Source of the DNA: Patiriisocius marinus
GTDB taxonomy: Bacteria > Bacteroidota > Bacteroidia > Flavobacteriales > Flavobacteriaceae
DNA: 64,000 nt
Direction: 5' to 3'
Assembly: GCF_008974325.1 (NCBI RefSeq)
Contig: NZ_BKCG01000001.1
Location: 620,001-684,000, forward strand
In this document: piece after piece, positions 1 through 64,000 of the stretch
Layout: each line of letters starts with the position of its first letter
Numbering within the stretch: the stretch's first letter is position 1
Translations under genes and position numbers: made by a program
Notes under the pieces: generated by a model
Database searches by the model: none
Told to the model about the DNA's origin: nothing
What the model saw: the letters and a program-made list of their open reading frames with translations, nothing else

Positions 1-1
1 T

Positions 2-196
2 TATGGTCTTTCAATATCGGTTTCATTATTTGTTGTTATAATTGTGGCAGGAATCATTGGAACATTTATTCCTTTATTTTTACACAAACGAGGTATTGAT
101 CCAGCTATAGCAACAGGCCCCTTTATTACTACAAGTAATGATATTTTCGGTATTTTAATTTATCTATATATTGCTAAATTAATACTTGGAATATAA
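2..196 (+). CDS. mgtE: Magnesium transporter MgtE, C-terminal fragment
   Basis: Open reading frame entering from the left edge and ending at TAA 194-196. The 64 visible residues form two hydrophobic segments and contain GPFITTSNDIFGILIYLYIA, the characteristic last transmembrane helix of the MgtE Mg2+ channel (GPF.TT..D..G..IYL signature). MgtE is an inner-membrane Mg2+ channel gated by cytoplasmic Mg2+; only the pore-domain end is seen here, so the regulatory N and CBS domains lie outside the window. The following gene starts about 40 bases downstream on the same strand. Confidence 0.88.
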   Translation, partial: YGLSISVSLFVVIIVAGIIGTFIPLFLHKRGIDPAIATGPFITTSNDIFGILIYLYIAKLILGI

Positions 197-236
197 CTAT
201 TGCTTTAGTTCTAAGCTAAATAACCTTTTTAATAGT

Positions 237-839
237 ATGGAAGAATTAAGGCAAACTAAAAACTTTACAAAACGTGATTATCGATTAAGTGAAAATAAAC
301 TTTTTTACAACCACTCTAAGTTCGGAAATAGTAATGAAATAGATATTCCCTTTGAAAACATAGAAGGAGAAAAAGTAAGTCACAAAATATCGAATAACAA
401 TACATTGTTTTTCTCTGTGTTAGTTTATATAGTTGCAATAGCCCTTTTTATTAGTAAAATTAATAATGGAGGAGATGATCAGTCTGTGTCTTTATTTTGG
501 GCCGTTATTGCTACGATAATCCTTGCCTTTTATTGGTTCAATAGAGACGACTTTTGGAAAATAAAACTTACAGACAACAATTACCTATACATTCATAAAA
601 ATATCCCTAATAAAGAAATACCTGAAAATTTTATTAATAGTTTAATATCTAAAAGAAATGAATATTTAAAAGAAAACTATTTAATTATTGATGAGAATCT
701 TGACTACCAAAGTCAATTATCAAATTTTAAATGGTTAAAATCAATAGGAGCTATATCAAAAATAGAATTTGAAGAAAAATATTTAGAACTGAAAGCTACG
801 GTAAATCCTAGAAAAACTGATATTGGCTTCGGTAAATAA
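237..839 (+). CDS. Two-helix membrane protein of unknown function with SHOCT-like C-terminus
   Basis: I do not recognise a named family. From the ATG at 237 the product is 200 residues; a TTG at 186 in the same frame would add 17 residues but overlaps the end of mgtE, so the ATG is preferred. Two adjacent hydrophobic segments (about residues 53-72 and 82-100, separated by a short acidic loop) suggest a hairpin membrane anchor. The last 40 residues (FKWLKSIGAISKIEFEEKYL) resemble a SHOCT motif, a short helical tail with a leucine-rich helix, a glycine turn and an EF-containing helix found on many bacterial membrane proteins. It follows mgtE closely and may be co-transcribed. It converges on the FAD monooxygenase gene with one base between the stops. 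Confidence 0.6.
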   Translation: MEELRQTKNFTKRDYRLSENKLFYNHSKFGNSNEIDIPFENIEGEKVSHKISNNNTLFFSVLVYIVAIALFISKINNGGDDQSVSLFWAVIATIILAFYWFNRDDFWKIKLTDNNYLYIHKNIPNKEIPENFINSLISKRNEYLKENYLIIDENLDYQSQLSNFKWLKSIGAISKIEFEEKYLELKATVNPRKTDIGFGK

Positions 840-840
840 G

Positions 841-2289
841 CTACAAATCCCTACTTTTTAAACAGCGCCCTCTAGGCTCATCTGCTTCAAAGAGTACAGC
901 TTCAGAATGCAGAAACCTTGCGGCAGCAGCTGAATCCTTTACCTTGGGCGTACTTCGCTTTAACATTTCAGCTTCAAAATCGTTTAACACATATTTTCTA
1001 ATACCAACTTCTCTCCATTGAGATGAAGGCTTGCATCCGCTTGTAATGCCGCGAGCCAAGGCTAATGCATCTAATAACGCTTGGTTTGCTCCCTGACCTT
1101 TAAAAGGGCTCATAGGGTGGGCCGCATCACCTATTAGTGTTATTTGCTCTTCGTTTTGTAATAAAGCTGGTGTTAAAATTTCACGATCATAAACGGGGTA
1201 TCCCGAAATTTGACTTTCTAAAGTTGCTGCTATTATTTGTGGAATAGGACTATGCCATTGAGTTCTTTGAGTTGCTTCCTCCTTAATTGATTTAACTCCT
1301 TTTTTATTTAAAGAAATCGCTTCATCTTCAGAAAAAGGAAAGCTAAGTTGCCACATAATAGCATCATTTGTAAAAGGCATCATATAAATTCGCTCATGAC
1401 CATTTGCTGTTTGAAATACTGTAGCCGAATCTAACAGAGAATCATCATTATCATCAATATCAGCTAAAGGGCAAATCCCTAAAATTACCATACACCCTAA
1501 GTAATGTAAAGGGCTTATATTTTCGCCAATGACCAATTTTCGTAGTGTACTTCTAATTCCATCTGCTCCAACTACAAGATCTGCTTTTTCTATCATTAGC
1601 TCGCCATTTACTTCAAAATCTAAGCTAATTTTACCGTTTTCAGATTTCTTATAACTTAATAGTTGATGTCCCCACTGTACTTTTTCAATTCCTCCTAGCT
1701 GCTCTAATAAAGCCAATCTAAGGGATTGTCGAGCAATGTGCACATTTGTGTTTTTAGGTGATTTTTCAGCATCAGATGCCATCCACTTTCTCATTCCCCA
1801 TTCGCCAATTACTTTTCCTTCAGTAGTATGAACTATATGTCGTGTTGAAACTACACCTTCTTTCAATGAAAAAATACCGAAACCATCAATTGCCTTACTT
1901 GCTTGTTGCAAGGTTAGTCCGTATCCTTGAGAGCGAGCATCAAAGGTAGTATCACGTTCATAAAGTGTAAATGGTATTCCACGATGCAAACACGCAACTG
2001 CAAGAGCAATACCACCAATTCCGCCACCTATAATAGCAACATGTGGGTAATTTTCTTTGTCAGGAATTGGAAAATTAGACGTTGAAACCAAGCCAGAACC
2101 TGAACAATTAGTACACGGATATTGATGCCCTTTAGGTCGAATAGGTTCATTGCTTTCACCATTAGATTTTTCAAATTGATCAAGTTCTCTTAAATATTGA
2201 AGTCGGGCTTTTTTACGAATTCTTCGACTCCTTTTGCCGCGTCCTTTGCACTCATCACACATTGTCCATTTATCGTAAACAGCTTTCAT
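841..2289 (-). CDS. FAD-dependent monooxygenase with DnaJ-like Cys-rich N-terminal extension
   Basis: A 482-residue flavoprotein of the p-hydroxybenzoate hydroxylase/TetX-like class. The dinucleotide-binding motif GGGIGG is at residues 88-93, a DG-type segment (VVGADGIRSTLR) follows mid-protein, and the second FAD motif GDAAHPMSPFKGQGANQAL is present, so the flavin fold looks complete. In front of it are about 80 extra residues with two CxxCxGxG repeats (C11/C14 and C59/C62), as in the DnaJ zinc-binding region, separated by a basic, helical stretch. Two CxxC pairs could hold one zinc ion. The substrate cannot be told from sequence. The start lies 3 bases after the stop of the Nudix gene, so the two are probably one operon. 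The extension is the unusual part: most class A monooxygenases start directly with the FAD motif. Confidence 0.82.
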   Translation of the reverse strand: MKAVYDKWTMCDECKGRGKRSRRIRKKARLQYLRELDQFEKSNGESNEPIRPKGHQYPCTNCSGSGLVSTSNFPIPDKENYPHVAIIGGGIGGIALAVACLHRGIPFTLYERDTTFDARSQGYGLTLQQASKAIDGFGIFSLKEGVVSTRHIVHTTEGKVIGEWGMRKWMASDAEKSPKNTNVHIARQSLRLALLEQLGGIEKVQWGHQLLSYKKSENGKISLDFEVNGELMIEKADLVVGADGIRSTLRKLVIGENISPLHYLGCMVILGICPLADIDDNDDSLLDSATVFQTANGHERIYMMPFTNDAIMWQLSFPFSEDEAISLNKKGVKSIKEEATQRTQWHSPIPQIIAATLESQISGYPVYDREILTPALLQNEEQITLIGDAAHPMSPFKGQGANQALLDALALARGITSGCKPSSQWREVGIRKYVLNDFEAEMLKRSTPKVKDSAAAARFLHSEAVLFEADEPRGRCLKSRDL

Positions 2290-2292
2290 AGT

Positions 2293-2811
2293 TTAGAGAA
2301 TACGTTCAGCAATTAGTGATAGTAGAAATGTTTCTCGTTCTATTGACATTCCCATTTTTTCACTAGTTGCCATCGTCAATTTATTATGTTCTATAGCTTC
2401 ATGAATATTAACCCATTTAGCTTTCATACCATTATTGGTTTCGTAATGCTCAAGATTTGATTCACCTAATTCTTTATTCACCTCACAGGTATAGCAATAA
2501 GATATCATATGCTGAATATCAAAATTTGATTTATACCAAGGCCTGTATTCTTCATAAATTCCAAATGGCTTAATATTCTTTATATCTTCAGCACCAGTTT
2601 CTTCATTAAGCTCACGTATCATTCCTTCAATTAAATCTTCACCCTCATCTAAGCCACCGCCAGGAAGGCTGTAATCTTCATAACGCTCTGTATAAAGCAA
2701 CAAAATTGCGTTGCCTTGTATTGCTATGCTTCTGGTGGACAACCTCGTGAAAACCGACTTGTTTTCTAAAGTGTCTATATCAGGATGGTAATGGGTTTTT
2801 AAATTCTGCAT
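2293..2811 (-). CDS. Nudix hydrolase
   Basis: A 172-residue protein with an intact Nudix box at residues 52-74: G52, E58 and the REL-EE-G core R66-E67-L68-N69-E70-E71-T72-G73. Nudix enzymes hydrolyse a nucleoside diphosphate linked to another moiety, using Mg2+ held by the box glutamates. The residues preceding the box (EDYSLPGGGLDEGED) are typical of NTP- or ADP-sugar-type members, but the substrate is not predictable. It is the upstream gene of a two-gene unit with the FAD monooxygenase. A possible link is removal of an oxidised nucleotide or cofactor product, but that is inference from adjacency only. Confidence 0.85.
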   Translation of the reverse strand: MQNLKTHYHPDIDTLENKSVFTRLSTRSIAIQGNAILLLYTERYEDYSLPGGGLDEGEDLIEGMIRELNEETGAEDIKNIKPFGIYEEYRPWYKSNFDIQHMISYCYTCEVNKELGESNLEHYETNNGMKAKWVNIHEAIEHNKLTMATSEKMGMSIERETFLLSLIAERIL

Positions 2812-2830
2812 TTAGAAAACTACTTTTTTG

Positions 2831-2838
2831 CAAAACTA
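2831..2838 (-). promoter_or_regulatory. Putative -7 promoter element for the Nudix/monooxygenase unit
   Basis: Read on the minus strand this is TAGTTTTG, an exact match to the Bacteroidota -7 consensus TAnnTTTG, 20 bases before the Nudix start codon at 2811. No good TTG -33 element is seen at the expected distance, so the call rests on one half of the promoter only. Confidence 0.4.
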
Positions 2839-2907
2839 GAGGAAACTAATCCAATATTTAAAATTGAAGCGCTTTATTAATTAGATGCTAAAACAAAAAA
2901 TACACAA

Positions 2908-3195
2908 TTAACTTTTTTTAGTAAATAGTTGATAGAGTTTAATTAAAACTATTAATGCAGCGTGTGAAACCACTAACAAACCACCATAAAACAAAACTCC
3001 AAGAGAATTTCCATATCTGAAATTTTCTGAATCCGAAAACACGTTAATCATTATGATTAAATACACAATATATAAAAGCATATTCCATTTGTAAAAAGCT
3101 TTGTTTTTAGAAGATAAAAGTCCGTAAATTAAAAACACTAGTATAGCGAAATAAGCGCTATAAAGTATCAAAAATTCGCTGCCTGTTGGAAACAT
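2908..3195 (-). CDS. Small membrane protein, unknown function
   Basis: A 95-residue protein with three hydrophobic segments (about residues 8-27, 37-52 and 64-88) and a short basic tail (KLYQLFTKKS), consistent with a three-pass inner-membrane protein. No family is recognised. It is separated from the Nudix gene on the same strand by about 100 bases of AT-rich DNA and has divergent spacing of 123 bases from the thioesterase gene, so it probably has its own promoter. Confidence 0.5.
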   Translation of the reverse strand: MFPTGSEFLILYSAYFAILVFLIYGLLSSKNKAFYKWNMLLYIVYLIIMINVFSDSENFRYGNSLGVLFYGGLLVVSHAALIVLIKLYQLFTKKS

Positions 3196-3318
3196 CGTCT
3201 AAGTTAATTGTGAGAAAGGGAACGAATAAATTAATATAATAACATATTTGTTTATGTTTTTTGAATCCCAAAAATCAACATTTATTAGGTAATTTTATAT
3301 TCTAAAAATAAGTATAAA

Positions 3319-3714
3319 ATGTCCAATAATAATTTCTCCCAAACAATTGAAGTAACTTCAGAACACATTGATGATTATAATCACGTAAACAACTTGGTAT
3401 ACCTACAATGGTGCCTCGATGTAGCACAGGGACATTGGGATAAATATGCTTCAGAAGAGATAAGAGAAAACTATGTTTGGTATGTACTTAACCACAATAT
3501 CAACTATAGAGCATCTGCATTTAAAGGAGAAACACTCGAAGTACATACGTGGGTAGAATCTATAGAAGGTGTAAAAAGCACTCGAAATTATAAAATTGTA
3601 CGCCTAAGTGATAATAAAGTTCTTGTTGAAGCTTCTACACTCTGGTGCTTGTTAGACGCAAAAACCGTTCGTGCTACCCAAGTACCTGATGAAATTCGTA
3701 ACTTGTTTGCTTAA
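3319..3714 (+). CDS. Acyl-CoA thioesterase, hotdog fold (4HBT/YbgC type)
   Basis: A 131-residue single hotdog domain, the usual length of the family. The catalytic-loop signature is clear near the start: EHIDDYNHVNNLVYLQW, with the D-x-N-x-H-V-N-N pattern of 4-hydroxybenzoyl-CoA/FadM-type thioesterases in which the aspartate just before the helix activates water. The C-terminal half (LVEASTLWCLLDAKTVRATQ) matches the final strands of the fold. It likely hydrolyses acyl-CoA thioesters in the cytoplasm; chain length is unknown. A cupin gene follows after 35 bases on the same strand. Confidence 0.82.
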   Translation: MSNNNFSQTIEVTSEHIDDYNHVNNLVYLQWCLDVAQGHWDKYASEEIRENYVWYVLNHNINYRASAFKGETLEVHTWVESIEGVKSTRNYKIVRLSDNKVLVEASTLWCLLDAKTVRATQVPDEIRNLFA

Positions 3715-3749
3715 GCTAAAACTACTCATTAGCTATAATACCTACAATT

Positions 3750-4115
3750 ATGAAACCGATTAATGTTAAAGAAAAGTTTGCTAAATTCAGCAAACAATGG
3801 CATCCACATCAAATTGCAACCGTAGATAATATGCAGGTAATTCTTGCTAAAATTCAAGGCGAATTTGTCTGGCACAAACACGATAATGAAGATGAATTGT
3901 TTTTTATACAAAAGGGAACCCTTGAAATGCATTTTAGAGATCGTGTAGAAATTGTAAAAACGGGCGAATTAATAGTTGTGCCAAAAGGAGTTGAACATTG
4001 CCCAAAAAGTCATGGTGATGAAGAGGTACACGTGTTATTATTTGAACAATTAAATACGAAACACACAGGCGATATCAGACACGAAAAAACACAAACAGAA
4101 TATCCACGTATTTAA
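3750..4115 (+). CDS. Single-domain cupin protein
   Basis: A 121-residue cupin. Both conserved cupin motifs are visible: motif 1 as GEFVWHKHDNEDELFFIQKG (metal ligands H-x-H and E), and motif 2 as GELIVVPKGVEHCP with its histidine ligand. The protein should therefore be a small metal-binding beta barrel. This subgroup is common in bacteria with no fixed function (isomerases, dioxygenases or sugar-binding regulators all share the fold). It is 35 bases downstream of the thioesterase and is probably co-transcribed with it. Confidence 0.82.
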   Translation: MKPINVKEKFAKFSKQWHPHQIATVDNMQVILAKIQGEFVWHKHDNEDELFFIQKGTLEMHFRDRVEIVKTGELIVVPKGVEHCPKSHGDEEVHVLLFEQLNTKHTGDIRHEKTQTEYPRI

Positions 4116-4290
4116 ATACAAACTGAAATGTTAGTTTAACAATGGCTGTTCACATGTGTTTTATTATGGTCTTTTCTAAACCCAAGGTTTTTGTTTTATT
4201 ATATTTATACGAACAATTAAATATTAAGATACTTTCAGAAATACAACCAAACTAGTTATTAAGTTTCAAAACTTTTTATCAATTACACTT

Positions 4291-5229
4291 ATGAAAATAC
4301 TTCACCTAGATCAAAACCATCCATTATTATTAAAACAATTAGCAGAAGCTGGTTTTGAAAATGCAGAAGATTACACGTCGTCTCGTGAAGCTATTGAGCA
4401 AGTAATTGAACATTATCAAGGCATTGTTATAAGAAGCAGATTTAATATTGATAAAGCTTTTATGGATAAGGCTACAAATCTAAAATTTATAGCTCGAGTA
4501 GGAGCAGGACTAGAAAGTATTGATGAAGCGTACGCTGCTAAAAAAGGAATTAGCTTAATTTCATCTCCTGAAGGAAATAGAAATGCCGTGGGAGAACACA
4601 CTTTAGGGATGCTACTTTCACTATTCAACAACCTAAACAAAGCAGATCGACAAGTGAAAGCTGGAAATTGGTTAAGAGAGGATAATCGAGGTATTGAAGT
4701 AGATGGTAAAACCATTGGTATTATAGGTTACGGAAACATGGGTAAAGCGTTCGCGAAAAAACTTAGAGGTTTTGACTGCACAGTACTTTGTTATGATATT
4801 AAAGAAAATGTAGGCGATGAAAATGCAGAACAAGTATCCTTAGACCAGTTTAAAAATGACGTTGATGTTGTTAGCTTACACACCCCGTGGACTCCACTTA
4901 CAAACAAGATGATAGACACTCATTTTATTGATGGATTTGCAAAACCATTTTGGCTTTTAAATACTGCTAGAGGCAAAAGTGTAGTCACTAAAGATTTAGT
5001 AAAAGCATTAAAATCGACAAAAATAGTAGGCGCAGGTCTTGATGTACTTGAGTATGAAAAGTTAAGTTTTGAGTCACTTTTTTCTTCGGAAATGCCACAA
5101 GAATTTAAAGAGCTACTTGAAATGGATAATGTAATCCTGAGTCCGCATGTGGCAGGATGGACTGTTGAGAGCAAACAAAAATTAGCACAAGTTATTGTTG
5201 ATAAGATTATTGCAGAATTCGCATCATAA
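4291..5229 (+). CDS. D-2-hydroxyacid dehydrogenase (phosphoglycerate dehydrogenase-like)
   Basis: A 312-residue NAD-dependent dehydrogenase of the D-isomer-specific family. The Rossmann motif GYGNMG is at residues 146-151; the catalytic triad is in the expected contexts: R227 in LLNTARGKSVV, a glutamate in GAGLDVLEYE (E254 or E256), and H286 in SPHVAGWT. The length is that of the short form without an ACT or other regulatory domain, so if it is a 3-phosphoglycerate dehydrogenase for serine synthesis it would lack the usual serine-binding domain. No serC or serB is adjacent, so hydroxypyruvate or another 2-oxoacid is equally possible. It is preceded by 175 bases without a gene, in which I see no clear structure. 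Confidence 0.8.
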   Translation: MKILHLDQNHPLLLKQLAEAGFENAEDYTSSREAIEQVIEHYQGIVIRSRFNIDKAFMDKATNLKFIARVGAGLESIDEAYAAKKGISLISSPEGNRNAVGEHTLGMLLSLFNNLNKADRQVKAGNWLREDNRGIEVDGKTIGIIGYGNMGKAFAKKLRGFDCTVLCYDIKENVGDENAEQVSLDQFKNDVDVVSLHTPWTPLTNKMIDTHFIDGFAKPFWLLNTARGKSVVTKDLVKALKSTKIVGAGLDVLEYEKLSFESLFSSEMPQEFKELLEMDNVILSPHVAGWTVESKQKLAQVIVDKIIAEFAS

Positions 5230-5248
5230 AGATTGAATTTAATCTTTA
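5227..5248 (+). terminator. Hairpin overlapping the dehydrogenase stop codon
   Basis: Perfect 8-base inverted repeat, TAAAGATT and AATCTTTA with a 6-base loop, beginning with the TAA stop of the dehydrogenase gene. The stem is AT-rich and there is no long T-run, so it is at best a weak terminator or an RNA processing/stability element between the dehydrogenase and the VOC gene. Confidence 0.3.
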
Positions 5249-5264
5249 TACTAAAACATATTTT

Positions 5265-5657
5265 ATGAAAAGAGTTACAGGAATAGGCGGTTTGTTTTTT
5301 AAAACCACAGACCCAAAAGCAACAAAGGATTGGTATAAAAAACACCTAGGTTTTGACACAGACGATTGGGGATGTACCTTCTGGTGGAAAGATGAAAATG
5401 GCAACAAATGTTCAACACAATGGAGCCCAATGCCTCGGGAAACTGATTATTACAAACCATCAGACAAGCCTTTTATGTTTAATTACAGAGTTGAAAACCT
5501 AGTAGGGCTTCTTAAACTATTGAAAGAAGAAGGTGTTACTATTATTGGAGAAATTCAGGAATTTGAATATGGGAAATTTGGTTACATTATGGATAATGAT
5601 GGTAACAAAATTGAATTATGGGAACCAATTGATAAAGTTTTCGAAAAAAATAATTAA
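5265..5657 (+). CDS. VOC (glyoxalase/bleomycin-resistance fold) family protein
   Basis: A 130-residue protein with the paired beta-alpha-beta-beta-beta modules of the vicinal-oxygen-chelate superfamily. The N-terminal module reads GIGGLFFKTTDPKATKDWYKKHLGF and the second ends with FGYIMDNDGNKIELWEP, the usual final strand with its metal-ligand glutamate. Members include glyoxalases, dioxygenases and binding proteins; this branch is usually annotated only as VOC family. It follows the dehydrogenase by 35 bases. Confidence 0.8.
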   Translation: MKRVTGIGGLFFKTTDPKATKDWYKKHLGFDTDDWGCTFWWKDENGNKCSTQWSPMPRETDYYKPSDKPFMFNYRVENLVGLLKLLKEEGVTIIGEIQEFEYGKFGYIMDNDGNKIELWEPIDKVFEKNN

Positions 5658-5758
5658 CCTTTATTTAAAGAAAAATTCAAGAAATTTTGAGTTAAAGTTA
5701 TTTATTATCGTGATATTGCAATATAGATAATTACGTTAATCCATTAACACTAAAAACA

Positions 5759-6082
5759 ATGGGCGTTTCAAAAAGACATCTTCACACAATGAGTGTGAAT
5801 CAATTAGCAGATATGGCAAAGGTGCTTTCACATCCTGCACGTATTTCAATTTTAAATTATGTTGGTGATTGCGATGGTTGTTTATGTAAGGATATTTCAG
5901 AAACTATTAAACTTTCTCAACCTACTACATCGCAACATTTACAAATAATTAAAAAAGCGGGATTGCTTAAAAGTAAATTTGAAGGCAAAAGTCAATACTA
6001 CCGTATCAATATTGAAAAACTAAATAAGCTAAAAGGTTTATTTCAAGAGTTTTTTGAAACTACGGAAGCTAAATGTGGGTAA
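5759..6082 (+). CDS. ArsR/SmtB-family transcriptional regulator
   Basis: A 107-residue winged-helix protein. The first helix region (LADMAKVLSHPARISILNYV) and the recognition helix region (LSQPTTSQHLQIIKKAGLL) are typical of ArsR repressors. Residues 38-43 read C-D-G-C-L-C; the C41-x-C43 pair falls where ArsR-type sensors carry their alpha-3 CxC metal site, so binding of a thiophilic metal or metalloid, or a thiol redox signal, is plausible. It lies 29 bases before a DUF1304 gene and is probably co-transcribed with it, so the DUF1304 protein is a likely target or partner. Confidence 0.85.
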   Translation: MGVSKRHLHTMSVNQLADMAKVLSHPARISILNYVGDCDGCLCKDISETIKLSQPTTSQHLQIIKKAGLLKSKFEGKSQYYRINIEKLNKLKGLFQEFFETTEAKCG

Positions 6083-6111
6083 CACAATTATAACTAAACC
6101 AACCTCTTATT

Positions 6112-6471
6112 ATGGAAATTATCGTTAAAATATTAATAGGATGTATCGCATTCCTTCACCTCTATTTTCTTTATTTTGAAATGTTCGCTTGGGAAACTTT
6201 AGGAAGAAAAATCTTTAAAAACTTTCCTAAAGACCTTTTTAAACCAACTAAATCTATGGCTGCAAACCAAGGTTTATATAATGGATTTTTAGCAGCAGGA
6301 TTAATATGGACATTTTTTATTGATAATGACATTTGGCGTTTATACATCTCTGTATTTTTTCTTAGTTGTGTAATTATCGCAGGTGTTTATGGTGCTTTAA
6401 CAGTTAGTAAAAAAATTCTTTATGTTCAGGCAATTCCTGCAATTATCGCATTAGTATTAATTCATTTGTAG
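6112..6471 (+). CDS. DUF1304 family membrane protein
   Basis: A 119-residue protein with four hydrophobic segments and the DUF1304 hallmark FLHLYFLYFEMFAWETLGRKIF at the first helix (positions about 15-37), followed by ANQGLYNGFLAAGLIW. The family has no established biochemical function. It is the last gene before a strong terminator and appears to form a two-gene operon with the ArsR regulator just upstream, which suggests stress-inducible expression. That is inference from context. Confidence 0.82.
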   Translation: MEIIVKILIGCIAFLHLYFLYFEMFAWETLGRKIFKNFPKDLFKPTKSMAANQGLYNGFLAAGLIWTFFIDNDIWRLYISVFFLSCVIIAGVYGALTVSKKILYVQAIPAIIALVLIHL

Positions 6472-6493
6472 TAATCAAGCCATTTTGAAAATT

Positions 6494-6535
6494 AAAACCC
6501 GCATTGTTTTTAAATAGCAATGCGGGTTTTTCTAT
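6494..6535 (+). terminator. Rho-independent terminator after the ArsR/DUF1304 operon
   Basis: Perfect 13-base stem, AAAACCCGCATTG (6494-6506) and CAATGCGGGTTTT (6518-6530), with an 11-base AT-rich loop and a T-run on the right arm. The remaining 220 bases up to the next gene hold no gene; I see only AT-rich DNA that must contain the promoter of the FMN reductase-like gene. Confidence 0.9.
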
Positions 6536-6757
6536 AAAAAAAATTCGTTTTCAAAAGACAATCCTAGATAGATGTTAATTAATAACTAAGTCTTTAATAA
6601 TAGTTTAACAAAAGTCTTCCATTGTACATACAGTGTGCTTCAAAGGGATTTATATCGTAAAATTTCAGCTTTGCTATAAAACCTTAAGATTTTGTTATGA
6701 GACAACTTTACCTTAGTGACCTATCTTTAAGCTTATTATAAAATTAAACTCTAGACT

Positions 6758-7474
6758 ATGTCCCAGGCAAAACCAGATTTCAGCAACCTTAAAGCATTAT
6801 ATATTAATTGTACTCTCAAGAAGTCGCCACAAATGAGTCATACCAAATCACTCATGGATGTTTCTATAAACATTATGCGTGATGAGGGTGTTACTGTTGA
6901 ATACTTGCGTTTAGTAAATCACGATGTGGCTTACGGTGTCTATCACGACATGAAAGAACATGGTGTTGAGACTGATGAATGGCCAGAAATATTTAAGAAA
7001 GTAGAAGATGCAGATATTTTAGTTATTGGAACTCCTATATGGTTAGGTGAAAAATCGTCTGTAGCTACAAAACTTATTGAAAGACTTTACGGAGAAAGTG
7101 GTAACAGAAATGAAAAAGGACAGTACTATTTTTATGGAAAAGTAGGCGGTTGCATAATTACAGGTAATGAAGATGGAATTAAGCATGTGGCTATGGGAAC
7201 ACTTTATGCAATGCAACATATAGGCTACAGTATTCCTCCGCAAGCAGATTGCGGATGGATTGGTGAAGCTGGTCCTGGACCAAGTTATAATGACGAAGAA
7301 AGTGGTGCAAAACAAAATGACTTTACAAATAGAAATACGACGTTTATGACGTATAATCTACTTCATCTATCTAAAATGCTAAAAGACCAAGGTGGTTATC
7401 CAGCATATGGAAACTCTAGAGGAGACTGGGATGATGGATCTAGATGGAATTTTGAGAATCCTGAATACAGATAG
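6758..7474 (+). CDS. NAD(P)H-dependent FMN reductase/flavodoxin-fold oxidoreductase
   Basis: A 238-residue flavodoxin-like protein. The first strand and FMN phosphate loop read ALYINCTLKKSPQMSHTKSLMD, and VIGTPIWLGEKSSVATKLIERL is the conserved second FMN-contact loop (GTPIWxG..S) of the NADPH-dependent FMN reductase family. The C-terminal 50 residues are rich in W, Y and N and extend beyond the usual fold of about 180 residues. It presumably transfers electrons from NAD(P)H to a quinone, metal or other acceptor; the acceptor is unknown. It converges on olsF with only 5 bases between stop codons. Confidence 0.8.
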   Translation: MSQAKPDFSNLKALYINCTLKKSPQMSHTKSLMDVSINIMRDEGVTVEYLRLVNHDVAYGVYHDMKEHGVETDEWPEIFKKVEDADILVIGTPIWLGEKSSVATKLIERLYGESGNRNEKGQYYFYGKVGGCIITGNEDGIKHVAMGTLYAMQHIGYSIPPQADCGWIGEAGPGPSYNDEESGAKQNDFTNRNTTFMTYNLLHLSKMLKDQGGYPAYGNSRGDWDDGSRWNFENPEYR

Positions 7475-7479
7475 AATTA

Positions 7480-9303
7480 TTACTTTGTTGGAGATTTATT
7501 AGAACCATTAGCATAGTTTTTTTCTAACTCTGCTTGAAATTCTTCCATAACAGGTTTTACCGTACTTTCTGGCAAATCTGCAATACGAATGTACATCAAT
7601 CCGTCTATTGCATTATTAAATAATGGATCAACATTAAATGCTACAACTTTTGCGTTTTGCTTTATGTACTTTTTGATAAGTACAGGCATCCGTAAACTTC
7701 CTGGTTCAACCTCGTCTATAATTTTATCAAATTTATTAAGATCTGCAGCACTTGCATCAAATACAAAGTCTTTATCTGCATCTTTTAATTTAACTTTATA
7801 TTCTTTTTTAGGGTTGATATATTGAGCAATATATGGGTCGTAGTAATTTGACTTCATAAATTCAATCATTAATGATTTAGAGAACTCAGAAAACTTATTA
7901 CTGATACTTACTCCACCAATAAGAAAACGGTGTTCTGGATAGCGTAATGTCGTGTGTACAATACCTTTCCAAAGTAAAAATAGTGGCATTGGCTTTTGTT
8001 GATATTCCTTGATGATAAAGGCACGTCCCATTTCAATAGACTTACTCATCATATCATATAATTCGGGTTCAAACCTAAACAGATCTTGAAGGTAAAACCC
8101 ATCAATACCAAACTGTTTAAATATTTTAGCCCCTAATCCCATTCTATAGGCACCGGCTATTTTTTTAGCTTGATTATCCCATAAAAACATATGATGATAA
8201 TAAGAATCAAATCTATCTAGATCAATCGCCTTGTTGGTTCCTTCGCCAATTTCTCTAAAAGTAATTTCACGTAAACGACCTATTTCCTGCAATATATTGG
8301 GCATTGAAGCCGCCGTAGCTAGAAATACCTCGTAATTTTTACTTTCTAAAAGTCTTTTTTCGTCAGAGCGCAACTTATCAACTTCTTTCTCAATTGTAAC
8401 TTTAGAAATTTCTCCAGCAATCTTTTTAGGTGCTTTAGGAATTTTTAATTTTGAAGGAATATTTTCAAGTAATTTCTTTTTCTCAAACGGATTTGAGAGC
8501 ATATAAGTTTTCTTTCTTAAAAATGCTGAAAAATCTTCGATTGATTCATACTCAGATTGATTAGCAACACTTATAGGGTTTCCAATTCTTATTTTTATTG
8601 TTCGTTCCCCTTGCGTTAGTAACTCTGAAGGTAACTTAGCTGTGCGAAGTAAATCGCTCATTGAAGCTAAGCTGTAAAATGTCTTGCTATTTCTTGCATG
8701 AAAATAAATGGGAAGTACTGGTACATTTGCTTTCTTAATAATTTTTATCGCACTTGGCTCCCATTCTTTATCTACAATTTTATTATTCTCATCTCGAGCA
8801 GTAGAAACCTCTCCGGCTGGAAAAATACCTAATGGATGTTCTTCTTTTAAATGAAAAAGAGCTTGTTTAATCCCTAAAACGCTAGATTTTATTTCCTTTC
8901 GTGTTTCAAAAGGATTTACTGGCATTATATATTCCTTCAAAGGCTCAATACGATGGAGTAAAAAATTAGCAATTATTTTATAATCTGATCGATGTTGCAA
9001 TAACAACTTCAATAAAATAATACCGTCAATACCACCAAGTGGATGATTTGAAATAGTAATAAATGCTCCTTTTTTAGGAATTCTTCTTAAATCTTCCTCC
9101 GGTATTTCAAATTTTACATCAAAATCCTTAAGTAATTTTTCAATAAATATTTCTTCAGAAAGATGCTTATTACTATCATACACTTTATTGAGAGTAGTAA
9201 TTTTAAGGATTCGCATCAATGCCATGCTTATACCAGTTCCAATAAACCCAAGTTTATCGACTTTGATTGCTTTTGCAAATTCTTTAGTATTTACTAATCC
9301 CAT
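7480..9303 (-). CDS. olsF: Bifunctional ornithine-lipid synthase OlsF (PlsC-like plus GNAT-like acyltransferases)
   Basis: A 607-residue two-domain protein. The N-terminal part is a lysophospholipid-acyltransferase domain with NHPLGGIDG at residues 86-94 (H87 and D93 catalytic pair) and FPAGEVST at 161-168. After a basic linker near residues 280-320, the C-terminal part is the hemolysin/OlsB-like N-acyltransferase domain (for example YYHHMFLWDNQAKKIAGAYRMG). In characterised OlsF enzymes the C-terminal domain acylates ornithine to lyso-ornithine lipid and the N-terminal domain adds the second acyl chain, making phosphorus-free membrane lipids; this is known of the family. The domain order here matches OlsF. 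Alternative: an amino-acid lipid with glycine or lysine in place of ornithine. The start is 57 bases upstream of the aspartate kinase stop on the same strand. Confidence 0.82.
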   Translation of the reverse strand: MGLVNTKEFAKAIKVDKLGFIGTGISMALMRILKITTLNKVYDSNKHLSEEIFIEKLLKDFDVKFEIPEEDLRRIPKKGAFITISNHPLGGIDGIILLKLLLQHRSDYKIIANFLLHRIEPLKEYIMPVNPFETRKEIKSSVLGIKQALFHLKEEHPLGIFPAGEVSTARDENNKIVDKEWEPSAIKIIKKANVPVLPIYFHARNSKTFYSLASMSDLLRTAKLPSELLTQGERTIKIRIGNPISVANQSEYESIEDFSAFLRKKTYMLSNPFEKKKLLENIPSKLKIPKAPKKIAGEISKVTIEKEVDKLRSDEKRLLESKNYEVFLATAASMPNILQEIGRLREITFREIGEGTNKAIDLDRFDSYYHHMFLWDNQAKKIAGAYRMGLGAKIFKQFGIDGFYLQDLFRFEPELYDMMSKSIEMGRAFIIKEYQQKPMPLFLLWKGIVHTTLRYPEHRFLIGGVSISNKFSEFSKSLMIEFMKSNYYDPYIAQYINPKKEYKVKLKDADKDFVFDASAADLNKFDKIIDEVEPGSLRMPVLIKKYIKQNAKVVAFNVDPLFNNAIDGLMYIRIADLPESTVKPVMEEFQAELEKNYANGSNKSPTK

Positions 9304-9360
9304 TAAGTTAGCGGTTGTTTAATCAAGCTTAAAAACAAAGATACCAAAAAACCTTTGAGC

Positions 9361-10617
9361 CTAGTCTTTAATTACTAATTGCACTGTTTCTCTACTTTCT
9401 TGTTTAAGTAGTACAATTTTATTTTTTTCTAATTGTTTAATTTCCTTTGGTTCTGAATGTCTTACAGTGTAAAGTGTTACATTTTCGTTCCAGCTTACTT
9501 TAAATTTAGAACGAAGTTTAGACAATAATGGCTCTAAGTTAGCATACTTATTATCTACAACTACCGAAAAACTAATAGCACTATTCTGTATCAATTCTAC
9601 TTTCATTTTATAGAAATGTAACCATTTGAAAACATCGCCAATACGGTCTTCCATCATAAAACTAAAATCTAATGATGATAATGAAATAAGTACTTGATTT
9701 CGTTTCAAAATAAAACAAGAAACTGCAGGATCGAGTGTCGTTCCTTTTCCCACACAAGTTCCAGCATTTTCTGGCTCATAAAATGATTTTACAAATAGTG
9801 GAATTTCTTTTCTTTGCAGTGGTTGCAATGTTTTAGGGTGAATAACTGAAGCCCCATAAAATGCTAATTCAATAGCTTCTCTATACGAAATGTGATTTAG
9901 TAATGTTGTTGTGCTAAAGTATCGAGGATCTGCATTTAAAACTCCAGGAACATCTTTCCAAATAGTAACACTATCTGCATTTAAACAATATGCAAAAATT
10001 GCTGCAGTATAATCACTCCCTTCCCTACCTAAAGTAGTTGTAAAATTATTTTTAGCTTCAGTACCTAAAAATCCTTGAGTAATGGTAATTCCAGTCTTAG
10101 ATACTGCAGTCAGAATTTTAATTTGTGAAGCCTGCCAATCTACATTTGCATCTCTAAATGAATCATCAGTTACAATACACTCTCTTACATCTAATAGTGT
10201 ATTTGAAATATGTTGCTCATTTAAAAATGTTGAAACTATTAACGTTGAAAGCATTTCGCCATATCCCACTACTTGATCATAAACAAAGGCATGATTAGTC
10301 GATTTATTAGTTTTTAAAAAACCGCGTAATCCATCTAATATTTCTTTGATATCACTAAAAATTAAATGCTGTTTATTTTTAAAAATATCAATAGATATAT
10401 TTATATGAAATTGTAAAACTTCATTAATTGCTAATTCTAGAGCATCTGGCGATTTAAAATATGAATCAACCACCTTTTCAAGTGCGTTTGTCATTTTACC
10501 CATTGCTGAAATAACGATAACAAGATCTTTTTCATCACATTTAGTGATGACTGTTGCTACATTCTTAACTCCTTCAGCGTCTTTAACTGAAGCTCCTCCA
10601 AATTTGAAAATTTTCAC
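9361..10617 (-). CDS. Aspartate kinase, monofunctional
   Basis: A 418-residue amino-acid kinase. The N-terminal KFGGASVKDAEGVKNVA (K5, G7, G8) is the ATP-phosphate and aspartate-binding signature, GREGSDYTAAIFA is the nucleotide-binding loop, and a C-terminal ACT region begins near residue 300 (VLISLSSLDFSFMMEDRIG). It phosphorylates aspartate as the first step to lysine, threonine, methionine and diaminopimelate. There is no fused homoserine dehydrogenase. The start codon is GTG (10615-10617) and its G is also the last base of the upstream gene's TAG stop, so translation is likely coupled to the acetyltransferase gene. The ACT region shows the short IS-type arrangement; feedback specificity cannot be read from it. 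Confidence 0.88.
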   Translation of the reverse strand: MKIFKFGGASVKDAEGVKNVATVITKCDEKDLVIVISAMGKMTNALEKVVDSYFKSPDALELAINEVLQFHINISIDIFKNKQHLIFSDIKEILDGLRGFLKTNKSTNHAFVYDQVVGYGEMLSTLIVSTFLNEQHISNTLLDVRECIVTDDSFRDANVDWQASQIKILTAVSKTGITITQGFLGTEAKNNFTTTLGREGSDYTAAIFAYCLNADSVTIWKDVPGVLNADPRYFSTTTLLNHISYREAIELAFYGASVIHPKTLQPLQRKEIPLFVKSFYEPENAGTCVGKGTTLDPAVSCFILKRNQVLISLSSLDFSFMMEDRIGDVFKWLHFYKMKVELIQNSAISFSVVVDNKYANLEPLLSKLRSKFKVSWNENVTLYTVRHSEPKEIKQLEKNKIVLLKQESRETVQLVIKD

Positions 10618-11096
10618 TATTCTTTTTCTAAAAAGTTTGACAATCCTTCTTCATCCATTTGTACTAAATACCAATCTTTTAATAAATTGGCTCCGGTGCT
10701 TTCATAAAAATTAACGGCTGGCTTATTCCAATCTAAAACTACCCATTCCACTCTTTTTACACCGTGATCGTTTGCAAATTTCATAACCTGTGTATACAAA
10801 GCCTTACCTACACCTAAACCACGTTTATTTTCCTTTACAATTAAATCTTCTAAATGAACCGTTTTACCTTTCCAAGTTGAAAATCTGAAATAACAAATTG
10901 CCATACCAACAATCTCGTCATCCAAAATCGCAATATAGCAATAGAACAATGGATTATTTCCAAAACCATTTGCAATCAAATCGTCTGTGGTGATAGCAAC
11001 AGCGTTAGGTTCCTTTTCAAAAATGGCAAGCTCTTTGATTAAATCAAGAACTGCAGGCATATCTTGAACTGATGCTTTACGTATATTTAATTTCAT
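10617..11096 (-). CDS. GNAT N-acetyltransferase (diamine/SSAT-like)
   Basis: A 159-residue GNAT protein. The acetyl-CoA loop is [17 protein letters not shown] (R-G-x-G-x-G/A motif), and the flanking features ([14 protein letters not shown] near residue 20-35, [29 protein letters not shown]) are those of the spermidine/thialysine acetyltransferase group, which has the same length. It probably acetylates a primary amine such as a polyamine or thialysine. Its stop codon overlaps the GTG start of aspartate kinase by one base, so the two genes form an operon, which would fit a link to lysine-type amines. It is divergent from fbp, with an unusual inverted repeat between them. Confidence 0.82.
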
Positions 11097-11112
11097 TAAA
11101 AGTGGTTTTGAG

Positions 11113-11156
11113 TAGCAAATATCGGTTCAATTTCTTAAAAATAGCGATATTTGCTA
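11113..11156. promoter_or_regulatory. Symmetric divergent promoter region between acetyltransferase and fbp
   Basis: Perfect 12-base inverted repeat: TAGCAAATATCG (11113-11124) and CGATATTTGCTA (11145-11156), 20-base spacer. Each arm, read outward, carries GATATTTG, one mismatch from the Bacteroidota -7 element TAnnTTTG, placed about 25 bases from the fbp start (11180) on one side and about 20 from the acetyltransferase start (11096) on the other. The -33 region of each promoter would then touch the other arm, so the two promoters would overlap. Confidence 0.45.
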
Positions 11157-11179
11157 TAAATTCACGACAACCAACCATA

Positions 11180-12184
11180 ATGGCAAACAAAAATCAAACA
11201 CTAGGAGAATTTATTATTGAAAACCAAACTGAGTTTAAATACTCTTCTGGCGAACTTTCACGTTTAATAAATTCAATAAGATTAGCAGCTAAAGTTGTTA
11301 ATCATGAGGTCAATAAGGCTGGGTTAGTTGATATTCTGGGAGCCGCTGGTGACACCAATATTCAAGGTGAGGACCAACAGAAACTAGACGTATATGCAAA
11401 CGATGTTTTTATAAAAACATTGACAAATCGTGAAATTGTTTGTGGTATAGCTAGTGAGGAAGAAGATGATTTTATTACCATCATAGGAAGAAACAAAAAA
11501 AACGACAATAAATATGTTGTGCTAATGGATCCCCTTGATGGCTCTAGTAATATCGATGTTAACGTTTCGGTAGGTACTATATTTTCTATCTATCGCCGTA
11601 TTACACCAGAAGGAACTCCGGTTACTTTAGAAGATTTTCTTCAACCAGGAAACAAACAAGTTGCAGCTGGATATATTGTTTACGGAACATCTACTATGAT
11701 TGTTTATTCCACTGGTCATGGTGTTAATGGATTTACATTGAACCCTGCAATTGGTACTTATTATTTATCTCACCCAAATATGCAATTTCCATTAGATGGA
11801 AATATATATTCTGTAAATGAAGGTAATTATGTTCATTTCCCACAAGGAGTGAAAGACTATATTAAATATTGCCAACAAGAAGAAGGTGATCGCCCTTATA
11901 CATCTAGGTATATTGGTTCACTTGTGTCAGACTTTCATAGAAATATGATTAAAGGTGGTATTTACATGTATCCAAATACAAGCAAAGACCCTAAAGGGAA
12001 GTTGCGATTATTATATGAATGTAACCCTATGGCTTACTTAGCAGAGCAAGCTGGAGGTTTGGCTAGCGATGGTCATATGCGAATTTTAGATATAACCCCT
12101 ACAGAACTTCATCAAAGAGTTCCTTTTTACTGTGGAAGTAAAAATATGGTAGAAAAAGCTGAACATTTTATGAAAAACGCATAA
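11180..12184 (+). CDS. fbp: Fructose-1,6-bisphosphatase, class I
   Basis: From the ATG at 11180 the protein has 334 residues, the normal class I FBPase length; upstream in-frame codons run through the promoter region and are not part of the gene. The metal and phosphate site [20 protein letters not shown] (D-P-L-D-G-S-S-N) is intact, as is the second acidic cluster EEEDDFI and the C-terminal [15 protein letters not shown]. It dephosphorylates fructose 1,6-bisphosphate in gluconeogenesis in the cytoplasm. The next gene starts 66 bases downstream on the same strand, with no terminator visible between them, so read-through into the small-GTPase cluster is possible. Confidence 0.95.
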
Positions 12185-12250
12185 TTACATTTTTAATAGC
12201 CTCAATTACAGCTAATTTTATTAAGTTTATCCTATTGAATAAAAATCTCT

Positions 12251-12601
12251 ATGAGTAAAAAGACTAACACACAAGACCAAGAATCGATACAAGATTCAAG
12301 TTCAAAGATTGAAGCAATCAAAAACCTCATCTTTGGTGAAAACATACAACAGTATGGTTCCGAGTTTGAAGATTTAAAAAAGGTTATTGATAAGCAAAAG
12401 GCCGCTCTCGAAACGTATATCGAAGAAATAAGAGGCGAACTTATGCAAGCTATTGATTCATTAAGTACAGATGTAAATATTCGTATTACTGATCTAGAAG
12501 ACTCAATGAACGAAAAAACAGAAACACTTACAAAACAAAAAGTAGACAAAAAGGAATTAAGCAAAATGCTCATTTCACTTGGCGAAAAAATAGGTGCTTA
12601 A
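12251..12601 (+). CDS. Small coiled-coil protein of the GTPase cluster, unknown function
   Basis: A 116-residue, highly charged, largely helical protein without signal peptide or membrane segment. Residues 20-50 (IEAIKNLIFGENIQQYGSEF...) begin with an L-x-x-L-[LI]-FG-E pattern and are followed by a predicted coiled coil up to about residue 105. The N-terminal pattern echoes the start of the next gene (LLRDLLLVDDRE...), suggesting the two may share a short N-terminal module. I recognise a similar pattern from proteins annotated as OmpA-like envelope proteins in other phyla, but here no OmpA domain follows. It is 40 bases upstream of the Roadblock-like protein gene. Function unknown. Confidence 0.6.
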   Translation: MSKKTNTQDQESIQDSSSKIEAIKNLIFGENIQQYGSEFEDLKKVIDKQKAALETYIEEIRGELMQAIDSLSTDVNIRITDLEDSMNEKTETLTKQKVDKKELSKMLISLGEKIGA

Positions 12602-12641
12602 AATTTCGGCTCAATTTAATTAGTTTATTGAAAATCTAAAT

Positions 12642-13469
12642 ATGCTGCAACAAGAAGAGGAAAAACTACAACTCCTTAGAGATCTCCTGTTAGTTGATGA
12701 CAGGGAAGTTGCAAGTGCTGTGAACGAAAAACTTGAGGAGATAGCTTCTACTATTGAAACACAAGCAAAACTTTCTGAAAAAATAAACCCTATAATTGAG
12801 GCTCGTCTTAAAGAGTTTGTGACTCAAATTCCCGCTTCTTTGGGACCCGTTATCACACAAACACTTAAAACACAGATTCAATTTAGTAAAGACGAAGTTG
12901 TTGAAGCGTTGTACCCTATTTTGGGTAAAATGATTAAAAGATATATTGCAAATGAAATTGCAAAACTTTCTGAATCCATCAATCAAAAAGTGAATAATAC
13001 CTTTTCAATGGCATCTTTCAAACGAAAAATGAAATCTAAATTTTCGGGTGTTAAAGAAAGTGAAATTATGTTGAGCGAACTAGATGCTCCTAAAATCAAT
13101 GAAGTTTTCGCTATTCAAAAAGGGTCTGGAATTTTATTAGGAAACTATAGTTTAAGTAGTAAAGTTGATAAGGATATGGTAAGCGGAATGCTTACTGCCA
13201 TTAAAAGTTTTGTAGAAGATGCATTTGAAGGCGGAGCTCAAAATTTAGAATCTATAGAATATGAACTCTATAGTATTCATATTCAAAATTTTCACACATA
13301 CTATATTGCCGTTGTAATTTCAGGAAGTTATACTAGAGCTTTTGAAAGCGATTTAGAAAATAGCCTTTTCAAGGTATCAGAAAAATTATCATCAAAAATT
13401 AATACATTATCAAGATCTGAGGTAGATAGTATTTTAGAATCCCTTTTCAAAAGTTGGCAATCTAACTAA
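12642..13469 (+). CDS. Helical protein with Roadblock/LC7-like C-terminal domain
   Basis: A 275-residue cytoplasmic-looking protein. Residues 1-70 are helical and charged; 85-110 contain VVEALYPILGKMIKRYIANEI, a conserved helix; residues 150-235 (INEVFAIQKGSGILLGN..., DKDMVSGMLTAIKSFVEDAF, then strands YELYSIHIQNFHTYYIAVVI) have the strand-strand-long-helix-strand-strand order of Roadblock/LC7 or longin-type domains. From memory this same combination precedes OmpA domains in cyanobacterial and proteobacterial proteins; here it stands alone. Roadblock proteins (MglB) are GTPase-activating partners of bacterial Ras-like GTPases, and a Ras-like GTPase is the next gene. That pairing is the main functional hint; the fold call is mine and unverified. 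Confidence 0.6.
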   Translation: MLQQEEEKLQLLRDLLLVDDREVASAVNEKLEEIASTIETQAKLSEKINPIIEARLKEFVTQIPASLGPVITQTLKTQIQFSKDEVVEALYPILGKMIKRYIANEIAKLSESINQKVNNTFSMASFKRKMKSKFSGVKESEIMLSELDAPKINEVFAIQKGSGILLGNYSLSSKVDKDMVSGMLTAIKSFVEDAFEGGAQNLESIEYELYSIHIQNFHTYYIAVVISGSYTRAFESDLENSLFKVSEKLSSKINTLSRSEVDSILESLFKSWQSN

Positions 13470-13564
13470 TGTAAAGGTTTTTGAGATAAAGCGACTATAA
13501 AACCACTTTTAGTACCATAAACCATCATTAAAATAAGCTATACGAGTAAAATGGCCTTTTGAGA

Positions 13565-13589
13565 AATTATTCAATTGTATTGAATAATT
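13565..13589. promoter_or_regulatory. 25-bp perfect palindrome upstream of the small GTPase gene
   Basis: Arms AATTATTCAAT (13565-13575) and ATTGAATAATT (13579-13589) with the 3-base centre TGT, 53 bases before the GTPase start codon. It lies in the 173-base gap between the Roadblock-like gene and the GTPase gene. There is no T-run after it, so a binding site for a dimeric regulator is more likely than a terminator. Confidence 0.45.
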
Positions 13590-13642
13590 AAATACAGAAT
13601 TCTATTTTAAGAGTATATTTATATTTTTAAATTTAAAAAACA

Positions 13643-14131
13643 ATGTCACACCCAAAAAAAATTGTAATTCTCGGACATTTCGGTGTTGGAAAAACAAGTT
13701 TAATACGCCAATTTGTTGATTCACAGTTTAGTGAAGACTACCTAGTTACAGTAGGAGTTCATGTAAAGAAAAAATCTGTTACAATAGATAACAATGAAAT
13801 TACATTAGTAATTTGGGATATTGAAGGGAACACTTCTATTGACAAAGCAAGAAAATCGTACCTATTAGGATCGCACGGTTTTATTTACGTTTTTGATTTA
13901 ACTAGACCAGAAACTTATGCTAATCTTAAAGATCAGCTTCATTATTTAAAAGAAGAATATGCTAACGTACCTGTTGTAGTACTTGGCAACAAGGCAGATC
14001 AATTTGGCACAACAGTTTCTAAAGAATATTTTAGCACAAAGGAATTTGAAGATTGCCTATTTACTAGTGCATTAACGGGAGAAAATGTTGATAATGCTTT
14101 TGTTAAACTCACTAAAAAAATTATAGAATAA
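13643..14131 (+). CDS. Rab/Ras-like small GTPase
   Basis: A 162-residue stand-alone small GTPase. All G boxes are visible: G1 GHFGVGKT (11-18), G2 threonine T36 in YLVTVGVH, G3 D59-I-E-G62 in VIWDIEGN, G4 NKAD (116-119) and G5 TSAL (141-144). The pattern WDxxG and the spacing are Rab/Ras-like rather than Era- or MglA-like. The residue after G62 is N63, where Ras and Rab proteins have the catalytic glutamine, so intrinsic hydrolysis may be low and depend on a partner. There is no C-terminal cysteine for lipid attachment. The stop TAA shares its last A with the ATG of the hybrid kinase (TAATG), so the two are translationally coupled. Likely a molecular switch feeding the kinase; this is inference. 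Confidence 0.88.
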   Translation: MSHPKKIVILGHFGVGKTSLIRQFVDSQFSEDYLVTVGVHVKKKSVTIDNNEITLVIWDIEGNTSIDKARKSYLLGSHGFIYVFDLTRPETYANLKDQLHYLKEEYANVPVVVLGNKADQFGTTVSKEYFSTKEFEDCLFTSALTGENVDNAFVKLTKKIIE

Positions 14132-15636
14132 TGAGTTTAAGCAATATAAAATCTAACTTTTTAAAGAACAAAATACAAGTATTACAAATTGATACTGAAG
14201 GAACAATTCTTGAAAGTGACAATAGTTTATTTGTAGTTGATAACGGCACTTCTATTGTAGATTTACATCCATTTTTCTATACCATAACCCCAGAACTTGA
14301 AAACTTAGAAAAGGCAATTAGCTATCCTTGTGTTAATGTTGAAATTGGTAAAGAAGAGAAAATAATTGACATTGAAGTTAAAAAAATAGATACTGAAATC
14401 TTTATAACAATTATTGATTTCACCCAGCACTACCAAGACTCGCACCCACTAGTTCAAGAAAAAAATGAAGCTTCTATAGCTAAAAACAAACTAGCTTTTG
14501 AGAGAGAGTTATTGTTTGCTAAAGAAGATTTTAAAAATAGTTTTCTAGCGCATTTAAACCACGAAATTAGAAACCCTCTTAATAGTCTATTAGGATTTAC
14601 AGAGGTTTTATCTAAAACAAACTTAACATTTCAGCAAAAAGAAACTGTTAATGTAATCACTAAAACTGGAACACACATAAAAGTTTTAATGGATGATCTT
14701 TTAGATATCTCTAATATTGAAACTGGAATTTTAACTATAAAAAATATTCCTTTTAACCTTAACAATATTGTAGTCAATATTGTTAAGCACTTCCAGATTA
14801 AACAAAAAGATTCAAATATTGAACTAAGTTATGAAATTGGTAAAAAGGTGCCTGCTAAGCTTTTTGGAGACCCGACAAGACTAAACCAAATTTTATATAA
14901 TCTATTACATAACGCTTACCATAATACCGAAGAAGGAACCATTGTTGTTAAAGTAGTTAACAAAACCCCAGGAGAGTCTACTGCATTATTAAACTTTATA
15001 ATTAAAGATACAGGAAAAGGCATATCTAGTAAAAATCTAGATAAACTCTTCGACTCATACGTTCAATTAGAAGTAGAAAAAATAAAACCCTTAGGACAAG
15101 GATTAGGATTGAAAATAGTTCAAGACCTTGCACAATTAATGGGTGGAGAAGTAAGCGTAAAAAGCGAACTAAACGAAGGAAGTGAGTTTTGCGTTGAAAT
15201 TCCTTTTAAAACCAGAGAAAAAGCTTCAAAGAAAAAAACTGTAGCAAAAGGATCTGGGCTTTTATTGAGCAAACGAATACTTGCCGTTGAAGATGATCAA
15301 ATAAGTCAAATGCTTTTAATGAAACAATTTCTATCTGACGATAGTAGTTGCTACCTTGAAATAGCAGCTGATGGTGCTCAAACTAAAGATCTCTTAGAGA
15401 AAAAACAATACAGTGCCATCATTCTAAAGCGAAAAATTAAAGATATCTCTGGACTAGAGTTGATTGAATATATTCGTAATCACCCTAATCCTAAAATTTC
15501 TGAAATTCCAATAATTGTTGCAACGGGAATGGCAATGATCGAAGAACAAGAAGAAGCATTAGCTGCCGGAGCATCTGCTTTCTTAAAGAAACCATACACT
15601 CAAAAGGAACTATTTAAGTTGCTTGAAAAGCTGTAA
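14131..15636 (+). CDS. Hybrid histidine kinase with PAS-like N-terminus and degenerate receiver
   Basis: A 501-residue soluble kinase with no signal peptide or membrane helix. Residues 15-98 look like a PAS domain (IQVLQIDTEGTILESDNSLF). The dimerisation/H-box is FLAHLNHEIRNPLNSLLGF with H144; the N box is near 246-262, DTGKGIS at 293-299 and LGQGLGL at 321-327, so the kinase core is intact. The C-terminal receiver (382-501) keeps the acidic pair E387-D388-D389, T465 and K487, but the phospho-accepting Asp is replaced by K433 (codon AAG, 15427-15429), so it should not accept phosphate. It overlaps the GTPase gene by one base and converges on the TerB-like gene. Likely cytoplasmic input, plausibly the GTPase. 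Confidence 0.88.
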   Translation: MSLSNIKSNFLKNKIQVLQIDTEGTILESDNSLFVVDNGTSIVDLHPFFYTITPELENLEKAISYPCVNVEIGKEEKIIDIEVKKIDTEIFITIIDFTQHYQDSHPLVQEKNEASIAKNKLAFERELLFAKEDFKNSFLAHLNHEIRNPLNSLLGFTEVLSKTNLTFQQKETVNVITKTGTHIKVLMDDLLDISNIETGILTIKNIPFNLNNIVVNIVKHFQIKQKDSNIELSYEIGKKVPAKLFGDPTRLNQILYNLLHNAYHNTEEGTIVVKVVNKTPGESTALLNFIIKDTGKGISSKNLDKLFDSYVQLEVEKIKPLGQGLGLKIVQDLAQLMGGEVSVKSELNEGSEFCVEIPFKTREKASKKKTVAKGSGLLLSKRILAVEDDQISQMLLMKQFLSDDSSCYLEIAADGAQTKDLLEKKQYSAIILKRKIKDISGLELIEYIRNHPNPKISEIPIIVATGMAMIEEQEEALAAGASAFLKKPYTQKELFKLLEKL

Positions 15637-15642
15637 TTACTA

Positions 15643-16068
15643 TTACTTTTTGTTAAGTAGGTAACGGTAATCCTCAATATCAAGTCCACCTTGATAAATC
15701 TCTATTGAGCGCTTAATTAATTCTGCAGCAAGCTTATCAGTATACCCTAAACCTGTAGCGTATTTTTCAATTAAATGACGCTCTTGCTCATCAATTTCAT
15801 GATCTGCAAAAATCATCTCAAATAAATCATGCATACGCTCTAAACGGCGATCTGCATCGTTGGGTGGGTTGATTGGGTATTTGTTAGGATTTTTCAATAC
15901 CTCTTCATACTCAGACTCATCAATATCAAGTTTTCTAGCAAAACGACGAAGTAATTTTTCCTCTTCAGCATTAAGTGCCCCATCAACTGAAGCAATATTT
16001 GCAATCGATGCAAAATGGCCTAAGTTACGTTTGTGTTCTCCACTCTCAAATAAATCTGTAAATGACAT
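15643..16068 (-). CDS. TerB-like domain protein
   Basis: From the ATG at 16066-16068 the protein has 141 residues; an in-frame upstream ATG at 16104 would add 12 residues unlike the family. It is an all-helical TerB/DjlA-N-like domain: ASIANIASVDGALNAEEEKLL and MIFADHEIDEQERHLIEKYA are the two EF-hand-like helix pairs with D-G-x-[IL]-x-x-x-E that define the fold. TerB domains are named for tellurite resistance but occur widely as metal-responsive or membrane-associated adaptors; no other ter gene is near, so no tellurite role is implied. It converges on the hybrid kinase gene with 6 bases between the stops. Confidence 0.8.
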   Translation of the reverse strand: MSFTDLFESGEHKRNLGHFASIANIASVDGALNAEEEKLLRRFARKLDIDESEYEEVLKNPNKYPINPPNDADRRLERMHDLFEMIFADHEIDEQERHLIEKYATGLGYTDKLAAELIKRSIEIYQGGLDIEDYRYLLNKK

Positions 16069-16331
16069 AGTATAAATTTTATCCTGCAAATATAAAACAA
16101 GCACAAAATATTTCAGCGCAAAGAGAAAGAATCTTTTATCATTATTTATACAAAAATAATTCTGCTTAAAACAACCTAATTAATTACTACTTCGGAAATA
16201 TTAAAACCATTAAACTTTTCTTAATTACTAAATAACTAAGGGGTTTATTAGGTAATTTTAAAGAACATTTCAGAAAAACACCGCGAAATTATAGGTCTTT
16301 TTTAATTAAATAATACGATACGAAATAGTTT

Positions 16332-17360
16332 ATGCAAGAAACACCACTACTTATATTTAATGACAACGGTATCTACTGCAGTCAAGCAGAAGTTTATATT
16401 GATGCTTGGAAACCAGTGGATAAATGTATCATTACTCATGGTCACGCAGATCATAGTCGATGGGGACATAAAAACTATATCACACACACCAAAAATGTAC
16501 CTATAATAAAACATCGATTAGGTGAAATTAATGTAACTGGAAAAGACTGGGGAGAAACTTTCACAATAAATAGTGTAACATTTAGCTTGCATCCAGCAGG
16601 ACACATTGTGGCATCTAGCCAAGTAAGAGTTGAATACAAAGGTGAAGTTTGGGTATTTACAGGAGACTTTAAAACCGAAAACGACGGCATAGCAGAGCCA
16701 TTTGAACTCGTTAAATGCAATACCTTTATAACGGAATGCACTTTTGGGTTACCCGCCTTTAAATGGACGCCACAAGCTGAAGTCTTTACAGACATCAATA
16801 ACTGGTGGGCAACTAATAAAACCGAAAACAAAACTTCTATAATTTTTGGGTATAGTTTAGGTAAAGCACAACGAATCTTAAAACATCTGGACACAAGTAT
16901 TGGTAAAATTTATACGCACGGTGCTATTGAAAATATGACTAACGTCCTGCGGGAAAATTATAATTTTCACGAAACAACCAGAATTACTCGAGATACTACA
17001 AAAAAAGAACTTTTAGGCAATATCGTTATTGCGCCACCTAGCGCACATGGCGGTACTTGGATTAGAAAAATGGTACCTTACGTTACAGCTAATGCTAGTG
17101 GATGGATGACTTTTAGAGGCGCAAGAAGACGTCGCGCAATAGACAAAGGATTTGTACTGAGTGATCACGCAGATTGGGACGGATTACTAAAAACAGTAAA
17201 AGAAACTGGTGCCGAAAAAGTTATTGCTACTCACGGTTATACCGAAATTTTCTCAAAATATTTAAGAGAGGAAATGGGACTTGATGCTAGAACCGAAAAA
17301 ACACAATACGAGGAAGAAAGCGGAGAATCAGCTAAAAAAGAAGGAGAGGTAGCCGAATGA
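16332..17360 (+). CDS. Ligase-associated DNA exonuclease (metallo-beta-lactamase fold)
   Basis: A 342-residue MBL-fold nuclease. THGHADHSRWG is the HxHxDH metal motif, further ligands are in HPAGHI and FTGDFK, and VLSDHADWDGLL is the beta-CASP-type C-terminal histidine motif. It is the first gene of the four-gene ligase-associated DNA damage response cluster (exonuclease, ATP-dependent ligase, Lhr-like helicase, PdeM phosphoesterase), known from Proteobacteria and Bacteroidota. Its stop TGA overlaps the ATG of the ligase gene in the sequence ATGA. The 263 bases before it contain no gene; a TTATTAGGTAATTTTA stretch near 16246 may include a -7-like element. Confidence 0.88.
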   Translation: MQETPLLIFNDNGIYCSQAEVYIDAWKPVDKCIITHGHADHSRWGHKNYITHTKNVPIIKHRLGEINVTGKDWGETFTINSVTFSLHPAGHIVASSQVRVEYKGEVWVFTGDFKTENDGIAEPFELVKCNTFITECTFGLPAFKWTPQAEVFTDINNWWATNKTENKTSIIFGYSLGKAQRILKHLDTSIGKIYTHGAIENMTNVLRENYNFHETTRITRDTTKKELLGNIVIAPPSAHGGTWIRKMVPYVTANASGWMTFRGARRRRAIDKGFVLSDHADWDGLLKTVKETGAEKVIATHGYTEIFSKYLREEMGLDARTEKTQYEEESGESAKKEGEVAE

Positions 17361-18973
17361 AAGCATTTGCAACACTCATAAAAAAACTAGATAGCACTAA
17401 TAAAACAAATGAAAAAGTAGCTGCACTCACCGCTTATTTTAATCAAGCAAATGAAGACGATAAGCTATGGACAATAGCCATACTCTCACACCGCCGCCCA
17501 AAACGTCCAGTAAACACAACCCTTCTAAGGCATTGGGCTACCGAAATTAGCAACGTACCCTTATGGCTTTTTGAAGAAAGTTACCATATTGTTGGAGATT
17601 TAGCCGAAACCATAGCACTCATATTACCCACTAAAAATTCACTTTCAGAAACTTCCTGTGAGACATCTGTAGATAAGTCACTCACAGAATATATTGAAGA
17701 GATCATAAAGCTTAAAACGCTTGAAGAAAAGCAAAAAAAAGAATACTTACAAAGTACCTGGCTCAACCTTAACTATTTTGAGCGTTTTGTGTTTAATAAA
17801 ATTATTACCGGAGGATTTAGAATAGGTGTAAGTCAAAAATTAATGACCCGAGCTTTATCTAGAGCCACTGAAATTGATGAGGATATATTAGCGTATAAGT
17901 TAATGGGAAATTGGACACCTGAAACAACAACATATCAAAAACTAATTCTTGAAACTAATGAAGAGGATTACCTGAGTAAACCATACCCATTTTATTTAGC
18001 TTATGCAGTAGAAAATAATTTTCAAGAAGATTTAGGCAACATTAACGAATGGAGTTTTGAGCATAAATGGGATGGAATTAGAAGTCAAGTCATTATTAGA
18101 AATGATGAAGTTTTTGTTTGGTCTCGAGGAGAAGAACTCGTAACAGACAAATATCCCGAATTTCAGAAATTCCTTACTAATATACCCAATGGAACAGTAC
18201 TTGACGGAGAGATTTTACCTTTCGGAAATAACCAAATCGGAAATTTTAATGACCTTCAAACTAGAATTGGTAGAAAGAATATTTCAAAAGCATTATTGGA
18301 AAAAACACCAGTGATATTAAATGCTTATGATCTTCTTGAATGGGAAGGAGAGGATATTCGTCAAAAACCTTTTTCAGAAAGAAGAAAAATTCTCGATACA
18401 TTAATTGGAAATATAAACAGTGAAGAAATTGGCCTCTATCTTAGCGAGACAATGCGTTTTAACAACTGGGACGATGCCGCTAATGAACGCGAACTATCTA
18501 GAGAAAAACGAAGTGAAGGGTTAATGCTAAAACGTAAAGACTCCCCTTATTTAGTGGGAAGAAAAAAAGGCGATTGGTGGAAATGGAAAACAGACCCGTT
18601 TACTATTGATGCTGTTTTAACCTATGCTATGCGTGGTCATGGTAGACGTGCAAACTTATATACTGATTACACTTTCGGCCTATGGAATGAAGGCAAATTA
18701 GTCACATTTGCAAAAGCATATTCAGGATTAACAGATGCCGAATTTAGACAAGTTGATGCTTGGATAAAGAGAAACACTTTAGAGCGTTTTGGCCCAGTTA
18801 GAAGTGTTACACCACATCATGTGTTTGAAATTGCTTTTGAAGGAATTGCAGAAAGCAGCAGACATAAAAGCGGAATTGCTACAAGGTTTCCAAGAATTTT
18901 AAGGTGGCGAAAAGATAAACCAATGGAAGAAGCGAACACCTTAGACGATTTAAAAGCACTCATCCCCAAATGA
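17357..18973 (+). CDS. ATP-dependent DNA ligase
   Basis: A 538-residue ligase with an N-terminal helical DNA-binding domain (about 1-205), then the adenylation domain with motif I FEHKWDGIRSQ, in which K237 is the lysine that carries AMP, then EGLMLKRKDSPY and WWKWK (motifs IV and V) and the OB domain. It is the LigC/LigB-like enzyme of the ligase-associated repair cluster, distinct from the NAD-dependent replicative LigA. It joins nicked DNA after processing by its neighbours. It overlaps both neighbouring genes by 4 bases (ATGA), so the operon is translationally coupled. Confidence 0.93.
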   Translation: MKAFATLIKKLDSTNKTNEKVAALTAYFNQANEDDKLWTIAILSHRRPKRPVNTTLLRHWATEISNVPLWLFEESYHIVGDLAETIALILPTKNSLSETSCETSVDKSLTEYIEEIIKLKTLEEKQKKEYLQSTWLNLNYFERFVFNKIITGGFRIGVSQKLMTRALSRATEIDEDILAYKLMGNWTPETTTYQKLILETNEEDYLSKPYPFYLAYAVENNFQEDLGNINEWSFEHKWDGIRSQVIIRNDEVFVWSRGEELVTDKYPEFQKFLTNIPNGTVLDGEILPFGNNQIGNFNDLQTRIGRKNISKALLEKTPVILNAYDLLEWEGEDIRQKPFSERRKILDTLIGNINSEEIGLYLSETMRFNNWDDAANERELSREKRSEGLMLKRKDSPYLVGRKKGDWWKWKTDPFTIDAVLTYAMRGHGRRANLYTDYTFGLWNEGKLVTFAKAYSGLTDAEFRQVDAWIKRNTLERFGPVRSVTPHHVFEIAFEGIAESSRHKSGIATRFPRILRWRKDKPMEEANTLDDLKALIPK

Positions 18974-21429
18974 AACAAACCGAACTCATAAAAATAGCTT
19001 CAAATTGGTTTCAAGAAAAAAACTGGAAACCATTCCCATTTCAGAAAAAAACTTGGAAAGCTTTTTTAGATGGTAAGCACGGATTGTTAAACGCACCAAC
19101 TGGGAGCGGGAAAACTTATGCTCTTTGGGTTCCTATTGTATTGCAATACATAAAAGACAACCCTAATTATAAAGAGAAACACACTAAAGGAATAAAAGCC
19201 ATTTGGATTACTCCATTAAGAGCCTTATCGGTCGAAATACAACAATCTGCCCAACGTTTTGCTGATGAATTAGGCACTGGTTTAACTGTAGGAATTAGAA
19301 CAGGAGACACCCCTCAAAGTGTACGAGCGAAGCAAAAAAGAAGTATGCCAGATTTGCTAATTACTACGCCAGAAAGTTTAATGCTTTTACTTGCGAGCAA
19401 AGGGTATGAGAAAATGTTTAAAACACTTACTGCAGTTGTTGTAGATGAATGGCACGAGCTACTTGGGAGCAAGCGTGGTGTACAAATGGAGCTTGCACTT
19501 TCAAGATTAAAAACGGTATCACCTCAACTCCGAATTTGGGGTATTTCTGCAACGATAGGTAACTTAGAACAGGCGCAAGATGTTCTTTTAGGAATGAACC
19601 AATCTATAAAAGAGCATTCGGTTTTAATAAAGGCAAATCTTAATAAGAAAATAGTAGTCAAATCTATCATCCCTAAAAAGATGGAAACCTTTCCTTGGAG
19701 AGGACATATTGGACTACATGTGCTCGACCAAGTTATTCCAATTATTAAGGCTAGTAAAACAACATTGATTTTTACAAATACTCGAAGTCAGTGCGAAATT
19801 TGGTTTCAGAAAATACTTGAAAAATATCCTGAGTTTGCTGGCGAAATTGCAATGCACCATGGAAGTATCAATAAAGAAACACGCCTTTGGGTAGAACAGG
19901 CAATTAGAAATGAAAGTCTGAAAGCAGTAGTCGCAACTTCAAGTCTAGATTTAGGAGTCGATTTTGCACCAGTTGAAACTATTATCCAAATAGGAGGGCC
20001 AAAAGGAATCGCTAAATTTCTTCAACGTGCAGGACGAAGTAATCACCGTCCAGGTGAAGCTTCTGTTATACATTTTCTACCTACTCATGCGATGGAATTA
20101 ATAGAGGCATCAGCCCTAAAAAGAGCTGTGAAAGAAGATGTAATGGAAGACCGCATTCCATATTTAATGAGTTATGACGTGCTCATTCAATACCTTGTTA
20201 CACTTGCGGTGAGTGATGGTTTTATTCCTTCAGAAATATTCCCTGAAATTAAAAACACTTTCTGTTTTCAGGGCATCACTGACGAAGAATGGCTATGGTG
20301 TCTCAATTTCATTACAATGGGAAGTCAAAGTTTACAAGCTTATGATGAGTACAAACGGGTAATTATTGATGAAAATGGAATCTATAAAGTTGAAAGTAGA
20401 CAAACCGCAATGATGCATCGGCTTTCAATTGGGACTATTGTAAGTGACGCGATGGTACAAGTAAAATATGTGAGCGGTGGTTTTATAGGAACCATTGAAG
20501 AGTTTTTTATAGGAAAAATGAAACCTGGAGATGTGTTTGTTTTTGCAGGTAGAACATTAGAATTAGTACGTGTTAGAAATATGATTGCACAAGTTAGACG
20601 AAGTACAAAAAGAACTAGGAATATCGTTAGTTTTATGGGTGGTCGAATGGCGCTCTCATCTCAAATGTCTGAAATATTAAGACGCGAATTACAAAGTGAG
20701 GCGGATCATAAACGAAACACGCCAGAACTAAAAGCACTTAGCGGAATTTTTGACCGTCAGGAATTAGAAAGTATTGTCCCTGGAGAAAATGAATTTTTGA
20801 TTGAAACATTTAAAACTCGTGAAGGGTATCATACTGTTTTTTATCCATTTGAAGGAAGATTTGTACATATGGCGATGAGTGGACTACTTGCATATAGAAT
20901 TAGTTTACTACTGCCTATCACTTTTTCACTTGCGTACAATGATTATGGGTTTGAACTATTGAGCGATCAACCATTAGATGTACAGGAAGTGCTTGACAAC
21001 AACCTATTTAGCACTGACTATTTATTTGACGACCTTCAAAAAAGCTTAAACAGTACTGAGCTTGCTCGAAGAAAATTTAGAGATATTGCTGTAATTAGCG
21101 GTATGGTATTTACGGGCTATCCTAGTAAACAAATTAAAACAAAACATCTACAGAGTAACTCTCAACTATTATTTGATGTTTTTAGAGATTACGAAAATAA
21201 TAACCTTCTTTACATACAAGCTTTTAGAGAAACTTTTGAACACGAAATGGAAGAAGGTCGTTTACGCACTGCTTTAGAAAGAATCGCTACACAAAATATT
21301 ATTTGGAAACAATGTGACAAAGCCACGCCGTTTAGCTTTCCAATTATTACAGATAGATTGAGAGAAAAACTATCTTCAGAAAAGTTAAAAGACCGAATTA
21401 AAAAAATGACATTGCTATTAACTAAATAG
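18970..21429 (+). CDS. Lhr-like DEXH-box DNA helicase of the ligase cluster
   Basis: An 819-residue superfamily 2 helicase, the length of the Lhr core without the long C-terminal extension. Walker A is APTGSGKT (42-49), the Walker B box is D159-E-W-H162, SATIGN is motif III, and LDLGVDFAPVETIIQIGGP plus FLQRAGRSNHRPG are motifs V and VI, followed by the winged-helix and Lhr-specific domains. Lhr translocates 3' to 5' along single-stranded DNA and unwinds RNA:DNA hybrids in characterised members. The start overlaps the ligase stop by 4 bases; 19 bases separate it from the PdeM gene. Confidence 0.92.
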   Translation: MKQTELIKIASNWFQEKNWKPFPFQKKTWKAFLDGKHGLLNAPTGSGKTYALWVPIVLQYIKDNPNYKEKHTKGIKAIWITPLRALSVEIQQSAQRFADELGTGLTVGIRTGDTPQSVRAKQKRSMPDLLITTPESLMLLLASKGYEKMFKTLTAVVVDEWHELLGSKRGVQMELALSRLKTVSPQLRIWGISATIGNLEQAQDVLLGMNQSIKEHSVLIKANLNKKIVVKSIIPKKMETFPWRGHIGLHVLDQVIPIIKASKTTLIFTNTRSQCEIWFQKILEKYPEFAGEIAMHHGSINKETRLWVEQAIRNESLKAVVATSSLDLGVDFAPVETIIQIGGPKGIAKFLQRAGRSNHRPGEASVIHFLPTHAMELIEASALKRAVKEDVMEDRIPYLMSYDVLIQYLVTLAVSDGFIPSEIFPEIKNTFCFQGITDEEWLWCLNFITMGSQSLQAYDEYKRVIIDENGIYKVESRQTAMMHRLSIGTIVSDAMVQVKYVSGGFIGTIEEFFIGKMKPGDVFVFAGRTLELVRVRNMIAQVRRSTKRTRNIVSFMGGRMALSSQMSEILRRELQSEADHKRNTPELKALSGIFDRQELESIVPGENEFLIETFKTREGYHTVFYPFEGRFVHMAMSGLLAYRISLLLPITFSLAYNDYGFELLSDQPLDVQEVLDNNLFSTDYLFDDLQKSLNSTELARRKFRDIAVISGMVFTGYPSKQIKTKHLQSNSQLLFDVFRDYENNNLLYIQAFRETFEHEMEEGRLRTALERIATQNIIWKQCDKATPFSFPIITDRLREKLSSEKLKDRIKKMTLLLTK

Positions 21430-21448
21430 CTCATGTATCTTTGATGTC

Positions 21449-22084
21449 TTGACACATTTAATACAAATAAGAAAACAAGATTTTATCCTACACGCTTCTG
21501 GAGCAATTTTCTGGAAGAATCAGTCTATGCTTTTAATAGCAGATGTACATTTAGGAAAAGTCACACACTTTAGAAAACACGGCGCTGCAATACCTTTAAT
21601 TGCGGCATATGAAAATCTCGAAAAACTCACTGAAGTTGTAAATTATTTTCAACCAAAAACAGTTTGCTTTTTAGGCGATTTGTTTCATAGTGTCCTTAAC
21701 AGTGAATGGGAGGATTTCACAAAATGGGTAGAATATATTAAGTCTAATGTGATATTAATTAGCGGTAACCACGATATTATACCACAGTATTTATTTGAAG
21801 ATATCGATGTGAAAGTATTAGAAGAACTTAAAATCAATAATTTCTATTTTACACATCACCCAACGGAACACGACACATTATTTAACTTTTGCGGTCATAT
21901 TCATCCAGGAGTAAAAATGCGTGGAATTGGAAGACAAGTGATGCGACTTGCTTGTTTCTTCAAAACTAAAAATCAAATGATCTTTCCTGCCTTCGGAAAT
22001 TTTACAGGAAAATACATTTTAGAACCAACAAAAGAAGATGAAGTTTTTGTTCTTGTAGATGACGAAGTGATTGCTGTTAGTTAG
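21449..22084 (+). CDS. pdeM: Ligase-associated DNA damage response endonuclease PdeM
   Basis: A 211-residue calcineurin-like metallophosphoesterase with all metal motifs: ADVHLGK (D32, H34), GDLFH (76-80), SGNHD (105-109), THHP and CGHIHPG. It is the Mn2+-dependent nuclease/phosphoesterase of the ligase-associated cluster. The start is TTG at 21449-21451: an ATG at 21444 is in another frame and meets TGA at once, and the reading from TTG begins at the right point relative to the conserved ILHASGAIFW segment. Last gene of the operon, converging on the secreted-protein block, with a cruciform-like repeat in between. Confidence 0.88.
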   Translation: MTHLIQIRKQDFILHASGAIFWKNQSMLLIADVHLGKVTHFRKHGAAIPLIAAYENLEKLTEVVNYFQPKTVCFLGDLFHSVLNSEWEDFTKWVEYIKSNVILISGNHDIIPQYLFEDIDVKVLEELKINNFYFTHHPTEHDTLFNFCGHIHPGVKMRGIGRQVMRLACFFKTKNQMIFPAFGNFTGKYILEPTKEDEVFVLVDDEVIAVS

Positions 22085-22138
22085 TAAAATAGAACTCTTT
22101 TCGATACTTAATATTTCGGCTAAATTATTATCATCAAT

Positions 22139-22189
22139 AAAGGGAGTGCGAAATTAATAGTTCCCCAACTATTAAAGATCACCCCCTTT
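22139..22189. terminator. Nested inverted repeats between convergent genes
   Basis: Outer stem AAAGGGAGTG (22139-22148) with CACCCCCTTT (22180-22189), one mismatch; inner perfect 9-base stem TTAATAGTT with AACTATTAA (22154-22175) around a CCCC loop. The element sits between the convergent pdeM and T9SS propeller genes, so it probably ends transcription from both sides. Confidence 0.55.
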
Positions 22190-22206
22190 CAACCTAATTT
22201 AACTAA

Positions 22207-23919
22207 CTACTTTCTAACTAACTTTTTTAGAACCACATTCCCGTTTACTAACATAATTTTTAGATAGTAAATACCTTCTTTTAATGTTTCGAGATTTAAA
22301 CTAAACTCATTTTGAATTATGGAATTTGAATTGCTTTCAGATACAGTTCTTCCATCATGATTTGATAAGTTCCATGAGTGAACATTTCGGTTGCTTTTTA
22401 TTTTTATTAGACCGTTTGTTGGGTTGGGAAAAGCGACAATTTGTTCCTTTTCGTTAAGTATTGATAATTCATTTTTAGAGGGAGTTGCCTTATTTGGATG
22501 AAACCTCCCTGCAGAACAATCTTCTATAAAAGCCCTAAAACTAGATCCAGCTTCAGCATGGAAGTCAGGACTTAAAGTTATCTTTAAACCAGCATTATAT
22601 GCAGCTACAGCATTATTATGAATAGAATTTGTAGCTATAATAGTGCTTGATGCTTGTTGACTATCTGTTTGTCCTTGTTGTACGTCTTGACTAATAGGAA
22701 CATTTTCTTGACACCCTAGCGCTTGCGTTTGAAATGGAATTAACTGTGGTAAAAGCTTAGTGTTTTTATTGTGTCCAAGATTAATTTGGCTTTCAACAAA
22801 ACCCGCTGCTGCCCCAAAATTATTTGGGTTATTTATTACATTTAAGGTTGTACTATTTAAAGAATTTGGTAAATAGATTTTGCCATCAATTGCTAATCGC
22901 AATGTATAATGCTTATATCCTAAGCCATCAGAACCTGAAAGATTCGTTACAAAGGGAGCATTTAAAATGTTATTTAAATCAAATTGAAACAACTTATCTG
23001 AGGTAGTACTTATTGCATTTGAGTTTGCGTATAAATAGTCTCCATTAGGAGAAAATGCTACTGAAAAACCATACCCAAAAAAGAAGCCACTATAATCAGA
23101 GTCTTTAATTGCATTTGTATAACTAATAGCTCCAGTAGTGGTATTAAAGTCATACAAATGAATTTCAGAATGATAACCACTTCCTGGATATGAATAGTTG
23201 GTAAAATAGGCAATTTTACTCATGTCTTGAGAAATACTCATTCCTGAACCTCCAGTATCTACTAATTCTAAATACTGTTGTTCACTATAATGCCCTTCAG
23301 CTTCACTAATAATTGGGTCTGATATTCCACTTGAATCTATTTTTAATGCAAAAAATTTGTCAAATGGATTAATTAGTAACCAATAGGACTCTTCATCTGC
23401 ATGTTTTGCTACTGTCATATGATCTCTATAAGCCCTAGTTCTAACAATATTATCAAAATCAGGGTCATTAAAATCGTTTACAGACTCAAAAAGATTTAAT
23501 TGTTGGTTTAGAATCTCGACCGTATTAGTTGTAACATTAACAATTGAATATTGATAATCTATAACTAGATATGCATTCAATTTACTAGTAAAAAGATAAT
23601 ATTTGTCTGTGTTATCTGGAAAAGGGACGATAACAATTGTTTTACCGCCACCAGTTAAAGTATTGTCACCATTAGTAAAATAGGAATTCTCATTCCATAC
23701 GGAAACTCCATCACTATAAAACAATAAATTCCCACTGGCATCACTTGCTACGGCAGAGTGATGAAAATCTAGGTTTGTTTGTCCATTATTTAGAACTGAT
23801 GTTGCACCATTAAAGTTTAATCCTGCACCGTTCCCAAAGTACCAATTTGAGTTTTCTAGTTGGGCAAATATTGTAGTAGAAAAGAAACATAGGAGTATTG
23901 TAACTATTTTATTTTTCAT
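22207..23919 (-). CDS. T9SS-secreted protein with propeller-like region and 3-coathanger module
   Basis: From the ATG at 23917-23919 the protein has 570 residues and starts with a Sec signal peptide (MKNKIVTILLCFFSTTIFAQ); a longer in-frame start at 23982 would bury it and is not used. The main part (NWYFGNGAGLNFNG..., FSPNGDYLYANS...) resembles the propeller-like domains of many Bacteroidota surface proteins. It is followed by a module with ATNSIHNNAVAAYNAG and LSPDFHAEAGSSFRAFIEDC, the 3-coathanger stack pattern, and by a type A T9SS sorting domain (VAFPNPTNGLIKIKSN ... LVRK). Predicted to be exported to the cell surface or medium; ligand unknown. Downstream of the large protease gene on the same strand. 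Confidence 0.8.
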   Translation of the reverse strand: MKNKIVTILLCFFSTTIFAQLENSNWYFGNGAGLNFNGATSVLNNGQTNLDFHHSAVASDASGNLLFYSDGVSVWNENSYFTNGDNTLTGGGKTIVIVPFPDNTDKYYLFTSKLNAYLVIDYQYSIVNVTTNTVEILNQQLNLFESVNDFNDPDFDNIVRTRAYRDHMTVAKHADEESYWLLINPFDKFFALKIDSSGISDPIISEAEGHYSEQQYLELVDTGGSGMSISQDMSKIAYFTNYSYPGSGYHSEIHLYDFNTTTGAISYTNAIKDSDYSGFFFGYGFSVAFSPNGDYLYANSNAISTTSDKLFQFDLNNILNAPFVTNLSGSDGLGYKHYTLRLAIDGKIYLPNSLNSTTLNVINNPNNFGAAAGFVESQINLGHNKNTKLLPQLIPFQTQALGCQENVPISQDVQQGQTDSQQASSTIIATNSIHNNAVAAYNAGLKITLSPDFHAEAGSSFRAFIEDCSAGRFHPNKATPSKNELSILNEKEQIVAFPNPTNGLIKIKSNRNVHSWNLSNHDGRTVSESNSNSIIQNEFSLNLETLKEGIYYLKIMLVNGNVVLKKLVRK

Positions 23920-23935
23920 GAAAGTACGTTTTATT

Positions 23936-23964
23936 AAAGGCACCTTGATTACCAAAGTGCCTTT
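23936..23964 (-). terminator. Hairpin between the protease and propeller genes
   Basis: Perfect 8-base stem AAAGGCAC (23936-23943) and GTGCCTTT (23957-23964), 13-base loop, starting 10 bases after the protease stop codon. The T-run on the minus strand is short (TTT then AATAAAA), so it may only attenuate transcription into the next gene. Confidence 0.5.
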
Positions 23965-23974
23965 GTCTGAATGA

Positions 23975-26900
23975 TTATTCAAATATGATTTTCTTATGTA
24001 CTACTGCTCCTTCTTCTAGAGTAACCCTTAAAAAGTATAGGCCTCTAGATAACACTCCCGAATTAAATGAATGATTGTTAGAGTTAATATTCGCGCTAGT
24101 TTTAATGAGCCTACCTTGTGCGTTATACAATTGGTATGACACAATATCTAGTTTAGGATGAGTAATATTTACAACATCTTTAGCTGGGTTAGGATAAACA
24201 CTAAGTTCGCTTTCTAAACCTCCATTAAGTATAATTTCTTCTTCTGAAATTTCAGCATTTGAATCTCTAGACGGACTTGGACTAATACACGCTTCTATAT
24301 ATGCATGAAAAATTGAACCATTTTGCGCATGAAACCCTGGTAATAAGTGGATTGATTCACTTGCTTTATATGTGGATGTTGCTCCGCTTAATATTTTATT
24401 AGTGGCAGTGATGTTCACATAATCAATATAATTTGGTTCTGCAGTTGCAGCACTAATATTATCAACAGGAGCTTCTAAGAAAGGGTCTGGCAATAGATCA
24501 TCACAAGGATTACTACAATCAATATTTATATTATAAATAGTAGACTCACAAGTTTCACCAGTTTCGTTATTTACAAGATAGAAAAATGCATTATTACTTA
24601 CAAAACCATCAGGATACGTTGTGATTGTTTCTTCATCAACAAGTAGTATTTCTTCTACAAAAATACCGACTGAATTATAATAAGAATAATACACTGCGTA
24701 GCAATCAATTATTTCTTGTGGGCAAAATATTGTGTATTCATCACAAGCTGTTTTATTGAAAGTAATACTGTCTGAAGCTTCGTCACAATCTTCACAAACA
24801 GTACTAAAACAACTTACATCTACTGTTATGGTTTTAGACTCTCTACACTTTCCTTTAATACCATCATCGTCAATAAATTGTAACGTGACATTTATATTAA
24901 ATGTTCCATTCTCATCAATTTGAATTATGGTCTGACTCTCATCAATTGCACTTGTTACTGCTGGAGAAACTTGAACAGGATTTGTACTAATATTTACGTA
25001 GTTAGCACTTATAATATAACACCCTGTAGCATAATTATGATTAATAATAAAAACTCCACATTCATCACCACTTGGTTCTATTGTAATTGCAGCTGTAGTT
25101 TCTTCACAATCTAAACAGCAATCAATAGTTTCAATTTGAACTAACGTAGTTTCTAAACATTCATTTGTAGGATTAAAATAATAATTATGTACTCCTAAAT
25201 CAGTTATATTTGGATTTGTATTCCAAGTACCAGTATTACCATTAGCATCGGTAGTTGGCAATTCAAATGTCGTGTCTCCAAGACAAATGGAATCAAATTC
25301 TGAAAACAAAACTGGTGCTATCTCAGTCCACAACAATTGTACTGGAGAAGTAAAAGCAACTTGATTTAACTCAGGGCAAATATCATTTAAACCACCATCT
25401 GGAATATCTAATGAAACCCTACGAATCCATATTTCTGCACCGCCTACAAAATCAATTTCAGTAAGCCCAGTTAAAAAAGTATTTGTACTATTTAAATCTG
25501 CACTTGTTTCTCCTACTATTATTGTTGGAGAACTAAAACTACTGTTAGTATCAAATTGCCATTGATATATACTACCTCCTAGTCCTGAGTAACTATAATC
25601 CCCATTGTCTGATACTGAAAACACATTACAAGCAGCTGTAGTATTAGTTATTCCTCCTGCCACCGGAATAGCTCTTATTTTAAAAAGGTGACTATCTAAA
25701 CTAATATCGAAAATATTACCGGGAGTTGCCACACTACTATCAAGACAGTCATTAAAAGTTGAGTTTGCTCTTATAAAAACAGAATAATTTCCTGGAAATA
25801 AGGGCGTTCCGTCTGGTTCTACATTAGGAATGTTGAAGCTGAAATCAAATTGGTCTTCATTATACCCATCTGTATATTCTACCGTATGAGTTGCTAGTGT
25901 AAAAAAGACTCCGTTACCTGATATGATCGCAGAATAATTAATTTCACCACTTTCATCTAAATCTTCCTCATCTAATAATGCTTGATATATAACTTGATCT
26001 TCTTCACTTAAATCATAATAACAGCTAGGTCTAAAAATATTTGTTACAACTTTAGCTATCGCCGTTTCTTGAGTATAACACACTTCAGACGGCTCTATAT
26101 CTAAAGACACATTAGAACGATAATTATTTTTATTGTAAAAAATAAACGACTCTCCGGGAATCCATTCTGAGTAACATAAATCATCCTGATATCTTACTTC
26201 TCTTGTTACCTTAATTGAGCAATAGGTACTATTTAGGTATTGGTTTGGTTTAAAATCCTCCCATTTTTCCCCATAATACTGTGGACCATCCGTAAAACTA
26301 ACATTCCACCTATATGAATAACCAGAATGGGGCTCAGGAAAACAAGGGCTTGTTAATGCTAAACTGTATGTTGTTTCGTCATCTGAACAGGCTAAAAAGT
26401 ATTTGTCTTCTATAACATCTCCACCTACAAAATTTTGATCATCGCATGCTGTTGGAGGCAGTACAGGGTCGTCATAATAATACCCTGGAGAAACTTGAAA
26501 AGCTTCACTAATAGTTTGATGCATCGTATTAAGCGTCAGCACATAATTATACGTTTGTGTTATATTATTGTTATACGTTTGAGTGTCCTCATCAAAATTA
26601 GTAATACAACTTGAAAGTTCAGTCAAATCAGTATTAGTTGGGTTTGATATAGGATTAAGAGGGGGACTATTAAACTCAGGGTAATCAACAGAAGATAATT
26701 CTACGTTTGCTAAATTATTATCCGTGTCTATTCCAGTAAATGGATACTCTTGTGCCGTCGTACTAAAACAACTACTTTCTCCAATAGAACAAGCCATATA
26801 AATGTCATTTTGTTCAACAGTAACATGTTGTGGCAACCCTGCACCTAAACAATCTATTGCAAAAAAGCCTACAGAATTATTGCTAATTTGAGAAATGTGA

Positions 26901-28972
26901 CCCGCACCTGAACGTGCAAAAAAAGTAATCGTAATTTCTGTACTATCTAAACTGTCATCAATAGTAGACGTTGAACTATTAATAAATTCACTAAAATCAA
27001 TATCTATAAACTCCCAAGACCTAGTAATATCATAAGGTGTTAAATCTATTGTTTGCGTGTTTAATATTTCGTGCTGATTTTGATATTCAGCATCTGTATT
27101 GTTAACTACTAAATCATTGTATGTATAAATAGACTCCTCATTTAAACTGCTAGTACCAACACTACCATCACCAATACTTATTTCATTCAAAACAGTATTA
27201 GGTTCTGTATCTGAAACCAAAGGATTGTTAAAATCATATGAACAAAACCACCCAAAAGTTGCAGGGTAGTAGTCTGAAAAAAGTTCATTTGGTTCCCTGT
27301 AAGTAAAAGACTGCGTTTGTTCTGTCATTCCAGCGAAATAAACCCTATACCTTGCACTTGCTTCAGTAGGTTTAAATGTATAACTCACATAAGTTGTTTC
27401 GTTTGAACCTAAATCATCTACGTTACTAATATCTGGACCAACTCTTAGAATATCTAATCCCACAGGGATATTTTCAATAATGTAATCGTGATTAAAAGTA
27501 TCTGCAGGAATAATCTCTACATACTCTGGCGTTGTACTATTTCCATTTATTGTCCATCCGTGGTTATCTATTATTGTTTTACAACTAGTTGCACTAACTG
27601 TTGTGATTTGAAAATTATAATTTACAATACGTAAACATTCTTCAGGTGCGTTTGAATTTAAAGTAAGCTGTAAATTGTAATTTCCAATTGTAACATTATT
27701 AGGTATTGTGAATATCGTATTTGAACTAGAAGAAATAATTGTACTTGACTCTAGATTAATTAATTCCCAATTATAATTACTATCAGTTGTATTACAGTCA
27801 GTATTTATTAAAAATGAAACTGCATCTAAATCGTTGATTTGAATAGAATTAAATCCTTCAATTTCAATAGCACTATTATCAACAGCAATTATTGAAATTT
27901 CACAATCATTTATGTCGTCACACGTAACACAAGAGTTTGTATTGAGAAGCTCTTTTCTTGGGCCTTCAAAAGGATCAATAACCCATTGCATTCTTGAAAT
28001 TTGATCTGGAGTAAATAAATCGCGACACGAACCATTATAATAATTCATATAATTACGAGTGATATTTTCAATTTGAGAATCGTCTTCACCAGAACATAAA
28101 GAATTTAATAGTTCCGTTTGATTACAAAAAGCTCCAGTTATTCCTGTTGCAGGCAAATGAGCAGGTGTATCAGGAATCATATCTCCATAGAAATAATCAT
28201 TGTCATCTGTGTTCTCACAAAAGCAATCATCTTCTGCGTTATAATCACATAATCCAAACGTATGTAAAAGACCAAGGTAATGACCCATTTCATGAACTAG
28301 TGTTTTACTACTACCGTACATTTGATTTCTTTCAATAAAAATACCATCATAAGGATTATTTACACTTCCCGGTAAAGTAGAAAAACCCGCTACAGGTCCT
28401 TTTATTTGTGTTACCACATAAATATTTATATAGTTTTCAACTGGAAAGTATTTTCTAGTACTAGATGTTTCTACTTGACTTTCAGTCTCATCAATAATTC
28501 CAGTTTGATGTACTTCAATATCCATATCAAACAGAACTATATCAGTTTCATATCTAGTATCTTCAATTGCTATTGTTTCATTTAAAGCATCTTTTTTCGC
28601 TAAACAAAACTCAATATTTGTGCTTGAAAAATGTTGATTTAAATTAATAATAATATCACTATAATCATCCATTGAAGTTACAGGTAAGTAATTCTGTACA
28701 GGATCTTGACCTGGAGTAATTAAATCGTGAATAATAACAGTTAACTTAGATGGAGTAGCTGATATTCGATTGGTAGATTTGTTATCTTTCAGAAAATTAA
28801 AAGCATCCACATTTAATTTGTCAAAAGATCTTTTATACACAGCATTGTTTTCATATTCCTTAATATGTAAATAATCTGTCCCACAACCATCTATATCAAT
28901 AGACTGAGCTGCGGAGAAGAAGAAAATAGTGAACGTAAAAACGAACGATAATAAATATTTTTGAGCCTTCAT
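23975..28972 (-). CDS. Giant T9SS-secreted M43-type metalloprotease
   Basis: A 1665-residue exported protein. Residues 1-23 are a signal peptide. A pappalysin/cytophagalysin-type (M43) peptidase domain spans about 70-345, with zinc site HEMGHYLGLLH (H227, E228, H231, H237) and a NYMNYYNGSCRDLFTPDQ Met-turn region near 308-325. Then come Ig-like and beta-sandwich regions, two tandem cysteine-rich modules of about 100 residues (near 1280-1485), a 3-coathanger module (ITATNKILSGATSTYKAS ... LLPGFHAQNGSIFHAYIEAC) and a C-terminal type A T9SS sorting domain (LSVYPNPAKDVVNITHP ... KIIFE). Probably a surface or secreted protease with binding modules; the substrate is unknown. The 160 bases upstream hold its leader, with a small TTGGC/GCCAA hairpin. 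Confidence 0.85.
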   Translation of the reverse strand: MKAQKYLLSFVFTFTIFFFSAAQSIDIDGCGTDYLHIKEYENNAVYKRSFDKLNVDAFNFLKDNKSTNRISATPSKLTVIIHDLITPGQDPVQNYLPVTSMDDYSDIIINLNQHFSSTNIEFCLAKKDALNETIAIEDTRYETDIVLFDMDIEVHQTGIIDETESQVETSSTRKYFPVENYINIYVVTQIKGPVAGFSTLPGSVNNPYDGIFIERNQMYGSSKTLVHEMGHYLGLLHTFGLCDYNAEDDCFCENTDDNDYFYGDMIPDTPAHLPATGITGAFCNQTELLNSLCSGEDDSQIENITRNYMNYYNGSCRDLFTPDQISRMQWVIDPFEGPRKELLNTNSCVTCDDINDCEISIIAVDNSAIEIEGFNSIQINDLDAVSFLINTDCNTTDSNYNWELINLESSTIISSSSNTIFTIPNNVTIGNYNLQLTLNSNAPEECLRIVNYNFQITTVSATSCKTIIDNHGWTINGNSTTPEYVEIIPADTFNHDYIIENIPVGLDILRVGPDISNVDDLGSNETTYVSYTFKPTEASARYRVYFAGMTEQTQSFTYREPNELFSDYYPATFGWFCSYDFNNPLVSDTEPNTVLNEISIGDGSVGTSSLNEESIYTYNDLVVNNTDAEYQNQHEILNTQTIDLTPYDITRSWEFIDIDFSEFINSSTSTIDDSLDSTEITITFFARSGAGHISQISNNSVGFFAIDCLGAGLPQHVTVEQNDIYMACSIGESSCFSTTAQEYPFTGIDTDNNLANVELSSVDYPEFNSPPLNPISNPTNTDLTELSSCITNFDEDTQTYNNNITQTYNYVLTLNTMHQTISEAFQVSPGYYYDDPVLPPTACDDQNFVGGDVIEDKYFLACSDDETTYSLALTSPCFPEPHSGYSYRWNVSFTDGPQYYGEKWEDFKPNQYLNSTYCSIKVTREVRYQDDLCYSEWIPGESFIFYNKNNYRSNVSLDIEPSEVCYTQETAIAKVVTNIFRPSCYYDLSEEDQVIYQALLDEEDLDESGEINYSAIISGNGVFFTLATHTVEYTDGYNEDQFDFSFNIPNVEPDGTPLFPGNYSVFIRANSTFNDCLDSSVATPGNIFDISLDSHLFKIRAIPVAGGITNTTAACNVFSVSDNGDYSYSGLGGSIYQWQFDTNSSFSSPTIIVGETSADLNSTNTFLTGLTEIDFVGGAEIWIRRVSLDIPDGGLNDICPELNQVAFTSPVQLLWTEIAPVLFSEFDSICLGDTTFELPTTDANGNTGTWNTNPNITDLGVHNYYFNPTNECLETTLVQIETIDCCLDCEETTAAITIEPSGDECGVFIINHNYATGCYIISANYVNISTNPVQVSPAVTSAIDESQTIIQIDENGTFNINVTLQFIDDDGIKGKCRESKTITVDVSCFSTVCEDCDEASDSITFNKTACDEYTIFCPQEIIDCYAVYYSYYNSVGIFVEEILLVDEETITTYPDGFVSNNAFFYLVNNETGETCESTIYNINIDCSNPCDDLLPDPFLEAPVDNISAATAEPNYIDYVNITATNKILSGATSTYKASESIHLLPGFHAQNGSIFHAYIEACISPSPSRDSNAEISEEEIILNGGLESELSVYPNPAKDVVNITHPKLDIVSYQLYNAQGRLIKTSANINSNNHSFNSGVLSRGLYFLRVTLEEGAVVHKKIIFE

Positions 28973-29077
28973 AATATGTAATTTTGAGAGGTTTATAGCT
29001 TAAATATTAGGCATAAGAAGCCCTTGTCCTTGGCTAAATTGCCAAAGCTTAAAAAGCACTATAAAATGTAGTTAATG

Positions 29078-29111
29078 AAAAAAGGCTGACTAATTAATAT
29101 TAACCAGCCTT
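29078..29111 (-). terminator. Rho-independent terminator after the tail-fibre-like gene
   Basis: On the minus strand the stem AAGGCTG/CAGCCTT (29105-29111 and 29082-29088) is followed by six T residues, 24 bases after the stop of the tail-fibre-like gene. It separates that gene from the large protease gene downstream. Confidence 0.75.
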
Positions 29112-29134
29112 AAGTAATATGTAGAATAAAAGTA

Positions 29135-30091
29135 TTACTCTTTCTCAGCAAGTTTTGCTTCTAACGTATTAATACGTTTTTCTTGCTCAATAGTATATAA
29201 TGTAAGCTCTTCCACTTTTTGAAGAAGTAAGTTAGTCATTTCTTTTAATTGCATTCCATCTACTTTTTGCGCTGCTGCACTAGGTACTTCAGGTAAGTGA
29301 TGATTTGCTTTTGTAAATGCTTCCACCTCTTCAAGTGTTGGCATAGTGTAGTCCTCTTTTAAAACAGACGACCCTGTATAATATTTTTGAAAAACGTAAT
29401 CTGGAGCTACATCTTGAATCACCTCCACCTCTTCACATAAAATTTTGCCGTTAACGGTTAACAACTCTGTTGGGTTTGTTGTTCCAATACCAACATTACC
29501 ATAATTTGAGTTACCGTGATGCCCTACTATACGAAAAACACTTACATTATCTTTGTTATACACTGTAAAACCTTGGTTGTCAGATATTCCATTACCTCCC
29601 TCGTCCATTTTGAACAAGAATCCTCCTAGAGCACCAAAATACATATCATCTCTAGAAGTACTATTAACAAAACCATCTACCATTTTAATTGTTCCTACTC
29701 CACTAGCATTAGTTTTGGACCTAACATTAATACCATCATCATTCATTACAGATAATCCAGCACTAGGAGCATTTGTACCAATACCAACATTACCGTTTGG
29801 TAAAAAAGACATAAAAGTATCATTATAAGCCCTACCAATATAACCTCGAGAAAAACTTGAAGTCCCGCCTGAAATAGCTCCCACCGCAGCAAAACTAATA
29901 AAGTTCTCAGTGTTATTATTATTTGCAATATGATAACCTCTTGCCCAACCACCTGTGTTAGTATAATCAACTTTAATTTTTACTCCGTATGCAGGGCTGT
30001 CTTTTCCTACTAAAACATCATCATGCTCAACTACTTGAGAAAAACAGATTGTTGAAATTAGTATAGATACTATTGGGATTAATTTTTTCAT
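29135..30091 (-). CDS. Exported tail-fibre-like surface protein
   Basis: From the ATG at 30089-30091 the product has 318 residues with signal peptide MKKLIPIVSILISTICFSQ; the in-frame start at 30142 lies upstream of it. The body has repeated strand-turn units with NVGIGT signatures (GNVGIGTNAPSAGL, YGNVGIGTTNPTELLTVNGK), as in phage tail-fibre-like and endosialidase-associated proteins that are common as chromosomal surface proteins in Bacteroidota. The C-terminus (YTMPTLEEVEAFTKANHHLP ... EMTNLLLQKVEELTLYTIEQ) ends in a coiled coil, expected to trimerise. No T9SS sorting domain is seen. Its likely promoter carries the upstream palindrome at 30171. A paralogue is at 60946-61824. Confidence 0.78.
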   Translation of the reverse strand: MKKLIPIVSILISTICFSQVVEHDDVLVGKDSPAYGVKIKVDYTNTGGWARGYHIANNNNTENFISFAAVGAISGGTSSFSRGYIGRAYNDTFMSFLPNGNVGIGTNAPSAGLSVMNDDGINVRSKTNASGVGTIKMVDGFVNSTSRDDMYFGALGGFLFKMDEGGNGISDNQGFTVYNKDNVSVFRIVGHHGNSNYGNVGIGTTNPTELLTVNGKILCEEVEVIQDVAPDYVFQKYYTGSSVLKEDYTMPTLEEVEAFTKANHHLPEVPSAAAQKVDGMQLKEMTNLLLQKVEELTLYTIEQEKRINTLEAKLAEKE

Positions 30092-30139
30092 AATATGAGG
30101 TTTAAAAAGATTGTTTAATGTGATTAATTTTTGACAGTA

Positions 30140-30187
30140 CAAAGGTTTAAATGATTATCTCCTTAATACATACCATAAACATGGTAT
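30140..30187 (-). promoter_or_regulatory. Palindromic operator plus -7 element upstream of the tail-fibre-like gene
   Basis: TACCATAAACATGGTA at 30171-30186 (7-base arms ATACCAT/ATGGTAT, 4-base centre). On the minus strand, 23 bases further on, AACCTTTG (30140-30147) matches the -7 element TAnnTTTG with one mismatch, about 50 bases before the start codon at 30091. No TTG -33 element is present; the palindrome sits just upstream of where it would be, as expected for an activator site. The same word occurs at 30850. Confidence 0.6.
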
Positions 30188-30189
30188 AT

Positions 30190-30813
30190 TTATTCTTTTA
30201 CCAATAACTTAGTTAGGGTTTCTCCTGTTTTTAGCATAATATTTACTACATAATAACCTGGACTTAAGTCCGAAACAGAAATGCTATACGTAGTTGCATT
30301 ACTCCTAAACTGTCCATCATAAAGCACTACACCTTGAGCACTTACAATTTGATATCCAATAATATCATTTTTAAAAGTAGAAAAGTTAATATGTTCTCTA
30401 GTAGGGTTAGGATACATCACTATAGAATTATAATCATACTCTCTAGCTTCAGTTTTATCATCCGTATCACCATTACCCCCCATATCTGTACCTTTAGACC
30501 TATGTCTATAAGCTGCATCTCCAGATTGATGTACATGACTTGCATACAAAATTCTAGTGCTACTTTCACCAGGTAATATTTTAATAGAGTTCGTGTTTTT
30601 AATATAACCTGAGACATATGTAGTAGCTCCGGTATTACCCTTTATAACTACTCCATCCACACAGTCACTTAAATGTACATGTATATTTCCTGATATTGCA
30701 TTTGTGGGGCAATCACTTAATTCAGTAACATCTTGTCCATAAGTTTTAAATGAACTACTTACAATAATTGCTAAAAACAGTACTTTAGCAAGCGAGGGAT
30801 ATCTTGTTTTCAT
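30190..30813 (-). CDS. Small T9SS-secreted protein
   Basis: A 207-residue protein with a signal peptide (residues 1-26, ending FKTYGQ), a short middle region (about 30-125) with two cysteines and HVHLSDC/HVHQSGDAAYRH histidine-rich segments, and a C-terminal type A T9SS sorting domain (SIVMYPNPTREHINFSTF ... LLVKE). The middle region is unlike any family I know; it is too small for an enzyme and may be a surface ligand or adhesin fragment. It lies between two copies of a palindrome, and its promoter region is shared with the divergent sensor kinase gene. Likely controlled by the neighbouring two-component system. Confidence 0.75.
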   Translation of the reverse strand: MKTRYPSLAKVLFLAIIVSSSFKTYGQDVTELSDCPTNAISGNIHVHLSDCVDGVVIKGNTGATTYVSGYIKNTNSIKILPGESSTRILYASHVHQSGDAAYRHRSKGTDMGGNGDTDDKTEAREYDYNSIVMYPNPTREHINFSTFKNDIIGYQIVSAQGVVLYDGQFRSNATTYSISVSDLSPGYYVVNIMLKTGETLTKLLVKE

Positions 30814-30818
30814 AGAGG

Positions 30819-30870
30819 TAAAATTAGGTTAATTCAATAATTTTAAAAATACCATATTTATGGTATTTTT
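30819..30870. promoter_or_regulatory. Palindromic operator in the divergent promoter of the secreted protein and sensor kinase
   Basis: 26-base near-perfect palindrome at 30845-30870: arms AAAAATACCAT and ATGGTATTTTT with centre ATTT; core TACCATATTTATGGTA at 30850-30865. On the minus strand TAATTTTA (30819-30826, -7-like) follows after exactly 23 bases, the same spacing as at the 30171 site. On the plus strand the palindrome ends 13 bases before the kinase ATG, so it would overlap that promoter. Confidence 0.6.
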
Positions 30871-30883
30871 AAAGAGCATATTT

Positions 30884-32824
30884 ATGAATATGGGACATTA
30901 TAAACTCATCTTGTTACTTCTCTTACTTTTTGTAGGTACAATAGGCCTATCTCAAAATAAGAAAGAGATCGATAGCTTAATAGATGCTTTCGAAAAAAAC
31001 AAGTATTCAAACTTAGACAAGTCGCTTCAACTTGCTCAAAAAACAGACTCACTTGCAAACCAAGAAAACTACCAAAATGTAATAGCTGAGTTAAACCTTA
31101 GCAATATTCATTTTTTACTCCGAAATTTTAACGAATCAAAAACCTATGCAAATAAAGCATTAGCACATCTAAATAATAACAATTCAATAAAATCTAAAAT
31201 ATATGATCAGTTATCAAATTTAGAAGTGATAAATGAACAAATACCCGAAGCATTAATTCTAAATGAAAAAGCACTTGAGTATGCAGAAAAATCAACTAAT
31301 ATTTCAAATAAAATTAGTGCATACTTAAGCAGGTATAACCTATATCATTACAGAGGCGACACTAAAAAATCAATCTACTTCTTAAACAAAGCTTTAGAAC
31401 TTAACAAACAACTCAACAGTTCCTACTTTTATTCAAAAATTTACAATTCTAAAGGATATTCATTTTCCCATAAAAACAATGACAGTGTTATCTATTATTA
31501 CAAAAAGGCTATTGAACACGCAGAACTTAGTAACAACAAGTATTTAGAAGCACAAATAAAAAACAACTTAGGGAACTACTATCTAGATTTAGAAAATCTA
31601 CCTGAGGCTTTAAAAAACTTAACACAAGGCAATAACTTAGCACAAGAAGTTGGTAATAAAGAAGCTTTGTATTATTCTAATTTTTATTTAGGAAGGTATT
31701 ATGAATTTAAAATAGATATTGAAAACAACCCTAAATATTACACAAATGCTTTTTATTATTATGACAAAGCAGTAAACGAGTATGGGTCAAGTATCTCTAA
31801 ACATTATTTACGTAATGCCTATTGGCTATTAGCCGGCACGTATGAACATTCTGGAGATTTTAAAAAAGCATATGACTATCAAACCAAATACATAAAATTA
31901 AATAAAGAATTAACCGAAGTAGAAAAAGCAAAGGAGTTTGATGAGATAAGAACAAAATATGAAGTAACAGAAATAAACTCACAAATACTCGTACTAGAGA
32001 AAGAACAAGAAATAGAAAAAACTAAACAAAAGTGGTTAATTATAAGCGGTTTAATGCTAATATTTCCATTAGCTTTATTATTTCTATTTTATCGCCATAG
32101 AGCTAAAACACAACTAAAAATTAGAAATCAAGAAAAGGAAATTCATCTAAAAGAAAAAGAAAAACTTCAAAAAGAGCAAGAATTAGTTGAAATTAAAGCG
32201 CTTATCGATGGTCAAGACAAAGAGAGAAATCGTATTGCAAAGGAATTACACGATGGTATTGGAGGGCAAATAGCTAGTGTAAACTTAGGTTTGTCTCACA
32301 TTAATGATACATTACAAAATGAAAAAATAACAACATTAGGTAATAATTTAAAAAACACTTTCAAAGAACTAAGATTAATTTCCCATAACCTTAGTTCAAA
32401 CAACTACAAAGGAAAAAGTTTTGAGGTATTATTAAACGAACTACAGAAACAATATGAGAATCCTAAACAATTTGAAGTCGAAATAGCTATATTCCCTCAA
32501 GACTGCCTAAAAGATATTGACACAAATACAAAACATAATTTATATAGAATTTTGCAAGAAGCATTTGCTAATATTTCTAAACACGCAAAAGCAAATCACG
32601 TTAGTCTTTCGTTTACAAGTCACGATGATATATTAATAATATTAATCGAAGATGACGGTATTGGTTTTGATATAAATAAAGCAAAATTAGGAATAGGAAT
32701 AAAAAACATTGAAGAACGAATAAAAGTAATTAATGGCGCTATTAAAGTTGACTCAGTGATCAATGTAGGGACTACGATATTAGTTGAAATTCCAGTCAAA
32801 AAGAATAAAATTACTAATGAATAA
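30884..32824 (+). CDS. TPR-containing NarL-type sensor histidine kinase
   Basis: From the ATG at 30884 the protein has 646 residues; an in-frame ATG at 30860 lies inside the palindrome and is unlikely to be used. Order: signal peptide (ending IGLSQ), about 330 residues of TPR-like helical repeats expected outside the membrane, a coiled coil, one membrane helix (WLIISGLMLIFPLALLFLFY), a second coiled coil, then the HisKA_3 H box RIAKELHDGIGGQIASVN with H456 and an ATPase domain (EDDGIGFD, GIGIKNIEERI). It should phosphorylate the LuxR-type regulator encoded immediately downstream, whose gene it overlaps by 8 bases. The TPR region is typical of Bacteroidota sensors that recognise peptides or envelope proteins. 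Confidence 0.88.
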   Translation: MNMGHYKLILLLLLLFVGTIGLSQNKKEIDSLIDAFEKNKYSNLDKSLQLAQKTDSLANQENYQNVIAELNLSNIHFLLRNFNESKTYANKALAHLNNNNSIKSKIYDQLSNLEVINEQIPEALILNEKALEYAEKSTNISNKISAYLSRYNLYHYRGDTKKSIYFLNKALELNKQLNSSYFYSKIYNSKGYSFSHKNNDSVIYYYKKAIEHAELSNNKYLEAQIKNNLGNYYLDLENLPEALKNLTQGNNLAQEVGNKEALYYSNFYLGRYYEFKIDIENNPKYYTNAFYYYDKAVNEYGSSISKHYLRNAYWLLAGTYEHSGDFKKAYDYQTKYIKLNKELTEVEKAKEFDEIRTKYEVTEINSQILVLEKEQEIEKTKQKWLIISGLMLIFPLALLFLFYRHRAKTQLKIRNQEKEIHLKEKEKLQKEQELVEIKALIDGQDKERNRIAKELHDGIGGQIASVNLGLSHINDTLQNEKITTLGNNLKNTFKELRLISHNLSSNNYKGKSFEVLLNELQKQYENPKQFEVEIAIFPQDCLKDIDTNTKHNLYRILQEAFANISKHAKANHVSLSFTSHDDILIILIEDDGIGFDINKAKLGIGIKNIEERIKVINGAIKVDSVINVGTTILVEIPVKKNKITNE

Positions 32825-33422
32825 AATAACACTTCTAATTGTAGATGATCATAAAATGTTTTTAGATGGTCTCATCGCTATTCTTTCTAAAGAAGAAGAT
32901 ATAGAGATTATAGGCACAGCTAATAATGGAGTTTCTGCGTTAAATCTTTTATCAAAACATATTCCCGATTTAATAATTACTGATATCTCCATGCCCGAAA
33001 TGAACGGAATTGAATTTATTAAAAAAGCTAAAGAAATTTATCCTCAAGTAAAAATTTTAGCTGTTAGTATGTTTGATAGAATTCAATCGTTCAATAATAT
33101 AGATGGATATTTACTAAAAGAAACAGGGTATGACGAACTATTGATTGCCATAAAAAATATTGTGCTAAAAAATGAAAAGTATTTTAAAAAAGTAAATCCT
33201 GAAAATGAAACCGATTTCGAATTCAATAAAACTATATTAACTAAACGTGAAAAAGAAATTGTAGTTTTAATTGCAAATGAATTAACCACAGATGAAATTG
33301 CTACAAAATTATTTTTAAGCAAACACACCGTCGAAACACATAAAAAAAACATCTTTTTAAAACTTAAGGTCAATAATGCGGCGGGATTAATAAAGAAAGC
33401 TATTTACTTAGGATATATGTAA
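32817..33422 (+). CDS. LuxR/NarL-family response regulator
   Basis: From the ATG at 32817 (inside the end of the kinase gene) the protein has 201 residues. The receiver has the acidic pair D10-D11, phospho-acceptor D56 in DLIITDISMPEMNG, and a conserved lysine in YLLKETG; the C-terminal LuxR helix-turn-helix is LTKREKEIVVLIANELTTDEIATKLF ... HTVETHKKNI (written here in parts). NarL-type regulators bind inverted repeats of short TAC-containing half sites, and two TACCAT...ATGGTA palindromes lie in the promoters next door, so they are the natural candidates for its binding sites. The binding is inferred, not shown. Confidence 0.9.
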   Translation: MNKITLLIVDDHKMFLDGLIAILSKEEDIEIIGTANNGVSALNLLSKHIPDLIITDISMPEMNGIEFIKKAKEIYPQVKILAVSMFDRIQSFNNIDGYLLKETGYDELLIAIKNIVLKNEKYFKKVNPENETDFEFNKTILTKREKEIVVLIANELTTDEIATKLFLSKHTVETHKKNIFLKLKVNNAAGLIKKAIYLGYM

Positions 33423-33445
33423 CAAAACTAATTAAGTTATAAATT

Positions 33446-34243
33446 ATGAAAAAACTTCTCCAAATACTCAACATTGTCTTTTTTGCTATTTCTATCTACT
33501 TTAACTATGCTTCTGCAGCAGGAGTTTTTAATGATACTACACAAGCAATGATGAGCGGAAGATATAGTACTTTATTTACTCCCGCAGCTTATGCATTTTC
33601 AATTTGGGGATTGATTTATCTATTGCTTTTTGGATTTGTAATCTATCAATCACGAAGTTTGTTTGTGAAAGTTAGAGATGATGCCTTTGTAGAACGAACA
33701 GGATGGTGGTTTATATTAAGTTGTATTGCTAATAGCGCTTGGTGCTACTTATTTGTTAGTGATGCTATATTAGCTTCTACATTTGTAATCTTCTTTATGC
33801 TGTTTTGTTTAATCCAAATTGTGATTAAAAACGATATGGAATTAAAAGATGAACCTATTTCTGTCATTGTATTTCTATGGTGGCCTTTCGTTATTTACAG
33901 CGGTTGGTTAACCGTTGCTAGCATAGCAAATGTTACGCTCTATCTAACAAAAATAGGTTGGGATGGTTTTGGTCTTTCACCAAAAATATGGACGATTATT
34001 ATGATTGGTGTTGCTACAATTGTAAATCTAATAATAACCTGGACACGCAATATGCGCGAATTTGCATTAGTTGGTGCTTGGGCTTTAATAGCAATTGCTG
34101 CTGCAAATGCTGGTACTTATGAAACCATTAAAATTTCGGCATATATAGCAGCAGGCGTTTTAATAGCAAGTAGTATGTTTCACGCTTTTAAAAATCACGA
34201 AACAAATCCTGCCAAAAAATGTATAGAGTATTTCAAAAAGTAA
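33446..34243 (+). CDS. TspO/MBR-like tryptophan-rich membrane protein
   Basis: A 265-residue membrane protein with about seven hydrophobic segments and many tryptophans. The N-terminal part (NYASAAGVFNDTTQAMMSGRYSTLFTPAAYAFSIWGLIYLLL, positions about 20-62) has the TPAAYAFSIWGLIY signature of the tryptophan-rich sensory protein group related to TspO, though it is longer than classical TspO (about 160 residues). Ligands of TspO include porphyrins and cholesterol; none can be assigned here. It follows the response-regulator gene by 23 bases and may be transcribed with it. Confidence 0.75.
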   Translation: MKKLLQILNIVFFAISIYFNYASAAGVFNDTTQAMMSGRYSTLFTPAAYAFSIWGLIYLLLFGFVIYQSRSLFVKVRDDAFVERTGWWFILSCIANSAWCYLFVSDAILASTFVIFFMLFCLIQIVIKNDMELKDEPISVIVFLWWPFVIYSGWLTVASIANVTLYLTKIGWDGFGLSPKIWTIIMIGVATIVNLIITWTRNMREFALVGAWALIAIAAANAGTYETIKISAYIAAGVLIASSMFHAFKNHETNPAKKCIEYFKK

Positions 34244-34255
34244 ATGAAGTAAAAA

Positions 34256-35608
34256 CTACACCATTCCTTTAATATCTTTACTCCAAGTAGGATAAGCAAA
34301 TACCATTTCTTTAAGCTGATCAGTGGTTAGTTTTCCGCACATGGCAAGAACAAATAGATTGACCATCTCACCAGCATTACCTCCTATTATATGTGCCCCA
34401 AGAATCAAATTTCTATCTGTATCTACAATCGTTTTATAGGCATATACGTCTTCATTTAAACGTTTCGCATTAAACCAATTGGGAACACTTTTATATTCAA
34501 CTTTAATTGAATAATCCTGTTGTCTAGCCTCTTTCTCTGTTAACCCAATAGCTGCTAATTGAGGAATAGTAAACACTACTGAAGGTATTGGAGGACAGTC
34601 TAATTTCTCCTCGTTACCCTTAATAATATTTTTAGCAACTAACTTAGACTCGTAGGACGAAACTGGCGTTAATGGTAAAGTACCACTTGCCGATACATCT
34701 CCGCAAGCATATATATTAGGGTTCGTTGTATTTTGCAAGTATCTATTTACTGAAACGCCCTCCTTTTCAAAAGCTACATTCCCTTTTTCTAATTCTAATT
34801 CCGCTATTGCAGGAATACGGCCCGTTGTATTAAACACCGCCTTTGCTTTTACAGATTCAATTTTTCCGTTTTTCTTATATAAAACTCGGTAGTTTGTTCT
34901 AAGTAACTCGACTTCGGTTACATCAGCATTAAAAATAAAAGTAATTCCCAAGTCTTTTGAAACTTCAGTAAGGTGTTCCACAATATCTTTTTCAAAAGGT
35001 TTTAACGGCCTACTTCCTCTTTCAACAATTGTCACTTTACTTCCACATCGAGCAGCAATATGAGCAAACTCCATCCCTATATATCCTCCACCTATAAATA
35101 CAATTTCATCCTGAAGTTCTGGTTGATGAAGAAAATCTTCACTTTTCAACAAATGTTCTCTACCAGCTATTTTTAATTCTAATGGCTTCATTCCCGTAGC
35201 AATGACAATTTTATCTGCAGTGACAGTTTTACCCTCTACTGAAAGCGTTTTTTCGTCAATAAACTTGGGCGATTGATGGTACATAACTATCCCCAATTTG
35301 TCTAATTCCTTTTCTGTAGCAGCAGGAATTGCAACTGTAAAATTTTCTTTAAAATGTTGAAGATCTTTCCAACTTATTTCAGGAACAGAAGTAATCCCTT
35401 TTCCCTTTAAATTACTAGCCATTTGAACAACTTCGGTAGCTCCCACAAGCACTTTTTTAGGATCACAGCCTCTGTTAGGACAAGTACCTCCGTATTCTCT
35501 ATTATCAGCAATAGCTACATTTAATCCTGCAGCAGCACAATCTTTCGCTACTGTTTTACCAGCAGTTCCAGTTCCTATTACAAATACATCGTAGTGTTTT
35601 ATTTTCAT
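34256..35608 (-). CDS. Pyridine nucleotide-disulphide oxidoreductase with altered C-terminal base
   Basis: A 450-residue class I flavoprotein disulphide reductase. FAD motif GTGTAG (12-17), redox-active cysteines C43 and C48 in GGTCPNRGCDPKK, NAD(P) motif FIGGGYIGMEFAHIAARCG, and YACGDVSASG in the second FAD site. The dimerisation domain ends FAYPTWSKDIKGMV: the usual HPTxxE active-site motif of glutathione or lipoamide reductases is YPTxxKD, so the catalytic His-Glu pair is missing. It may therefore act on a substrate other than a disulphide, or by another proton donor. It converges on the TspO-like gene with 12 bases between stops. Confidence 0.83.
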   Translation of the reverse strand: MKIKHYDVFVIGTGTAGKTVAKDCAAAGLNVAIADNREYGGTCPNRGCDPKKVLVGATEVVQMASNLKGKGITSVPEISWKDLQHFKENFTVAIPAATEKELDKLGIVMYHQSPKFIDEKTLSVEGKTVTADKIVIATGMKPLELKIAGREHLLKSEDFLHQPELQDEIVFIGGGYIGMEFAHIAARCGSKVTIVERGSRPLKPFEKDIVEHLTEVSKDLGITFIFNADVTEVELLRTNYRVLYKKNGKIESVKAKAVFNTTGRIPAIAELELEKGNVAFEKEGVSVNRYLQNTTNPNIYACGDVSASGTLPLTPVSSYESKLVAKNIIKGNEEKLDCPPIPSVVFTIPQLAAIGLTEKEARQQDYSIKVEYKSVPNWFNAKRLNEDVYAYKTIVDTDRNLILGAHIIGGNAGEMVNLFVLAMCGKLTTDQLKEMVFAYPTWSKDIKGMV

Positions 35609-35813
35609 ATCTACTGCCCAATTAAAAGGGTATTTAATAATTAATAATACAAGTTAAAAATTCAAAAAAAGTTCTTGCGTTATCAAAATGATAAAATTTC
35701 TTCTTTCGGAAATATTCATCAATTACTAATTGTAAATCAATCATAATTGTTTCAGAAATGTTATCATATTACTAAAATTGATTAATTCTTTCATTCAAGC
35801 TTATTAAACAACT

Positions 35814-35821
35814 TATATTTG
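35814..35821 (+). promoter_or_regulatory. Putative -7 promoter element for mfd
   Basis: TATATTTG, an exact TAnnTTTG match, 7 bases before the mfd ATG at 35829, which would give a leaderless or very short leader transcript. The 220-base gap upstream also contains a TTATCA-AAA-TGATAA palindrome (35680-35694) and a TTCGGAAAT word (35705-35713). Confidence 0.45.
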
Positions 35822-35828
35822 CAGTCCG

Positions 35829-38800
35829 ATGAGCAAAACCCTCGTTAGATCATTATTTTCAAAGTCAGCTGCTTTGAAAAATTTAAAATCTCAGCTATCT
35901 CAAGATGGCAGGGATAATTACACCGTATCTGGACTTCTTGGAAGTGCTGTTTCGCTTGTAATTGCTGAAACTTTTAAGACTTCGGAAATGCCCTTCCTAT
36001 TAATACTTAATGACAAGGAAGAAGCTGCTTATCATCTCAATGATTTAGAAAATTTATTAGGTGATGACAATGTGCTTTTTTACCCGGGAAGCTACCGAAG
36101 ACCCTACCAAATTGAAGAGACAGATAACGCAAATGTATTACTAAGAAGCGAAGTTTTAAATCGAATAAATTCTCGTAAAAAACCTTCTTTAATTGTCACC
36201 TATCCCGAAGCGTTATTTGAGAAAGTAGTGACAAAAAAAGAGCTCGAGAAAAACACCCTTAAAATTTCGGTAGGAGAACACGTATCGATTGATTTTGTAA
36301 ACGAAATTCTATTTGAATATAAGTTTAAACGCACAGATTTCGTAACTGAACCTGGCGAATTCTCAGTGCGAGGTGGAATACTTGATGTATTTTCATTCAG
36401 TAATGATGAGCCTTATCGTATCGAGTTTTTTGGCGATGACGTAGACAGTATTCGCACCTTCGATGTAGAAACACAATTGTCTTTAGAACAATTAAAAAAA
36501 ATCTCTGTTATTCCCAATGTGGAGAATAAAATGCTTGATGAAAACAGAGAGAGTTTTTTAAAATATGTATCTAATAAAACAGTCATCTGTTTAAAAAACC
36601 AAGAGCTTTTAAATAGTGCATTAGACAAACTGTTTGAAAAAGCTACGGAAGCTTTTAACAAAGCTGAAGGTGAAGTAAAAATGGGTGCCCCTAGCCAACT
36701 GTTTTGCACTTCAAGATTATTACAAAAACAGTTAAAAGAATTTAAAACGATAACACTAGCAGGAACTGCAACAAATATAAATTCTTCCTTAATTGAGTTT
36801 AACACAAAGCCTCAACCTTCGTTTAACAAACAGTTCAATTTATTAATTGAAAATTTAAATCAAAATACAAAGGACGGTTATACCAATTATATTTTTTGCA
36901 GTAGCGACCAGCAAGCAAAACGTTTTAAAGATATTTTTGCTGATGCTAAAGGTCATGTAGATCAAGTGGAAATGATTGTATTCCCTTTATACCAAGGGTT
37001 TATTGATTATGAAAACCGAAACGTTTGCTATACAGACCATCAAGTTTTTGAACGTTATCATAAGTTCAGTTTAAAAAATGGCTATGCAAAAAAACAAGCC
37101 ATCACTTTAAAGGAACTTACCAACCTCGAAGTGGGCGATTATGTAACACATATTGATCACGGAATTGGGAAGTTTGGTGGACTTCAGAAAATTGAAGTGG
37201 AAGGAAAAATGCAGGAAGCCATTAAGTTAGTTTATGGCGAACGAGATATCTTATATCTTAGCATACATTCGCTTCATAAAATTTCAAAGTTTAATGGAAA
37301 AGATGGTTCTGCCCCTAAAATTTACAAATTAGGAAGTGCCGCTTGGAAAAAACTAAAACAAAAAACAAAGGCGCGTGTTAAACATATCGCTTTTAATTTA
37401 ATCGAATTATACGCAAAACGAAGAACTCAAAAAGGGTTTCAATACGATCCAGATAGTTATCTACAACACGAGCTAGAATCTAGTTTTATGTTTGAAGACA
37501 CCCCTGACCAATCAACTGCAACTGCAGATGTAAAGGCAGATATGGAGAGTGAGCGACCTATGGATCGTCTAGTTTGTGGAGATGTAGGTTTTGGGAAAAC
37601 TGAAGTCGCTGTACGTGCTGCATTTAAAGCAGTAGATAATGGTAAACAAGTGGCTATTTTAGTACCAACAACCATATTAGCATTTCAGCATTTTAAAACA
37701 TTTAGTGAACGACTTTCTGATATGCCTGTAACGGTAGATTATCTTAATAGATTTAGAACTGCCAAGGAACGTCGCACCGTTTTAGATGGTTTAAAAGATG
37801 GGAAAGTTGATGTTGTAATAGGCACACACCAATTAGTAAGTAAAGCTGTAGAATTTAAAGATTTAGGCTTATTAATTATTGATGAAGAACAAAAATTTGG
37901 TGTTGCTGTAAAAGACAAACTAAAAACTATTAAGGAGAATGTGGACACACTTACACTAACAGCAACTCCTATACCAAGGACACTACAATTTTCATTAATG
38001 GCTGCCCGTGACTTAAGTGTTATTACAACGCCACCGCCTAATAGACATCCTGTAGAAACACACGTAATTCGTTTTGGCGAAGAAGTAATTCGCGATGCAA
38101 TTAGATACGAGATTTCACGAGGAGGGCAAACCTTCTTTGTACACAACCGCATTGAAAACATAAAGGAAGTAGCTGGATTAATTCAGCGATTAGTACCAGA
38201 CGCTAAAATTGGTATTGGTCACGGACAAATGGATGGTAAAAAGCTAGAATCATTAATGCTCGCTTTTATGAATAATGAGTTTGATGTACTTGTTGCTACA
38301 ACCATTATTGAAAGTGGATTAGATGTTAGTAATGCGAATACAATATTCATAAATAACGCAAATAATTTTGGATTAAGTGATCTCCATCAAATGCGTGGTC
38401 GTGTAGGTCGAAGCAATAAAAAAGCCTTCTGTTATTTTATAACTCCACCCTATTCTGTAATGACTGATGATGCCCGTAAACGTATAACAGCACTTGAGCA
38501 GTTTAGTGATTTGGGAAGCGGTATTAATATTGCCATGAAGGATCTTGAAATTCGTGGTGCAGGAGATTTATTAGGTGGTGAACAAAGTGGTTTCATTAAT
38601 GAAATAGGTTTTGAAACTTACCAAAAAATACTCGCTGAAGCCATTGACGAATTAAAAGAAAAGGAATTTAAAGATCTTTATGATGATGTTGACGGAGATA
38701 AAAAAGAGCGCGTATTTGTAAAAGAGGTTGTTATTGATACAGACTTTTCATTATTGTTTCCAGACGATTATGTAAATAATATAACCGAAAGATTAAATCT

Positions 38801-39182
38801 TTACACCAAGTTAAATGAGATTAAAGATGAGGCTGAATTATTAAAATTTCAGAAAGAATTAGAAGACCGCTTTGGCGAATTACCAGAGGAAGTGGACGAC
38901 TTATTTAACAGCGTTCGTATAAAATGGATTGCCATAAATATTGGGCTTGAGCGAGTAGTAATGAAACAAGGCCGTTTTATTGGCTACTTTATAAGCGATC
39001 AACAAAGCGATTTTTATCAAACGGATACTTTTACAAGAGTGCTTAAATTTGTACAAACGCATACTCCATATTTAAAAATGAAAGAGAAGAAAACCAGAAA
39101 TGGTTTACGATTATTATTAACAATGGAGAAAATTTATGATGTCCGAACTGCACTTGAAGTGCTCGAAAAATTTTCGGCATAA
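35829..39182 (+). CDS. mfd: Transcription-repair coupling factor Mfd
   Basis: An 1117-residue protein of normal Mfd length. It has the UvrB-homology N-terminal domains (SVRGGILDVFSFSNDEPYRIEFFGDDVDSIR), the RNA-polymerase-interacting Tudor-like domain (EVGDYVTHIDHGIGKFGGL), helicase motifs CGDVGFGKTEVA (Walker A) and DEEQKFG (Walker B), TATPIPRTL and QMRGRVGRS, and a C-terminal TRCF domain. Mfd releases RNA polymerase stalled at DNA lesions and recruits UvrA. Followed after 39 bases by a TlpA-like gene that could be read from the same promoter. Confidence 0.97.
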   Translation: MSKTLVRSLFSKSAALKNLKSQLSQDGRDNYTVSGLLGSAVSLVIAETFKTSEMPFLLILNDKEEAAYHLNDLENLLGDDNVLFYPGSYRRPYQIEETDNANVLLRSEVLNRINSRKKPSLIVTYPEALFEKVVTKKELEKNTLKISVGEHVSIDFVNEILFEYKFKRTDFVTEPGEFSVRGGILDVFSFSNDEPYRIEFFGDDVDSIRTFDVETQLSLEQLKKISVIPNVENKMLDENRESFLKYVSNKTVICLKNQELLNSALDKLFEKATEAFNKAEGEVKMGAPSQLFCTSRLLQKQLKEFKTITLAGTATNINSSLIEFNTKPQPSFNKQFNLLIENLNQNTKDGYTNYIFCSSDQQAKRFKDIFADAKGHVDQVEMIVFPLYQGFIDYENRNVCYTDHQVFERYHKFSLKNGYAKKQAITLKELTNLEVGDYVTHIDHGIGKFGGLQKIEVEGKMQEAIKLVYGERDILYLSIHSLHKISKFNGKDGSAPKIYKLGSAAWKKLKQKTKARVKHIAFNLIELYAKRRTQKGFQYDPDSYLQHELESSFMFEDTPDQSTATADVKADMESERPMDRLVCGDVGFGKTEVAVRAAFKAVDNGKQVAILVPTTILAFQHFKTFSERLSDMPVTVDYLNRFRTAKERRTVLDGLKDGKVDVVIGTHQLVSKAVEFKDLGLLIIDEEQKFGVAVKDKLKTIKENVDTLTLTATPIPRTLQFSLMAARDLSVITTPPPNRHPVETHVIRFGEEVIRDAIRYEISRGGQTFFVHNRIENIKEVAGLIQRLVPDAKIGIGHGQMDGKKLESLMLAFMNNEFDVLVATTIIESGLDVSNANTIFINNANNFGLSDLHQMRGRVGRSNKKAFCYFITPPYSVMTDDARKRITALEQFSDLGSGINIAMKDLEIRGAGDLLGGEQSGFINEIGFETYQKILAEAIDELKEKEFKDLYDDVDGDKKERVFVKEVVIDTDFSLLFPDDYVNNITERLNLYTKLNEIKDEAELLKFQKELEDRFGELPEEVDDLFNSVRIKWIAINIGLERVVMKQGRFIGYFISDQQSDFYQTDTFTRVLKFVQTHTPYLKMKEKKTRNGLRLLLTMEKIYDVRTALEVLEKFSA

Positions 39183-39221
39183 GAGTTGTATTCTATATTT
39201 GTATCTTTAAAAAAACACTAA

Positions 39222-40550
39222 ATGATGAAAAAATTACTTTTTCTATTATTACTTCCAATCACACTTTTTGGACAACACACATTAAAAGGAAATTTTGCCG
39301 TTGAAAACGGATATCAATTTGCAATTCTATACCGTATTGCTCCAGACAATGTTTTCTACGTAACAGATTCTAACATGAATGCAGAAGGGATACTTGAACT
39401 TCCTTTAAGTGCTGAAGTCACTCCAGGAATGTACCGTTTAGTGTACAACCTTCCTCAAGACCAACACTTTTTCGACTTTTTATATAATGGAAAAGAAAAT
39501 ATCGAATTCAATTTTTCAAGCGATAAAGTTATTACATATGTAAACTCTGACGAAAATAAACTATGGTCAGAGTATCGAAAGCAGCTTAACACTTTTGAGA
39601 ACGAAATTGCTGGTTTAATGACAGGAACTGAAGTTAATTCGAAAGATATGAAAAAGGTTCTAAAACGTAAGAAAAAGTGGTTTGAAGATGTACAAGAGAC
39701 TTCAAAAGGAACTTTCGCTGAACTTTTTATAAACAACACACAACCTTATGTTACTGAACAATTTGAAAATAAAAGCACTTATAATTCAAATGCTAAAAAA
39801 GCATATTTGAAAAATTTAGATTTTTCAAATACAATGATTCAAAACTCAGCTATACCTTTAGAACAATCATTAAAATACATTTTCAATTTTGTAAATCAAG
39901 AGAATTTAACGGTGTCTAGAGAAGAAAACATTGACGACATTGCTAAAAGCGTAAAAACAGCAAGCGCAGGCTACCAAATGAACCTTCTTGAAAACGTTTA
40001 CAACTTTCTTGTAGCCCAAGAAGAAGTAGCAGAAGCTAATTATTTAGCGGGAAAACATTTAATTCCTCTTGCTGACGCAAACAATAAAACAGAACTTTCG
40101 AACAGATTGAAATTATATATGAGCCTTTCAATAGGAGCAAAAGCACCAAACTTTGGATGGCCAGAATATGATGGTGACGTGGAGACTATCAACACGCTTC
40201 ATCAACTAGAAGGTTATGAAAATTACATTGTCGTTTTCTGGAGTAGTTTATGTTCACATTGTTTAAAGGAAATCCCAATTTTACACAATAAGATAAAAAC
40301 TTTAGATGAAGGAAAACTAAAAGTTATCGCTGTTGGTCTTGAAGATTTTGAACAAGAATGGGCACCTAAAGCGAAGTTATTTCCAGAGTTTATTAATGTT
40401 TTAGGATTAGGCAGATGGGAAAACCAAATTGGTAATCTTTACGACGTTAGCGGAACTCCTACATATTTCTTTTTAGATGGAGAGAAAAAGATAAAAGTAA
40501 AACCAGAAACACTTGAAGAGTTATTTATAATAATTGATGCTATTGAGTAA
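39222..40550 (+). CDS. Exported TlpA-like thioredoxin-fold protein
   Basis: A 442-residue protein with signal peptide (MMKKLLFLLLLPITLFGQ). The first 300 residues are a helical and beta region typical of Bacteroidota TlpA-like proteins (DUF4369-like start, HTLKGNFAVENGYQFAILYR). The C-terminal thioredoxin domain (about 310-442) has the redox motif VVFWSSLCSHCLKEIP (C-S-H-C) and cis-proline region VSGTPTYFFLDG. It likely reduces or forms disulphides in the periplasm. The gene is followed by a strong bidirectional terminator. Confidence 0.83.
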   Translation: MMKKLLFLLLLPITLFGQHTLKGNFAVENGYQFAILYRIAPDNVFYVTDSNMNAEGILELPLSAEVTPGMYRLVYNLPQDQHFFDFLYNGKENIEFNFSSDKVITYVNSDENKLWSEYRKQLNTFENEIAGLMTGTEVNSKDMKKVLKRKKKWFEDVQETSKGTFAELFINNTQPYVTEQFENKSTYNSNAKKAYLKNLDFSNTMIQNSAIPLEQSLKYIFNFVNQENLTVSREENIDDIAKSVKTASAGYQMNLLENVYNFLVAQEEVAEANYLAGKHLIPLADANNKTELSNRLKLYMSLSIGAKAPNFGWPEYDGDVETINTLHQLEGYENYIVVFWSSLCSHCLKEIPILHNKIKTLDEGKLKVIAVGLEDFEQEWAPKAKLFPEFINVLGLGRWENQIGNLYDVSGTPTYFFLDGEKKIKVKPETLEELFIIIDAIE

Positions 40551-40570
40551 TAACATTTTAAAAACAATAC

Positions 40571-40606
40571 AAAAAGGGCTTGTAAGATAATTTACAAGCC
40601 CTTTTT
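40571..40606. terminator. Bidirectional Rho-independent terminator
   Basis: Perfect 15-base stem AAAAAGGGCTTGTAA (40571-40585) and TTACAAGCCCTTTTT (40592-40606) with a 6-base loop and A/T runs at both ends. It separates the convergent TlpA-like and yraN genes. Confidence 0.92.
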
Positions 40607-40613
40607 GTATTTA

Positions 40614-40973
40614 TTAAAAGTGATAAAATGCATTCTTGAAATGAGTTACTTTTTGTTCTTTTTTGTTCTTTAATACTGCAATAACATCAAAGCGAGCTTC
40701 AAATGAAATGCTATTTGATACCACATATTCATTAGCCGCTTTTACAAGTAATTTGATTTTTTTAGGAGTAATAAATTCTTGAGGATTTCCAAAAAAGTCA
40801 CTGTTTCTTGTTTTAACCTCAACAATTATTATTTCCTTTTTATAAGAAGCTATAATGTCTATCTCAGCTTTTTGAAATCGGAAATTTCGCTCTAGTATTT
40901 TATACCCTTCGCTAATTAAATGCGCACAAGCAATCTCTTCACCTTCTTTTCCTAGTTCATTATGGTCTGCCAT
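40614..40973 (-). CDS. YraN family (UPF0102) nuclease-fold protein
   Basis: From the ATG at 40971-40973 the product has 119 residues, the family's usual length; an ATG three codons upstream is also in frame. ADHNELGKEGEEIACAHL, EIDIIASYKKEIIIVEVKTR and FGNPQEFITPKKIK are the YraN hallmarks, with the E-x-D-x9-E-x-K catalytic arrangement of endonuclease-like folds. The role in bacteria is not settled. It is 13 bases downstream of the LD-carboxypeptidase gene and co-directional with it. Confidence 0.88.
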   Translation of the reverse strand: MADHNELGKEGEEIACAHLISEGYKILERNFRFQKAEIDIIASYKKEIIIVEVKTRNSDFFGNPQEFITPKKIKLLVKAANEYVVSNSISFEARFDVIAVLKNKKEQKVTHFKNAFYHF

Positions 40974-40986
40974 AGTACACAATTAT

Positions 40987-41889
40987 TTATTGTTTGTATT
41001 TGATGGTTGCGCTAGTGTTATGCACTTCAAAATCAATTTCAGCACCCATAACTAATGCACGATTATCCTCGATGTGCCCTGCAGGAAAATTAAAGCAAAC
41101 TGGATACTCATATTCCGCTACAGAAGTAGCTATTATCTCAATTGCAGTTTCACCAAAAGGAATTGCATTATCTCGCATACTACTCATTCCCCCTACAATT
41201 AATCCAGAAATATTTTTTAAATAACCCGCTCTTTTCAATGTTTGAAGCATTCGATCAATGTGATATAACATTTCATCAAGGTCTTCAATAAATAGAATAG
41301 CACCTTTTAATTCTACTTCGGAAATGCTCCCCAAAATAGACATAAGCACAGATAAATTACCCCCTATTAACTTGCCATTTACTTTCCCTTCGCGATTGTG
41401 TTTAGAAGTACTAGCAATTGTTATTTCTTTAAAATTTCCGAAGAGAAGTTCCTTTAAAGTAGCTCTAGATTCCTCAGTGCGTTTTTCAATTTCCAAACAC
41501 ATTTGCCCATGTATTGTGGCAAACCCTAAAGCGTTAATGTGTGTGTGCAAAACGGTAACATCACTATAACCAATAATCCATTTTGGATTATTTTTAAAAT
41601 TTGAGAAATCTACTAAATCAATCATTCTAACAGTCCCGTAACCACCTCTAGCACACCAAATAGCATTTACATTTGAGTTGTCTAATTGCTGCTGAAAATC
41701 TTTAGCTCGCAACGCATCGCTACCTGCAAATTGATGCTCTTCAACACCAATACTATCACCTAAAATATGTTTTAAACCCCAACTTTCAAGCAAATTGATT
41801 GCTGGCATTAATTCTTCTTTAGTGATTTTTCTTGCTGTTGCTACAATGGCTACGAGCGCTCCTTTTTCTAAAAATGGTGGTTTAATCAA
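40987..41889 (-). CDS. LD-carboxypeptidase (S66 family)
   Basis: A 300-residue S66 serine peptidase. ARGGYGTVRMIDLVDF and WIIGYSDVTVLH contain the substrate loop and nucleophile S109; the catalytic His/Glu pair is expected at FPAGHIEDN and IEDLDE. Family members cut the L-Lys or mDAP to D-Ala bond of muropeptides during peptidoglycan recycling, or (MccF type) inactivate microcin C7. No signal peptide is seen, which agrees with a cytoplasmic recycling enzyme. It is co-transcribed with yraN. Confidence 0.9.
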   Translation of the reverse strand: MIKPPFLEKGALVAIVATARKITKEELMPAINLLESWGLKHILGDSIGVEEHQFAGSDALRAKDFQQQLDNSNVNAIWCARGGYGTVRMIDLVDFSNFKNNPKWIIGYSDVTVLHTHINALGFATIHGQMCLEIEKRTEESRATLKELLFGNFKEITIASTSKHNREGKVNGKLIGGNLSVLMSILGSISEVELKGAILFIEDLDEMLYHIDRMLQTLKRAGYLKNISGLIVGGMSSMRDNAIPFGETAIEIIATSVAEYEYPVCFNFPAGHIEDNRALVMGAEIDFEVHNTSATIKYKQ

Positions 41890-42004
41890 GAATTTTGTAT
41901 TTTTAAAGTACTAATTATGAATAATTTGAGTTCTATTTCAATAGCTTTTCGTAGCTAAAAATAGCTAACTTTTAGGCAATCATTGAATAAAACACATCTT
42001 TATT

Positions 42005-43474
42005 ATGGCAACCATTACTAGTCCTCCTTGTAATACCGCAACACTCGCTCCTTATATCCCTAGTAGTGAAACACCTTGGTCTACACAGCGAATAAAACAC
42101 GTATATAGAAGGCTAGCTTATGGAGCAAATCAAACAGATATTGACGCTGTACTTACAGAAACACCACTAGATTTTATTGAAAATTTAGTGAATAATGCAG
42201 CGGCTTTACCTGTAACTCCTCCACCCTTTTGGGCTGAATATACCGTTAATGATTTTACAGATTTTGACACAGAGAATCAAACTTATATTCAAGAATGGCT
42301 TTTACAAACATCTAATGATACCATAAATCAAGGTTTAAGGTCGAGGCTCACAATGTTCTGGATGAATCATTTTGTAACAGAACTTGAAGTCTATTTTTAC
42401 GCGCCTTATCAATACAAATATTACAATTTAATGCAACAATTTGCATTAGGAAATTATAAAGAGTTTGTTCGTGCTGTGGGAATCAATTCTACTATGCTAT
42501 TATACTTAAATGGTTTTGAAAATACTAGTGGAAATCCTAACGAAAATTATGCTCGCGAGCTATTTGAACTATTCACATTAGGAGAAAATAATGGTTATAC
42601 TCAACAAGATATTACTGAAACATCACGAGCATTAACAGGTTATAACCATTGGACATCACCCGGTGCTGAAATCACTTTTGATGCTAGCACCTTTGACGAT
42701 GGTCCTAAAACAGTTTTTGGCATTACAGATAGCTTCACTTATGATGGATTAATTGATCATTTATTTGAACAAAAAGAAACTGAAATTGCACAACATATTT
42801 GTGGCAAGCTATACCGCTATTTTGTAAGTAATGAAGTAGACACTTTAATCCAAGAAGATGTTATAAATGTACTTGCTCAAACGTTAATTGACAATAACTT
42901 TGAGATGGCTCCAATGTTTAAACAGCTCTTTAAAAGCGAACATTTTTTTGACGATAGAGCAATTGGCGTAATCATTAAAAGTCCTTTTGATGTGGTTTTT
43001 ACCTATCTCAATGAAAGTAACTTTTTTTATGATGATACCATGATGGGAGCCATAAATTATTATGCAGGATTAATTGGTCAAGAACTGTATGATCCACCAG
43101 ATGTAAGTGGATGGCAACGTGACGAAACTTGGATCAACTCCTCTACACTAACAGGTCGCTGGCAAATGATGGAATTTCTACACAACTATTTATATGATCA
43201 AGGTTTAGAAGCTTCATTTATTGACATCGCAAGAGATCTTTCTAGTGATAGTAACGATCCATTTGTAATCACTACGGCAATTGTAGATTTTTTCAATGCG
43301 AAAGAACTTTTTACAACGACAGATTATGATATTGCAACATCTGTTTTAAAATGGGAAGTACCACAAAACTACTATGATGATGGACTCTGGAATTTGAATT
43401 GGGACTCTGCTCCTTACCAAGTCTATTTGTTACTCATCCATATGATGCGTATGCCTGAATTCCAACTTAAATAA
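42005..43474 (+). CDS. DUF1800 family protein
   Basis: A 489-residue DUF1800 protein; conserved segments are HVYRRLAYGANQTDID, RSRLTMFWMNHFVTE, NPNENYARELFELFTLGEN, YTQQDITETSRALTG and LYDPPDVSGWQ. The family's function is unknown but it is nearly always encoded next to a DUF1501 gene, as here (8 bases downstream). No N-terminal signal peptide is visible, although its partner is clearly an exported protein; either the signal is cryptic or the protein travels with its partner. Confidence 0.88.
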   Translation: MATITSPPCNTATLAPYIPSSETPWSTQRIKHVYRRLAYGANQTDIDAVLTETPLDFIENLVNNAAALPVTPPPFWAEYTVNDFTDFDTENQTYIQEWLLQTSNDTINQGLRSRLTMFWMNHFVTELEVYFYAPYQYKYYNLMQQFALGNYKEFVRAVGINSTMLLYLNGFENTSGNPNENYARELFELFTLGENNGYTQQDITETSRALTGYNHWTSPGAEITFDASTFDDGPKTVFGITDSFTYDGLIDHLFEQKETEIAQHICGKLYRYFVSNEVDTLIQEDVINVLAQTLIDNNFEMAPMFKQLFKSEHFFDDRAIGVIIKSPFDVVFTYLNESNFFYDDTMMGAINYYAGLIGQELYDPPDVSGWQRDETWINSSTLTGRWQMMEFLHNYLYDQGLEASFIDIARDLSSDSNDPFVITTAIVDFFNAKELFTTTDYDIATSVLKWEVPQNYYDDGLWNLNWDSAPYQVYLLLIHMMRMPEFQLK

Positions 43475-43482
43475 ATTGCCTT

Positions 43483-45105
43483 ATGTGTACTGAACACTCA
43501 TCAAATAAAAAAACTGACTCTACTAATAAAACAGCACACGATCAAGAGCACGCTACTTGGAATAGGCGCTCGTTTATACAAGCATTAGGTTTAGCAGGAG
43601 CCGGAAGTATGGTCCTTGGAGGGAGTAATGTTAGCGCAACGGCACCTTCCCCTTTATCAGTAGCATTGTCTCAAGCCGAAAATGATAATATTCTTGTTAT
43701 TATTAGACTTAAAGGTGGAAACGATGGTTTGAATACTATTGTACCTGTCTATAATTATGATACTTATGCAAACCTTCGCCCTACTATTAAACACCAACAA
43801 AGTGACTTGTTAATGCTCAATGACGATTTTGGAATTCCTAATTACATGAATCCTTTAGAATCCGTTTGGGGAGAAGGTAGTATGAAAATAATCCATGGTG
43901 TAGGTTATCCAGAACAAAATCTATCACATTTTAGATCTTCGGAAATATGGGCTTCAACACAAGCTGATAGTTTTGAACCTACAGGATGGTGGGGTCGTTA
44001 TTTTGAAGATTTATATCCAGATTATTTAATAAATCCACCCGCTGTGCCTCCAGCAATACAAATAGGAAGTATTGGAAATTTAATTTTTGAAGGAACGGAT
44101 AACAACTACGCTTTTTCAGTTGCAAATCCTAATCAATTAGCCAACGTAGCTGAAAATGGGTCTTTGCACGATGTCATAAACATTCCAGATTGTGTCTATG
44201 GAGATAAACTGCTTTTTATGAGAGCTACAGCTAATACAACATTTACTTATGCTGGTGTAATTAATGATGCTTATATGGCATCTACCAATAATGCACCTTA
44301 TACAACTCAACCTCTTTCCGACCAATTAGCGATTATCGCTAGAATGATTAAAGGAGGACTAGGTACTAAAGTATATATGGTATCATTAGAAACATTTGAT
44401 ACACACGCAAACCAAGTTGAAAATCACGAAACCTTACTCGCTGATCTTGCCCTATCAATTAAAAATTTCTATACAGATTTAGCAACTGCTGGTTACGATG
44501 ATAAAGTACTCTCGATGACTATTTCCGAATTTGGGAGAAGACCCTACGAAAATGGATCTAATGGAACAGATCACGGAGCAGCTTCACCTACCATGCTTTT
44601 TGGCGCTGGTTTAAATGGAAGCGGTTTTGTAGGCGACCATCCTAATATCAATAGTAGCGCTTGGGATAATAATGACAACCTTGTTCCATCAACAGACTTT
44701 AGAGATGTGTACTCAACAGTTTTGACAGATTGGTTTTGCTTGGACCCTTCCGTTGTAAACACCATTTTACTAAATGAAACATATGATAATCTAGACTTAG
44801 GTTTCAACTGCGAAGCGCTAGGAACACAGGATTTCAATAACATATCTACCCTTTTTCATATACCCACATATCGCAACAATAGCACTTTCATTGAAATAAC
44901 AATGACTAACAGTGCCCGTGTTGACATTAAATTGTACAATATTTTAGGAAAAGAAATTGCCACATTAAGCAACGAGATATTTTATCCAGGAACCCACGTG
45001 GTTGATGTAAAATTAAAAGCTAACCAAAACTTAGCCTATGGACAATACATTTATCGCATACACACAGGAGGACAGTTTTATAGCAAGTCAATATTAATTA
45101 AATAG
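43483..45105 (+). CDS. DUF1501 family protein with Tat-like signal and T9SS sorting domain
   Basis: A 540-residue DUF1501 (sulfatase-like alkaline-phosphatase-fold) protein. Residues about 27-50 read NRRSFIQALGLAGAGSMVLGG, a twin-arginine signal pattern. The core has RLKGGNDGLNTIVP, HGVGYPEQNLSHFRSSEIW and ISEFGRRPYENGSNGTDHGAA, all hallmarks of the family. The last 75 residues (SARVDIKLYNILGKEIATLS ... YSKSILIK) are a type A T9SS sorting domain. Combining a Tat signal with a T9SS tail is unusual. It is paired with DUF1800 upstream and followed by a UUCG hairpin. Confidence 0.88.
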   Translation: MCTEHSSNKKTDSTNKTAHDQEHATWNRRSFIQALGLAGAGSMVLGGSNVSATAPSPLSVALSQAENDNILVIIRLKGGNDGLNTIVPVYNYDTYANLRPTIKHQQSDLLMLNDDFGIPNYMNPLESVWGEGSMKIIHGVGYPEQNLSHFRSSEIWASTQADSFEPTGWWGRYFEDLYPDYLINPPAVPPAIQIGSIGNLIFEGTDNNYAFSVANPNQLANVAENGSLHDVINIPDCVYGDKLLFMRATANTTFTYAGVINDAYMASTNNAPYTTQPLSDQLAIIARMIKGGLGTKVYMVSLETFDTHANQVENHETLLADLALSIKNFYTDLATAGYDDKVLSMTISEFGRRPYENGSNGTDHGAASPTMLFGAGLNGSGFVGDHPNINSSAWDNNDNLVPSTDFRDVYSTVLTDWFCLDPSVVNTILLNETYDNLDLGFNCEALGTQDFNNISTLFHIPTYRNNSTFIEITMTNSARVDIKLYNILGKEIATLSNEIFYPGTHVVDVKLKANQNLAYGQYIYRIHTGGQFYSKSILIK

Positions 45106-45112
45106 CATTGGT

Positions 45113-45130
45113 AATTTCTTCGGAAATTTT
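45113..45130 (+). terminator. UUCG-loop hairpin after the DUF1501 gene
   Basis: Stem AATTTC (45113-45118) and GAAATT (45123-45128) closing a TTCG tetraloop, 7 bases after the stop codon and followed by TT. UUCG loops are exceptionally stable, but the T-run is short. The right half is one copy of the TTCGGAAAT word; an inverted copy is at 45240-45248 in the same intergenic region. Confidence 0.4.
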
Positions 45131-45259
45131 AATGATTGAAATGTTTCTTTTTATTAAATTTTTATCCCTCTTTATTTATTCAAAGAGTCCATTGAATGAT
45201 GTTTAAATTTTTCAGCGATAGCGGTCTTTATTCTATTACATTTCCGAAGATAAAATCGT

Positions 45260-45267
45260 TATTTTTG
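45260..45267 (+). promoter_or_regulatory. Putative -7 promoter element for metG
   Basis: TATTTTTG, an exact TAnnTTTG match, 25 bases before the metG ATG. The 187-base gap also holds two inverted TTCGGAAAT words (45119-45127 and 45240-45248). No clear TTG -33 element is seen. Confidence 0.5.
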
Positions 45268-45292
45268 CAGCTTTATTCAAGCACACATCACC

Positions 45293-47353
45293 ATGACTCA
45301 AGATCCAAAAAGATATACCATTACCGCAGCATTACCTTACACAAACGGACCTGTCCATATTGGACATTTAGCCGGTGTATATGTTCCTGCAGATATTTAT
45401 GCACGTTTTCAACGCCTGCAAGGAAAAGATGTAGCATTTGTTTGTGGTAGTGATGAGCACGGAGTGCCAATTACCATAAAAGCAAAAAAAGAAGGTGTTA
45501 CTCCGCAACAAGTTGTAGATAAATATCACGCGATTATTAAAAAATCGTTTGAAGATTTCGGGATTACGTTTGATAACTATTCTCGTACTTCAGCTAAAAT
45601 ACACCATGATACCGCTAGTGATTTTTTTAAAAAATTATACAATGACGGTAAGTTTATTGAAGAAGTAACAGAGCAATTATATGATGCTGAAGCAGATCAG
45701 TTTTTAGCAGACCGTTTTGTAATTGGTACTTGTCCGAAATGTGGAAATGAAGAAAGCTACGGCGATCAATGTGAAAACTGCGGAACAAGCCACAATGCAA
45801 CCGATTTAATAAACCCAAAAAGTGCCATTACAGGTGCTATCCCTACTCTAAAAGAAACAAAACACTGGTTTCTACCACTAGATCAATACGAACCATTTTT
45901 AAAAGAATGGATTTTAAAAGGTCACGCAAAGGATTGGAAAAACAATGTGTACGGTCAATGTAAATCTTGGATTGATGACGGTCTTCGTCCTCGTGCTGTA
46001 ACTCGCGATTTAGATTGGGGTATTCCTGTTCCTGTGGAAGGCGCAGAAGGGAAAGTACTGTATGTTTGGTTCGATGCCCCTATTGGGTACATATCAGCAA
46101 CAAAGGAATGGGCAGAAAGAGAAGGGAAAGATTGGGAACCTTACTGGAAGTCTGACGATACTAAATTACTGCATTTTATAGGGAAAGATAATATTGTATT
46201 TCACTGTATTATTTTCCCAAGTATGTTGAAGGCAGACGGCACGTATATTATGCCTGACAACGTTCCTGCAAATGAGTTTTTAAACCTTGAAGGAAGCAAA
46301 ATATCAACTTCTAAAAACTGGGCTGTTTGGTTACACGAATACCTTGAAGATTTTCCAAATCAGCAAGATGTTTTACGTTACGCTTTAACAGCTAATGCTC
46401 CCGAAACAAAAGATAACGATTTTACTTGGGCAGATTTTCAAGCCCGAAACAATAATGAGTTAGTAGCAATCTTCGGAAACTTTATAAACCGAGTTACTGT
46501 GCTAACACATAAATATTATGATGGCGTAGTACCATCACCAGCAGCATTTTCGGAAATTGATCAACAAACTTTAACCGAATTAAAAGCTTATCCTGCAGTT
46601 ATTGAAAGCAGCTTAGAACGTTACCGTTTTAGAGAAGCACAACAAGAGTTAATGAATGTCGCTAGATTGGGGAATAAATACCTAGCAGACGAAGAGCCTT
46701 GGAAAAGTATTAAAACAGATGAAGAACGAACAAAAACTGTAATGTTTGTTGCCTTACAAATTGCAACGGCACTTGCTGTTTTAAGCGAACCATTTTTACC
46801 TTTTACATCAACTAAACTTAAAAACATACTTCATGTTGAGAGTAGTATAAAATGGCATGATGTTTCAACTAAAAATGTATTAATTTCTGAAGGGCACACA
46901 ACTAACAAAAGCGAACTTCTTTTTAGTAAAATTGAAGACACTCAAATACAAGCACAATTGGACAAACTAGCAGCAAGTAAAGTAGCAAACGAGATTGCAA
47001 ATAAAGTAGTAACACCTCAAAAAGAGACAAGTACTTTTGACGATTTCACAAAACTAGATATGCGTGTTGGAACTATCATTGAAGCGGAGAAAATGCCAAA
47101 AGCAAAAAAGCTTTTAGTTTTAAAAGTGGATACAGGTATTGATGTTAGAACTATTGTATCTGGTATCGCTGAGAGTTTTACTCCTGAAGAAATTATAGGA
47201 AAACAAGTAACCGTTTTAGTCAACCTTGCACCTCGTGCATTGAGAGGTGTTAACAGTGAAGGAATGATTTTAATGACTGAAACTCCTGATGGAAAATTGG
47301 TTTTTGTAAACCCTGATGTCGAAGGCGTTGCTAATGGCGAGACTATCAATTAA
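45293..47353 (+). CDS. metG: Methionyl-tRNA synthetase
   Basis: A 686-residue class I aminoacyl-tRNA synthetase. [14 protein letters not shown] carries the HIGH motif (22-25), [18 protein letters not shown] is a zinc knuckle, and [12 protein letters not shown] is the KMSKS-equivalent loop. The last 110 residues form the EMAP II-like tRNA-binding domain ([22 protein letters not shown]), giving the dimeric long form found in most Bacteroidota. It charges initiator and elongator tRNA-Met with methionine. It is followed by a strong terminator. Confidence 0.97.
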
Positions 47354-47366
47354 TTAAAAATAATAT

Positions 47367-47409
47367 GAAGTCCTCTCTGGTTTAATATACTTGAGAGGAC
47401 TTCTTTTTT
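47367..47409 (+). terminator. Rho-independent terminator after metG
   Basis: Perfect 11-base stem GAAGTCCTCTC (47367-47377) and GAGAGGACTTC (47393-47403), then six T residues. It ends only 6 bases before the tex ATG, so tex must either be read through or start from a promoter inside or just upstream of this element. Confidence 0.9.
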
Positions 47410-47414
47410 CTGCT

Positions 47415-49532
47415 ATGCTCAACTTCATACTAAAACAAGCAAATCTTCCAGAAACAAGTGTAAAAAACACACTAGCTTTGTTGGCAGAAGACTGTACTAT
47501 TCCATTTATAGCACGTTATAGAAAAGAACGAACAGGAAACCTTGATGAAGTTCAAATAGAACAAATTGTCGCATTAAAAGAACAATTTGAAACACTTGAA
47601 AAGCGTAAAAAAAGCATCATAAAAGCTATAAAAGAACAAGGGGAATTAACAAGTGATATTTCGGCTAAAATTGAACGTACCACAAACTTAACAGACCTTG
47701 AAGATCTTTATTTACCTTTTAAAAAGAAACGAAAAACCAAAGCCGAAACTGCTCGTAAAAATGGTTTAGAACCATTGGCTAAAATTATCATGTCGCAAAA
47801 TGAACGTGACATTGAAAGCGTAGCGCACAGATATACTAATAAAGAAGTGCCAACCCAGGAAAGTGCTCTAGAAGGTGCAAGACATATTATTGCAGAGTGG
47901 GTAAATGAGCGCACTGATATTAGAACACTCATTAGAAAACAGCTAGACCGTTTTGCAGTGATTAGCACTAAAGTAGTCAAAGCCAAAAAGGACGATGAAA
48001 AAGCTCAAAAATTTAGAGACTACTTTTCTTGGGATGAGTCATTACATCGCTGCCCGTCGCATAGATTACTAGCAATTTTAAGAGCCGAAAATGAAGGATT
48101 TATTAGAATTAAAATTGAAATTGACAATGAGCGCACTTTAGAACGAATAGCTTCTAAACTCATACGCTCTAAAGGTGATTGTGCAGAGCAAATTGAATTA
48201 GCGATTTCCGATGCTTATAAACGACTGCTATTCCCAGCTTTATCAAACGAAACACTTGTTGCAGCAAAGAAGAAAGCTGATGAAACTGCCATTACAATTT
48301 TTGCTAAAAACTTAAAACAATTATTATTAGGATCACCTCTGGGTGAAAAGCGAATTCTTGCTATTGACCCAGGTTTTAGAACAGGTTGCAAGGTGGTTTG
48401 TCTTGACAAACAAGGCGCTTTATTGCATAATGATACGATATTCCCACACCCTCCTAAAAGTGACTTAACAGGAGCTATAAACAAAATAAGTGCCCTCACC
48501 GAAAAACACAATATTGAAGCGATTGCCATAGGAAATGGAACTGCCTCTAGGGAAACTGAAGCTTTTATTAAAAAAATACCTTTTAAAAACGACATTGCTA
48601 TTTTTATTGTAAGCGAAGCCGGTGCTTCAATTTATTCTGCAAGTAAAATTGCTAGAGAGGAATTTCCTAATCACGATGTAACTGTTAGAGGAGCTGTTTC
48701 CATAGGTCGCCGTCTTGCAGATCCACTTGCCGAATTAGTGAAAATTGACGCAAAATCTATTGGCGTTGGTCAATATCAACACGATGTGGATCAATCACAA
48801 TTAAAAAATTCGCTTGATCGTGTCGTTGAAAATTGTGTAAATGCTGTGGGAGTAAATATCAACACCGCTAGTGTGCCATTGTTAAGTTATGTATCGGGTA
48901 TTGGGCCAAAACTTGCTGAAAACATTGTAACCTATCGTGACGAAAATGGCGCCTTTACTTCTAGAAACGATATTAAAAAAGTACCACGATTGGGAGCAAA
49001 AGCTTTTGAGCAAGGTGCTGGCTTTTTAAAGATTAGAAATGGAAAAAATCCTTTAGACAATTCTTCTGTTCATCCGGAGCGATATGCGCTTGTTAAACAA
49101 ATGGCAAAAGATCAAGGAATTAAAATTTCGGAGTTACTCGGAAATATTAAAGCCTTAAAAAATGTACCGCTTAATAACTATTGCACTAGCGAAGTTGGGA
49201 TGCCTACTTTAGTCGATATTATTGCTGAACTTCAAAAACCTGGGCTTGATATTCGTGAAAAAGCAAAGGTGTTTAGCTTTAACCAGAGTATTAAAACTAT
49301 TGAAGATTTAAAATCTGGAATGCTATTACCAGGTATTGTAAATAATATAACTGCCTTTGGATGCTTTGTAGATATTGGCGTAAAAGAGAGTGGTTTAATT
49401 CACGTTTCTAACTTGTCTGATACCTTTGTGAAAGATGTTAATGAGTACGTACAATTACAACAACAAATTACGGTAAAGGTGCTTGAAGTTGATATTGCTA
49501 GAAAACGAATTCAATTAAAACTAGAGAAATAG
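47415..49532 (+). CDS. tex: Tex family RNA-binding transcription accessory protein
   Basis: From the ATG at 47415 the protein has 705 residues. An in-frame TTG at 47391 lies in the metG terminator stem and is rejected. Domain order: helix-turn-helix N-terminal domain (ETSVKNTLALLAEDCTIPFIARYRKERTGNL, in parts), YqgF-like domain (ILAIDPGFRTGCKVV), helix-hairpin-helix (VSGIGPKLAENIV) and C-terminal S1 domain (GIVNNITAFGCFVDIGV ... GLIHVSNLSD). Tex binds nucleic acid and affects transcription elongation and stress survival in several bacteria. The deacetylase-like gene starts 1 base after its stop. Confidence 0.93.
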   Translation: MLNFILKQANLPETSVKNTLALLAEDCTIPFIARYRKERTGNLDEVQIEQIVALKEQFETLEKRKKSIIKAIKEQGELTSDISAKIERTTNLTDLEDLYLPFKKKRKTKAETARKNGLEPLAKIIMSQNERDIESVAHRYTNKEVPTQESALEGARHIIAEWVNERTDIRTLIRKQLDRFAVISTKVVKAKKDDEKAQKFRDYFSWDESLHRCPSHRLLAILRAENEGFIRIKIEIDNERTLERIASKLIRSKGDCAEQIELAISDAYKRLLFPALSNETLVAAKKKADETAITIFAKNLKQLLLGSPLGEKRILAIDPGFRTGCKVVCLDKQGALLHNDTIFPHPPKSDLTGAINKISALTEKHNIEAIAIGNGTASRETEAFIKKIPFKNDIAIFIVSEAGASIYSASKIAREEFPNHDVTVRGAVSIGRRLADPLAELVKIDAKSIGVGQYQHDVDQSQLKNSLDRVVENCVNAVGVNINTASVPLLSYVSGIGPKLAENIVTYRDENGAFTSRNDIKKVPRLGAKAFEQGAGFLKIRNGKNPLDNSSVHPERYALVKQMAKDQGIKISELLGNIKALKNVPLNNYCTSEVGMPTLVDIIAELQKPGLDIREKAKVFSFNQSIKTIEDLKSGMLLPGIVNNITAFGCFVDIGVKESGLIHVSNLSDTFVKDVNEYVQLQQQITVKVLEVDIARKRIQLKLEK

Positions 49533-49533
49533 G

Positions 49534-50442
49534 ATGCTTAAAATAGCTTATCATCCTATATACAAATATCAATTACCTGAGGGACACAGGTTCCCAATGG
49601 CTAAATACGATTTGCTTCCTCAAAAACTTTTGAAAGACGGAATATGTACTAAAACTAACTTTTTTGAACCCTCTAAAGTTTCGGCTAAAACTATATTAAG
49701 GATTCACGATGAAATCTATTACAATAGCTTACTTGAAGTTTCATTAGATAGAAAAGAAATTCGGAAAATGGGATTTCCACTTCGGAATGAATTAGTAGAA
49801 CGAGCACATTATATTATTGACGGTACAATAAAAGGTTGTGAGTTTGCATTGCAAAATGGCATTGCAATGAATATTGCTGGGGGAACGCACCACGCTTATT
49901 CTAGTCACGGTGAAGCGTTTTGTTTATTAAATGATCAAGCTGTAGCTGCAATGCATCTTTTAGATACAAAGCAGGCTACTAAAATATTAATTGTAGATCT
50001 TGATGTCCATCAAGGAAATGGGACAGCTTCTATTTTTGAAAATGAAGAACGCGTGTTTACTTTCTCTATGCATGGAGCAAAAAACTATCCCTTCAAAAAA
50101 GAACGAAGTGACTTAGATATTGGGTTAGATGATAAAACATCAGATGTAGAATATCTCGAAATTCTAAAAAGTACATTGCCTAAATTGCTTACTAAAGTGC
50201 AACCAGATTTCATTTTTTATTTAAGTGGTGTCGATATTTTAGAAGGAGACAAACTAGGTAGACTTGGTTGCAGCATAGAAGGCTGTATGGAAAGAGATCT
50301 ATTTGTTTTTGAAACGTGTAAAAAACATAGCATTCCTGTTCAGGTTAGTATGGGCGGTGGGTATTCTCCTAAAATTGACATAATTATTGAAGCGCATTCC
50401 AATACTTATAAAGCAGCTCAAAAAATATATTTTAATGGTTAA
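49534..50442 (+). CDS. Histone deacetylase-like (AcuC/HDAC family) amidohydrolase
   Basis: A 302-residue zinc-dependent deacetylase of the arginase/HDAC fold. Active-site segments: GGTHHAYSSHGEAFCLLND (catalytic His pair), DLDVHQGNG (zinc ligands D and H), FSMHGAKNYP and YLSGVDILEGDKLGRL (third ligand D). Bacterial relatives remove acetyl groups from proteins (AcuC), polyamines or other amides. It lies 1 base downstream of tex, so the two are likely co-transcribed. Its substrate cannot be predicted; regulation of tex-related or metabolic protein acetylation is only a possibility. Confidence 0.88.
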   Translation: MLKIAYHPIYKYQLPEGHRFPMAKYDLLPQKLLKDGICTKTNFFEPSKVSAKTILRIHDEIYYNSLLEVSLDRKEIRKMGFPLRNELVERAHYIIDGTIKGCEFALQNGIAMNIAGGTHHAYSSHGEAFCLLNDQAVAAMHLLDTKQATKILIVDLDVHQGNGTASIFENEERVFTFSMHGAKNYPFKKERSDLDIGLDDKTSDVEYLEILKSTLPKLLTKVQPDFIFYLSGVDILEGDKLGRLGCSIEGCMERDLFVFETCKKHSIPVQVSMGGGYSPKIDIIIEAHSNTYKAAQKIYFNG

Positions 50443-50487
50443 CACTTCATCTTGTAATTTTTTATTTAAAAAACAGACTACCATATC

Positions 50488-51360
50488 ATGGTTCAAGTTT
50501 TTAAAGAATTTACAACAAATGCCGCACTTCAAATAGGTGATCTTTCAATATTTGAAGATGCTGAAACTAAATTACCCGAGCTTTATTCGTTTGTTTGGGC
50601 TAAGGATACTGCCATACATTTAAATGTAGATTTAGAGCCTGTTACAATTCCACCGCACAGCATAGCTGCATTTACACCTATGCACAGCATTACTAATATT
50701 GAGGGGGAAGATGGTATTGTTTATCAATTTAATAGAGAGTTCTATTGCGTTAAAGATCACGATAAAGAAGTTAGTTGCTTAGGATTGTTGTTTTTTGGTA
50801 ATGATACAACTCCTATTATTCCGTTAAATTCTAAAGAACAACATCGTTATGCTTTGCTTCATGAAACATTTATTGAAGAAATAAATACAACTGATACTAT
50901 TCAAGCCGAAATGCTACGAATGTTATTAGCCCGCTTCATCATTAAAACTACGCGAATTCTCAAGAATGAAGTAAAAGTATCACTACCACAAGAAGGAAGT
51001 ATTGACCTATTAAGAGATTTTAACTTTATGGTAGAAACTCATTTTAGAGAAGCACGAAACGTCGCTTTCTATGCAGACAAATTATATAAATCTCCAAAAA
51101 CACTTGCAAACAATTTTTCGAAATATAAGAAAAGCCCATTGCAAATTATTCATGACCGCATTGTACTTGAAGCTAAACGAATGCTAACATATTCTAACTT
51201 GAGTGCTAAAGAAATTGCATTTGATTTAGGCTTTGATGACCCTTCACACTTAAGTAGATTATTTAAAAAGCAAACAGGAGTATCTCCAGCAGTGTTTAAA
51301 AGTCAACTAATGGCACACAAAAACACAAAAACAGTTGCAAAGGGAACTTTTGACATGTAG
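50488..51360 (+). CDS. AraC-family transcriptional regulator
   Basis: A 290-residue regulator. The C-terminal 100 residues hold two helix-turn-helix units: VAFYADKLYKSPKTLANNFSK and LSAKEIAFDLGFDDPSHLSRLFKKQTGVSPAVFK (in parts), the standard AraC/XylS arrangement. The N-terminal 180 residues have a cupin-like sensing region (VTIPPHSIAAFTPMHSITN). The signal is unknown. It precedes, in the same direction, three small genes (51463-52552) that it may control. Confidence 0.87.
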   Translation: MVQVFKEFTTNAALQIGDLSIFEDAETKLPELYSFVWAKDTAIHLNVDLEPVTIPPHSIAAFTPMHSITNIEGEDGIVYQFNREFYCVKDHDKEVSCLGLLFFGNDTTPIIPLNSKEQHRYALLHETFIEEINTTDTIQAEMLRMLLARFIIKTTRILKNEVKVSLPQEGSIDLLRDFNFMVETHFREARNVAFYADKLYKSPKTLANNFSKYKKSPLQIIHDRIVLEAKRMLTYSNLSAKEIAFDLGFDDPSHLSRLFKKQTGVSPAVFKSQLMAHKNTKTVAKGTFDM

Positions 51361-51399
51361 TTGGGAAATATCACTATTATTCTACCCTCTTTTCATTCG

Positions 51400-51407
51400 C
51401 ATCTTTG
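51400..51407 (+). promoter_or_regulatory. Putative -7 element upstream of the small secreted protein
   Basis: CATCTTTG, one mismatch from TAnnTTTG, 56 bases before the ATG at 51463, in the gap after the AraC gene. No clear -33 element is seen. Confidence 0.3.
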
Positions 51408-51462
51408 TACTATAAAATAACAGCAATCAGCTTTACAGCTGTTCAGCATAAATATAGTACTT

Positions 51463-51939
51463 ATGAAAACTTTAAAAACAATACTTATCACTGCCATTTT
51501 GGGAATTATATCCCAAAGTAATCCCGTTAATGCGCAAGACTATTTACAATTATTAGATCCTATTTTTATATCAATGGAAAGTGAATCTAGCATAATTAGT
51601 AAATCGTATATGAAATTTAATGACGAAATAATTGCAACTGAAAATTTCAGATTTAATAATGCGATTCGTCAAGCTGAAGATGAGGATGACGAACTATTTA
51701 ATAGCACAGACGAGGCTTCATTAAACATCAAAAAAGCCGATTATTTAAGAATTCTTAGAAAAGCGGCAAACAGAAATGAAACTGTTGATGGGTTCGTAAA
51801 TACTCTTTCACAAGAATTACCAGAATTATCTACAGAACTACAAGATACAGGTGACACAAATGCATTATTCACTTTTACAAGAAGCAATACAATTAATGGA
51901 AAATTAGAAGCTGTAGGCTCTAATCTTTCTTGGTTATAA
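51463..51939 (+). CDS. Small exported protein, unknown function
   Basis: A 158-residue protein with a signal peptide (MKTLKTILITAILGIISQSNPVNA, cleaved before QDY). The mature part is acidic and helical, with an acidic loop (AEDEDDELFNSTDE) near residues 70-85 and no cysteines. No family is recognised. It lies between the AraC regulator and a cupredoxin-like exported protein and may belong to that regulon. Confidence 0.6.
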   Translation: MKTLKTILITAILGIISQSNPVNAQDYLQLLDPIFISMESESSIISKSYMKFNDEIIATENFRFNNAIRQAEDEDDELFNSTDEASLNIKKADYLRILRKAANRNETVDGFVNTLSQELPELSTELQDTGDTNALFTFTRSNTINGKLEAVGSNLSWL

Positions 51940-51957
51940 TCAATTAAAAACAATACT

Positions 51958-52095
51958 ATGATACATGAACAAAAGTCCTTATTCAATTTAATTGAAATTT
52001 TTAGAAATGGAAAGAAAAAAATGGTGAACACATTTAATAAAATGACACACTGTGAAAACAAAAGTTTACACGATTACTACTGTGATGCAGAATAG
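51958..52095 (+). CDS. Candidate 45-residue small protein
   Basis: An ATG-initiated frame starting 18 bases after the preceding stop: MIHEQKSLFNLIEIFRNGKK ... ending in DYYCDAE. It is basic in the middle and has two cysteines near the end, with no signal peptide. Its size and its position between two co-directional exported-protein genes make it plausible, but nothing confirms expression. Confidence 0.3.
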   Translation: MIHEQKSLFNLIEIFRNGKKKMVNTFNKMTHCENKSLHDYYCDAE

Positions 52096-52156
52096 ATCTT
52101 GTGACCTATTAAATAATAAATAACAACTATAAATATTAAATTTTAAAAATCAAATT

Positions 52157-52552
52157 ATGAAATCAATGAAAAACGTATTCGCAATTATCGCATTAGTAGT
52201 AGCAACAACTGTCAGTTCATTTGCACAAAGTAAATCAATGACAAATTTTAAAACTGTAAGGCTAGAGCAAACTAAAGGTGAATTCACCCAAAAACAAATT
52301 ACAGTATCGCCAGGTGAGTATGTTTTTGAAATATCAAACAACAATGCTGGAACTGATGTTGGGTTTGTACTTGTGCCACAAGGTAAAGATATTTCTAAAC
52401 CAGAAAACCACATTAAAACGGCATATGTTACTAATGTAGTAAAAGAAGGAACTGTTGAGAAAACAAAATCTACAACATTAACTCCAGGAACCTATATCTA
52501 TTTTTGCCCATTGAATAAAACGAGCACAGATAATGTTCTAATCGTTAAATAA
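52157..52552 (+). CDS. Exported cupredoxin-like protein
   Basis: A 131-residue protein with a signal peptide (about 1-23, ending SSFAQ). The mature part has a cupredoxin-type beta-sandwich pattern: QKQITVSPGEYVFEISNNNAGTDVGFVLVP and TLTPGTYIYFCPLNKTSTDNVLIV (in parts). One cysteine is present in YFCPL, but the histidines and methionine expected for a type 1 copper site are not clearly in place, so copper binding is uncertain. A start three codons downstream (MKNVF) is equally possible. Followed by a strong terminator. Confidence 0.7.
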   Translation: MKSMKNVFAIIALVVATTVSSFAQSKSMTNFKTVRLEQTKGEFTQKQITVSPGEYVFEISNNNAGTDVGFVLVPQGKDISKPENHIKTAYVTNVVKEGTVEKTKSTTLTPGTYIYFCPLNKTSTDNVLIVK

Positions 52553-52570
52553 ACAAGTTTTAAGTTAAAG

Positions 52571-52609
52571 AAAAGCCGCATATCTACATATAGATGTGCG
52601 GCCTTTTTG
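52571..52609. terminator. Rho-independent terminator between convergent genes
   Basis: Long stem AAAGCCGCATATCTA with TAGATGTGCGGCCTTT (52572-52606, one mismatch and one bulge), followed by T residues on the plus strand and A residues on the left, so it can serve the cupredoxin-like gene and the convergent TPR-LuxR gene. Confidence 0.85.
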
Positions 52610-52610
52610 A

Positions 52611-54599
52611 TTATAAATTTTTTATGAAATCTTTTAAAGAGTTTCCTTTAGGTATCTCCATTTTCTTTCTAAGATTATATCTATAATTATCTACACTTGC
52701 AGCGCTAATACCTAACTGTAAAGCAATCTGCTTAGAGGTTTGGCCCAATCGCAGCATTGTAGCTACTTTTTTCTCCTTGTCATTTAAATTAGTATAAAGC
52801 TCATCTAATTTAGCTCTAAAAGAATCGTTAGTTGCATCTACTTGTTGATACAATTGAATCTTTTCTTTATTGTGCTCGATATCACTATTTATGTAATGTA
52901 TTGTTTCATTTACGATACCTTTATGAGTTTCATTAATAGCTTTTACGTTTTTCAACTTCTTTTTAATATTTTCTAAAAGGTCATTTTTTTCTGAAATATG
53001 AATAGCAAAATCTGTAATCTGCTTATTTTTAAACTTCACTTCATTATCTAGAGCTTGCTGTTTTACAGCTAATACCTCTTGTTTTGCAATTAGCCCTTCT
53101 CTTTTAATTTTTTCAAGCTTCTTTTGTCTAAATAATGTATAGATAAAGAAAGCAACTAAAAGGAGTAATAATCCTACTGAAAAATAGGTGCGTTCTTGTG
53201 CTCTTTGTTGTTCTGTTTCTGAAACTTTAAGTTGGGCATCTCGTGCTTCTAGTTTAGAAGAAAGTTCATTATAATTAAATTCAGATTGAAGTACATTAAA
53301 TTTGTTTTGTTTAATCACATCTTGAAGACTATCATTTAAATGAGAATGCTTTTTTAAGTATGTATAAGCATCAATAGTATTATTGTTTTGCTCAAGCACT
53401 TCATATAATTGCTTATATAGTTCTTTTTGAGATTCTTTATAATCATTAATATTAGGATCTGAAAGCACCTTTTTTAAGATACTTATAGCATTTCGAGAAT
53501 TGCCTTCTTTGATAAATATTTTAGCTTTTTGACTCGCAACATCAAACAAATTAACTGGATTCTCTGAAATTTCAGCTTGAAAGCTTGCACTATCTAAATA
53601 AACTTTAGACATTTCAATTTTTTCCTGCTCCATATACGCTTTACTCAAAAAGATATAATCGTCAGTTAATATATACGCCAAAGAATCTAACCGATCTACA
53701 TCTAAATTTTGTTTATATAGCGCTATTGCTTTATCGAAATTTTTTTCTTTTAAATGAATCGCAGCATTTGTTTTTTGAAGACTATGTATTCCATCTATAT
53801 TATCTACTTTTTCATAGGCAACTTTGGCGCTATCAATATATTTTCTAGAAAGGTCATAGGATTTTTCTTCAAAATAAAAACTAGATAAGAAATCATATGC
53901 TTCTCCTATTTCCCAATAAGAATCAATATCCTTAGCTAGCTGAAGTGCCTTATTAATACAAACTAAAGCCGTTTGTTCATTCTCTATAGATTGATAAATG
54001 GACGCTAAATCTGTATAGTTTTCTGCGAGATATGATTTTATTTCTGGCCCTTGTTCTTCTTTTAACAAAAAGCTATTTGCCTTTAGAAAACTTTCAAGTG
54101 ACAAATCATTCCGTTGCAAATACCCGTATGATATTCCTTTTAGACGATAACTAAAGCCAATTCCAGCAAAATGTTTAAGCTTATTTTTATTTGAATAACT
54201 TAGAGCGCTATCTGCATAAGCTATCGCTCTATTATCATCTTCATAATAAATTTCTAGCCGTGCTAACCTATTATAAGATCTAATAATATTAAAGCTATCA
54301 TTTTGTTTTTTACTTAAATTTAGTGCTTCATTTATATAATTTAATGCTCTTCCGTCCTCTTCTCCTATGGTCGCATACCCTAATCCAAGTAGTGCATCAA
54401 TTTTTTTAGGACCTGTAATTGTTGATGAAACAACTATTTCTCTTAAAGAATCTAAATATTTTTCTTGATTATCCTCAACATTTTCTTGTGCAATTGTATT
54501 AAATGATAACACAAAGAAAATGAGGATTAAAGAAAGGTTAAGTGACAAGTTATAACGAACAATCATCCTACTTACAAAGCTTTTTATTAGGTTAAACAT
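52611..54599 (-). CDS. Membrane-anchored TPR protein with LuxR-type DNA-binding domain
   Basis: A 662-residue protein; an ATG at 54566 would give 651 residues and a neater signal peptide (MIVRYNLSLNLSLILIFFVL ... TIAQ). After the signal come about 420 residues of TPR-like repeats, a coiled coil, one membrane helix (YFSVGLLLLLVAFFIYTLF, near 475-495), a second coiled coil, and a C-terminal LuxR-type helix-turn-helix (KKVATMLRLGQTSKQIALQL, SAASVDNYRYNLRKKM). There is no kinase or receiver, so this looks like a one-component regulator that senses outside and binds DNA from the membrane. A -7-like CATATTTG lies at 54633-54640 (minus strand). Confidence 0.85.
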   Translation of the reverse strand: MFNLIKSFVSRMIVRYNLSLNLSLILIFFVLSFNTIAQENVEDNQEKYLDSLREIVVSSTITGPKKIDALLGLGYATIGEEDGRALNYINEALNLSKKQNDSFNIIRSYNRLARLEIYYEDDNRAIAYADSALSYSNKNKLKHFAGIGFSYRLKGISYGYLQRNDLSLESFLKANSFLLKEEQGPEIKSYLAENYTDLASIYQSIENEQTALVCINKALQLAKDIDSYWEIGEAYDFLSSFYFEEKSYDLSRKYIDSAKVAYEKVDNIDGIHSLQKTNAAIHLKEKNFDKAIALYKQNLDVDRLDSLAYILTDDYIFLSKAYMEQEKIEMSKVYLDSASFQAEISENPVNLFDVASQKAKIFIKEGNSRNAISILKKVLSDPNINDYKESQKELYKQLYEVLEQNNNTIDAYTYLKKHSHLNDSLQDVIKQNKFNVLQSEFNYNELSSKLEARDAQLKVSETEQQRAQERTYFSVGLLLLLVAFFIYTLFRQKKLEKIKREGLIAKQEVLAVKQQALDNEVKFKNKQITDFAIHISEKNDLLENIKKKLKNVKAINETHKGIVNETIHYINSDIEHNKEKIQLYQQVDATNDSFRAKLDELYTNLNDKEKKVATMLRLGQTSKQIALQLGISAASVDNYRYNLRKKMEIPKGNSLKDFIKNL

Positions 54600-54754
54600 C
54601 TCTCATAATTTTCTCATGTGGTGTATGTGAGACAAATATGAGTAGTATCTTTGAAATGTAAATATAGAGGTTTACATTATTTTTCAGATTACTATTTGTT
54701 TTAATTAAATTAGATTATTGAGAGATAGATTTTCAAAATTGCTATGAAAATGAG

Positions 54755-54790
54755 GCCGTCACATGTAAATGTGGCGGCTTATCTTTTTTA
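54755..54790. terminator. Hairpin after recQ
   Basis: Stem GCCGTCACAT (54755-54764) and ATGTGGCGGC (54769-54778) with one G-T pair and a 4-base loop, 15 bases past the recQ stop. The longer T-run (TTATCTTTTTT) is on the plus strand; on the minus strand only CATTTTC follows, so efficiency for recQ is uncertain. The rest of the 194-base gap is the promoter region of the TPR-LuxR gene. Confidence 0.55.
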
Positions 54791-54793
54791 AGT

Positions 54794-56878
54794 CTATAAG
54801 TAAAGACCGTATTTTATTTTCCAATAAGGCATCTCACCATTAAAATATGTGAAGTACGTTTTAATACTTTCAGGGTTATCTAATTTATTCTTAGCACCCT
54901 TAATTAATTTAATTTCTTCGTCTGAAATAAACTGTTTTAAATCTATGTCCACACCCATTTCATGGATTTTCAAGAAATGACTGTGTACTGTATTATTTGT
55001 TATTCCTCTTTTAGTAGCAATTTCAGAAACAGTCAAACCTGACTCAAATAAATTAAAACTGCGTTCATGCGTTGTTACTTTTGTGGCATCTTTGTCTAAA
55101 TGCTTTGCAATAAGTTTTGTAAAAACTTCACCGTGTTTATCTAATTTAGCTTGACCTACTCCACTAATAGTAGCAAATTGCTCAAGTGTAACAGGTTTTT
55201 CATTTTCCATTGCTGTTAGTGAAGCATCACTAAATATAACATACGCCGGTACGCCCATTTCTGCTGCAAGCTTTGAACGGAGGGCTTTAAGTTTTTCGAA
55301 TAACCCTTGAGCCGTACTTTCTCTTTTAATCTTTCTTACTGTTGTAGCTTCAAGTTGTTCTTTTTGTAATGATGCGAGCCTAATATTGGTGCCTTCAAAA
55401 AGTATTTGTTTTGCTAAGGGGGTTAAAACTAATCGACCATTTTGATGAAACCAAATTTCAAGTACTCCTTGATTAAGTAATTGTATTACATATTGCTGAA
55501 GGTCTTTCCAAGAAATATCCTTAGCAGCTCCAAATGTTTTAACATGTTGGTATCCTTTGTCAAAAACTTGAGCGTTTTGAGATCCGCGTAATACATCAAT
55601 GACCATCCCTATAGCTTCTTGTTGTTTTAATCGAACAACTGCTGAACATATTTTTTGAGCGAGAAGTGTACCGTCAAAATATGTTGGCGGGTTTTTACAG
55701 ATATCGCAGTTGCCACAATCTTCTGGTTGGTATTCCCCAAAATAGTTAAGCAATGCTTTTCTTCTGCAACTTAGTGCTTCGGCAAATTGTTGCATTCGCT
55801 CTAACTTAGCTAATTGCACAACAGCAGTATCTGCACCTTCGGCAAATTTCCGAAGCATTACTACATCAGCAAAACTATAAAACATTAAGGCGTGCGATTT
55901 TAATCCATCACGACCTCCACGACCAATTTCTTGATAATAGCCTTCAATATTTTTAGGCATATTATAATGTATCACCCAACGAACGTTACTCTTGTCTATT
56001 CCCATACCAAAAGCGATGGTAGCAACAATTATAGGGGTGCGATCGTTAATAAAATCTTCTTGTATTTGATTTCTAACATCGGCTGAAAGACCGGCGTGAT
56101 AAGCCGCAGCATCGTATCCTTTCGCCTTAAGTTTTGATGCTAAATTTTCTGTTCCCTTTCGGCTTAAACAATAAATGATTCCGCTTTGCAAACCTCTACT
56201 TCCTAAAAATTTAAAGATCTGTTGTATTCGTTGTTGTCCAGGTCTAACATCTAAATAAATGTTAGGTCTGTCAAATGATGATATAAACCGTTGTGCTTGT
56301 GAAATTCCAAGCTGCTTAGTAATATCATCTTGGGTTGCCCTATCTGCGGTTGCAGTTAATGCAATTATTGGCGTTCCGGGAAATTCATCTTTTAACCTAC
56401 GGAGTTGTGTATAAGCAGGTCTAAAATCGTGACCCCAAGACGAAATACAATGAGCCTCATCAATTGCTATTAGGTTGATTTGTAGTTTACTAAAGTAATT
56501 AGTGATACCCCAAATACTTTCAGGAGCTACATAAATTAATTTAAGTTGCCCTGTAATAAGAAGTTCTAAAATGTCATTTTGCTCTTCCTGTGGCTGGCTA
56601 CTGTTATAGTATGCTGCTGCAATTCCGTTAGATTTTAGGGCATCTACTTGATCTTTCATTAATGCAATCAATGGAGAAACTACAATTGTTGTTCCTTCAA
56701 GAGCTAGAGATGGTAACTGAAAACACAATGATTTACCTCCGCCTGTTGGCATTATTGCCAAGGTATCGTTCCCAGCAAGTACGTTGTCTATGATTTCCAA
56801 CTGATTAGGACGAAAAGAATCGTACCCAAAATGTTTTTTTAATAACGGTAAAATGGTGGAAGATTGTTGAGTTTGCAT
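54794..56878 (-). CDS. recQ: ATP-dependent DNA helicase RecQ
   Basis: A 694-residue RecQ. Walker A TGGGKS (45-50), DEAH box D140-E-A-H143, HCISSWGHDFRP aromatic loop, and QEIGRGGRDG (motif VI) are all present, followed by the zinc-binding cysteines (C in LSCRRKALL and the CGNCDIC group), a winged helix, an HRDC domain (LFEKLKALRSKLAAEMGVPAY) and a C-terminal helix-turn-helix extension (SEIATKRGITNNTVHSHF). RecQ unwinds DNA 3' to 5' in recombination and fork repair. The last extension of about 100 residues is common in this phylum. Confidence 0.95.
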   Translation of the reverse strand: MQTQQSSTILPLLKKHFGYDSFRPNQLEIIDNVLAGNDTLAIMPTGGGKSLCFQLPSLALEGTTIVVSPLIALMKDQVDALKSNGIAAAYYNSSQPQEEQNDILELLITGQLKLIYVAPESIWGITNYFSKLQINLIAIDEAHCISSWGHDFRPAYTQLRRLKDEFPGTPIIALTATADRATQDDITKQLGISQAQRFISSFDRPNIYLDVRPGQQRIQQIFKFLGSRGLQSGIIYCLSRKGTENLASKLKAKGYDAAAYHAGLSADVRNQIQEDFINDRTPIIVATIAFGMGIDKSNVRWVIHYNMPKNIEGYYQEIGRGGRDGLKSHALMFYSFADVVMLRKFAEGADTAVVQLAKLERMQQFAEALSCRRKALLNYFGEYQPEDCGNCDICKNPPTYFDGTLLAQKICSAVVRLKQQEAIGMVIDVLRGSQNAQVFDKGYQHVKTFGAAKDISWKDLQQYVIQLLNQGVLEIWFHQNGRLVLTPLAKQILFEGTNIRLASLQKEQLEATTVRKIKRESTAQGLFEKLKALRSKLAAEMGVPAYVIFSDASLTAMENEKPVTLEQFATISGVGQAKLDKHGEVFTKLIAKHLDKDATKVTTHERSFNLFESGLTVSEIATKRGITNNTVHSHFLKIHEMGVDIDLKQFISDEEIKLIKGAKNKLDNPESIKTYFTYFNGEMPYWKIKYGLYL

Positions 56879-57117
56879 TGCTGTAAAGTTAAATATAATA
56901 GCCTAATTCGCTTTAGTGCTTTGACTGAATTTTCAAAATCAAACTAGATGATATTGAAAAAAACTAAATAGCTATCTAGCCTTTTTACGTATTTTGAATT
57001 GCGGCGCAAACCTACTTTTTACTGGTTATTCCATTAAATTTCAGTCTTGTTTTATAAATAGAAGGGGTGCAACTTAATATCAATGTATATTTCTCTCTTT
57101 AATCTGTAAATTTGAAT

Positions 57118-58971
57118 ATGTTAAAAACTTTCCCCTATCTCATTTTTATAATAGTTTTTATATGTAGCTGCACTTCAAAAAAAACAGAATTTGTTAATGC
57201 TGATAGTATATCAAAGTTACAGGAAAAGGCAACAGCTGCAGTTGGTGACTCTTCATATCATTATCTGAAAAACGCTGAAAAACTTCTTTTGAAAAACTCA
57301 TTTTCACAAAGAGACTCACTATTAACAGAAAACTATTTTGCATTAGGAGAGTATTTTCAATCAGCTGCTCAAAGTGATAGCTCAGTATATTATAACTTTA
57401 AGGGTATTCAATCAATTGATAGCATTACTAATAATAAAGAGATAAATCATTTTTATAATACTTATTATCAGTTATCATCTCTATTGAGATATGGAGATTG
57501 CTTACAAGTTGCTGAGGAATTTGAAAACAGAGTATCTGAAGATGATTACGAGTTAGTTTCAATCGCTAACTTTTTTCGTCAAAATATTGCTTTAAACGAA
57601 TACAACTATGCTTTAGCGCTTGAACATAATAATAAAATAATTTCATTATTAGAAAGGTTAAATGATAGACAAATAATTGCTCCTAGCCTTATTTCTAGAG
57701 CTGAAATATTTTATTATCAAAATGAAAAACAAAAAGCATATGCCATATTAGATACGCTAATCTCATATGAATCTGAATTAGACTACGACTCTAAAAGGCA
57801 ACTTTATGGTGATTACGCAGTCTACACTTTTTATGACAATCAATTTGATAAGTCTTTGCTATTTAATCAAAAAACGTTGGACAATATAAGAATCAGTAAG
57901 ATTAAGACCGAAGAGAAAAATATTTCTACAGCCATCGCTTATTCAAACATTGCAGAGATTTATATCGAAACAGGAAGCTATAACTTAGCACAAAAATATA
58001 TAGATTCTGTCTACGGTATTGGATTTGATAAAGTTAGGGTAACAACACAACGGAATATTTTAAAATATCAACTATTACTAGAGTCATTAACTAAAACCAA
58101 CGAAAGAAAAGTTAATAAGCTTCTTGATTCGATTTTTAGTTATCAAGATAAATCATATACAAAAAAATACAATCAAGAACTCCTAGCGCTAAATATTGAA
58201 ACAGAAAAGAAAGAAGAGATTTTAGCACAACAACAAGCTGCTGAAATTAAATCGATCAAGTTAGAGTCAAGGCTTATTGTTGTAATTATCGCTTCCTTAC
58301 TTATTTTTATTGTTGGGGTATTGTATTATTTTCTGCGGAAATATCGCCAAGAAAAGAAAGCGCTATACTTACAACAGCGATTATTGAGAACTCAAATGAG
58401 TCCACATTTTATTTTCAATACCCTATCATCCATTCATAATGTGATGTCAACTAATACAGAACGTGCAGCAACTTATCTTATTAAATTTTCTAAGCTATTG
58501 CGTTTAGTTTTAGAAAATTCTTTAGAAAACTATGTGCCTCTTGAAGATGAAATTGACTCCATTGAGCAATTTTTAGAACTACAATTACTTCGGTTTCCAG
58601 AAAAATTTGATTACACCATTTCATTGAAAAAATTAAATCAGGATATTGGTTATTCAATACCTCCTATGCTATTGCAACCTTTTATTGAAAATTCCATATT
58701 ACATGGTTTTAAGGGAGTCAAATATTTAGGTAAAATTAATATCTCAATTTCAGAAAAAAATAAATACCTTCAGTGTGTTATTGAAGACAATGGCGTTGGA
58801 CTTCAAAATAAAGAAAGTGCAATTCACAAATCTGTTTCGGTTGGTTTAATTTCAGATTTCATAGAAAAAACTACCCGTTCAAAGGTTTCTATAGTATCAA
58901 AAAAAGAGGAGAACCCATTAATATCTGGTGTGAGAATTTCTTTTCTCATTCCATTTAAAACAAATACATAA
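57118..58971 (+). CDS. TPR-containing LytS-type sensor histidine kinase with lipoprotein-like signal
   Basis: From the ATG at 57118 the protein has 617 residues; a TTG two codons earlier is in frame. The N-terminus, MLKTFPYLIFIIVFICSCTS, ends in cysteines at positions 16 and 18 in a lipobox-like context. About 330 residues of TPR-like helices follow, then a membrane helix (LIVVIIASLLIFIVGVLYYFL) and a His_kinase domain with RTQMSPHFIFNTLSSIHNV, H430 as phosphorylated residue, and ATPase motifs (PPMLLQPFIENSILHGF, EDNGVGL). It pairs with the LytTR regulator encoded 6 bases downstream. The TPR part is expected on the periplasmic side. Confidence 0.87.
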   Translation: MLKTFPYLIFIIVFICSCTSKKTEFVNADSISKLQEKATAAVGDSSYHYLKNAEKLLLKNSFSQRDSLLTENYFALGEYFQSAAQSDSSVYYNFKGIQSIDSITNNKEINHFYNTYYQLSSLLRYGDCLQVAEEFENRVSEDDYELVSIANFFRQNIALNEYNYALALEHNNKIISLLERLNDRQIIAPSLISRAEIFYYQNEKQKAYAILDTLISYESELDYDSKRQLYGDYAVYTFYDNQFDKSLLFNQKTLDNIRISKIKTEEKNISTAIAYSNIAEIYIETGSYNLAQKYIDSVYGIGFDKVRVTTQRNILKYQLLLESLTKTNERKVNKLLDSIFSYQDKSYTKKYNQELLALNIETEKKEEILAQQQAAEIKSIKLESRLIVVIIASLLIFIVGVLYYFLRKYRQEKKALYLQQRLLRTQMSPHFIFNTLSSIHNVMSTNTERAATYLIKFSKLLRLVLENSLENYVPLEDEIDSIEQFLELQLLRFPEKFDYTISLKKLNQDIGYSIPPMLLQPFIENSILHGFKGVKYLGKINISISEKNKYLQCVIEDNGVGLQNKESAIHKSVSVGLISDFIEKTTRSKVSIVSKKEENPLISGVRISFLIPFKTNT

Positions 58972-58977
58972 TTACAT

Positions 58978-59718
58978 ATGAAAAGAGTTATAATAATAGA
59001 TGATGAAGAATATTTACGAATACAGATACGAGAGAAACTAGAGCGTTACTTTAGTGATGATGTAATTGTAATTGGTGAAGCTTCTTCAGTAGAAAATGGT
59101 GTAAAAATTATTGACTCCCTTAAGCCAGATCTACTGCTTTTAGATATTGATATAACTGGTGGTACTGGATTTGACATTTTATCAAAAATTGCACACACAG
59201 GGTTCCAATTAATATTCATCACTGGATTTGATCATTTAGCTATCAAAGCTATAAAAGTTGGTGCATTAGATTATGTTTTAAAACCTATTGATGATGAGGA
59301 TTTTATAACTGCTATTAAAAAAACGCTTAAGGTTGACTCTAAACAAAATCAATTACAAGAACTTATAGAGGCCTCATATATTCAATTTAAAGGTTTAGAA
59401 AAAAAGAAAATTGTTCTAAAAACAGCGAATACACTTTATTCTATACTAGAAGATGATATTGTTTACTGTAAAGCAGATGGTAATTATACACACGTGTATT
59501 TAAAGGATAAAGAAAAAATAGTAGTATCCAAAACTTTGAAAAAGCTAGAGGATCTTTTTACAGAGGTTAAATTTGTAAGATGTCACAACTCTTTTGTAGT
59601 TAATAAAGATTATATAGAAAAATACACTTCAAACGGAACATTGATTACCACTAATGGTGTAAAAATTCCAGTCTCTAGTCGAAAGAAAGATAGTTTACTA
59701 AAACGAATTTTCAAATAA
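58978..59718 (+). CDS. LytTR-family response regulator
   Basis: A 246-residue regulator. The receiver has the acidic pair D8-D9, phospho-acceptor D56 in DLLLLDIDITGG, and YVLKPIDDEDF; the C-terminal LytTR DNA-binding domain is IVYCKADGNYTHVYLKDKEK and FVRCHNSFVVNKDYIEKY, which is complete. It acts with the TPR-LytS kinase just upstream. Target sites of LytTR proteins are imperfect direct repeats; I did not find a convincing pair. The exported-protein genes immediately downstream are natural candidate targets. Confidence 0.9.
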   Translation: MKRVIIIDDEEYLRIQIREKLERYFSDDVIVIGEASSVENGVKIIDSLKPDLLLLDIDITGGTGFDILSKIAHTGFQLIFITGFDHLAIKAIKVGALDYVLKPIDDEDFITAIKKTLKVDSKQNQLQELIEASYIQFKGLEKKKIVLKTANTLYSILEDDIVYCKADGNYTHVYLKDKEKIVVSKTLKKLEDLFTEVKFVRCHNSFVVNKDYIEKYTSNGTLITTNGVKIPVSSRKKDSLLKRIFK

Positions 59719-59887
59719 TTACTTTTTACTTTTATGTTTAGAGGTTAAACCAAAAAACACCTACTAAATGAAAGTTTACAATTATACATTTAAACAATGC
59801 ATTTATACAAAAGTGATTTTTATTGAAACGATTTTGTGTATTTTTCAACTTCAAAACTTAACTAAATCTAATTTACACCAAATAAGT

Positions 59888-60631
59888 ATGAAAAAATTAA
59901 TCTACCCCTGCATCATTATGATGGTCTTCTCTTTATTTTCTTGCGAACAAGAAACAATTGATACACCTGATAACAATATAGCAGACTTACAAAACTCAAT
60001 AACAAATCAAAACAGAACAATTGATGCTGAAATTTTAGAAAACAGTCTTCAATGGGCGTCTTATACTGTTGCTGAAGTACTTCTGAAAAACACAGAATTC
60101 GAAAGTTATTTTAACAGTAAAATTAACGGAAATAAAACAGTAAGTTTAAATAGCCTTCTTAATGATTCTAGTTTTCTAGGTATAGGTTTTAGAAATACAT
60201 TTGAGAATACTTTATTAGCTAGTATTTCAGGGGTAGGTCACCCAGAAGGCCAACAAGGTAGGCCTAGACTTCCTATAGGAGGAAGTGATTCTGATTCAAC
60301 ATCTCAACAACAAACCTTAGATTATTTAGATTACATACTTAATAATAATTGTATCGAAATATATATACCATATAATTTAGTTTTTACTAAAAATATCATA
60401 TATACAACTGGCCACCCTCTAGACAATGACAACTTTAGTTCTGGAATAAAACTTACTCGTGAAAGAGTAGACATTGTTGTATTTGAAAACATTGATTATC
60501 TAGCCCCTTCAATGGGTATGATGCGTAATAACATAATACTTGCAAGACCTGTAAGAACATTTTCAAGTAACTCAACCACATGTCTTTATTCTGATTATTC
60601 GGGAATTGATTTTACAACATTTTTTAACTAA
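59888..60631 (+). CDS. Lipoprotein of unknown function
   Basis: From the ATG at 59888 the product has 247 residues and begins MKKLIYPCIIMMVFSLFSCE, a signal peptide with lipobox LFSC and the lipidated cysteine at 19. An in-frame ATG at 59768 would add 40 residues in front of this signal and is rejected. The mature part has a helical stretch (SLQWASYTVAEVLLKNTEF) and a glycine- and proline-rich stretch (GHPEGQQGRPRLPIGGSDSD) but no family is recognised. It is 169 bases downstream of the LytTR regulator, followed by its own terminator. Confidence 0.6.
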   Translation: MKKLIYPCIIMMVFSLFSCEQETIDTPDNNIADLQNSITNQNRTIDAEILENSLQWASYTVAEVLLKNTEFESYFNSKINGNKTVSLNSLLNDSSFLGIGFRNTFENTLLASISGVGHPEGQQGRPRLPIGGSDSDSTSQQQTLDYLDYILNNNCIEIYIPYNLVFTKNIIYTTGHPLDNDNFSSGIKLTRERVDIVVFENIDYLAPSMGMMRNNIILARPVRTFSSNSTTCLYSDYSGIDFTTFFN

Positions 60632-60685
60632 AATGTATAATTATACTCTAACTATGTACTAGTTAAAAAATTTTAATATTGTATT

Positions 60686-60723
60686 TGCGCTTAGTTTCTA
60701 TTTAGGAGCTAAGCGCATTTTTT
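60686..60723 (+). terminator. Rho-independent terminator after the lipoprotein gene
   Basis: Perfect 9-base stem TGCGCTTAG (60686-60694) and CTAAGCGCA (60709-60717) followed by six T residues, 55 bases after the stop codon. It lies in a 314-base stretch without a gene (60632-60945), which otherwise holds only the palindromes described next and AT-rich leader sequence. Confidence 0.88.
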
Positions 60724-60857
60724 ATGCAATAAACTCTTAGTAGTATTCTATACAATGCAGTTTTATTTATATCGTAAAATCATTCCCAAATTGATTGATT
60801 ACAGTTACACAATAAACACGTACACCTACTCAAAACCTATTTTATAGTAGTTGTTTA

Positions 60858-60895
60858 AAAACTAGTTTTAAGATTGAAATAAGTAGTACGCTACT
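60858..60895. promoter_or_regulatory. Short palindromes upstream of the tail-fibre-like gene
   Basis: AAAACTAGTTTT (60858-60869, perfect 12-base palindrome) and AGTAG/CTACT with a 4-base centre (60882-60895), both 50-90 bases before the start codon at 60946. They have the size and position of regulator sites, but neither matches the TACCAT palindromes at the paralogous locus. Low confidence. Confidence 0.25.
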
Positions 60896-60945
60896 AATTG
60901 ATTAATACTCCATTTAAATCATAAACCAACTTAAAACATACTATT

Positions 60946-61824
60946 ATGAAAAAATCAATTCTATTATCAATCGCATTATTAAGCATTTACAGCGTGTCTG
61001 CTCAATGGTCAACTTCTAGCAACGGCACACAAGTATATACACAAGACAACGTAGGTATTGGACTTACTGGCCCTAGTACACTACTTGAAATTAACACTCC
61101 AACTATCTATGATGGAAATTTTTTGAAAATGGGTAAAATGATTAATCAAAAAAATGGAACTCGACTATTTAATTTTGGGTCTAATAATACATCTGGAGCA
61201 AGCTATTCAGGCTATACTGTATACGGTCTTAACGGCAAATTAAGAAGTTCACTAAACACAGACAATACAGTTACCTACTTAGGAACAAATGATTCAAATG
61301 GAAACGAAATTTTTAAAGTTCATGGTGATGTAAATAGTTCATACATTCATTTACCAAAACGAGATTCTAGAATTGTTATAGGTGATTTTGCAAGCTACCT
61401 TGAGACAGAGGGACATAAACTAGTTGTAAAAGAAGGTAGCGCAATGATTGAAGGAAACATTTTTACAGATGCTAACGTAGGTATTGGAACTGATCTTTTT
61501 AATGACAATACTGGTAACTATAGATTATCTGTTGATGGGCGTATTAGAGCTACAGCAGTGAGAGTTTATACTGGATGGGCAGATTTTGTTTTTGAAGAAA
61601 ACTATAATTTACCTACTTTAAATGAAGTTGAACAACATATAAATACACACGGACATTTAAAAGATATTCCAAGTGCCGCTACTGTAGCAACTGAAGGAAT
61701 TGATGTTGGTGAAATGAATAAATTGTTGCTTCAAAAAATAGAAGAATTAACATTATACACTATTGAACAAGATAAAAAGTTAAACGTATTATTTCAAGAA
61801 ATTAATAATCTTAAATCTAAATAA
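60946..61824 (+). CDS. Exported tail-fibre-like surface protein
   Basis: A 292-residue protein with signal peptide (MKKSILLSIALLSIYSVSAQ). It has NVGIG repeat units (DNVGIGLTGPSTLLEIN, ANVGIGTDLFNDN), then the C-terminal region NLPTLNEVEQHINTHGHLKDIPSA ... EMNKLLLQKIEELTLYTIEQ (in parts), ending in a coiled coil. That C-terminus is clearly paralogous to the protein at 29135-30091 (both carry LLLQK.EELTLYTIEQ). It is 1 base upstream of the T9SS protein gene, so they form an operon. Likely a trimeric surface fibre; ligand unknown. Confidence 0.78.
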   Translation: MKKSILLSIALLSIYSVSAQWSTSSNGTQVYTQDNVGIGLTGPSTLLEINTPTIYDGNFLKMGKMINQKNGTRLFNFGSNNTSGASYSGYTVYGLNGKLRSSLNTDNTVTYLGTNDSNGNEIFKVHGDVNSSYIHLPKRDSRIVIGDFASYLETEGHKLVVKEGSAMIEGNIFTDANVGIGTDLFNDNTGNYRLSVDGRIRATAVRVYTGWADFVFEENYNLPTLNEVEQHINTHGHLKDIPSAATVATEGIDVGEMNKLLLQKIEELTLYTIEQDKKLNVLFQEINNLKSK

Positions 61825-61825
61825 T

Positions 61826-62740
61826 ATGAAAAAACTACTAATTATTGCAACTGGGGTATCTCTATTATTGTATGGATATTCTGGGCATTCACAGGAAAAC
61901 ACGAGACAACAGGTAAATTATTTAAATATTAGTCCTGAAAATCAAACAATTACCGCGCCAGTCAATAGTTTGGTGACAGTATATGCTGCAGTATATTATC
62001 ATTCTCTTTGGAATAATTGTTATGCTAATTGTGATATAGCTTACGTTAGCAGTAATAATGGTTTTGTCTCACTCAACTATAATAATAGTATTTTATCGTC
62101 CAATGAAACAAGAATTGCGACAATGAACTTTCAAAATTCAGTTCCAGAAACAGAAACTTATTATTTCAATTATTCATGGTTTGACAGTTGTGGATATTCG
62201 GGAAATAGCGTCTATTCTGTAACAATTATTTATGAAGATAATTGCATTTCAGATTTAGATATTACCGCTAACGTAACTTCAAATCAAACAGATATTCAAG
62301 ATGCATCTGTTACTATTACTGCAACAAATAAAATATTCAACACTGCACATGCAGAATATGATGCTGGTACTGCTGTAATATTAAATCCAGGTTTCGAAGC
62401 TTTAGAAAACTCTACTTTTGAAGCTTATATTGAAGGTTGTTCTAATACGCTTGCTCCATCGACAAATAATACAAGCACCAATAAAAGTGAGTTTGGTAAT
62501 TCCTTTAATGTATCACTAGCACCTAACCCTTCTCAAGGAGCGTTTAAGGTGAAAATTGATAAGGATTTAAAAACCATTAATTATAGTCTTTATGATTTTA
62601 GTGGAAATACTATTGTAAGTGATTCTTTAGAAAACACAAACTCATTTACAATTAATAAAAATGGTTTACCAAAAGGGATCTATCTATTAAAAATAGAATC
62701 TAATGAGGGAGTTATGACTAAAAAAGTTATAATTAATTAG
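61826..62740 (+). CDS. T9SS-secreted protein with 3-coathanger module
   Basis: A 304-residue exported protein: signal peptide (about 1-22), an immunoglobulin-like or beta-rich domain with four cysteines (25-150), a 3-coathanger module (ITATNKIFNTAHAEYDAG, LNPGFEALENSTFEAYIEGC) and a type A T9SS sorting domain (VSLAPNPSQGAFKVKIDK ... KVIIN). Its start is 1 base after the stop of the tail-fibre-like gene, so the two are translated together and perhaps act together at the cell surface. It is followed by a strong terminator. Confidence 0.8.
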   Translation: MKKLLIIATGVSLLLYGYSGHSQENTRQQVNYLNISPENQTITAPVNSLVTVYAAVYYHSLWNNCYANCDIAYVSSNNGFVSLNYNNSILSSNETRIATMNFQNSVPETETYYFNYSWFDSCGYSGNSVYSVTIIYEDNCISDLDITANVTSNQTDIQDASVTITATNKIFNTAHAEYDAGTAVILNPGFEALENSTFEAYIEGCSNTLAPSTNNTSTNKSEFGNSFNVSLAPNPSQGAFKVKIDKDLKTINYSLYDFSGNTIVSDSLENTNSFTINKNGLPKGIYLLKIESNEGVMTKKVIIN

Positions 62741-62777
62741 TAAAATATCTAAAAAAAAAGAAAAAGGGAGATTATAT

Positions 62778-62805
62778 AGCCGTGGTGAAAACCACGGCTT
62801 TTTTG
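62778..62805 (+). terminator. Rho-independent terminator after the T9SS operon
   Basis: Perfect 9-base stem AGCCGTGGT (62778-62786) and ACCACGGCT (62791-62799) with a 4-base loop and a seven-T run. Confidence 0.92.
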
Positions 62806-62939
62806 TGAATTAAATAAATATTCAAAATCAAATTAGTTGCCCACACTTATACAAAACATAAACACATCCACACAGTTGCTATTTTGTGTTATCTATTATT
62901 ACTCTAGATTTAAAGAACTAATCTTTAAAATTTAATGAT

Positions 62940-64000
62940 ATGAAACAAAAACTCACTCTCCTATTAATGCTACTTTTTTGTGCTATTTTTTATAGCCAAG
63001 CACAAATAGATAATAGTGCGCAACAATATAACACGTTACTCAATGAATATATTGATAATAATTTGAAAGATTATGATTTAGAAAAATTGACCGATAGAGA
63101 AATATCAGGTATAAAATCATCCTTAAGAAATACATATAAATCACAAAATAATATTAGTATAAAAAACAACACTAGTAAAATTGTTAATGGCTTTAATACT
63201 TTTCCTTTAGAAAATTCACTAATTGCCGCTCCTATTTTAGTTGGTGAATTATTTGAAAACAGCTGCGGTATTACGTTTGATTACGATACGTATTCGTCTA
63301 GTGTAACAAATGGTCTAACACAACAAAGTCTAGGTAGTTTCACAAATTCCAATAATCAATATATACCTTTTAACTCTGGTATGATTTTATCAACAGGTTT
63401 TATTGAAAATGCAGATGGATCAAACTTAAATCCAATTGGAAACGAATTCTCTGATGGAGGACCTGCATCTGGTGCTTGGGACAATTATTTCGATCCATTT
63501 ATTACTGAATTTGGAGAATTTAACTCTGGTTATCATAATGGTACTACAATTAAGTTTGATATAACTCCTGAGACTAATCATATTTCATTTGATTATATAT
63601 TTTTATCAGAAGAATATAACCAATATTATGAATGTAACATTGCAGATGTATTCGTATTTATTTTAGAAGATAATGAGGACTCAAATGTAGAACCAGTTAA
63701 TATGGCTGTATTACCAGGTACTAATACTCCTGTGCAAGTAACAACAGTCCACCCAAATATTTTTCAAGTAAATAATGCCAATAGTCCTGGCAACTGTAAT
63801 GCTGTTAATGCGCAATTTTTTTCTCATTATAACTGGAATCCTCCTTTTAATCCAGGTCCAAATCCATTTAATACAGTTTCTCCTGGTTTATCTCCTACAA
63901 TTTTTGATGGTCAGACCATAGAATTAACAGCTGAAGCTATGGTAATACCTAATAGAAGTTATACTATAACTCTTGCAATTGCAGATTATCTTGATCAGAG
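62940..64000 (+). CDS. Choice-of-anchor L surface protein, 5' part
   Basis: Begins at ATG 62940 and runs off the right edge after 353 codons. A signal peptide (MKQKLTLLLMLLFCAIFYSQAQ) is followed by a leader of about 70 residues and a choice-of-anchor L domain: YIPFNSGMILSTGFIENADG, ISFDYIFLSEEYNQYYEC and DVFVFILEDNEDS are the signature segments. Proteins with this domain normally end in a sorting domain, in this phylum usually T9SS type A or B, which would lie outside the window. Likely a large secreted or surface adhesin-like protein. Confidence 0.85.
   Translation, partial: MKQKLTLLLMLLFCAIFYSQAQIDNSAQQYNTLLNEYIDNNLKDYDLEKLTDREISGIKSSLRNTYKSQNNISIKNNTSKIVNGFNTFPLENSLIAAPILVGELFENSCGITFDYDTYSSSVTNGLTQQSLGSFTNSNNQYIPFNSGMILSTGFIENADGSNLNPIGNEFSDGGPASGAWDNYFDPFITEFGEFNSGYHNGTTIKFDITPETNHISFDYIFLSEEYNQYYECNIADVFVFILEDNEDSNVEPVNMAVLPGTNTPVQVTTVHPNIFQVNNANSPGNCNAVNAQFFSHYNWNPPFNPGPNPFNTVSPGLSPTIFDGQTIELTAEAMVIPNRSYTITLAIADYLDQ

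Follow-up and report, generated by a model that had tools for sequence, protein, structure and literature searches.

Four open reading frames on the + strand, P1 to P4 (116, 275, 162, and 501 aa), form a block within the window, which is the whole 64,000-nucleotide stretch of Patiriisocius marinus DNA that was analyzed. The features of the block are as follows:

12251..12601, + strand: P1, a 116-aa coiled-coil protein with a conserved N-terminal motif (KIEAIKNLIFGENIQQY)
12642..13469, + strand: P2, 275 aa
12642..13085, + strand: P2 residues 1-148, a long helical region (AlphaFold2)
13086..13466, + strand: P2 residues 149-275, a predicted longin (Roadblock/longin superfamily) domain, from a fold model and weak sequence matches
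13470..13642, no strand: the P2-P3 gap of 173 bp, where relatives have either an extra GTPase together with a PAS protein that lacks a kinase or else the remnant of a PAS domain
13643..14131, + strand: P3, a 162-aa Rab-like small GTPase of the Rup Group 1 type, with switch I F-S-E-D-Y-L-V-T
14131..15636, + strand: P4, a kinase of 501 aa
14131..14526, + strand: P4 residues 1-132, modeled as a PAS domain with a long exit helix (AlphaFold2 pLDDT 90.4; PAS matches)
14455..14457, + strand: codon of P4 Gln109 in the PAS exit helix (P4 alignment)
14533..14727, + strand: P4 HisKA (DHp) with the phospho-accepting His144 (Pfam; alignment)
14866..15210, + strand: P4 HATPase_c, whose N, G1, and G2 boxes are all preserved here (Pfam; alignment)
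15277..15624, + strand: P4 receiver without a phospho-acceptor Asp (Pfam; alignment)
15427..15429, + strand: codon of Lys433 at the phospho-acceptor Asp position of the receiver (alignment)

The initial annotation had described four co-directional genes with the last two fused at TAATG, and the ORF coordinates agree, base 14131 being common to the P3 stop and the P4 start. No transmembrane-like segment was found in any of the four proteins (top 19-residue Kyte-Doolittle mean, 1.15), which bears out the description of the kinase as lacking a membrane sensor.

The block had been expected to be conserved, with the GTPase and the kinase as neighbors in other genomes, and this is what we found. A P1 homolog lies upstream of P2 in all 80 relatives' loci, the complete P1-P2-P3-P4 order is present in 78 of them (contig ends cut the other two), and all four genes are full-length in 75. 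Among 17 fetched loci, namely 16 relatives and the second copy in the same genome, the four-gene order was present in 16, and in the remaining one (L043) only P1 and P2 were found; the two sets overlap, several of these relatives being counted among the 80 loci as well. The second copy of the block (L027) is complete and lies on another contig. In a co-occurrence set of 118 genomes, which includes the genome of the window, 16 have the GTPase at E<=1e-20, and all 16 are among the 17 genomes with P2. At E<=1e-15, there are 18 Ras-type GTPase genes in total, confined to 16 genomes, each of which has P2. In genome G100, P1- and P2-like genes are present, but the surrounding 14 kb contain neither a GTPase nor a kinase, and the genome gave no Ras match better than 1.7e-6. 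The gene fbp precedes the block in 67 of the 80 loci and a terB-like gene follows it in 59; that the co-conservation is due to hitchhiking synteny alone is ruled out by the second copy and by the occurrence of the block in other phyla.

P3 matches the Pfam Ras family at 1.3e-32. The residue after DxxG is the catalytic Gln in most Ras/Rab proteins. The G boxes, which had been called complete, are all present (G1 GHFGVGKTS, G2 T36, G3 DIEG, G4 NKAD, and G5 TSAL), but the position after DxxG is occupied by Asn. In an alignment of 90 GTPases, from which those below 150 aa were dropped, Gln is present at this position in only 10 and absent in 80, while the D, E, and G of G3 are kept in 90/90. The G3 box (DIEG then N, not TVPGQ or GTPGQ) rules out an MglA-type GTPase. 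Within switch I, all 90 sequences have Phe29 and Tyr33, whose spacing is that of Phe33 and Tyr37 in Ypt7. Tri-longin Rab exchange factors require a Y-K/R motif in switch I, according to passages of PMC12383261; this P3 has Y-L and thus lacks the motif, Y-K being found in 51 of the 90 aligned GTPases and in the second copy of the same genome.

For structure prediction, the alignments were first thinned at 85 or 80 percent identity. The best AlphaFold2 model of P2 (mean pLDDT 70.6, pTM 0.47; 55.9-61.0 mean pLDDT for the other four models) consists of N-terminal helices (2-17, 20-119, 123-135, and 139-147), predicted with low to moderate confidence, and a C-terminal domain, whose blocks of ten residues have a pLDDT of 60-86. 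The short helix 139-147 precedes the sheet. In the domain, strands 151-159 and 165-170, helix 177-196, strands 204-207, 210-216, and 220-227, and helices 232-250 and 258-273 give a longin topology, that is, a five-stranded sheet with a helix between strands 2 and 3 and two C-terminal helices, the last of which mark longin as opposed to Roadblock topology in the available text of PMC10933270. The model supports the strand-strand-helix-strand-strand region noticed earlier in the 275-residue protein, and a Roadblock/longin fold was indeed found in this predicted structure. The Roadblock-like domain proposed at residues 150-235 thus stands as to superfamily and place (149-275), but the nearest folds are longins, with modest confidence.

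Structure comparison points the same way. Foldseek gave Mon1-Ccz1 with Ypt7 as the first match, with low TM-scores for the best match (0.35 by query, 0.53 by target), and MglB at ranks 23 and 26. By VIA-align, the domain is nearest to longin domains, with Z 10.7-13.7 among the 50 rows listed; the matches listed include SNARE longins, adaptor and COPI small and medium chains, TRAPP, Mon1-Ccz1, BLOC-3, and Fuzzy, which we take to be longin folds. These Z values lie above the level given by the tool as background for alpha/beta models. In a Pfam scan of 29 P2-type domains, Fuz_longin_1 was the sole family matched by more than one member (4/29, best E 0.0028), the two matches inspected scoring 16.1 and 12.1 against a cut-off of 26.1 bits. 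No Pfam longin-family match exceeded its cut-off among the 29 domains, and this P2 domain itself had none at all. Another 11 Pfam families were matched by one member each of the 29, DUF2172 at 0.0021 being slightly better than the longin family. A PDB sequence search with the domain had TRAPP BET5 as the top match (E 0.25). We conclude, with modest confidence, that P2 residues 149-275 are predicted to adopt a fold of the longin/Roadblock superfamily, nearest to longin.

MglB, a Roadblock protein, is the GTPase-activating protein (GAP) of the Ras-like MglA in polarity control. That P2 is an MglB-like Roadblock GAP seems to us distinctly unlikely: the domain is colinear with 29 MglB-type proteins in hhalign (62 percent probability over 98 columns, P 7.7e-5, against 0.18 and 0.24 for the reversed controls and 0.0087 for an unrelated PAS profile), and MglB is found among the Foldseek matches, but longin-type chains fill the best 50 VIA-align rows listed, P2 has the two C-terminal helices, and a Robl_LC7 match is lacking. 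P2 as a Pfam Roadblock protein is ruled out, as PF03259 has no match anywhere in the genome, even with E-values up to 10 admitted. The locus resembles MglA/MglB of Myxococcus and Thermus in pairing a small GTPase with a partner of the Roadblock/longin superfamily, but differs in the G3 box, which is DxEG without a fixed Gln, and in a P2 nearer to longin folds than MglB. The modest confidence of the P2 model and the position of the block between fbp and the terB-like gene would also fit a generic alpha/beta sandwich, unrelated to GTPase control and kept in place by vertical synteny. We consider this very improbable, given Z values above the background, sequence matches to the same superfamily by two routes (Fuz_longin_1 in Pfam and MglB-type proteins in hhalign), strict co-occurrence of GTPase and P2, and the presence of the block on another contig and in Nostoc and Mesorhizobium.

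P1 was judged to be a coiled coil from its sequence and from sub-threshold matches to helical families, without a dedicated predictor. Its N-terminal motif is weakly detectable in P2 (probability 16 percent, P 0.0017; reversed 0.053). Neither P1 nor P2 has a match above the curated cut-off in Pfam or NCBIfam; DUF445 matches P2 residues 11-95 at 0.0049, under its cut-off, and the full-length P2 profile found only a designed protein among PDB sequences (E 0.27).

P4 contains the Pfam domains HisKA (135-199), HATPase_c (246-360), and Response_reg (383-498), preceded by a region that models as a PAS domain, for whose alignment two further rows of 84 were dropped by hand. Gln109 is present in 98/98 full-length P4 rows, a set that leaves out proteins outside 440-560 aa and contains duplicates (some genomes twice), and in 100 of 102 when truncated copies are counted. 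Gln16 is nearly as constant (97/98 rows). The DHp and ATPase boxes are intact in this copy and in most relatives. The ATP-binding G1 box has been lost in a Nonlabens group of 8, and therefore kinase activity is not essential everywhere. The earlier call of a hybrid kinase holds for the domain order, but the receiver has Lys433 in place of a phosphorylatable Asp. With duplicates removed, the acceptor site is non-Asp in 52 of 86 homologs, by 3-4 changes on an unrooted tree on which the direction, loss of Asp, is assumed. The P4 receiver is probably a structural or regulatory pseudo-receiver.

This gene set had been thought to match no described system, a view that does not survive comparison with the literature. 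As described by Wuichet & Søgaard-Andersen (2014, PMC4316618), the neighborhood of Group 1 Rup GTPases consists of a coiled-coil protein, a protein with a conserved uncharacterized domain to which a transmembrane helix and OmpA are often attached, the GTPase, and an output protein with GGDEF/EAL or histidine kinase domains and an invariant Gln in its N-terminal region. The four-gene locus matches this neighborhood by gene set and motifs: a coiled-coil P1, a conserved-domain P2, a GTPase without the G3 Gln, and an output with an N-terminal Gln, Gln109 presumably being the Gln of the published logo. Placement of the GTPase in Group 1 is supported because a Nostoc plasmid system keeps the same P1-P2-P3-P4 order. 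The differences are that P2 here has no transmembrane helix and no OmpA, as the word "often" allows, and that a histidine kinase with a receiver that has lost its Asp serves as the output. In our models, the conserved domain corresponds to a longin and the Gln region to a PAS domain. Among the open-access papers searched, we found none that connects Rup with longin or Roadblock; the longin identity of the partner domain thus appears to be new, while the gene set had already been described.

A second system that combines a GTPase, a Roadblock-type protein, and a kinase is that of the actinobacterial conservons (AGPS, CvnA-D; PMC13343842 and PMC4316618, in the parts available). These are likewise four-gene units with a kinase, a Roadblock-type protein, and a Ras-like GTPase, but their fourth protein is CvnC, whereas the locus has the coiled-coil P1. 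As drawn in PMC4316618, CvnA has membrane-spanning helices and the conservon GTPase falls in the MglA family; membership is ruled out, since the kinase here is not membrane-spanning and the GTPase is not MglA-type.

Comparable front ends occur elsewhere with sigma-54 activators, a nucleotide cyclase, or other kinases as outputs. A Mesorhizobium plasmid has the order P1-P2(OmpA)-GTPase-cyclase, the OmpA being taken from the annotation. In distant Bacteroidota, P2 homologs had an OmpA fusion and a hydrophobic stretch in 4/4 tested, and most distant P2 loci also hold P1-, GTPase-, or output-like ORFs. Among the ORFs listed near P2, no GTPase match was found in seven distant loci (L142, L144, L145, L147-L150) and no P1 match in three (L142, L150, L151). 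The PAS profile matched sigma-54 outputs at 79 percent by hhalign (HMMER 0.0086 to 0.8), the Nostoc kinase at E 0.0015, and the rhizobial cyclase weakly (0.089), and failed to match the kinases that serve as outputs in four distant Bacteroidota (2 percent probability by hhalign). A Gln is found at a like place in distant outputs, as judged by eye in those four kinases.

On balance, we favor a Group 1 Rup system in which a longin-regulated Rab-like switch gates a histidine kinase. P3 would be the switch. The P2 longin domain, most likely a dimer, would serve as a docking and nucleotide-exchange (or hydrolysis) platform for it, and P1 as a coiled-coil scaffold working with P2. As the effector, P4 would contact the switch region of GTP-bound P3 through its PAS domain and the Gln109-bearing exit helix, which could relay the change into the histidine-kinase core. 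Phosphate, if any, would pass to an unlinked partner because the receiver lacks a phospho-acceptor. The initial annotation had a GTPase/GAP pair feeding the kinase; the conserved block with a superfamily partner agrees with it, but an MglB-type GAP is only one option beside an exchange factor. According to parts of PMC10933270, Roadblock/longin platforms are mainly exchange factors and occasionally GAPs. The pairing of a longin fold with a Rab-like GTPase recalls Mon1-Ccz1, Fuzzy-Inturned, BLOC-3, and TRAPP, from which the locus differs in being a bacterial operon with a kinase, in having one longin domain per protein, and in lacking the Lys of the Y-K/R motif in this P3.

Control could also run in the opposite direction, with the PAS exit helix of P4 regulating the GTPase, Gln109 acting as a GAP Gln in trans, and the GTPase as the output. 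Passages of PMC4316618 speculate on a Gln given in trans and posit the GTPase as the output of conservons; the near invariance of Gln109 where the G3 Gln is absent from most GTPases, and the decay of kinase and receiver catalytic residues in some groups, would fit. So would the persistence of kinase-less PAS/coiled-coil proteins beside an extra GTPase in 11 of the 80 loci (ten of 198-201 aa and one, in L045, of 223 aa), with PAS remnants of 116-139 aa in 6. We nevertheless hold this reversal to be unlikely, as the intact kinase boxes here and in most relatives, the front ends on sigma-54 activators and the cyclase, which look like input to outputs, and the 2/102 P4 proteins without Gln109 speak against it.

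Tentatively, and with somewhat more doubt than confidence, Rup systems of Bacteroidota, Cyanobacteria, and Proteobacteria may in general be bacterial Rab-longin switches, with an operon-encoded longin and a PAS effector on kinases, sigma-54 activators, cyclases, or c-di-GMP enzymes. If so, the Rab/longin pairing of Asgard archaea and eukaryotes would extend to bacteria, and to the very GTPase family from which eukaryotic Ras/Rab proteins have been proposed to derive, and a longin partner would bear on the origin of the pairing. A bacterial longin may not be fully new, because Table 1 of PMC4917890 includes Bacteria among the groups that have the combined class "Longin/Roadblock", with De Franceschi 2014 as its source. 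If the partner is a longin, the question of the regulator can be addressed directly by routine exchange and hydrolysis assays with small soluble proteins; in the flavobacterial operon, none of the four components has a membrane or OmpA segment. As for the 173-bp gap between P2 and P3, the loci of relatives suggest that it is possibly the scar of a lost duplicate.

On the forward strand the four genes follow one another in the same direction, preceded by a fructose-1,6-bisphosphatase gene and met from the other side by a converging TerB-like gene; P3 overlaps P4 at TAATG.

11072-12184, + strand: fructose-1,6-bisphosphatase gene (fbp), directly upstream of the block
12251-12601, + strand: P1, ORF for a 116-aa coiled-coil protein
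12642-13469, + strand: P2, ORF for a 275-aa protein with a predicted longin domain
13643-14131, + strand: P3, ORF for a 162-aa Rab-like small GTPase
14131-15636, + strand: P4, ORF for a 501-aa PAS-HisKA-HATPase_c-receiver protein
15643-16104, convergent: TerB-like gene, downstream of the block

A scan of P1, P2, P3, and P4 found no transmembrane-like stretch in any of the four proteins. P2 is present in 17 of 118 genomes (own genome counted). Loci were fetched from 16 relatives and for L027, a second copy that the own genome carries, and 16 of these 17 loci have P1-P2-P3-P4 in the same order. P3 is found at E≤1e-20 in 16 of the 118 genomes, namely the P2-bearing genomes minus G100, and the same 16 genomes contain every one of the 18 Ras-family genes detected at E≤1e-15. 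Locus L043 of genome G100, the exception among the 17, has a P2 homolog and an adjacent 329-aa P1-like protein; no GTPase or kinase match was found within 14 kb of it, and no close Ras-type GTPase was found in genome G100. A scan of named genomes detected 382 relatives, of which the best 80 were retained, and 78 of these 80 loci have the full set, while the remaining two (L068 and L092) stop at a contig edge inside P2. Three of the 78 have a short P4: L070 and L090 lie close to contig ends, and L115 shows a pair of ORFs (364 and 381 aa) in its place. All four genes are full-length in 75 loci. Since the loci retained are those of the closest relatives, the counts apply to Flavobacteriaceae and similar bacteria rather than to the family as a whole. 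The four genes are one conserved unit, in agreement with the conserved neighborhood on which the initial annotation had made its proposal depend.

This type of gene neighborhood is already known. The initial annotation had combined a GTPase/GAP pair with a cytoplasmic hybrid kinase and had held that no such system was described; that claim was wrong, because the window matches the Group 1 Rup neighborhoods of Wuichet and Sogaard-Andersen (PMC4316618) on every feature tested. According to that paper, no Rup member had been experimentally characterized, and we found no later characterization in the open-access literature searched. P2 relatives occur in 13 of 296 genomes drawn from the phylum. 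Outside the family the frames that contain them span about 600-740 aa; all four of those tested carry OmpA, and a hydrophobic segment follows the shared domain. Most distant P2 relatives have P1-, P3-, or output-like ORFs nearby, the full four not being seen at every locus. The outputs tested at distant loci are of two types, a kinase accompanied by its own separate sigma-54 regulator and a PAS/sigma-54 activator. The order on a Nostoc plasmid is P1, P2, P3, and a kinase-like P4; on a Mesorhizobium plasmid it is a hypothetical protein (P1-like), an OmpA family protein, a “Rab family GTPase”, and a cyclase. With its soluble P2 and pseudo-receiver kinase, the flavobacterial form is thus a variant of the Group 1 Rup kind.

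The P2 model was built by AlphaFold2 on 56 P2 sequences and is of modest confidence (mean pLDDT 70.6, pTM 0.47, domain blocks 60-86). Residues 151-273 are modeled in the order strand-strand-helix-strand-strand-strand-helix-helix. Among solved structures, Foldseek places first the Mon1-Ccz1 Rab exchange factor in complex with its Rab (E 1.9e-4; TM 0.35 by query and 0.53 by target), and six matches reach E≤0.001. Ranked after Mon1-Ccz1 are Rag, adaptor sigma, a longin SNARE, MglB (rank 23), and an Asgard Roadblock (rank 44). When the Foldseek list was re-ranked with VIA-align, longin-type chains made up all of the best 50 rows (Z 13.7 to 10.7), led by 4p6z_S (Z 13.7, 2.5 Å over 117 residues) and including a Lokiarchaeal longin (Z 12.1). 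In longins, as opposed to Roadblock domains, a second C-terminal helix replaces the N-terminal one (PMC10933270). The P2 model has two C-terminal helices and also a short helix, 139-147, ahead of the sheet.

Sequence comparison is weakly consistent with a longin fold and points in the same direction as the model. When 29 domain sequences were compared with Pfam, a single family, Fuz_longin_1 (which covers FUZ, MON1, and HPS1), was matched more than once (4/29, best E 0.0028; two of the four, inspected in detail, fall below the cut-off). Against PDB sequences, the domain profile matches the TRAPP subunit BET5 best, at an E of 0.25 that alone is without significance; unrelated proteins score alike. 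The profile is colinear with 29 MglB-type proteins over 98 columns (probability 62 percent, P 7.7e-5); the reversed controls gave P 0.18 and 0.24, and an unrelated PAS profile P 0.0087. We assign residues 149-275 with good confidence to the longin/Roadblock superfamily, and with moderate confidence to the longin rather than the Roadblock side. The literature searched (open-access, few subscription papers) held no record of a longin identity for Rup's unknown domain or of a PAS identity for the Rup Gln region, and a table in one review marks “Longin/Roadblock”, as a joint class, present in Bacteria (PMC4917890).

P3 is a Ras-family GTPase. Among the best 60 of 624 matches, Rab proteins are its best-scoring solved relatives by sequence, with Rab-1B first (E 1e-24). 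The catalytic-Gln position is Asn in P3, and Gln occurs there in only 10 of 90 aligned sequences. Tri-longin exchange factors require a Tyr-Lys/Arg pair in switch I (PMC12383261). This pair is Tyr-Lys in 51 of the 90 sequences and in the second copy of the own genome; P3 has Tyr-Leu, one test result that speaks against an exchange-factor reading for this copy.

P4 combines HisKA, HATPase_c, and receiver domains. Its residues 1-132 are modeled as a PAS domain that ends in a long exit helix (AlphaFold2, pLDDT 90.4), and PAS proteins fill the structure-match lists. Gln109 is located on this helix and is present in 98 of 98 full-length rows, as are Phe48, Asp80, Tyr101, and Asn112; Gln16 is present in 97. 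A like helix and Gln are recognizable in sigma-54 activators (hhalign 79 percent) and the Nostoc P4, and more weakly in the rhizobial cyclase. Over 75 loci, mean pairwise identity is 36.9 percent for PAS, 50.1 for DHp, 42.6 for ATPase, and 34.2 for the receiver, so that the PAS region is not better conserved than DHp or ATPase and the receiver is least conserved. What is constant in the PAS region is a set of positions and the presence of the region itself.

The receiver of P4 has Lys433 at the expected Asp position. This Asp is absent in 52 of 86 rows, in four groups of 25, 13, 8, and 6, corresponding to four changes on the tree, at least three of them forced by well-supported branches. The ATPase G1 box is lost in a Nonlabens group of eight and singly in L052, and the DHp His in two tandem extra copies (L097 and L100); homologs with lost catalytic residues are still full-length. 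The Nonlabens homologs (L073, L074, L076, L089, L091, L103, L105, and L118) lack both the G1 box and the receiver Asp, retain the whole protein and the invariant Gln, and are likely pseudokinases.

We infer all binding and catalytic steps of a mechanism in which P2 would act on P3 as a longin platform, the exit helix of the PAS domain in P4 would recognize P3-GTP, and kinase activity of P4 would follow. Control could also be reversed, with the Gln of P4 acting on the GTPase instead.

In 11 of the 80 loci, which are Ulvibacter-like (L044-L046, L048, L050-L052, L054, L056, L060, and L064), there is an extra GTPase and, after it, a protein without a kinase part that is 198-201 aa long (223 aa in L045) and consists of a PAS region and a coiled-coil-like tail. 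A PAS remnant of 116-139 aa, alone or besides other parts, is found in six of the 80. The P2-P3 gap of the window (13470-13642), the site of these extras in relatives, has neither an extra GTPase nor a PAS piece; its width may be the scar of a lost GTPase/PAS-protein duplicate. On the flanks, fbp immediately precedes the block in the same orientation in 67 of the 80 loci, and the TerB-like gene converges from the downstream side in 59. Further downstream, 16332-22084 resembles by sequence a run of metallo-beta-lactamase exonuclease, ATP-dependent DNA ligase, large helicase, and phosphoesterase genes, which we take to be comparable to known ligase-helicase repair operons.
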